NCBI GenBank assembly: GCA_021202175.1
Contig: JAJQDO010000249.1
Span: 1 to 33,360 of the forward strand
DNA from: Clostridiales bacterium
GTDB taxonomy: Bacteria; Bacillota; Clostridia; Lachnospirales; Lachnospiraceae
Length of the DNA stretch: 33,360 nucleotides
Reading direction: 5' to 3'
Program-made: the position numbers and the translations under genes
Part shown: in pieces, positions 1-33,360 of the stretch
How positions within the stretch are numbered: the stretch's first letter is position 1
Layout: every line of letters starts with the position of its first letter
The notes under the pieces: generated by a model
Databases searched by the model: none
Told to the model about the DNA's origin: nothing
The model's input: the letters and a program-made list of their open reading frames with translations, nothing else

Positions 1-1002
1 AATCTTATTCTGCGGTGATGCCCGCAACAAATCGGATGCCTGACCAACATTCATCATATTCTCCATCGTCATAGACCGATATTCATCTGATGTCAATGAT
101 AAAAATTCTTCATTCCTGACTCTTACATAATCGTCCTGTTCCAAATATCGGTGCAGACAGGCAGCCGTTTTTTTCATATATTCATTTTTTTCAGTTTTCG
201 TTTTCTTTTCTTTGCGATAGGCCGAAGGCGTCGTATGGTATGTTTCCTTAAAAACCTTATTTAACGCCGCCACAGAAGCGAAACCATTATCCATGGCATT
301 TTTTATGATTGGCGCGTCAGAATACATCAGATCTTCCATCGCGTGCGAAAGTCTCTCGGCGTTAATCAGATCAACAAAGCCCTGTCCGCTTCTCTTACGG
401 ATATATTTTGAAAGATATGTCGGTGACAGATATAGCTCATCTGCGGCGTCTTTCAGAGAGATTCTGTTTTGATAATTATCCTGGATATATTCTTGCAATT
501 GACGCATGTGATCATTGTTTTCAGTATTATTGCCAGTCTCTTCTCTATGATCCAGAAGAAATTCCCCGCAGAGCAGGCTCAAAAGCTGATAGTGAAGACT
601 TTTTTCATAAAATTCATCTTTCGAGCTTTTATTTACATTGCAAAGCAGAATGTTTTGAAGCAATTTACGCACTTCTTCGCAGGATTTAGACTTTTCTGAG
701 ACAGAAGAGCACCAAAATAAAACGGAATTACGGTGTAGCATTTTTTTCAGCAATTTCATGGAAAGCTGAAATCGTACCGCAAAAAATCGTCTTGTTGCCT
801 GATAACTATGCAATCTCCCTGCATTAATCACCAGAAAATCCTCATTCAGAAGATCATACTCCCGGTCATCCGTCTTTACATGAAGTTCTCCTTCCAAAAC
901 AAAAAGAATTTCTGGATTACTATGAAAATGTTTTTCCATGTTTTCTTCTTCCAGAAATTCAAAATCCACGATTGCATCTGCGCGCATATAGTTTTTTTCC
1001 AT
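1..1002 (-). CDS. AraC-family transcriptional regulator with N-terminal cupin-like domain, 3' end truncated by the window edge
   Basis: Manual minus-strand translation from ATG at 1002 is open to position 1: MEKNYMRADAIVDFEFLEEENMEKHFHSNPEILFVLEGELHV... then QLQEYIQDNYQNRISLKDAADELYLSPTYLSKYIRKRSGQGFVDLINAERL...FASVAALNKVFKETYHTTPSAYRKE, typical of the AraC HTH. Absent from the ORF track because it has no stop inside the window. Confidence 0.9.
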   Translation of the reverse strand, partial: MEKNYMRADAIVDFEFLEEENMEKHFHSNPEILFVLEGELHVKTDDREYDLLNEDFLVINAGRLHSYQATRRFFAVRFQLSMKLLKKMLHRNSVLFWCSSVSEKSKSCEEVRKLLQNILLCNVNKSSKDEFYEKSLHYQLLSLLCGEFLLDHREETGNNTENNDHMRQLQEYIQDNYQNRISLKDAADELYLSPTYLSKYIRKRSGQGFVDLINAERLSHAMEDLMYSDAPIIKNAMDNGFASVAALNKVFKETYHTTPSAYRKEKKTKTEKNEYMKKTAACLHRYLEQDDYVRVRNEEFLSLTSDEYRSMTMENMMNVGQASDLLRASPQNKI

Positions 1003-1262
1003 AACCGCTCCTTCTATAATATATCCATAACAGTGGACACTTGAATTCACGCTTCATCTTACCGTATTTTCCAAATCATGTTTTCTAATATTTTTTATCA
1101 TTATACCTGATAATTTGAATATGCTCAATACTAACATTTTTATAATAAACGACTTTCTATCATTTACTATGCCTATTCTTTTAAATATTCATTTGATATT
1201 CAATAAGATAGTTTACGGTCACTGCCTGTCTACGTGAGAATATCTACTACAAGAGAATAGTA

Positions 1263-1299
1263 ACACTCCGCGTTACAGGACACCTGCAGCGCGGAGCGT
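1263..1299 (-). terminator. Hairpin downstream of the amidohydrolase gene, probable intrinsic terminator
   Basis: ACACTCCGCG / CGCGGAGCGT inverted repeat (10 bp with one wobble) plus inner CAGG/CCTG, just beyond the stop at 1321. Confidence 0.5.
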
Positions 1300-1320
1300 T
1301 TCCATGATTTCTATTTCGGA

Positions 1321-2091
1321 TTATGATTCCTCGTATAGTCTGTGTCGAATATTGTTATGTTCATCGATATCAAAAATACACGTAAAGTTCCCACCCATGA
1401 TATTTTCGATATCCTGCGTTCTTCCCGTATCCTTCGCGACCAAAAGCTGTTTATGAATCTCCATCTCAAATTTATAGAACGGATAATCACATCCCATAAA
1501 CACCTTATCCGGGCAATTAGCCAGTGCCCTGTTTACTGCGGCATAGGAACAGATTGCCGTGTCAAGGTATATATTCGGAACACGCTTGGCAACATCCACC
1601 GCATATTTTGTAGACATCACCTCTCCCATATGTGCCATCTGAATCAGTACATGTGGAAAACAGTTCCCCAGACGCTCAAACATGGACGGATGATTTCGAA
1701 AATCTTCGCTTGCGCAGTGAATCACCGCATAAGATCTTCTTTCTTCCAGAATCTCAAAAATCGGTCGGAGCATCACAACATCCGCAACACAGAAATTGGA
1801 AACATAGGGATGAAGCTTCACTCCCTGAAATCCCAGTTCATCCAGGCAATACAGCAATTGCTCGGCACAATCTTTTTCCCTGGGGTCGACATAGGCTAAG
1901 GGAATCATCCGGTCTCGGTAGGGAGCGACCGCTTCCGCCAGACGTTTCTGGGTATCCAGTCCCGTGCCAAATGTAAAACATACTATTTTATCAATTCCGT
2001 TTTCATCCATGGAACGAATCACATTTTCTGGCTTGGACATCGGATTTTCGCCATCATTCACGGCGATATGCACATGCGCGTCAATCCTCAT
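1321..2091 (-). CDS. Amidohydrolase (TIM-barrel metal-dependent hydrolase)
   Basis: ORF; preferred start MRIDAHVHIAVNDG, with HxH at the N-terminus, VIHCASED, MAHMGEV and MGCDYPFYK motifs of the amidohydrolase-2 family. Confidence 0.85.
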   Translation of the reverse strand: MRIDAHVHIAVNDGENPMSKPENVIRSMDENGIDKIVCFTFGTGLDTQKRLAEAVAPYRDRMIPLAYVDPREKDCAEQLLYCLDELGFQGVKLHPYVSNFCVADVVMLRPIFEILEERRSYAVIHCASEDFRNHPSMFERLGNCFPHVLIQMAHMGEVMSTKYAVDVAKRVPNIYLDTAICSYAAVNRALANCPDKVFMGCDYPFYKFEMEIHKQLLVAKDTGRTQDIENIMGGNFTCIFDIDEHNNIRHRLYEES

Positions 2092-2147
2092 TTCTTTTCC
2101 TCCTTCATTATCGCGTTTTATTCTCTTGCATTCATGGTTTTGCCCTT

Positions 2148-3224
2148 TCAAAGTTCGAAATCAACACTGCGTTTTGTCTTTGCCGATTCCCAACAAGCCT
2201 CCATCACGCAAAGTACTCGTCTTACCTCTTCCGGTTTTACCAGCATTTCTTCTTTTCCGTCCAGTGCTCTGAAATAATTGACAAAATAATCTGACTGTTC
2301 ACAGTTCACTTCCGGCAAAGGTTCGGTAAGAATCAGACCAGGAGCAGGAATACCAAAGGACCGGGTCGGGCCGTAAGAAGCAGCAGATTTATCCTGATCT
2401 TCACTCACATTTTCAAGGAGCCATGCTGTTTTTACGATACTTCCTTCTGGATCAAACTTGTTAACATTCATAGAACCTTTGTTTCCTCCTACAAACCAGT
2501 GACGTTCAAACCAGTCTGGTTTGTCATTGAGGAAATATGTCCCCAGTTCTATTTCTGCTGTCACATTATTTTCAAAGCGAAGGATAATCTTAAAATAATC
2601 ATCCACTTCCTTATTAATCACATTACGGACGTCAGCGTACACTGTATTCAGTTTTCCTTCCACCATGTAAAGAATCTGGTCAATCAGATGGACACCCCAG
2701 TCATAAAGCATTCCCCCACCTTCTGCCTTATAGACATGCCAGTCATGCATGTTTCCATTAAAACCATACAGACTGCTTTGAATCGTATATACATCTCCAA
2801 CAAGATGTTCATCATAGCACCTCTTTACCGTATTGAAATCCTTATCAAATCTTCTTTGCTGGTGAACCGTAAAGGATACCCCATTTTTGTTCACTGCCTC
2901 CATCATCTCATCAAATTCCGCCACCGTAAGAGCCGCCGGTTTTTCGCAAATAATATTGCATCCATTCTCCGCTGCCTGTATCGTCAAAGCTTTATGTGCC
3001 TTATTGCTCGCAGCGATAATTACGCCATCCAGCTTCTCCTTAGCAAAAAGTTCCTCTGCATTTTCATAAACTGTCATATCCGGATAAAGTGTTTTCACTT
3101 CATCAAGGCGTCTCTTATCAATGTCGCACACGGCAACACATTCTGATTTTTCCATAGTCATCAATGTATTCACATGTCTTCTTCCGATAAATCCATAACC
3201 GATCACTGCATACTTATAACTCAT
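2148..3224 (-). CDS. Gfo/Idh/MocA family oxidoreductase
   Basis: N-terminal Rossmann motif YAVIGYGFIGRRHV and CEKPAALT motif. Confidence 0.92.
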   Translation of the reverse strand: MSYKYAVIGYGFIGRRHVNTLMTMEKSECVAVCDIDKRRLDEVKTLYPDMTVYENAEELFAKEKLDGVIIAASNKAHKALTIQAAENGCNIICEKPAALTVAEFDEMMEAVNKNGVSFTVHQQRRFDKDFNTVKRCYDEHLVGDVYTIQSSLYGFNGNMHDWHVYKAEGGGMLYDWGVHLIDQILYMVEGKLNTVYADVRNVINKEVDDYFKIILRFENNVTAEIELGTYFLNDKPDWFERHWFVGGNKGSMNVNKFDPEGSIVKTAWLLENVSEDQDKSAASYGPTRSFGIPAPGLILTEPLPEVNCEQSDYFVNYFRALDGKEEMLVKPEEVRRVLCVMEACWESAKTKRSVDFEL

Positions 3225-3253
3225 CGTATTCCTCCTCCTAATGCTCCAATAAA

Positions 3254-4174
3254 TTAAATGACAAAATTTCTCAAATAGCGCGCACTGAGAATCACAGATT
3301 TCTTCACATCTTCCACGGATCCTTCAAAAGCCTTATCCTCAATCTCAATGCAGGTGTATCCCTGATATCCGATATCTGTCAAGGCAGAAACATATTTGCC
3401 CCAATCCACATCGCCAAGTCCCGGAAGCTTTGGAGACATGAAATCCAACGGATATCCCATGATACCTACCTGCTGCAGACGGTCTGGATACAACTTAATG
3501 TCTTTATAATGAACATGGAAAATCTTATCCTTAAATTCATAAATCGGTTTAATATAGTCAATCATCTGCCATACAAAATGAGACGGATCGTAATTGATGC
3601 CTAGGTTATCACTCGGTAAGATTTCAAAAACCTTCCGCCAGATAGACGGTGTTGTCATCAGATTCTGTCCACCCGGCCATTGATCCGGCCCAAAAAGCAT
3701 CGGACAATTCTCAATGGCAATCTTTACACCCTTCTCTTCTGCCAAAGCGATAATTGGCGGCCAGATTTCCTTAACCAGTTCCAGATTATCCTCCAGATTC
3801 TTTGTCTGATCTCGTCCGATAAAGGTTGTTACCATGTTAACACCAAGCTTTGCGGAGGCGCTGATCAACTTTTTGATATGTTCCACTGCTGTTGCCCGCT
3901 TTTCCAGGTCACCATCCATCGTATTTGGATAATAAGCTAAGGAAGATATTTTTATATTTCTTTCTGAAGCATAATCAAGAATATGCTTCGCATAAACATC
4001 GTCTTCCAACACACGGTCCGCGTCAATATGGCTTACGCCAGCATAGCGCCGCTCTGCTTTTCCCGCAGGCCAGCAGGCTACCTCCACACATTCCAGGCCG
4101 GCTTCCGCTACAAAATCCATCATCTCTTCATAACCCATCGTATCCGCAATCGCGCTTACAAGTCCTAACAACAT
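3254..4174 (-). CDS. Sugar phosphate isomerase/epimerase (xylose isomerase-like TIM barrel)
   Basis: Sequence pattern AIENCPMLFGPDQWPGG, NYDPSHFVWQ, HVHYKDIK, CIEIED is typical of the AP-endonuclease-2/xylose isomerase-like barrel. Confidence 0.9.
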   Translation of the reverse strand: MLLGLVSAIADTMGYEEMMDFVAEAGLECVEVACWPAGKAERRYAGVSHIDADRVLEDDVYAKHILDYASERNIKISSLAYYPNTMDGDLEKRATAVEHIKKLISASAKLGVNMVTTFIGRDQTKNLEDNLELVKEIWPPIIALAEEKGVKIAIENCPMLFGPDQWPGGQNLMTTPSIWRKVFEILPSDNLGINYDPSHFVWQMIDYIKPIYEFKDKIFHVHYKDIKLYPDRLQQVGIMGYPLDFMSPKLPGLGDVDWGKYVSALTDIGYQGYTCIEIEDKAFEGSVEDVKKSVILSARYLRNFVI

Positions 4175-4310
4175 TTTTACTCTCTCCTTTTTATTATTTG
4201 TTCATGATGTCAGTGTCAAAATTCATACATTCCTTTTGATAGTTGATTTCCAACCCTTTGGCACTCACATCTTTATTAAAAGTTCAATGATTTATCTGTA
4301 CTGCCGCGAC

Positions 4311-4937
4311 CTAAGTTTCTCCGTTTTTCTCCCGCAGACAAGTGACGGTCCTTCCTACCAGCAGCATGGATAGCACGGTGGCAATCCCCAGGCCCTTCGC
4401 TTTTCCAAGAAACAACAGTCCAATGACCGTCGACAGAGCCACGCAAAAACAATCATAAAATATTTTTACTTTGCCAAGCTCTCCATTCATCTTATGGCTT
4501 AACTGTCTGACAAAGCCGTCCGGAGGATTCTGAATCAGATCCATATGAATCATGAATACCATCCCAAGTGCTGTAAAGAATATGCTTCCGGCCAAAGATA
4601 CCACCTGATAAGCTATAAAGGTTCCATCAAAAACCACCCAGGTCTGCATCCAGTCAATGACAACTCCAAACACAAAAGCCAATGGTATCTGCAATAAAAT
4701 TCGGATATTCTTTACCTGCCTGCTTAAAATCAGCTGCAACGCAATATTGACAAAATGGAATAACATCGTCAATGTTCCAAAGCTTAATGGCAGTAAATCC
4801 TCCAGTACAAAGGGAATACTGCTGATCGGCGATATGCCAAGATTGCTTCTTTTGCATAAAACAATGCCCAGGGAAACCAAAAGTATTCCAACCAGGTAAA
4901 TCAGAAACCGAATTACAGTATTTGTAGATTTTTTCAA
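4311..4937 (-). CDS. YczE/YitT-like integral membrane protein
   Basis: Multiple hydrophobic segments; FLIYLVGILLVSLGIVLCKRSNLGISPISSIPFVL pattern of the YczE/YyaS/YitT type. Confidence 0.7.
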   Translation of the reverse strand: MKKSTNTVIRFLIYLVGILLVSLGIVLCKRSNLGISPISSIPFVLEDLLPLSFGTLTMLFHFVNIALQLILSRQVKNIRILLQIPLAFVFGVVIDWMQTWVVFDGTFIAYQVVSLAGSIFFTALGMVFMIHMDLIQNPPDGFVRQLSHKMNGELGKVKIFYDCFCVALSTVIGLLFLGKAKGLGIATVLSMLLVGRTVTCLREKNGET

Positions 4938-5203
4938 ACGTTACCACCTTCCCTTCCTTTCATCCTGACATTATTATAAAATGATTTTCGCCCTGCGTCC
5001 TTCTATTTGTTGTCTTGATTCTGTCCTGATTTCATCATTTGGAAAAGCAATAAATCACAACCCAAAAGAGGCTATCCTCAAAAGAGCAATAATCTTATAT
5101 CAAATCTTGCCATCCATATTCTCAGAACCATTCATTCGCCCTTGAAATTGACGTTCTTCTCTTCTCGATATGAAGTATCAAAAATCCCTTTACCACAGAA
5201 CAG

Positions 5204-5238
5204 CCAAAAAGCCCGCGAAAATATTCGCGAGCTTTTGG
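5204..5238 (-). terminator. Intrinsic terminator-like hairpin downstream of the 5365..6468 oxidoreductase
   Basis: Minus strand AAAAGCTCGCGAA-TATT-TTCGCGGGCTTTTT; one pair is G-U only in the minus-strand RNA, which supports that direction. Confidence 0.7.
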
Positions 5239-5364
5239 ATACCTCTTCGAAATGAATTCCTGAATGAATGGTTTTTTCCGTCATCATGATTCCATTACAT
5301 TTTTCATTTCAAATTATATATTTTATTGAGATTTCCATAACCTGGTTAGATTCTTATATTTTCA

Positions 5365-6468
5365 TTAAAACTTAATCGTTGTGTTGCCCTCTGAAGCATG
5401 ATAGATTGCCTCCAGAATCTGTGTCACACGGAAAGCTTCTTCCGGTTTGACACAAGGTTCTGTATCATTTAAGATCGCATCGATCCACTGTTTCACTTCC
5501 ACAACGCCAGGAGCCTCATTTACACCATCAAAATAATCAACCAATGCTTCTCCATCCATTTTCTGGCTCATCATTTTCCCATGACGAGTCTGATTGAAAT
5601 AGAGTTCAGACTGTGGATAACTGCCGCCATGTTTGATTTCCGCACCTTCCAGCGTGCCACACAATGTAGTAGATGCTTCACGGGCATCCATATAATTTAA
5701 AGCCCAGGATGCACGTAAATTAATTAACGCACCATTCTTCATCTTGATAAATCCCATTGCGGAATCCTCCACTTCAAAGGTATCCGTATCCCAGGCACCA
5801 TAAGTATTTCCTTCGGCCGCAGACGGAAGATTACCAAGTTTATAAAATACCTGGCCACTCACGCTATCCACATCATAATTATTCATGCACCAGAGAGTGA
5901 TATCCAAAGCATGCGTACCGATATCAATCAATGGACCACCGCCCTGTTTGGATTTATCCGGGAACACGCCCCATGTCGGCACTGCCTTACGACGGATTGC
6001 ATTTGCTTCCCCATAATAAATGTCTTCCAATTCACCAGCATCACAGGCTTTTTTCAGAACCTGTACATCCGGGCGGAAACGATTCTGATAACCAACCGTA
6101 AACTTCTTTCCGGATTTTTTCCAGGCATCGAGCATTTTCTGCGCATCGGCTGATGTCGCTGCCATTGGTTTTTCGCAAAGAACATGTTTCCCAGCCTCAA
6201 AAGCATCTACGGTAATCTGGCAATGAGCCACGTTTGGCGTACAAACATGCACAACATCAATCGTCTCGTCCTTTAATAATTCCTTATAATCTGTATAAAT
6301 CGCAGCATCTGTCAACCCATGACGTTCCGCCGTGGCCTTTGCTTTTTCCTCATCCAAATCACAAAGAGCGACAACCTCTACTTTGTCTGTTACCTTCATT
6401 AAAGATGGCAAATGTTTATTGTTACAGATTCCGCCAGTTCCGATGATTCCAAGTTTCAATTTCTTCAT
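5365..6468 (-). CDS. Gfo/Idh/MocA family oxidoreductase, resembling DgpA-type glycoside oxidoreductases
   Basis: KLGIIGTGGICNNKHLPSLM Rossmann start, CEKPMAATS, RRKAVPTWGVFPDKSKQGGGPLIDIGTHALDITLWCMNNYDV. Confidence 0.92.
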   Translation of the reverse strand: MKKLKLGIIGTGGICNNKHLPSLMKVTDKVEVVALCDLDEEKAKATAERHGLTDAAIYTDYKELLKDETIDVVHVCTPNVAHCQITVDAFEAGKHVLCEKPMAATSADAQKMLDAWKKSGKKFTVGYQNRFRPDVQVLKKACDAGELEDIYYGEANAIRRKAVPTWGVFPDKSKQGGGPLIDIGTHALDITLWCMNNYDVDSVSGQVFYKLGNLPSAAEGNTYGAWDTDTFEVEDSAMGFIKMKNGALINLRASWALNYMDAREASTTLCGTLEGAEIKHGGSYPQSELYFNQTRHGKMMSQKMDGEALVDYFDGVNEAPGVVEVKQWIDAILNDTEPCVKPEEAFRVTQILEAIYHASEGNTTIKF

Positions 6469-6893
6469 GATATAAATCCTCCTTGTAAAATAATTCCGTT
6501 TTCATCCTACAGCGTTTGCTGATGGTCTTATTTTACATTGAATCATCCGAAGAATCTTAGGATATCTTAATCAAAAAGATAGTCGTTCTTTTCTTTCTAT
6601 ATAGAATATTGGGAAATATAGACAAAGGTAGAACAAGATTTTATATATAAATATTGGCATATCCCCTAAGATGAGGTTGTCTTCGATTATACAGGCTAAA
6701 ACTATAACTTGCAAAAAGCTACAAGAGTCTGCTCTACTTTGTCTGTCACCTTAACCTCTTCTTGAAAGTGAATAAAAACTATACTGTTACTTTTATAGAA
6801 ATAAGTACTAAACAAAATCCTGAAGTAGCATATTTTTGATCCTATAAATACACGAACGCCCCCACTCCAAAGTGTTTGCTCCCGGCGATGGTT

Positions 6894-6955
6894 TATTTAC
6901 CTCTTAATTAAAGAGGCGCCCATCTCGTTTGCCGACGGGATGGGCATTATTTTTT
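6894..6955 (+). terminator. Plus-strand terminator-like hairpin with T-rich tail
   Basis: GCCCATCTCGT-TTGCCG-ACGGGATGGGC followed by ATTATTTTTTCG. The single non-Watson-Crick pair is U-G on plus but C-A on minus. A second small palindrome, CCTCTTAATTAAAGAGG, lies just upstream. Confidence 0.6.
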
Positions 6956-6964
6956 CGTTTTTTC

Positions 6965-8428
<1,464 letters not shown>

Positions 8429-8534
8429 TTAAAATTTAGTTTTTAACAATTCCTTGGCTCTCTCAAAATAAAAGTTCCTAACTGCTAAATGTTCAAAATG
8501 TCCAAAGCCAATTGTCAGGATAACCATATTTCAT

Positions 8535-9833
8535 CTAACACGTTGCTCCACAATACGAATCGTCTTTCCGAATCATCAAAAGGACATCGTCTTTAAAAGG
8601 ATGCATTTCCACAAATGTATTCCCATTGCGATTGCTCATCCTGACATCGGCCATCCTTTTTTCCTGCAAATCTAAAGCCCGACAAATGTGAGAACGCAAT
8701 GACTTTTTAATCTGGATATTCGTATTATAAGGAAGATATATAAAATAATGATACTCTCCTTCCGCCATACGAATCTCTTCATCCGCGCCCTCCAGCAACT
8801 GATTGCACCCGGTCAGCGGCAATTCCCCCATATCTTCTAGCAAATGCTTCGCCAAACCGTAATCCCATGCTCCCGGAAATTGCAATGCTGTTTCCCAGGA
8901 TTGCGCTTCATCGAAACCTTCGCCTAAAACAGGATTAGTTTCCGAACCTGTTTTTTTCCAATTCCATATCCCATGTGCTCCATAAGTTACACCGGCACAG
9001 GCTCCGCTAAGCAGACTGTCCCAGGCAGCCTTCCGCACATCCCTCTGACCAAATCGTCCATATTTTTTACGACTGTAACCCATCTGCTCATAGCATGGTT
9101 CTGCGTTGATGATCGGTTTTCGCGGATATTTTTTAAGGAAGCTTTCCGGCAATTTATAGGCCATATCCTGCGCTCCTGCATTATGTCCCGACTGGAACAT
9201 ATAAAAGTCCAGCCAGTCAAGGAATTGCTCCGGAATGTAATCATAACCTCTTCGGATGTGCATAGCCTTCAGGGAATCAGGAGATTTTTCGCACAAAGTA
9301 GAAAGAATGATTTCATAATAATCCACAGTGACTTTCTCCTCAAAATCCGTATCGCCACTCACAATATATATGGGAGCAAACTCGTCAAATTCTTTCACAA
9401 TCTTCCCGGCATACTCCTGCAGCATCTCTTCGGGCATAATATTGGTGTCCACAATCTTACTGCCCCAGGTACCCGGCACATAATTCAACCATAAGACCAC
9501 AAGCGCAAGTTGAAATCCTTCCTCTTTTGCCATGCGACACATTTCTTTTGCTCTCTCATAATACGTGTCATCCCGACAAGAAAAATCAAATCTTTGTCCA
9601 TCTTCTGTGGCAAATGGATAGATTCCCACATCAGTCATGCATCGGTCCCACTGTGGTAAAGTATTAATCTGCAACACATTGAACCCTTGCGTTTTTCTCA
9701 CATGCAGATAATATTTCCATTCCTCCATGCTCACATTAGTAAATGCACTCCAGATTGTATCCGCCAGGTAGAAAAAAGGCTTTCCATCATATGTAAAATT
9801 ACATTTATTTTTTGCGACTTCTAATCGTTTCAT
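8535..9833 (-). CDS. DUF4038 / apiosidase-like glycoside hydrolase
   Basis: N-terminal NKCNFTYDGKPFFYLADTIWSAFTNVSMEEWKYYLHVRKTQGFNVLQINTLPQ pattern; downstream of and adjacent to the PTS gene. Confidence 0.8.
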   Translation of the reverse strand: MKRLEVAKNKCNFTYDGKPFFYLADTIWSAFTNVSMEEWKYYLHVRKTQGFNVLQINTLPQWDRCMTDVGIYPFATEDGQRFDFSCRDDTYYERAKEMCRMAKEEGFQLALVVLWLNYVPGTWGSKIVDTNIMPEEMLQEYAGKIVKEFDEFAPIYIVSGDTDFEEKVTVDYYEIILSTLCEKSPDSLKAMHIRRGYDYIPEQFLDWLDFYMFQSGHNAGAQDMAYKLPESFLKKYPRKPIINAEPCYEQMGYSRKKYGRFGQRDVRKAAWDSLLSGACAGVTYGAHGIWNWKKTGSETNPVLGEGFDEAQSWETALQFPGAWDYGLAKHLLEDMGELPLTGCNQLLEGADEEIRMAEGEYHYFIYLPYNTNIQIKKSLRSHICRALDLQEKRMADVRMSNRNGNTFVEMHPFKDDVLLMIRKDDSYCGATC

Positions 9834-9848
9834 TGGAATCCTCCGTTT

Positions 9849-11780
9849 CTACTTCGCAACACCGTATATCATAACCTCCCCTGCCCTTTTGGAGCCGGTT
9901 TCTGCAGGTTTAATCTGTGTATAAGCATCTGTATTGGCAATAATAATCGGAATCGTGGTATCAAGCCCCGCTGCTCTGATTACCTCCAAATCTGCTACAA
10001 CAAGAACGTCCCCTGTTTTAATCTGTTGTCCGTTTTCCACTTTTACATTAAAACCTCTGCCTTCTAACGATACCGTATCCATTCCAATATGAATCAATAC
10101 CTCAGCGCCTTCTTTGGATGTAATACCAATCGCATGCCCTGTCGGATACACGGCGCTGATCACTCCATCGCATGGCGAACATATTGTACCATTTTCCGGC
10201 ACCACAGCAGCTCCCATTCCCAATAACCCGGTAGAAAAGGCGTCATCATTTACTTCTGATAATGGAATCAATCTGCCATCTGTCGGCATTTTTAATTCTA
10301 CATATGAAGTAGTTTCTTCCACCTTATCCATTCCGACACTCGCCACATCCGATTTGCTGTCATCCATATTGGATACATTTTTTTCGTCTGCATCTGTCTT
10401 TGCTCCATCCAGAAGCATATTATCATTAAAACCAAACAGGAAGGTCACGATAGCAGCTCCAAAATAAGCGATGGCACAGGCTATCAAAAATCCAACAAAT
10501 CCCTGTCCAATATATCCGGGCAATGTCAGAAGGCTGGTAGTAAGAAGCGTTGGAGCCCCTGCCCCACAAGCCGCAACGATAGCACCTGCGATACCGGAGA
10601 AAACAGCACCAATATAAAACGGTCTTTTATACTTCAATGTGATACCATAAATGGCTGGTTCGGTAATACCGGCAAGCACCGCCGAAATAGCAGCAGAACC
10701 GGAAAGCGATTTCAGCCCCGGATCTTTGGTTTTCAGGAAAACTCCCAAAGTTGCTCCCGCCTGTGCCATATTATGCGGTCCGGTAATAGTAAATAAGGTA
10801 TCTCTTCCATACTGTGCAATATTATTCATAACAATCGGTGCAAATCCCCAATGCAAACCAAACATTACGATGAATGGCCATAACATTCCCAATAAGAGGC
10901 CGGCTATAATTGGGTTGAAACCAACGAGACTGGTATAGCCTGAAGCCAGTAGATTACCAGCAGTATCTGAAATCGGCCCGATCACAAGATAGGTTGCCGG
11001 AACCATAATCGTAATACAGAGTAACGGAACCATAAAACTCTTTATCATTTCCGGCAAAACCTTCTTTAACCATTTTTCCACTTTGGAAAGAACATATACG
11101 GAAATAATAATCGGAATAACAGAAGAAGTATAACTTACCAATGTTACCGGAATCGTAAGAAATGTCAGTGCCTCTCCCGCGGAATACGCACTGGTGATAT
11201 CCGGATACAACAAAGCCGCTGCTATAGCTAACGCAAGAAATTCATTCGTCTTAAATTTTCTCGCCGCTGTAATAGCCAGAAACATCGGCAGATAATTAAA
11301 TACGCCATCCGCTGCCGCATAGAGAATTCGATAAGTTCCCATATCAGAAGTGAGCACACCCACCGTAGTACATAAAATCAGAAGACCTTTCAGCAGACCG
11401 GCTCCACACATTGCTGCCAGTATCGGAGCAAATATACCGGAAATCGTCTCCATAAATAAATTGACCGGATTCTTTTTTTCTCCATCTGCGCCTGCGTCCG
11501 TTCCGTCATCTCCCTCTGCCTGCCCTTTGATATCAGTATTTTTTAGCAAAGCCGCATAGACATCACCCACATGTGTTCCAATCACTACCTGTATCTGTCC
11601 ACCACTTTCAATCACGGAAATGACACCTTCCAGTTGCTCGAGCCTATTTTTCTCTACCTTCTTTTCATCCTTCACTTTGAAACGAAGACGAGTAGCACAA
11701 TGGAAAACAGAGATTACATTTTCTGCCCCACCCACATAAGCAGCAATAGACTTCGTTAAACTGTCATAATTTTTTGCCAT
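9849..11780 (-). CDS. Beta-glucoside-type PTS transporter, fused EIIBCA
   Basis: IIB domain (VISVFHCATRLRFKVKD), IIC membrane domain (GITEPAIYGITLKYKRPF), IIA domain (VLIHIGMDTVSLEGRGF). Confidence 0.95.
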   Translation of the reverse strand: MAKNYDSLTKSIAAYVGGAENVISVFHCATRLRFKVKDEKKVEKNRLEQLEGVISVIESGGQIQVVIGTHVGDVYAALLKNTDIKGQAEGDDGTDAGADGEKKNPVNLFMETISGIFAPILAAMCGAGLLKGLLILCTTVGVLTSDMGTYRILYAAADGVFNYLPMFLAITAARKFKTNEFLALAIAAALLYPDITSAYSAGEALTFLTIPVTLVSYTSSVIPIIISVYVLSKVEKWLKKVLPEMIKSFMVPLLCITIMVPATYLVIGPISDTAGNLLASGYTSLVGFNPIIAGLLLGMLWPFIVMFGLHWGFAPIVMNNIAQYGRDTLFTITGPHNMAQAGATLGVFLKTKDPGLKSLSGSAAISAVLAGITEPAIYGITLKYKRPFYIGAVFSGIAGAIVAACGAGAPTLLTTSLLTLPGYIGQGFVGFLIACAIAYFGAAIVTFLFGFNDNMLLDGAKTDADEKNVSNMDDSKSDVASVGMDKVEETTSYVELKMPTDGRLIPLSEVNDDAFSTGLLGMGAAVVPENGTICSPCDGVISAVYPTGHAIGITSKEGAEVLIHIGMDTVSLEGRGFNVKVENGQQIKTGDVLVVADLEVIRAAGLDTTIPIIIANTDAYTQIKPAETGSKRAGEVMIYGVAK

Positions 11781-11922
11781 GATTTTCCTCCTTATATTTT
11801 TGACAAGATTATTTTGTTATCTGTACTTTAGCATTGGAAAATACTGTTCCTCAATCCCCTTTCGATTTTTCTAAGGATTGATGCATAACTCTCATTATTG
11901 TCAAAAAAGTAGTGGTCATATT

Positions 11923-11937
11923 TGTGAAAATATCACA
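11923..11937. promoter_or_regulatory. Possible operator palindrome upstream of the PTS gene
   Basis: Perfect dyad TGTGA-AAATA-TCACA between the PTS start (11780) and the LacI gene. Candidate LacI-family or CRP-like site; no experimental basis. Confidence 0.3.
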
Positions 11938-12025
11938 TGGGTTTTAAAGAAAATTTAAAACAAAGACATATATACCGCATAAAAGTTCTCAAAAAGAAAC
12001 AGAATTATAATTCGCAATATGATAA

Positions 12026-12095
12026 TGATCAGAATGTCAAAAGCCATACATTTCCCTTGCTGGCTAATTTTCTGAATCTTTTGACATCCTGATCA
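12026..12095. repeat. Long inverted repeat in the lacI-PTS intergenic region
   Basis: TGATCAGAATGTCAAAAG (12026-12043) pairs with CTTTTGACATCCTGATCA (12078-12095) with one mismatch; inner AGCCA/TGGCT. Confidence 0.6.
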
Positions 12096-12175
12096 ATAAT
12101 AAAAATATATTCTCATCACTATTTATGCTTTCAACAAAAAAGACAAAATAAACTCTTAATATATTATAACCTCCC

Positions 12176-13264
12176 TCATGTATAGATATATTTCGTTTTA
12201 TCAAACACGCTGTTGCCTTCCTGCATCCGTGTTCTATAATAAGTTCTCGTAATTTCAGTTTCATTATCATCAATATGTCTCATCAAATGTTTCAACGCTG
12301 CCCGATGTCGTCTCGTATGCGTACCTTTCACAATCGTCAGTTTAAGTTCCGAAAGATTCACCGGAGGAACCGCGTCAAATCCTACCAGAGAAATATCATT
12401 CGGAATCCTTATATTCGATTCCAGAAGTGCCTGCACCACACCCAGTGAAATCAGCGAACTTTCCAACACATATGCCGTCGGTCTCCGACTTCCTTTTTCT
12501 ATATTGCGCAACATGTTCATATGAATCTCTTCATAATTTTTTCCCAACCGTATAATACAGTTTTGCGCGTCACCACAGTCCCGTCGTTTCATTTCTTCCA
12601 GAAAGCTCTCTCTTCTTTCTACAAAATTATAAATATCAATCGACTCCGCCAGGTAAACAATCTTACTGTGTCCCTTATCTACCAGATAATCTACACAGCG
12701 GCGGATTCCTTCCCTGTTATCAACCAGGTAACTGTCAATCCCCATATCATAAAAATTGTTGTCACCAACAACAATGGGTACAGAAAGTTTGGAAAGATAA
12801 AGCACATCATTCTGATTCATTTCTGCTCCCATCAAGTAAATTCCTCGTAAATGATGTCCTTTCCACTCTTCCATCCAGCAATCCAGATCATGCACCCTCT
12901 CATCATAGCGAACAAAAGCAAATTCATATCCTTCCTTTTCGACCATCTCCTTCAATTCATCCATGTATGATTCTGAGCCATTATTAGAAATATTAAATGT
13001 CTGCCGTCCCTTTGTTCTCCAATCAGAAATTTGTCGGTCAAATATTACCCCATGTTTAATATACTGCAACATAAGAATCAGCCCACGACGACTCTTCTTC
13101 GGTTTTCTTTCCCTGTCATAATATTCTTTTTCTTTTTGATTCACATAATCAAGTACTTTCCGCCTGGTTTCCCTGCTGACACCTTCCCGGTCATTCAAAA
13201 CCAGTGATACTGTCGCCTCCGACAGGTGAAGTTCTTTCGCTATATCCTTCGATTTTATTCTCAT
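12176..13264 (-). CDS. LacI-family transcriptional regulator
   Basis: MRIKSKDIAKELHLSEATVSLVLNDREGVSRETRRKVLDYV helix-turn-helix, then a periplasmic-binding-like sensor domain. Confidence 0.95.
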   Translation of the reverse strand: MRIKSKDIAKELHLSEATVSLVLNDREGVSRETRRKVLDYVNQKEKEYYDRERKPKKSRRGLILMLQYIKHGVIFDRQISDWRTKGRQTFNISNNGSESYMDELKEMVEKEGYEFAFVRYDERVHDLDCWMEEWKGHHLRGIYLMGAEMNQNDVLYLSKLSVPIVVGDNNFYDMGIDSYLVDNREGIRRCVDYLVDKGHSKIVYLAESIDIYNFVERRESFLEEMKRRDCGDAQNCIIRLGKNYEEIHMNMLRNIEKGSRRPTAYVLESSLISLGVVQALLESNIRIPNDISLVGFDAVPPVNLSELKLTIVKGTHTRRHRAALKHLMRHIDDNETEITRTYYRTRMQEGNSVFDKTKYIYT

Positions 13265-13312
13265 CAGACCATCCTTTGTTCTTTCGATGCTGTTTTTCTC
13301 TATGGTTATGGT

Positions 13313-13676
13313 TTACCTTACATAGTTTTCCTTACATGTTTTTCCAAAACAAGCCTTCTCAATTGGCAGATAGGTCAGTACACCATTTACTCTTGTACTA
13401 TGAAATAACGTAATTTCATTGACACAAAACGCGCAGTCCTGCCCCGACCAACGCTTTAATATCTCTGTATCGATTCTGGCCTTCCACGGCAGTTTCCATA
13501 GCTCTTTTGATGCCTGGGATACTATTTTGATTTATCTCGCCTATAAATACCAATGTGATATGGTAATTACTTTTTGGTGCGTACCGGCCGGGAATCGCTT
13601 TTTGCAACTTTTCAGCATCATCAGCCAGTGTATTGCGAACCTTTTCTGGAAGAGCAATTCCGATAAAGAATCTCAT
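13313..13676 (-). pseudogene. Decayed 2'-5' RNA ligase (ThpR-like)
   Basis: N-terminal half MRFFIGIALPEKVRN...SNYHITLVFIGEINQ in one frame; C-terminal half FCVNEITLFHSTRVNGVLTYLPIEKACF in another frame, ending at TAA 13313-13315. The second HxT motif region is missing. Confidence 0.7.
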
Positions 13677-13921
13677 TCTTCCGTCTCCTCCCTTCATTGC
13701 GTTACTTAGAAATATGAAATATGTTTTGGAGAAAAACTCCTCTTACACTGTAGTATACAGGCAAATCCATGATGTTACAAATATAATGTCGCTTCATATT
13801 ATCTATTAAAAAACTTTAGAATAGATCGTCCCCGAAAGAAATCTTTCATCTTCTTATGAAAATCGTCAGAAAATCGTGAGAAAAAATTGACAACTTCATT
13901 ACAAATATATTGTATACTTAG

Positions 13922-13951
13922 GCTATCAAAACAAAGAACATTGTTTTGATA
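13922..13951. repeat. Hairpin inside repeat copy A
   Basis: CTATCAAAACAA-AGAACA-TTGTTTTGATAG, perfect 12-bp stem. Confidence 0.85.
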
Positions 13952-13989
13952 GTCATAGATTTTTTCATACTTTTCTCTCTTAAAAAAGA

Positions 13990-14026
13990 TTGGCACAAAT
14001 ACACAGGTATTTGTGCCAGTTCTTTT
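13990..14026. terminator. Bidirectional intrinsic terminator at the right end of repeat copy A
   Basis: TGGCACAAATAC-ACAG-GTATTTGTGCCA, 12-bp stem, flanked by TTCTTTT on plus and ATCTTTTTT on minus. Confidence 0.75.
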
Positions 14027-14059
14027 ATATTTATAATCCTAATATAAAACAAAAGGGGA

Positions 14060-14348
14060 TTTTATTCAACAATCCGCCATTGTCTGCAACTTGTGCAAAA
14101 TTTGCACAAGTTGACTCCTCTAACAATTCGCCACCGTCATATATATTTTTCAGATGCTTTGTAACGACGCTCCTGTCCACATCAAAAAGCTGACCAATCG
14201 CTTTTTGCGTTAGCTATACATTGCCCCATTGTACGCGGACCTCAATGCCTTCTTCGTGTGCATCTCTGGTAAACACAAGAAAGTCAACCGTGCTATCACG
14301 GATTTGAAGTTTACGACCATTTTCCGCAGATTCTTTACTTTTGTTCAT
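14060..14348 (-). pseudogene. RhuM-family gene remnant with in-frame TAG, 3' end lost near repeat A
   Basis: Minus translation MNKSKESAENGRKLQIRDSTVDFLVFTRDAHEEGIEVRVQWGNV*LTQKAIGQLFDVDRSVVTKHLKNIYDGGELLEESTCANFAQVADNG. RhuM proteins normally read VWLTQ; TGG to TAG explains the stop at 14214-14216. Confidence 0.75.
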
Positions 14349-14447
14349 GAACAATCAACACCTTTCTGCGATTTACTATAGCATATCAGTTTTTATTCTG
14401 CAATAAAGTTGAGGAGACCATTAATCTAACTTTTCTTTTTTCAAACC

Positions 14448-14471
14448 TCTCTCTTAAAAAAGACTGGCACA
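14448..14471. repeat. Partial copy of the right end of the 190-bp repeat
   Basis: TCTCTCTTAAAAAAGACTGGCACA versus TCTCTCTTAAAAAAGATTGGCACA in copies A and C (23/24). Confidence 0.7.
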
Positions 14472-14771
14472 TCACGTTGTTCCATATAATAAGATTCTCT
14501 CCTTTTGAATATCATTTAAAAACATTTTGTCGGATGACTCTGTAGTAACTAAGTCAACCGGTACTGCCAATTCATCCTCCACTGTCAAACGAAAACTACA
14601 CAGTTGAAATAATGAATCCACTTTTCCTTTATCTATCAACAAATCAACATCGCTATCGTCTTTCGCCGTTCCTTTAGCGTAGGAGCCAAATAAAGAAACA
14701 CTCTTAACTCCATGCTTCTCTGCAATAGGAGAAATCTTTTCTTTCAGTTGAAAAATAGTATAAACAGCCAT
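14472..14771 (-). CDS. MNT-type nucleotidyltransferase domain protein, antitoxin-like
   Basis: SVSLFGSYAKGTAKDDSDVDLLIDKG, the GSxxxG...SDxDLL nucleotidyltransferase signature. Confidence 0.88.
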   Translation of the reverse strand: MAVYTIFQLKEKISPIAEKHGVKSVSLFGSYAKGTAKDDSDVDLLIDKGKVDSLFQLCSFRLTVEDELAVPVDLVTTESSDKMFLNDIQKERILLYGTT

Positions 14772-14868
14772 AACATTCCTCCAATACTATAAACAATTCT
14801 CCTGCTACAACTAAACTATACCATATCTATTTTTAATAGGCAACGAAATTAGAAGAATAAGAATGCCT

Positions 14869-14886
14869 CTTAAGAAATCTTTCATC
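14869..14886. repeat. Partial copy of the left end of the 190-bp repeat
   Basis: CTTAAGAAATCTTTCATC identical to 23216..23233. Confidence 0.6.
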
Positions 14887-14890
14887 AACC

Positions 14891-15187
14891 TTACTTGCGT
14901 TTAAACCCTGTTTCTATTTTCTTTAGCGTCTTTTCTGGCTGTTCTCGTAAATTTATCAGCGTAATAAACGCAGCTTCCCCATTCATATATTCTGAAATAG
15001 CAGCAAGTTTTTCAGCGGTATATCCCTGAATCATAACTGCATTATTTTTCCTATATGCCTTGTTGACAATCCAATCTTCAAACTCCGCGGCAATATCCGG
15101 ATTGCGATTGAATCTCTCTATCTTTTGCTGCACCAAAAGCGGCAACATAGGCGCTTTTGCATAATAATCTCCTATTATCTTACTCAT
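14891..15187 (-). CDS. Small 98-aa protein of unknown function, candidate immunity protein
   Basis: Start MSKIIGDYYAKAPMLPLLVQQKIERFNRN overlaps the preceding ORF stop by 8 nt (AAAAATGAGTAA), suggesting translational coupling. Confidence 0.7.
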   Translation of the reverse strand: MSKIIGDYYAKAPMLPLLVQQKIERFNRNPDIAAEFEDWIVNKAYRKNNAVMIQGYTAEKLAAISEYMNGEAAFITLINLREQPEKTLKKIETGFKRK

Positions 15188-15872
15188 TTTTCCACCCTGC
15201 TTCCTTAAATGACTTTGCATATGCCCTGGCCTCTGCTTCCACAAACTGGTCATAATAATCCATATAAAACAGATACGTTCCATCCGTCAACGGTATCGGA
15301 GATATGTAGTTTTCGAGATTTTTTCTATATAAATAGTCCGTGAAAGTCTCTAATTTTTCTGCCCGTTCATACTGATATGCATGGCGCATTTCGTGTGCAA
15401 GCGTATCAATTAATTCATTTGGATTATTCAGCAAAGCTCTGTTAATCTCCAATTTGCCTTCAGCATAGTTATAAGAACCGCAATCACAATCTCGTCCATC
15501 ATAATAATCGACTTTTGGATACTTCGCCAAATTCAAATCTTCCGCAAGCACATCCCGTAATTCTTCTACAGCAGTCTTTTTTTCCTTTTCCGTGCATTCT
15601 GTCCAAGATGAATCGTGAAACTTCTCAGCAAGCTCATTTTTCAGAGAAGTCTTTATGTCAAAATCGAAGGAATCTTCCTCAATTCCAAAAATGTTATCGA
15701 TCATCTGCTCTTCCGTTAATTCCTGGGATTCAAGCGGTGTAGCCATCAAATCATCCCAAAAGCGATTTGCTGATTCGACATCATCATTCAGAGGCTGTGA
15801 CCATTTTTCACTTTCCATCCTTTTCCTGTCGGAAACATCTGGTGACGATATGATTTCTGAAAATTTAATCAT
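15180..15872 (-). CDS. HExxH zincin-like metallopeptidase-domain protein, candidate second effector
   Basis: ELIDTLAHEMRHAYQYERAEK zinc-binding motif with downstream VEAEARAYAKSF; GGAGG ribosome-binding site before ATG 15872. Confidence 0.75.
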   Translation of the reverse strand: MIKFSEIISSPDVSDRKRMESEKWSQPLNDDVESANRFWDDLMATPLESQELTEEQMIDNIFGIEEDSFDFDIKTSLKNELAEKFHDSSWTECTEKEKKTAVEELRDVLAEDLNLAKYPKVDYYDGRDCDCGSYNYAEGKLEINRALLNNPNELIDTLAHEMRHAYQYERAEKLETFTDYLYRKNLENYISPIPLTDGTYLFYMDYYDQFVEAEARAYAKSFKEAGWKNE

Positions 15873-15889
15873 CTACAATCCCTCCGAAA

Positions 15890-16264
15890 TCAACTGAGAT
15901 ACTTATCTTTCCATTGCTTCTTATATTCGTAAGCATCTTCTGTCAAATCAGTATAATCAAAATCTGAATGCATGGTGCCATTTGCGTCAACGATCATTGT
16001 CATATTCGTCCACAGTTCGTCTTTTGACGCTTCGCGATCCTTAAACACGGCCTTGTCAACTTTCTTGAAACTATCTGCAATCTTCTTCTCCGATGTGCCA
16101 GGAATATCAAATCCATTGATATATTTCCCATTCTTCTGAATGTAAAAGGAATATGCATATGATGCCGCTCCGTATTCCAGGTAAATCACCAGCTTATCCC
16201 ATTCCGACGGAAGGCATCTACACACCTGATCAAATATAATCTGAAATGTTTTTTTCTTTATCAT
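15890..16264 (-). CDS. YezG/DUF600-family immunity protein
   Basis: MIKKKTFQIIFDQVCRCLPSEWDKLVIYLEYGAASYAYSFYIQKNGKYI...WTNMTMIVDANGTMHSDFDYTDLTEDAYEYKKQWKDKYL resembles YezG. Start lies 1 nt after the toxin stop. Confidence 0.8.
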   Translation of the reverse strand: MIKKKTFQIIFDQVCRCLPSEWDKLVIYLEYGAASYAYSFYIQKNGKYINGFDIPGTSEKKIADSFKKVDKAVFKDREASKDELWTNMTMIVDANGTMHSDFDYTDLTEDAYEYKKQWKDKYLS

Positions 16265-16265
16265 A

Positions 16266-16901
16266 TCAATCGTCTCCTCCATTTCTAAACACCCGGACCG
16301 AGGTATCTCCGTCAATACTGTAGGTCACCCTGATTTCAGAAGGTCTGTTAGAATCTCCTTTGTATTCCGGCTCCACTTTCATTCTCACATCCGCACCAGC
16401 ATCGACAGCCTTTGCCAATTCATTTTCCATTCTGGCATAATCGCCTCGGTTAAGTTTTTCATCCATCGCGACCAGGTTCTCCAATTTATCTGAACCACCA
16501 AAACGGTGTGCGATCAAATGACCCTTTTCGTCCCCGTCCAAATTGTCACCTTTTCCGACAACATCCATACTGTCCATACTTCGTTTTGATGATACTGCCT
16601 TCTGTAACTGTCCTTCTACTGATTTTGTTCTGCCGTTGCTATCAGTCTCATAATGGAATCCATCCACCTCAAAATTATTGTCCGGCAATAAATTGTCTCC
16701 TACACGATAAATTTTTCCACTATCATCCGTGTATATATCAGATGACAGATCCTGATCTTTCAATCTGGCTACTTCATTGTCCCAATATGTATTTGCTTCT
16801 TGAGGGGTCATTCCCTCTTGTGGCTGGATTTCGTGAAATCCCTGTCTTTCAGGAGTTTGCATTTTAATTTCTGTAAGGTCCGATGTTCTTATTTCACCCA
16901 T
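16266..16901 (-). CDS. DNA/RNA non-specific endonuclease toxin (Endonuclease_NS_2-like)
   Basis: KGHLIAHRFGGSDKLENLVAMDEKLNRGDYARMENELAKAV is the NucA-like/YeeF C-terminal nuclease pattern; followed by a YezG-like immunity gene. ATG overlaps the upstream stop (TGATG). Confidence 0.88.
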   Translation of the reverse strand: MGEIRTSDLTEIKMQTPERQGFHEIQPQEGMTPQEANTYWDNEVARLKDQDLSSDIYTDDSGKIYRVGDNLLPDNNFEVDGFHYETDSNGRTKSVEGQLQKAVSSKRSMDSMDVVGKGDNLDGDEKGHLIAHRFGGSDKLENLVAMDEKLNRGDYARMENELAKAVDAGADVRMKVEPEYKGDSNRPSEIRVTYSIDGDTSVRVFRNGGDD

Positions 16902-19900
16902 CAGAAGACTCTCCCTTCCTTTTTATAAACTTCCGTAAATCGGCAATGTAAATCGTTATATGCCGGATTTCTCTGTGCATGTTCATATAAAAGCAATCCC
17001 AGGGTCATATTAATCTGCCTGTTACTATAGTATTTAAGAGAGGGCTTTATTGCATCTACAACCGCGTGGGTCCATGACGATAATTCAGCAGATTTGTCCA
17101 CTGTTCCCATCACGATGTCTGCCTGTAACAAATCATATAAGAGTGGACGTAATTTATCCATCCCCTCCTTTGGCGCTGATACAAGATAGTCCATAAAATC
17201 AATCTTTACCGTGGTGTCAAGTTTTGATTGAAGGATTGCTCTTTGAAATCTTTTGATTTCATTTTTGTCTCCAAGCTGAAACAATGCTTTCTCCATGATA
17301 AAGTCCAGCAGTGATTCTGAAAGGTCTTCGGTACTCATTGTTTCAAACACATCTTCGTCCGGTGTGTATCTGTAAATAAGATTTCCATCTTCATACTTAT
17401 TTATCTTACAGAGGACCGGCTGTACCCATTCATTTTGGTATACTGCACCGACTCCGCAAGGCAGCTTTGCCAACTCCTGAATCTGATCATCATTTAAGTT
17501 TGCCGCTCTTCCTACCAGTTCCCGATCCTCCTGATCCGGCAACCGCATAATAATCTTCGTATTGGTATTTCTAATCGCCGCCATATCCAATAAGCCCGGA
17601 GCCTGATCAACAATTACAAAGCTCTCTCCGTAGGTTCTCATTTCCGCTATCGCATTGGAAATCATTTCGACGCTCTTTCCCAGAAGATTCCCAGATTCAG
17701 AAGATACGGCAGCTGATGTTTTTTTCAAAAGATTATGCGCTTCTTCCAGGACAGTGATATGTCGTAATTCCGAATTCATACCATCGGATGTAGACAGGCG
17801 ATATTCCTGAAGTTTCAAGACAAGAATGCCCATAATCAGAGATTTTGTTTCCGCGGATCCTACTCTGCTAAGATCTACAATAACATTCTGTTCAAACAAT
17901 TCTTCTGATGACAGCTCATCCGTCACAAAAACGGTTCCGTTAATACCATTTGTCAGGGACTGTAATCTGGTTAATAAAGAACCTTTATAAGCTCCTTTGT
18001 TTTCTGCGTCATACTCACTGGTCTCAATAATCGTTTTGATATTTCTGGCAACGTCCGAAAAGGAAGGATACAACTCCTCACCATATTTATTTTCGGAACG
18101 AATCATGTCCCATCCGCAATCCTCATAAGATTTTTCTATCGCCGCCTTGAGAACAGCAGGCATTGCCGCATACATCGGCCAGCAAACATTAAAGATTTCT
18201 ACCAGACGATCTAAATGTTCAAAAATATGCACGCCTTCCGGAAAGCTAAATGGATTTAATCGCAGCATCGGACTGAGATGGGGATTTGTTCCATAAACGA
18301 AAACATCCGGAGCCGAACCAAAAACATTTTTATATTCGCCTTTTGCCGGTTCCACTACGAGAAATACTATATTCTGGTGCGATACCTCGTCCAAAAGCTG
18401 ATAGACAGCATTACTCTTCCCGGAACCAGTGCTTCCTGTAATGAAAACATGCGCGGCCAGCGACTGCCTGGCTAAAGAAACCTCAATCCGTTCCTCATGA
18501 TTCATATGGAAGATTTTTCCGAGCCGCAATCCGTCTTTGCTATTTTGTCCACCATAAGTAACAACATTTCTTCCAAATTCCGCGCATTCCAGCACAGGGA
18601 ACCCAGCAACCGATTTCTGTGGAAAATTCAACGAATATGCGAGTTCTTTTCCTGACAAACTGGTGGTAGCGGTAACAATCGCAGGATAGGCATAAAAATC
18701 GGAACCGATCGCAGTTATTGCCGGACTCAAACCGAAGACAGGGTGTCTCAGTTCTCTTAAGTATCCATAGATTTCCTGTGCATCATCATTATCCGTTGTA
18801 TCTCCGCGCCACAAGTTGACCGCCGTCTGTGACATATAAGATTTCTCTCCTTGTGTCAGTGCCAGATAAGAATGGGCGGCATTGCTTGCAACGTTCTGGT
18901 CTTCGCTAATGAAATAGGCGGCAAAATCCCACATTCCCAGTGCAGTACTTTGCTCCAGACGTTTCATCTGATCTTCAAGGATTTCCAAGGTATGTTTGAT
19001 TGTGTAATTAGTAAATGACTGGGTAATCCCTTCATTTTTCCCAACCGTAGCACTGACATTGGAAGAGCGGGCAAAATTAGCCCCAAAATTACCGCCCAGA
19101 TTTACGCCTTTATATAGACCATCCGTTGTCGTTGCCGAATTAGAAACCGCTCTGCCAAGTGTATTCGCAACTGCACGGCCCGTCGTCTTTGCCAATGTCT
19201 GCGTAACAGAGGAAGCAGTACTGCTCGAGGCTGTATCTGCAACCGAACTGCCGGTCGAAGCCGTGTTTGTCATACTGCTTCCCTGCGAAAGAGATCCGCC
19301 TGCAGTCACATGTGTATCTGCCTTTGCCAACCAGGGTATGCCAACTTCTCCACCGGTTGAAACACTGGCATTCACTCCTACATTGGTACTTGTTCCTGTG
19401 GCATTTGCAATACTTTCATTTGTTCCTGCCGTATGCGAAGTTCCTTCGGTTACTGTAGTACCCGTCCCCGTGCTCGCAGAGGTTCCTGTTGAATCCGTAA
19501 TGGAAGATCCTTCTGAGTCCGTAACGCCGCTTGTATTCGCAACAGATGCATTTCTTCCTGATTGAACCCCCGCACTCACTCCCGCATTTAAACCAAAGGT
19601 TGCCATAGAATTCGTGGAATCAGATTGTGTATAGGTAAAGTTCGTCTGCCAGCCAGAATAAGGTGCCATTCCTGAATATAAATCTGCCAGATGCAGCTTT
19701 CGATCCTCGACATCTTTTACCGGCGTTGCCAGAAGAACAATCGTGTACTCCTTCTCCGCATCATCCGGGATAATTCCGTCTAAAAGTTTTTCAATCGTTT
19801 GACTGATAAATTTCTCTGACTTTTCTCCTGGAATATTGGAAGCACTCGCAATCGTATAGGAACGAATTTCATTCATACAGGGAATGACACCTTTTCCCTT

Positions 19901-20449
19901 ATCCTCTGTCCATTCTGCCCCGGGAAAATTACCTCGAATAGCCTCAAGCAAACGCTTTCTGTAATTATCCACATCCACGTTATCTCTGGTATTCTGTGTA
20001 TTGGTTACGGCTAAATATACGGATGTACCAACCATGGTCCGATGGAAAACCAGCGCGATATTACAATCTTCATCGGAAAGCACCTCATATACATTGACCA
20101 GTTTTTCCAGATTATTTTCTTTTTTGTCCGTCACCCATTTCGTTATATTGATATAACGAATGTTATACGCAGGCTTAAATGCCGAATCATATTCTGCATC
20201 TTTTTTCACTGGAACATAAAGTTCATTGATATGTTTTAAGTATTCATTATATATTTCAATACTTGCCGCACTAAGAAGTCTTTTTGTCAAAACTTCCGCT
20301 GCTTCATCATCCATGCCGGGAACTTCTGTCAGATACTCCTCTCTGCGTTTTTCCATTTCATGTAATTGTTCCGGGCTGAGAACAGATAGTTTGGCAATCG
20401 TGTCCGCTGCTTTACCACCCGCCCTCTTAATCCTGTTCTTAATCCCCAT
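16901..20449 (-). CDS. HerA/FtsK-like P-loop ATPase (DUF87-type) with a large Ser/Thr/Gly/Ala/Asn-rich insertion
   Basis: Walker A AHVFITGSTGSGKSNAVYQLLDE; Walker B HITVLEEAHNLLKK; FVIVDQAPGLLDMAAIRNTNTKIIMRLPDQEDRELVGRA as in HerA-like ATPases; low-complexity insertion at about aa 273-480. Confidence 0.9.
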   Translation of the reverse strand: MGIKNRIKRAGGKAADTIAKLSVLSPEQLHEMEKRREEYLTEVPGMDDEAAEVLTKRLLSAASIEIYNEYLKHINELYVPVKKDAEYDSAFKPAYNIRYINITKWVTDKKENNLEKLVNVYEVLSDEDCNIALVFHRTMVGTSVYLAVTNTQNTRDNVDVDNYRKRLLEAIRGNFPGAEWTEDKGKGVIPCMNEIRSYTIASASNIPGEKSEKFISQTIEKLLDGIIPDDAEKEYTIVLLATPVKDVEDRKLHLADLYSGMAPYSGWQTNFTYTQSDSTNSMATFGLNAGVSAGVQSGRNASVANTSGVTDSEGSSITDSTGTSASTGTGTTVTEGTSHTAGTNESIANATGTSTNVGVNASVSTGGEVGIPWLAKADTHVTAGGSLSQGSSMTNTASTGSSVADTASSSTASSVTQTLAKTTGRAVANTLGRAVSNSATTTDGLYKGVNLGGNFGANFARSSNVSATVGKNEGITQSFTNYTIKHTLEILEDQMKRLEQSTALGMWDFAAYFISEDQNVASNAAHSYLALTQGEKSYMSQTAVNLWRGDTTDNDDAQEIYGYLRELRHPVFGLSPAITAIGSDFYAYPAIVTATTSLSGKELAYSLNFPQKSVAGFPVLECAEFGRNVVTYGGQNSKDGLRLGKIFHMNHEERIEVSLARQSLAAHVFITGSTGSGKSNAVYQLLDEVSHQNIVFLVVEPAKGEYKNVFGSAPDVFVYGTNPHLSPMLRLNPFSFPEGVHIFEHLDRLVEIFNVCWPMYAAMPAVLKAAIEKSYEDCGWDMIRSENKYGEELYPSFSDVARNIKTIIETSEYDAENKGAYKGSLLTRLQSLTNGINGTVFVTDELSSEELFEQNVIVDLSRVGSAETKSLIMGILVLKLQEYRLSTSDGMNSELRHITVLEEAHNLLKKTSAAVSSESGNLLGKSVEMISNAIAEMRTYGESFVIVDQAPGLLDMAAIRNTNTKIIMRLPDQEDRELVGRAANLNDDQIQELAKLPCGVGAVYQNEWVQPVLCKINKYEDGNLIYRYTPDEDVFETMSTEDLSESLLDFIMEKALFQLGDKNEIKRFQRAILQSKLDTTVKIDFMDYLVSAPKEGMDKLRPLLYDLLQADIVMGTVDKSAELSSWTHAVVDAIKPSLKYYSNRQINMTLGLLLYEHAQRNPAYNDLHCRFTEVYKKEGRVF

Positions 20450-20466
20450 TTAAATTCCCTCTCATT

Positions 20467-20952
20467 TTACGCATATACCTTCCAATCCATCATTGCGTCA
20501 AGCTTGACTGTATAGTTCTTTAACTTTTCCTGCCTTTCCATAAGTTCCTCTATCTGTTTTGTTAACGTTTGAATCTTCTTCGCCTGTTTAGACAATTCAG
20601 GGCTGTATTCCACAATATTGGCTCTGATTTCATCCAACAAACTTTCAATCCACTGATATGCGCTTTCCCTGTGGCTTACTTCGATCGCATCATACCTGTT
20701 TTTTACATCTTCACTCATATGCTCATTATAGGTATTTGCAAGCTTTTCAAGATTAAGATGATTGGAATGCCATAAAACAAATTCCCCAAATGCCAACTTT
20801 CTCTCAAACTCTTCCTTACGGAAAATAGATTCCGCATGGCTTACATCAAAGGTCAGTTTCTGATATTCAATAATAATTTTTTCAAGCTCATCACGGCGAT
20901 CTGCCGTTAAAACATCGGAACCAGTTACAATCTCTGCCAGTACTCTTCGCAA
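20467..20952 (-). CDS. Coiled-coil protein, in-frame continuation of the upstream dynamin-like ORF
   Basis: 161-aa ORF with TTG as its only upstream start; separated from the dynamin ORF by TAA plus 8 sense codons in the same frame. Heptad-like KQAKKIQTLTKQIEELMERQEKL. Confidence 0.7.
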   Translation of the reverse strand: MRRVLAEIVTGSDVLTADRRDELEKIIIEYQKLTFDVSHAESIFRKEEFERKLAFGEFVLWHSNHLNLEKLANTYNEHMSEDVKNRYDAIEVSHRESAYQWIESLLDEIRANIVEYSPELSKQAKKIQTLTKQIEELMERQEKLKNYTVKLDAMMDWKVYA

Positions 20953-20976
20953 TGCCTCTGTATTCGAAGTCCAGTA

Positions 20977-23031
20977 TTACTGTGATCCCTGATCCATGGA
21001 TTCAAAAATATCCAATAGTCTTTTCTTATATTTTTCCCTTGCATAATCTGTAAGCTGATCTGCCACCTTTCTGTCAACAGCTTTTCGAACCTCATTTTTC
21101 GCTTTTCTGTCATCAGAGGCAATACTTATATCAGCACCAAGCTCTGCAAAAGCATTCCCAACCGTATCAAAACTCTTTTCTTTCATGGCTTTCGTCATAT
21201 GCTGCAGAAAATTCTGTCCGACCGCACTGCGACTTTCTTTGGTCTTCTCCACATGTTTGTCAAAGTCCATCTCAGCTTCGACTTCTTCTGTCATCTCTTC
21301 TTCATGCCGTCTCAAACTCTCCAAAGAAAATGTCTCATCTGCCCCGGAAATGAACTGCTGCATATATCCTTCATATCCAGATTGGTACTCTGCCTTTTTT
21401 TCTTCCGAACCATTCTCCAATTGTTCCAGGAGCAATCGCTTATCCATTTCAAGTTTCTCTTTTATCATCTCTCTGGTTTCTGCAGTCTCTCGTTTCGTCT
21501 CATCAATGCATTCCTGCGTCAATTCGATGATCCGATACAAAAACAGCTGCGATTGGTAGCACTTATTATATGCCGAATATTTGCCCGCAAATGTATCAAT
21601 TTCCGTTTCAACACTAAACAATCCACTGTTTGCATACACCAGATTTTGTTCGTTTTGGGCAGCACAATCCGACCTCTCTTTTATCTGTGACGGCATGATA
21701 TTATAAGTGTATAGCTGTTTGTATCTGCGATTTTTCGGATCTCTGTATTTTCTTTCCTGATCTTCAAATGTTTCATCATAGAAATCATCCAGAAACTCGC
21801 CATTATTCTTAGAACCAAGACCGAGAATAGAAGAAACATAGAAAATCCCGCCAGAATAAAGATTTCTGGGAATAGCCTGTCTCAAAACCTGCTTTTCTTC
21901 TTCTGCACTGGATTCTTTACGATTCAAATCATTCTTATCCGCTTTATTTACAACGATCATGGTAAAGCGACTATCCAATTCATCAAGTTCACTAATCATT
22001 TTGTACAGGTTCTCATTATCTGTACTGTCAAGCGTATCCGGTGTCGCAAGAAAGATTGGCAGTCCATTGGTCATGTTTGCCATCGCTTCTTTTAAAACCT
22101 GCAAGTGCTTAGCGTTTGAAGCCGAATTAGACCCAGGTGTATCAAAAATCACGAACGGATGCTGTGATTTAGCCAATACTCCATTAACAAAAGGAATTTC
22201 TATTTCAATCAAATCAGAAATACCGTTATCCTCAACATCATTTTCGTAATCATTGATAATACTGATCGATTTATTCATTCGATGCTCGATACTTTCTCCC
22301 GCCATCGATACAACTTGTTCGTTAAGCATATTGGATAAAGTATTTGGCATCTGTAAATCCTCGAAATAAGTATTGCTGGCTGTCATAATTAAAGAAATCA
22401 GCTGTCCACGATAGTTTAACTTAACCGAAGCACGGTCTGAAAATTTAGATCTGGCTATTTTATAAACTTTGGCTGTAACCGGATTACTCCCATTCGGCAA
22501 AATCTCACTACCAATCAGGGCATTGATAAATGTCGATTTGCCCGAACTATAATTACCCATGACACAAACAGGAACAACATCACTGGACGCATCAGCAAAT
22601 CTGTTCAAATCCCGTTCAATTCTTTCACGATCTGCACTCTGTAAAATCAGTGGACTCATCTCCTGAAATAAAGATTTCACTTCCGGCAGAATGTCCCTTG
22701 CATTTTCAAGGTATACATTTGAACATACCGGCTTCACCGTCGCTTCATATCCTCCTGCCTTGCATACGGACTCCAATTCACTGAATTCGTCTGCGGATCC
22801 TTCAAAATATAACTCTATCGTTTCTCCGTCTACTTGATAATCTTCCACCATCTGCAAAACAATCTGTTTCACTTTAAAAGGGAAGAATCCTTCTGTTAAG
22901 TCTTTGCTCAGAAGTTTTGTTGCCTTATGATCCGCCAGATTAATTTCGAGCCATGCTGAACTGTCATCATCCCATTGCTGATATCTAATTTGTTTCTTAT
23001 ATGGATTACTGATGATTTTTAAACGTGCCAT
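20977..23031 (-). CDS. Dynamin-like GTPase
   Basis: VCVMGNYSSGKSTFINALIGSEILPNGSNPVTAKVYKI (G1 plus switch region), FVIFDTPGSNSASN (G3), TMIVVNKADKND (G4); long alpha-helical C-terminal part. Confidence 0.93.
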   Translation of the reverse strand: MARLKIISNPYKKQIRYQQWDDDSSAWLEINLADHKATKLLSKDLTEGFFPFKVKQIVLQMVEDYQVDGETIELYFEGSADEFSELESVCKAGGYEATVKPVCSNVYLENARDILPEVKSLFQEMSPLILQSADRERIERDLNRFADASSDVVPVCVMGNYSSGKSTFINALIGSEILPNGSNPVTAKVYKIARSKFSDRASVKLNYRGQLISLIMTASNTYFEDLQMPNTLSNMLNEQVVSMAGESIEHRMNKSISIINDYENDVEDNGISDLIEIEIPFVNGVLAKSQHPFVIFDTPGSNSASNAKHLQVLKEAMANMTNGLPIFLATPDTLDSTDNENLYKMISELDELDSRFTMIVVNKADKNDLNRKESSAEEEKQVLRQAIPRNLYSGGIFYVSSILGLGSKNNGEFLDDFYDETFEDQERKYRDPKNRRYKQLYTYNIMPSQIKERSDCAAQNEQNLVYANSGLFSVETEIDTFAGKYSAYNKCYQSQLFLYRIIELTQECIDETKRETAETREMIKEKLEMDKRLLLEQLENGSEEKKAEYQSGYEGYMQQFISGADETFSLESLRRHEEEMTEEVEAEMDFDKHVEKTKESRSAVGQNFLQHMTKAMKEKSFDTVGNAFAELGADISIASDDRKAKNEVRKAVDRKVADQLTDYAREKYKKRLLDIFESMDQGSQ

Positions 23032-23138
23032 GTTACGTGTCCTTCCTGTTTTTACTGCTCTATCAATCGCATCTTTCAGATATATCTTTGTTTTAATATA
23101 ATCTTATACTGTCAAGATTACCACTTTTAACTTTTATA

Positions 23139-23167
23139 ATTATAACTTTGCTTTTATTATAATTCAA
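23139..23167 (-). promoter_or_regulatory. Sigma-A-like promoter for the dynamin/HerA operon
   Basis: Minus strand TTGAAT-N17-TATAAT, about 110 bp upstream of the dynamin start and just inside repeat copy C. Confidence 0.55.
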
Positions 23168-23219
23168 TATAAAGTTAATAGTGCTCTGTAACTTTCAAAA
23201 GGGCATATGCAGTCCCTTA

Positions 23220-23409
23220 AGAAATCTTTCATCTTCTTATGAAAATCATCAGAAAATCGTGAGAAAAAATTGACAACTTCATTACAAATATGTTGTATAC
23301 TTAGACCATCAAAACAAAAAACGTTGTTTTGATAGTCATAGATTTTTTCATACTTTTCTCTCTTAAAAAAGATTGGCACAAATACACAGGTATTTGTGCC
23401 AGTTCTTTT
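23220..23409. repeat. ~190-bp direct repeat copy C (island flank)
   Basis: Same-orientation near-identical copy of 13837..14026 with about six substitutions by eye; ends with the same bidirectional terminator hairpin (23374-23401). Confidence 0.95.
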
Positions 23410-23572
23410 TATGCCTGCAAAAACAAAAAACACTCAACAACCGAAATCTATTTCCGACTGGTCTTTTCCAACCAAAAATGCTAGAATACAACCATCAAAA
23501 TAATATTACAAATTGCTGTGCAGACCCATACATGAGCCAGCACCAATCAAATACTGTCGAAAGGAATATATT

Positions 23573-24082
23573 ATGTCTGATTTTAAGAAAAGATTTCGTT
23601 TTAGATACATCAATCACGATGAAGCGGAACAGGCAGCAGACATTGAACAAATCTGCTTTCCTCCTCATGAGGCTTGTTCAAGAGAGGATATGATGAAACG
23701 TATTGCTGCCGCGCCTGAGCTTTTTCTCGTTGTCGTTGATGAACAGACGGGCAAACTGGCGGGTTTTCTCAATGGTTTAGCCACGGATGAAGAACGCTTT
23801 CGTGACGAATTTTTTACCGATGCGACACTATACCAACCACTTGGAAAAAATGTAATGCTTCTGGGGCTGGATGTATTGCCGGAATACCGCAGACAGGGTC
23901 TCGCCACACAGTTGGTAGAAGAATACACAGGGGCAGAACGGAAAAAAGGACGCAGATCGCTGATTCTGACCTGTCTTAAAGACAAAGTAAGCTTGTACGA
24001 AAAAATGGGATTCACCGACCGGGGTCTGGCGGACTCCTCGTGGGGTGGAGAGGAATGGCATGAGATGAAGTTCGTTTTATGA
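23573..24082 (+). CDS. GNAT-family N-acetyltransferase
   Basis: VMLLGLDVLPEYRRQGLATQLVEEYTGAERKKGRRSLILTC acetyl-CoA binding motif; AAAGGAATATATT before ATG 23573. Confidence 0.9.
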   Translation: MSDFKKRFRFRYINHDEAEQAADIEQICFPPHEACSREDMMKRIAAAPELFLVVVDEQTGKLAGFLNGLATDEERFRDEFFTDATLYQPLGKNVMLLGLDVLPEYRRQGLATQLVEEYTGAERKKGRRSLILTCLKDKVSLYEKMGFTDRGLADSSWGGEEWHEMKFVL

Positions 24083-24139
24083 GGAAAAAATTATTATAGT
24101 GAACCACAAAAATAATTTGTCGTTCACTATAAAGATAAT

Positions 24140-24661
24140 CTAATCTGATAATCTTACCTTTCGCGGAGAATAATGATACATACGTTCCACCATATTCTCG
24201 TCAGGTGTAAAGATCAGTTTTACCTGCTGCTCATTACCGATATTTCCAACTATGACATAATTTTTCATAGCCGTGTCATTGGCGCTGTAATCATAAACCT
24301 TATAGTTACCATGCTCATATTTATCCAACTCATGGGAATCCTCCGGCGCAACCAGTTCCATCTGCTCCATGGACACCGTCATTTTCCTTTTCCGCCGGAA
24401 AGCACCACTGATCTTGTCAATATCCAGACTCCCGGAGGTAAAGATATATTCATACTCCGTCCTTTGCAGTCGGATAAAAAACATAACCAGACCCCAAATA
24501 GCAATTACCAGAATAAATAGTGCCGGCATAAATATCATCAAAGCAAAAGTCAGAAGAATACCTGCCACAATGGCAAGGGCTGTCTTAAGATATTCTGCCA
24601 TTCCCTTTTTATGATCTACCATGACCTCGCAAAAAACGTCTCCACTCGAACTATTATACAT
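24140..24661 (-). CDS. Small membrane protein of unknown function (possibly DUF6106-like)
   Basis: Two hydrophobic segments (TALAIVAGILLTFALMIFMPALFILVIAIWGLVMFFI) followed by a soluble beta-rich domain. Confidence 0.6.
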   Translation of the reverse strand: MYNSSSGDVFCEVMVDHKKGMAEYLKTALAIVAGILLTFALMIFMPALFILVIAIWGLVMFFIRLQRTEYEYIFTSGSLDIDKISGAFRRKRKMTVSMEQMELVAPEDSHELDKYEHGNYKVYDYSANDTAMKNYVIVGNIGNEQQVKLIFTPDENMVERMYHYSPRKVRLSD

Positions 24662-24714
24662 TTTACATCATCCTTATCATTTCTATTTCTGCTTACAACA
24701 TGCTGCAACTGTTA

Positions 24715-24755
24715 TTGTGAACTACCCCATTGTCTAAAGCCAATGGGATTGCGGT
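24715..24755 (+). mobile_element. Possible solo IS200/IS605-type end remnant
   Basis: TTGTGAACTACCCCATTGTCTAAAGCCAATGGGATTGC: GAACTACCCCAT stem-loop (24726-24747) resembling the imperfect palindrome near ends of IS200/IS605 tnpB elements. No transposase ORF nearby. Confidence 0.4.
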
Positions 24756-25000
24756 CGACTTATTTCAAAATTCCACCCCCAGTTTTCCAATCCATTTTCT
24801 GCCCTGTCTTTTTATTATTTTACCACTTTGCAGATGATTGTGTCGATAGGGAAAAGCCACAGTTTTATCAATAGCATAAATATTAATTTTTATCATGTTT
24901 GTGCTATTGATAGCACAAATTTTTTTGTTTCTGTTTTTTGCTATGTATACGCAAGAATCAACATACCGCAATGGGGAACAGTACCTTGCCCTTACAAAGA

Positions 25001-25030
25001 AACAGCGCATATTTCGTAATATGCGCTGTT
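25001..25030 (-). terminator. Intrinsic terminator of the amino-acid ABC transporter operon
   Basis: AACAGCGCATATT-TCGT-AATATGCGCTGTT, perfect 13-bp stem 36 nt past the stop codon at 25066; minus strand continues TCTTTG. Confidence 0.75.
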
Positions 25031-25065
25031 ATTAATAACATGATTTAGATGATAGAAGTATGATA

Positions 25066-25815
25066 CTACAGATTCCGGAATCGGCTCAGAAACTCTCTGG
25101 TCTTCTCCTTTTGCGGATTACCAAAAATCTGCCCGCTGGTTCCTTCTTCTTCGATGACGCCGTCAGCCATGAAAATCACATGGCTGGAAATGTCGCGCGC
25201 AAAGGCCATCTCGTGGGTGACGATGAGCATCGTCATTCCCTCCTCTGCCAGGGTGCTCATAACATTCAACACTTCCCCGACCATTTGCGGGTCCAGGGCG
25301 GAAGTCAGCTCATCAAAAAGCAGAATCTCCGGCTCCATAGCCAGGGCTCTGGCGATAGCGACTCTCTGCTTCTGCCCGCCGGACAGCTGCCGGGGCTTCG
25401 CATTGATATACTGTTCCATCCCCACCTTCACCAGAAACTGCATAGACAAATCTTTTGCTGTTTTTTTATCCTTTTTTGCCACCTTTTCCGGCCCGATCAT
25501 GCAGTTGTCGAGCACCGACAGGTTGTTAAAAAGATTAAAGCTCTGGAATACCATCCCCACCTTCTCCCGATAAGTGGAGACGGACATCTTCGGATCGGTA
25601 ATGTCATCGCCGTGATAGTAGATGCTGCCTCCTGTCGGCGTCTCCAACAGGTTGATACAGCGAAGCATTGTCGATTTTCCTGACCCGGACGCGCCGATGA
25701 TGGAGATGACATCTCCTTTTTTGACAGTAAAATCGATATCCTTCAACACCTCATGGGAGCCAAAGCTCTTTACCAGATGGGAGACCTCCAGAATATTTTT
25801 TTCATCTTTCATCAT
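25066..25815 (-). CDS. Amino-acid ABC transporter ATP-binding protein
   Basis: GASGSGKSTMLRCINLLE Walker A, LSGGQKQRVAIARALAMEPEILLFDELTSALDP. Confidence 0.95.
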   Translation of the reverse strand: MMKDEKNILEVSHLVKSFGSHEVLKDIDFTVKKGDVISIIGASGSGKSTMLRCINLLETPTGGSIYYHGDDITDPKMSVSTYREKVGMVFQSFNLFNNLSVLDNCMIGPEKVAKKDKKTAKDLSMQFLVKVGMEQYINAKPRQLSGGQKQRVAIARALAMEPEILLFDELTSALDPQMVGEVLNVMSTLAEEGMTMLIVTHEMAFARDISSHVIFMADGVIEEEGTSGQIFGNPQKEKTREFLSRFRNL

Positions 25816-26600
25816 TATCTCCCCCTTATATCCTGTCCAAACTGCGTGCCGACATCCATAGCGTCTGCCAATTCAAAGTTCTCGTCTCCATCGAGCTTTT
25901 TCTCCCACAACAGAAGCAGCCTGGAGGAAACAAGCGTCATGATCAGGTAAATGACCATCACGATGGTCGCCGATTCAAAATATGTATACAATGCGCCCGC
26001 CACACTTTTGTGGACGAAAAACAGATCCACGATACTGATGATAGACAATACTGAGGTATCCTTGATGTTGATGATAAAGTTATTCCCAATCTGCGGGATG
26101 ATATTGCGGAAAGCCTGCGGGATAATGACATAGAGCATCGCCTGAAAATGGGTCATTCCAATCGCCTTCGCTCCTTCCATCTGCCCGGGATCTACGGAAA
26201 TAATGCCGCCTCGGACAGATTCTGCCATGTACGCCCCGGTATTGATGGATACGACAAAAAATGCAGCACTCCACATGCCAAACTGAATGTTAAATACCTG
26301 TGCCGCGCCGTAATAAATGAATACGGCCTGCACGATCATTGGCGTTCCACGGAAAATCTCCACATAAGCTTTCAATATAATTTTAACTACTTTTAAAAGT
26401 GCCCGTTTGGGCGCACTGTCCCTTTTTTTATCCACTGGAATCGTCTGGATAATGCCCACAGCAAATCCAATCAGACAACCGATAAAAGTGGAAATGATCG
26501 CAATCACGAGGGTCGTCCCTGCACCCTTTAAATAGGACATCCAATAGGTCTGCAGGAGGTAAATAATCCGCTGAAAAAAATTCATCTGGGAAATGGACAT
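25815..26600 (-). CDS. Amino-acid ABC transporter permease (His/Glu/Gln/Arg type)
   Basis: FRGTPMIVQAVFIYYG, NTGAYMAESVRGGIISVDPGQMEGAKAIGMTHFQAMLYVIIPQAFRNIIPQIGN. Confidence 0.95.
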   Translation of the reverse strand: MSISQMNFFQRIIYLLQTYWMSYLKGAGTTLVIAIISTFIGCLIGFAVGIIQTIPVDKKRDSAPKRALLKVVKIILKAYVEIFRGTPMIVQAVFIYYGAAQVFNIQFGMWSAAFFVVSINTGAYMAESVRGGIISVDPGQMEGAKAIGMTHFQAMLYVIIPQAFRNIIPQIGNNFIINIKDTSVLSIISIVDLFFVHKSVAGALYTYFESATIVMVIYLIMTLVSSRLLLLWEKKLDGDENFELADAMDVGTQFGQDIRGR

Positions 26601-26640
26601 AATTTCATCTCCTCACTATATTCCACATTTTTCCACGTTT

Positions 26641-27549
26641 TTATTCTGATAATGGCTGTACAGAAATCGCTTCATCCATCATTTCATCGTAATCATCCGT
26701 TGTCAATCCCGCCAGGACAGAATTAATCTCGTCCAGTAATTCCGTATTGCCTTTCTGGATGGAAATACCGATATTGATTTCTTCTTCGGAAACTTCATAA
26801 TCATCGTCTGTTCCAGAGAAATCAAGCAATGTAAAATCAGGATAAGCAACCAGAGCAGCTTTCCCTGTCGGCATATCGGTTACAACAACATCCGTGCGGC
26901 CACTGTTCAACGCTACAAGCATAGCCGGCGCGGATTCCTGTGCAGCCTGAATATCGGCATCCGGAATCTGTGGCAGACAGTTATCATACCAGATCGTTCC
27001 AAGCTGTGAAGTACAGGTAGCTCCAGCCAGATCTGATACTCCCTGTGCATCCGCATATTCTCCGTCGCTCCTAACCAGAGTGATAATGGATGCATAGTAA
27101 TAAGGATCTGAAAAGTCTACCATTTCCAGACGATCCGAAGTGATGGACTGTCCTGCGATCACACAGTCAACCGTTCCTGACTGCACCGCCGGAACCAGAG
27201 AATCCCAGTCAAGCTTGACGATTTCCAGGTCATAACCACATTCCTCGGCGATTAATTTTGCCATCATCACGTCATAACCATAGGCATAATCGGAACTGTC
27301 CTTAATCGGAACAGCACCGTTGGAATCATCTGACTGCGTCCAATTGTATGGTGCATAACCACATTCCATGGCTACGGTCAGCGTACCCTTGGATTCTGTC
27401 TCTGCTGTCGATGCTCCTTCCGCGGAGGTATCTGCTGTTTCTGCGGAAGTATCCGCTGATTCCGATGTGCTGCTGCTCGAACTGCCGCATCCCGCCAGTC
27501 CCAGCACCATTACAGATGCAAGAATAATACTTAATAATTTCTTCTTCAT
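26641..27549 (-). CDS. Amino-acid ABC transporter substrate-binding lipoprotein
   Basis: MKKKLLSIILASVMVLGLAGCGSSSSST lipobox, then SBP_bac_3-like CGYAPYNWTQSDDSNGAV...YGYDVMMAKLIAEECGYDLEIVKLDWDSLVPAVQSGTVDCVIAGQSIT. Confidence 0.95.
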   Translation of the reverse strand: MKKKLLSIILASVMVLGLAGCGSSSSSTSESADTSAETADTSAEGASTAETESKGTLTVAMECGYAPYNWTQSDDSNGAVPIKDSSDYAYGYDVMMAKLIAEECGYDLEIVKLDWDSLVPAVQSGTVDCVIAGQSITSDRLEMVDFSDPYYYASIITLVRSDGEYADAQGVSDLAGATCTSQLGTIWYDNCLPQIPDADIQAAQESAPAMLVALNSGRTDVVVTDMPTGKAALVAYPDFTLLDFSGTDDDYEVSEEEINIGISIQKGNTELLDEINSVLAGLTTDDYDEMMDEAISVQPLSE

Positions 27550-27778
27550 GATCTTCTTCTCCTTTTTCTTAAATGTAACGTGTGCTTTCGAGTTTTCGAA
27601 TCCCATGTTATTCCTCTTAATATTATTAACAATATGCATCCTGTATCCACAATCCAGAATAACTGAAACTTTCTCTTATGTACACAATGGTAAGCACAGT
27701 AAAACAGTTTTATAGAAATAATATTAGTCATTTTTTGCAGGATTCATAAGACAAAACTGCAATTCGAAGTTTAAAAAC

Positions 27779-27806
27779 AGGGGAAACCCTGGTCGGAATT
27801 TCCCCT
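27779..27806 (-). terminator. Hairpin between the AAA-ATPase and ABC transporter genes
   Basis: GGGGAAA-N12-TTTCCCC inverted repeat; minus strand continues TGTTTTTAAAC. Confidence 0.45.
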
Positions 27807-27987
27807 TTGAAATCATCGCTCGTCTTATATCTTTACTCTGAAAACACACAACCCAAAAACATATTGCCATTTTATCACGATATTGCAGACAATGCAATCT
27901 TTTAAAATGGAAAATTCGAGGTTCTATCTTCTTTCGTCAGACGAACATTCCATATTCCATTTAATTTCTACTTGTCCATAAGCGTCT

Positions 27988-29568
27988 TCACACCACTGCT
28001 TCAACCAACATCTTATCGCCCATTACAATCTCTTTTAGCCCTGGTTCCTTGTTTTTATTAAAATTAAAGCTTAGCATATACCCTTTTTTCATATGAAAAT
28101 AGTCAAGATACGCGGAAAGTTGTTTTTCTCCGCGTTCATTATACGCATTTCCCCGCCATATTTTCAGTTCCAGAATATTTTGCTCCCCCTGATAGTATAT
28201 CACCAGGTCCATCCGCTCACTATTTCTGGTCTGCGGTTCAATGCTGTAATTTCCCACGCCGTTAATGATTGGTTTAAGGAACAAAAGGAAATACTTTCTT
28301 CCGACATTCTCCAAAAACGCCTCGTCTTCCTGACTATATAATTCTTCGAATGCCTCGACAAACTTTTCCAAAATCCGTCTAATATCCAAATGTCCTCCGA
28401 TAAAGAATTGATTTCGTTCTCTTTCGCCTGCAGCATACATCTTACTTGTCACAAATTCTTCCGCGATAAAATTATTATAGAGAACAGCTTCAAAAATCCG
28501 ATTGGAAATCACAGCCCGATCGCCTTCATTGCGGATGAATCCGAACATTACGGCATCCTTTATATAAGGACTTGTCGCCACAAACGGTATCGACCTTCCA
28601 TTAAACAACAGTTCATAAATCATCGTCCGCAGTTCCGGATAACGCTGCAACTTCTCCATCAAAGATTCATATAAGGGATTATCTTCTCTGATCAGTCTCT
28701 TCTCTGCTTCATAAAAGCCTTCTTTCGTCCAGGCACTGCTTTTGTCCGGGAACTCCTCGCTTCCTGAAATTTTTTCATCCAGCAGTTTACAAATGCGTGA
28801 AACCAGCACCGGATATCCTGACGTATAATCATAGATTAGTTGCGATATCTCATCGATATGCATCCCTGTATGATAATCTTCTTCATATTCTTTAAGCATA
28901 TTGGCGATATCTTCCGTCGAAAAGCTCATATCTACGTCAAAATCTGAGGCAATATTCCAAGGGCTGTTGGCTTTATGCTCCTCATCCGGTCGTATTTTTC
29001 TTTTCATATTGCGTACATCGTAAACGCCTGCAAGAATTACAGACTGAAAAGTAGCGACATCCGGTCTTTTTAGATAATAAGCCCGCAACTGTGCCAGAAA
29101 ATCTAAAAATACCTGATTATTCGTTGCAGTATCTACCTCATCGATGAGCAAGACGATTTTTCTGTCTGTTTTTCCACACCACATTTTCAAGATTCTGAAC
29201 AAATCCTGTAAAGTGTACTTATCTGCTGGTTTCTTTCCTAATTCTTCTATCTTCTCTTGAATCCCCTCTGGAAAGGCTGGCACATTATCTAGGAGTTCCA
29301 TCGCAAACGCCCTTGTAAAGGTATGAACATCTTTAAAACAATCTGCATCCAATGTCTGAAAATCAAGGCTCACCACTTCATATTCATCTTTAAGATATCG
29401 CGCAAGTGCCCGCAACGTCGTAGTCTTTCCATATTGTCTGGCACGATTGATGGTAAAATATTCGCCAAAATCCACCATCTTGCGGATATCCTCTAATCTG
29501 GAGTCCAAATTTACCATATAATGTCGGTTCGGATCACAGGTGCCTGTCACATTAAATCTTTTTGTCAT
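27988..29568 (-). CDS. AAA-ATPase-like protein with C-terminal PD-(D/E)XK nuclease-like domain
   Basis: YFTINRARQYGKTTTLRALARYL, KIVLLIDEVDTATN, C-terminal NSERMDLVIYYQGEQNILELKIWRG. Confidence 0.88.
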   Translation of the reverse strand: MTKRFNVTGTCDPNRHYMVNLDSRLEDIRKMVDFGEYFTINRARQYGKTTTLRALARYLKDEYEVVSLDFQTLDADCFKDVHTFTRAFAMELLDNVPAFPEGIQEKIEELGKKPADKYTLQDLFRILKMWCGKTDRKIVLLIDEVDTATNNQVFLDFLAQLRAYYLKRPDVATFQSVILAGVYDVRNMKRKIRPDEEHKANSPWNIASDFDVDMSFSTEDIANMLKEYEEDYHTGMHIDEISQLIYDYTSGYPVLVSRICKLLDEKISGSEEFPDKSSAWTKEGFYEAEKRLIREDNPLYESLMEKLQRYPELRTMIYELLFNGRSIPFVATSPYIKDAVMFGFIRNEGDRAVISNRIFEAVLYNNFIAEEFVTSKMYAAGERERNQFFIGGHLDIRRILEKFVEAFEELYSQEDEAFLENVGRKYFLLFLKPIINGVGNYSIEPQTRNSERMDLVIYYQGEQNILELKIWRGNAYNERGEKQLSAYLDYFHMKKGYMLSFNFNKNKEPGLKEIVMGDKMLVEAVV

Positions 29569-29678
29569 CCAATTTAACCCCCTTTTGAACAATCCTTACC
29601 TCGGTTCCCACTACACAAAATATCAGTTTATCCTTAGTCATAGTATAACACACCATCTTGTTTTGAGAAACAAAAAAA

Positions 29679-29698
29679 GAACGCGCCTTAGCACGTCC
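29679..29698 (-). terminator. Intrinsic terminator of the rubredoxin gene
   Basis: Minus RNA GGACGUGC-UAAG-GCGCGUUC followed by UUUUUUUG; the two non-canonical pairs are G-U only on the minus strand. Confidence 0.8.
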
Positions 29699-29738
29699 TT
29701 TTTCTTTAAATAATATATGATCTGTATATCGTTTACTC

Positions 29739-29900
29739 TTAAGCCACACTAAACTGGTCTTTACCAACACCACAGAGAGGACATTCCCAATCGTCTGGAA
29801 GGTCTTCCCACTTTGTACCCGGCTCGATTCCGTTATCTGGATCACCAAGGGCTTCGTCATATTCATAACCACAAACATCGCAGATATATTTCATCTTCAT
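29739..29900 (-). CDS. Rubredoxin
   Basis: Manual translation [53 protein letters not shown] with both CxxC knuckles; absent from the ORF track because it is 53 aa. Confidence 0.97.
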
Positions 29901-29918
29901 TCACCACCTTTCGCTGGT

Positions 29919-29947
29919 ATCGTACCATCATTAATGGCATATGTCAA
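29919..29947 (-). promoter_or_regulatory. Sigma-A-like promoter for rubredoxin
   Basis: Minus strand TTGACA-N17-TACGAT upstream of AAAGGTGGTGAATG. Confidence 0.5.
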
Positions 29948-29958
29948 TAAAAAATCTT

Positions 29959-31275
29959 TTAAAACGTCACCGTAATCTCCGTTCCCTGGTTGACCTCGCT
30001 CTCCAGGGACAAGGTAGCATTGTGAAGCGCCACCACATGTTTGACGATAGCAAGACCCAGTCCGGTTCCACCGGTCTGTTTGGAGCGACTTTTATCCACC
30101 CGATAAAAGCGCTCAAAAACACGTTCCTGATGTTCCTTGGGAATGCCGATGCCGGTATCACGCACCTTCAAAAAAGCATGCCCATTTAATGCTCCCACCT
30201 CCACGATCACATGACCATTTTTATTATTATAGCGGATGGCATTGTTACAGAGATTATCAATCAACTCCTCAATCAGTTCTTTGTTTCCGGTAACAGAGGT
30301 CGATACACCGATATTGACGATGGTTACATCATGCTGGTGTGCATACATCCGCAGGTTGTCCACGCAATGTTCTGCCAGGGCATTTAAGCCAAATGTAGTC
30401 ATATCACTTTCAAGACTTTTTTCATTATCCAGTTCGGAAAGACGAATGGTATCATTGATGAGTGAGAGAAGCCGCTCTGCATTCTGGCGGATTTTGGAAG
30501 CGAAAGAAGGTACATCTTTCGCTTCTATCATATTATTTTCCATCAGTTCTGCGTAACCGGATATCGCTGTGAGCGGTGTTTTTAATTCGTGAGATACATT
30601 AGCGGTAAAGTCCTGCCGCATTTGAGCCCCTTCCAGGATATCCGCGTGCTGTTTGCGAATCGTCTGCGTGAAGGGAACCAGTTCCTTGTAAGCCGGCGCA
30701 AAGGAGTAATCATTCATGTTTTCTGCCATTTCTTCAATCGGCTCGATGATGCTCTTTGTCATGAATCGGGCCAGGACAATGCACAATATGATCATAAAAA
30801 TTATCGTCGCCGCAATCAGTGGTATCACACTGCTCATGATGCTGAACAGGTTCTCCTCATCCTTGGAAACACGAAGAATCGAACCATCGTCCAGGCGAAT
30901 CGCATAGTAGAATGTACTTTTATTCATAGTCGCTGACTCACGAATAGATTCTCCGGTGCCGGTTTCCATCGCGCTGGCAATTTCCGGCCGCTCCGCGTGA
31001 TTCTCCATCTGTTCCGAGTCAGCCCCATTATCGAATAATACATTTCCTTCTTCATCCACCCAGGTGACACGAAGGACACTGATATCAAAATAATAACCGA
31101 CCGGGTTATCTTCCTGAAATATATTCGTATCCTTCAATGTGACGGCAATGGTCCTTAAATCTCCTCTGACCTGCTCTTTGTATACATCATAAAATATCAC
31201 AAACAGCAGGAACATGGTGATAAAAATTGAAAGAAGGGATATGGCGACTAACTGATAATTTATTTTCCTTTTCAT
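29959..31275 (-). CDS. Sensor histidine kinase (PhoR-like)
   Basis: NVSHELKTPLTAISGYAELMENN H-box, TGGTGLGLAIVKHVVALH G-box, N-terminal TM segments. Confidence 0.94.
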   Translation of the reverse strand: MKRKINYQLVAISLLSIFITMFLLFVIFYDVYKEQVRGDLRTIAVTLKDTNIFQEDNPVGYYFDISVLRVTWVDEEGNVLFDNGADSEQMENHAERPEIASAMETGTGESIRESATMNKSTFYYAIRLDDGSILRVSKDEENLFSIMSSVIPLIAATIIFMIILCIVLARFMTKSIIEPIEEMAENMNDYSFAPAYKELVPFTQTIRKQHADILEGAQMRQDFTANVSHELKTPLTAISGYAELMENNMIEAKDVPSFASKIRQNAERLLSLINDTIRLSELDNEKSLESDMTTFGLNALAEHCVDNLRMYAHQHDVTIVNIGVSTSVTGNKELIEELIDNLCNNAIRYNNKNGHVIVEVGALNGHAFLKVRDTGIGIPKEHQERVFERFYRVDKSRSKQTGGTGLGLAIVKHVVALHNATLSLESEVNQGTEITVTF

Positions 31276-31372
31276 ACATGACTCCCACTACGCAATTACT
31301 CTACTGCACATTATACTGCTCACTAATTTCCTGACTCCAGCCTCTAATTCTCTGTCCGCTCACCACGAAACC

Positions 31373-32044
31373 CTACTCCATCACATACCCCACATTACGC
31401 ACCGTCTTAATCCTGGCGCCGTTTTCTCCCAACTTTTTGCGCAAAGTCTTGATATGCATGTCGACCGTCCACGATTCACCTTCAAATTCCGTATCCCAGA
31501 CCCTCTGCATGATCATCTCTCTGGTCATGACGATGCCGGCATTGCGCATCAGAAGCTTTAGAAGCTCGTACTCTTTAAATGTGAGCTCCACCGCCTTATC
31601 CTGTACATAAGCCATATGTCTTTCATCATCCAGGAAGACGTCACCGATGGAAAGAAATTTATTTTCCGACTGGTCGACGGTTCGACGTAAAACGGCTTTG
31701 ACACGAGTGATAAACTCAATAATTGAAAATGGCTTCTTAATATAATCGTCTGCGCCGATGTCCAGTCCTCTTACCATGTCGATCTCTGATGTTTTTGCCG
31801 TCACCATAATTACAGGCATTTTTTTGGTGATTGGATTCTGGCGAATCTTTTTTACAACCTCATACCCATCCTCATCGGGGAGCATCACATCAAGTATGGC
31901 CAGATCCGGCACCTTTTCCTTGATCTTTTTATAGAAATGTGCTGCGTCATCAAATGTATATACTTTGTGCCCGCTGTTTTTTAATGCGATTGCCTCGATT
32001 TCCTGAATATTTATATCATCTTCCACTACATATATCAGTGCCAT
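31373..32044 (-). CDS. OmpR/PhoB-family response regulator
   Basis: LAILDVMLPDEDGYEVVKKIR, GADDYIKKPF, winged-helix C-terminus WTVDMHIKTLRKKLGENGARIKTVRNVGYVME. Confidence 0.95.
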   Translation of the reverse strand: MALIYVVEDDINIQEIEAIALKNSGHKVYTFDDAAHFYKKIKEKVPDLAILDVMLPDEDGYEVVKKIRQNPITKKMPVIMVTAKTSEIDMVRGLDIGADDYIKKPFSIIEFITRVKAVLRRTVDQSENKFLSIGDVFLDDERHMAYVQDKAVELTFKEYELLKLLMRNAGIVMTREMIMQRVWDTEFEGESWTVDMHIKTLRKKLGENGARIKTVRNVGYVME

Positions 32045-32086
32045 TCTCTCACCTTTTTCCTTCGTGTCGCCGACACATCGGCGACA

Positions 32087-33360
32087 TTACGCATGAACTT
32101 CGGAATGTTTGCTTGGTGGCAGCGTATATTTCTCGCTGTACTCAAGAAACTCACTCCGGAATTCTTCATAATTTTCCTCTTTTAAATCATTTACATATCC
32201 ATGGGTACCGTATACCCCTTCGTTCACTTCTATGATACATAAGCCGATGTTGGAACAATGGTCCGCTACCCGCTCATAATTCGTGGAGATATCTGACAGG
32301 ATAAAGCCAAGCTCGATGGTGCATCGGCCCTGACGCAAGCGGCTGATATGCCTTTGCTTTTCTTCCATGTTCAGCTTGTCCACCACCTGTTCGAGGGGCT
32401 CGATCTCTCTGGCCCGCTCCAGGTCGCTTTTCTCAAACACATCTACCGTGATGCTTAAAATCTCCATGATGGCGCTGGAAAATATTACCAGTTCTTCTCT
32501 GGCTTTTTCTGAAAACTGCAGCTTTTTTTTCTGCATTTCCTCCGCTGCCTCCTGCACATTGACCGCGTGATCGGAAATACGCTCAAAATCGCCAATGCAA
32601 TGGAGAATAATCGACAGGGTACGGCTGTCTTTTTCTGACAGATCTCTGCTGCTCAGTTTCACAAGGTAGGTCCCGATCACATCCTCATACTGATCGATCT
32701 GATCTTCCAGTTCAAGGACACGTTCTGCTATTTCTTTATTATACTTCGTCAACAATTCAATGGCAAGAAACATCGCTTCTTTCGCTTTTTTCGCCATATC
32801 GATGGCAACAATCTGGCATTCTTCCACAGCCAGACCTGGCTTGTCCAAAAAACGTTCATCCAGTCGTCCAAAGTCCGGTGAGGCACCGGCTTGTTCTCCT
32901 TTTTCGCTTTTTTTGTCGGGAATTGTGAGAATCGCCAGTTTTTCCAGCTGATTCGCAAAAGGAAAGAGCACGACCGTCGCGCTGATATTAAACACGCTGT
33001 GAACCAGGGCGATTCCTGCCGCATTGGCCGCCGTATTCAAAAAGGAAAAATGAAAGAAGGCGTTGAACAGATAAAACAGGCACATAAACAGTATCGTCCC
33101 AATCAGGTTGAAATACAGATGAACAGCCGCCGCCCGCTTTGCATTTTTGCTGGCGCCGATACTGGACATGATGGCTGTGATACATGTTCCGATATTCTGC
33201 CCCATGATAATTGGCAGCGCCGTACTAAAATTCACGGCGCCCGTCGCGCAAAGAGCCTGCAGGATACCGACAGACGCGGAGGAACTCTGAATCACCGCCG
33301 TCAGCACGGCTCCGGCAATCATACCAAGGATTGGATTAGCAAACAGGGGCATAAGGCTTG
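32087..33360 (-). CDS. Na/Pi cotransporter family protein with C-terminal PhoU-like domain, 5' end outside the window
   Basis: GAVLTAVIQSSSASVGILQALCATGAV, IIMGQNIGTCITAIMSSIGA motifs followed by a PhoU-like helical domain; frame open to the window end. Confidence 0.93.
   Translation of the reverse strand, partial: SLMPLFANPILGMIAGAVLTAVIQSSSASVGILQALCATGAVNFSTALPIIMGQNIGTCITAIMSSIGASKNAKRAAAVHLYFNLIGTILFMCLFYLFNAFFHFSFLNTAANAAGIALVHSVFNISATVVLFPFANQLEKLAILTIPDKKSEKGEQAGASPDFGRLDERFLDKPGLAVEECQIVAIDMAKKAKEAMFLAIELLTKYNKEIAERVLELEDQIDQYEDVIGTYLVKLSSRDLSEKDSRTLSIILHCIGDFERISDHAVNVQEAAEEMQKKKLQFSEKAREELVIFSSAIMEILSITVDVFEKSDLERAREIEPLEQVVDKLNMEEKQRHISRLRQGRCTIELGFILSDISTNYERVADHCSNIGLCIIEVNEGVYGTHGYVNDLKEENYEEFRSEFLEYSEKYTLPPSKHSEVHA

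Follow-up and report, generated by a model that had tools for sequence, protein, structure and literature searches.

An in-frame stop codon in a dynamin-like gene of a bacterial dynamin-HerA-tagged toxin-immunity module

The window, by which we mean the whole stretch of 33,360 nucleotides analysed here (contig JAJQDO010000249.1 from a Clostridiales bacterium), contains a dynamin-like gene whose reading frame is broken by a TAA codon. A HerA-type ATPase, a nuclease toxin and a putative immunity protein are encoded after it on the same strand. The features of this region are listed below with their positions in the window.

20977..23031, minus strand: dynamin-like gene before the stop, 684 aa, with an NPY-motif N-terminal region, a GTPase domain and most of the stalk (Pfam Dynamin_N 2.2e-20, and homologues)
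20977..20979, minus strand: in-frame TAA, a stop without counterpart in 26/26 intact homologues
20467..20976, minus strand: dynamin-like gene after the stop, 169 codons (tblastn 8e-16 to locus L002, HMM 1.8e-60, model of the homologue at locus L020)
16901..20449, minus strand: HerA/DUF87-type ATPase, 1182 aa, intact, with a Ser/Thr/Gly-rich insert (Pfam DUF87 1.6e-10; HerA fold 4d2i, E 4e-14)
16266..16901, minus strand: nuclease toxin gene, Endonuclea_NS_2 (Pfam 1.8e-31), whose start overlaps the HerA stop
16743..16901, minus strand: N-terminal tag region of the toxin, common to toxins of the module (alignment A4)
15890..16315, minus strand: YezG-like immunity gene (Pfam 8e-10)
15180..15872, minus strand: second effector-like gene, metallopeptidase-like (weak DUF6782 match, just below the Pfam cut-off)
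14891..15187, minus strand: partner of the second effector-like gene, about 98 aa, start read from the sequence

The ATG-started minus-strand ORF that runs from 23031 to 20977 encodes 684 amino acids and ends in ESMDQGSQ before the TAA. Its P-loop (GNYSSGKST) and Dynamin_N GTPase domain identify the product as a bacterial dynamin-like protein, and no hydrophobic paddle is seen in it by simple hydropathy. Beyond the stop the same frame reads YWTSNTEALRRVLAEIVTGSDVLTADRRDELEKIII... and stays open for 169 sense codons up to a closing TAA at 20467-20469, exactly as a preliminary description of this DNA had stated; counted as a separate ORF, this second part has 161 amino acids. An open run of 168 codons would be expected by chance at the local base composition with a probability of only about 1e-6. 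The G+C content at third codon positions (GC3) is similar on either side of the stop (0.38 and 0.40), and no second lesion was found in the dynamin frame beyond the TAA.

Homologues show whether these ORFs belong to a single gene. Used as the sole query against genome contigs, the window protein retrieved no relative, and an alignment-based search was needed; a read-through translation, in which X marks the stop, served for searching and aligning only. Searches at the family, order and class levels, together with GTDB contigs, yielded 26 intact dynamins for alignment, which come from Lachnospiraceae, other Bacillota, Actinomycetota (Coriobacteriia and Bifidobacterium) and one Bacteroidales bin. 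A search for a same-species or otherwise close copy found none, the genus having only a 28% homologue. Plasmid searches returned one distant dynamin and no DNA match, and phage records returned nothing.

All 26 intact homologues are single proteins of 807-875 aa that continue without a gap across the junction; the column of the stop is occupied by an amino acid in each of them. A tryptophan two residues after this position is present in 23 of them. From its first residue onward the 3' segment shows homology to the C-terminus of intact dynamins, both by tblastn to L002 and by profile. Because the homologues run on through the junction and never have a stop there, the two ORFs are one interrupted gene. 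The preliminary description had proposed that an ancestral protein of some 850 aa was interrupted at CAG-TAA-TAC and had named a continuous homologous protein across this point as the mark of an interruption, which is the pattern found in 26/26. Among the causes that it listed, a nonsense mutation or a sequence error is favoured, whereas a recurrent split or recoding is not supported, since this column holds a stop in none of the homologues. Annotation of the 684-aa and 161-aa ORFs as two proteins should be avoided.

The second part also has a poor start. A TTG at 20952, located 24 nt past the stop, is the only candidate near the beginning of the 3' part, and a GAGG ends 2 nt before it (ACAGAGGCA-TTG). 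The suspicion that this spacing is too close for a good ribosome-binding site was borne out: the predicted anti-Shine-Dalgarno pairing at a usable spacing is -3.0 kcal/mol, compared with -8.8 for the next gene (HerA), and just one of 16 other window starts compared has weaker pairing. No good start with a ribosome-binding site was thus found for the 3' part.

The AlphaFold model of the intact homologue at L020 (mean pLDDT 84.5) is a BDLP-like dynamin. Its top match in the PDB is 2j69 (E = 3e-13, 811 columns) with a TM-score of about 0.3, a low value that we attribute to the protein being long and flexible, and it also matches 7zw6 and 6j72 across most of the chain. Like the BDLP-type dynamins (Nostoc BDLP1, SynDLP and IniA), the module dynamin has a Dynamin_N GTPase domain and a long helical stalk; it differs from them in having an extra N-terminal NPY-motif region and in sharing an operon with HerA and a toxin, and the window copy differs further in being interrupted. 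The stop maps to residue 686 of the L020 protein, which is inside a stalk helix at 621-704. Truncation at this point would remove the end of that helix plus two further helices (760-808 and 810-846). In the model the helical stalk has returning C-terminal helices, and the equivalent part of the window protein lies past the stop. Without the helix end and the last two long helices, a truncated product would still have its GTPase domain but is probably defective, and analogy with known dynamins predicts that a stalk shortened in this way should be disabled.

The interrupted gene belongs to a conserved module of dynamin, HerA, tagged toxin and immunity gene that occurs at window positions 14891-23031 and at loci L018-L022, L045-L066 and L124-L128. 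The dynamin is followed directly by a HerA/DUF87 gene in the window and in 22/22 homologous loci (L045-L066), where the HerA protein has 1121-1261 aa when complete. Across 26 loci the HerA proteins are 50-63% identical. A GSTGSGKS Walker motif is invariant in nearly all of them and, together with a DUF87 match above the cut-off, identifies the family as HerA; its fold matches are 4d2i, 8wiv and 8uae. The structural model of HerA is too weak beyond the ATPase domain for its N-terminal region to be read. Residues of about 265-480 (window 18900-19700) form a long, low-confidence Ser/Thr/Gly-rich insert whose length varies between loci.

Toxin-like and immunity-like genes are generally next after HerA where the contig continues. 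The toxin domains of the module include Endonuclea_NS_2 and colicin-DNase/WHH types, and the immunity types predicted from sequence directly downstream of the toxin include YezG-like and DUF6985 proteins. The metallopeptidase-like second effector and its partner of 96-99 aa are present in many loci, including the window. The HerA family was found in 35 of the 397 Lachnospiraceae-family genomes searched, and most of 20 distant loci examined have at least one dynamin-type GTPase gene adjoining HerA. The module also occurs in cultured species (Ruminococcus flavefaciens and Bifidobacterium ruminantium) and can therefore be tested. No paper on a dynamin-HerA-toxin module was found in the open-licence literature searched. 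In two IMG/VR contigs, L128 (1002-7035) and L129 (884-3780), the module lies beside several large genes that read as serine recombinase-like, which suggests that it may move on integrative elements.

Many toxins of the module begin with a common tag of about 50 residues (consensus ENFKxIKPENGMTxxEAxxFW). The tag fronts unrelated toxin domains, and this combination of a conserved N-terminus with a variable C-terminal toxin is characteristic of polymorphic toxins. A profile of the tag, whose seed contained one wrong pick (an L126 transporter), finds module toxins outside the seed in L049, L124, L125, L128 and L169 (E from 4e-12 to 6e-5) and no protein outside modules below E = 1. The tag is significant once in the genome of the window. 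Another group of toxins has FDPDKRI-type repeats in its place. The tag is likely a recruitment signal. As in the polymorphic toxin systems outlined in the excerpted text of PMC3482391, a swappable nuclease domain stands behind a conserved N-terminal region and is followed by an immunity gene, whereas the tag and the dynamin-HerA pair correspond to none of the trafficking modes given in that excerpt. Type VIIb secretion was considered and rejected: Pfam has no match to an LXG/WXG domain on the module toxins and none to EssC, and FtsK_SpoIIIE falls below the cut-off whereas DUF87 lies above it.

An intact dynamin would be one component of this module. The gene order and the tag are observed. Together with the immunity genes, the resemblance of the ATPase to a pump and the example of LeoABC, the tag leads us to infer that the module would most likely serve to deploy nuclease toxins against other cells nearby, with the HerA ATPase handling the tagged toxin and the dynamin working on the membrane. 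According to the portion of PMC4159319 available, the dynamins of LeoABC in enterotoxigenic E. coli promote vesicle-linked toxin release; this portion describes no HerA or tagged toxin-immunity pair. In its full form the proposal is of an undescribed toxin-deployment system in anaerobic gut and rumen bacteria, in which the tag of about 50 residues would lead toxins to a HerA-type pump, the dynamin would remodel the membrane, and an interrupted dynamin would stop delivery without loss of immunity. We offer this version tentatively, as a rather doubtful one. If the module does export toxins, it would constitute a new route of toxin delivery among gut and rumen bacteria.

The module could instead be an internal anti-phage or abortive-infection system that exports nothing, which is quite possible although it falls short of an even chance. 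Simple hydropathy reveals no clear transmembrane or signal segment in any module component, and internal defence is for this reason a serious rival. The dynamin weakly matches the LeoA model in a defence library, and the ATPase resembles the HerA of anti-phage complexes. SIR2-HerA and DUF4297-HerA systems have the same HerA-type ATPase domain, but the HerA of the module is partnered by a dynamin, a tagged toxin and an immunity protein, and it has a long N-terminal region and the Ser/Thr/Gly-rich insert. No SIR2 or DUF4297 partner appears among the scanned module proteins. Variable toxins that share one N-terminal tag and lie beside variable immunity genes are, moreover, the usual layout of exported polymorphic toxins.

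Other dynamins of the module are interrupted as well. A homologue from Coriobacteriia (L055, 9956-12568) has a TGA at codon 100, the L065 dynamin (9992-12539) has a frameshift near residue 265, and a more distant module dynamin (L171, 642-3215) has a TAA at codon 409, and its relatives L172 and L173 show no break there. These interruptions lie at unrelated places, as would fit sporadic loss or errors in the sequence but not a programmed site. No interruption of HerA occurs among the close homologues (0/28, compared with about 3/30 for the dynamin), a difference that is suggestive but not significant by our estimate. Two short HerA ORFs were rejected as nonsense cases, one (L175) with its N-terminal part missing and the other (L181) running off the contig end. 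In four distant HerA loci (L169, L184, L185 and L186) the NPY-motif region of the dynamin forms, wholly or in part, a gene of its own with one to three GTPase genes next to it, which shows that evolution does split dynamins in another way.

At positions conserved in at least 60% of the homologues, the window protein keeps 81% of the conserved residues before the stop and 86% after it, and these values fall inside the range among intact relatives (37-95% after the stop). This conservation, the similar GC3 and the single lesion imply that the interruption is recent, or is absent from the real cell, or that the 3' part is still translated. The first of these is the probable one: a single, recent, lineage-specific nonsense mutation in one dynamin gene, within a toxin-deploying dynamin-HerA-tagged toxin-immunity module. 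A gene for a protein of about 854 aa would have acquired one nonsense codon that no homologue shares, much as in bacterial pseudogenes with a single in-frame stop that are otherwise intact and have continuous homologues. Translation would terminate at residue 684, leaving the GTPase domain without the C-terminal stalk helices, and the truncated dynamin would probably be defective, as the model and known dynamins suggest. The 3' part would be translated poorly at best, and the downstream HerA, toxin and immunity genes would remain intact. The stop itself, present in one draft genome, looks like an ordinary event, either a solitary nonsense codon or a mistake of assembly. It matters mainly for annotation and as a lead to a module that deserves its own study.

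The main rival to a nonsense mutation is an error in the consensus or a mixed-strain call, such that the stop is absent from the living cell. We consider this unlikely. The assembly is a fragmented, probably metagenome-derived draft of 357 contigs, some of the interrupted homologues (L055) also sit in metagenome bins, and one lone substitution-type difference in an otherwise perfect frame with normal conservation after the stop is what such an error would leave. However, substitution errors in the consensus are uncommon for covered assemblies, and no further broken gene came to notice in those window genes that were checked.

A functional two-chain dynamin, in which both parts are made and assemble after reinitiation at the TTG, is improbable. 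Intact post-stop sequence would also fit a fragment that is still translated, since the 3' part shows the same degree of conservation as in intact relatives, and the 24-nt gap may be short enough for coupled reinitiation. A genuine dynamin in two chains is known from LeoC/LeoB, whose split is conserved across bacteria and lies within the GTPase domain, according to the available portion of PMC4159319; the split in the window is instead unique and in the stalk, where it breaks a helix and not a domain border. The TTG start is weak, and no homologue is split at the same place.

Programmed readthrough of the TAA to give a minority of full-length protein was rejected as very improbable: the frame after the stop is open and conserved, but the stop occurs in this genome alone, a T directly after TAA makes for strong termination, and folding compared with shuffles reveals no stable RNA structure around the stop, the flanking RNA being less structured than its shuffles (z +1.8). 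Elsewhere in the window (27988-29878), an ORF for an AAA_35-type ATPase begins with TTG and overlaps a short ORF that lies upstream in a different frame, which possibly reflects a wrong start or a frameshift.
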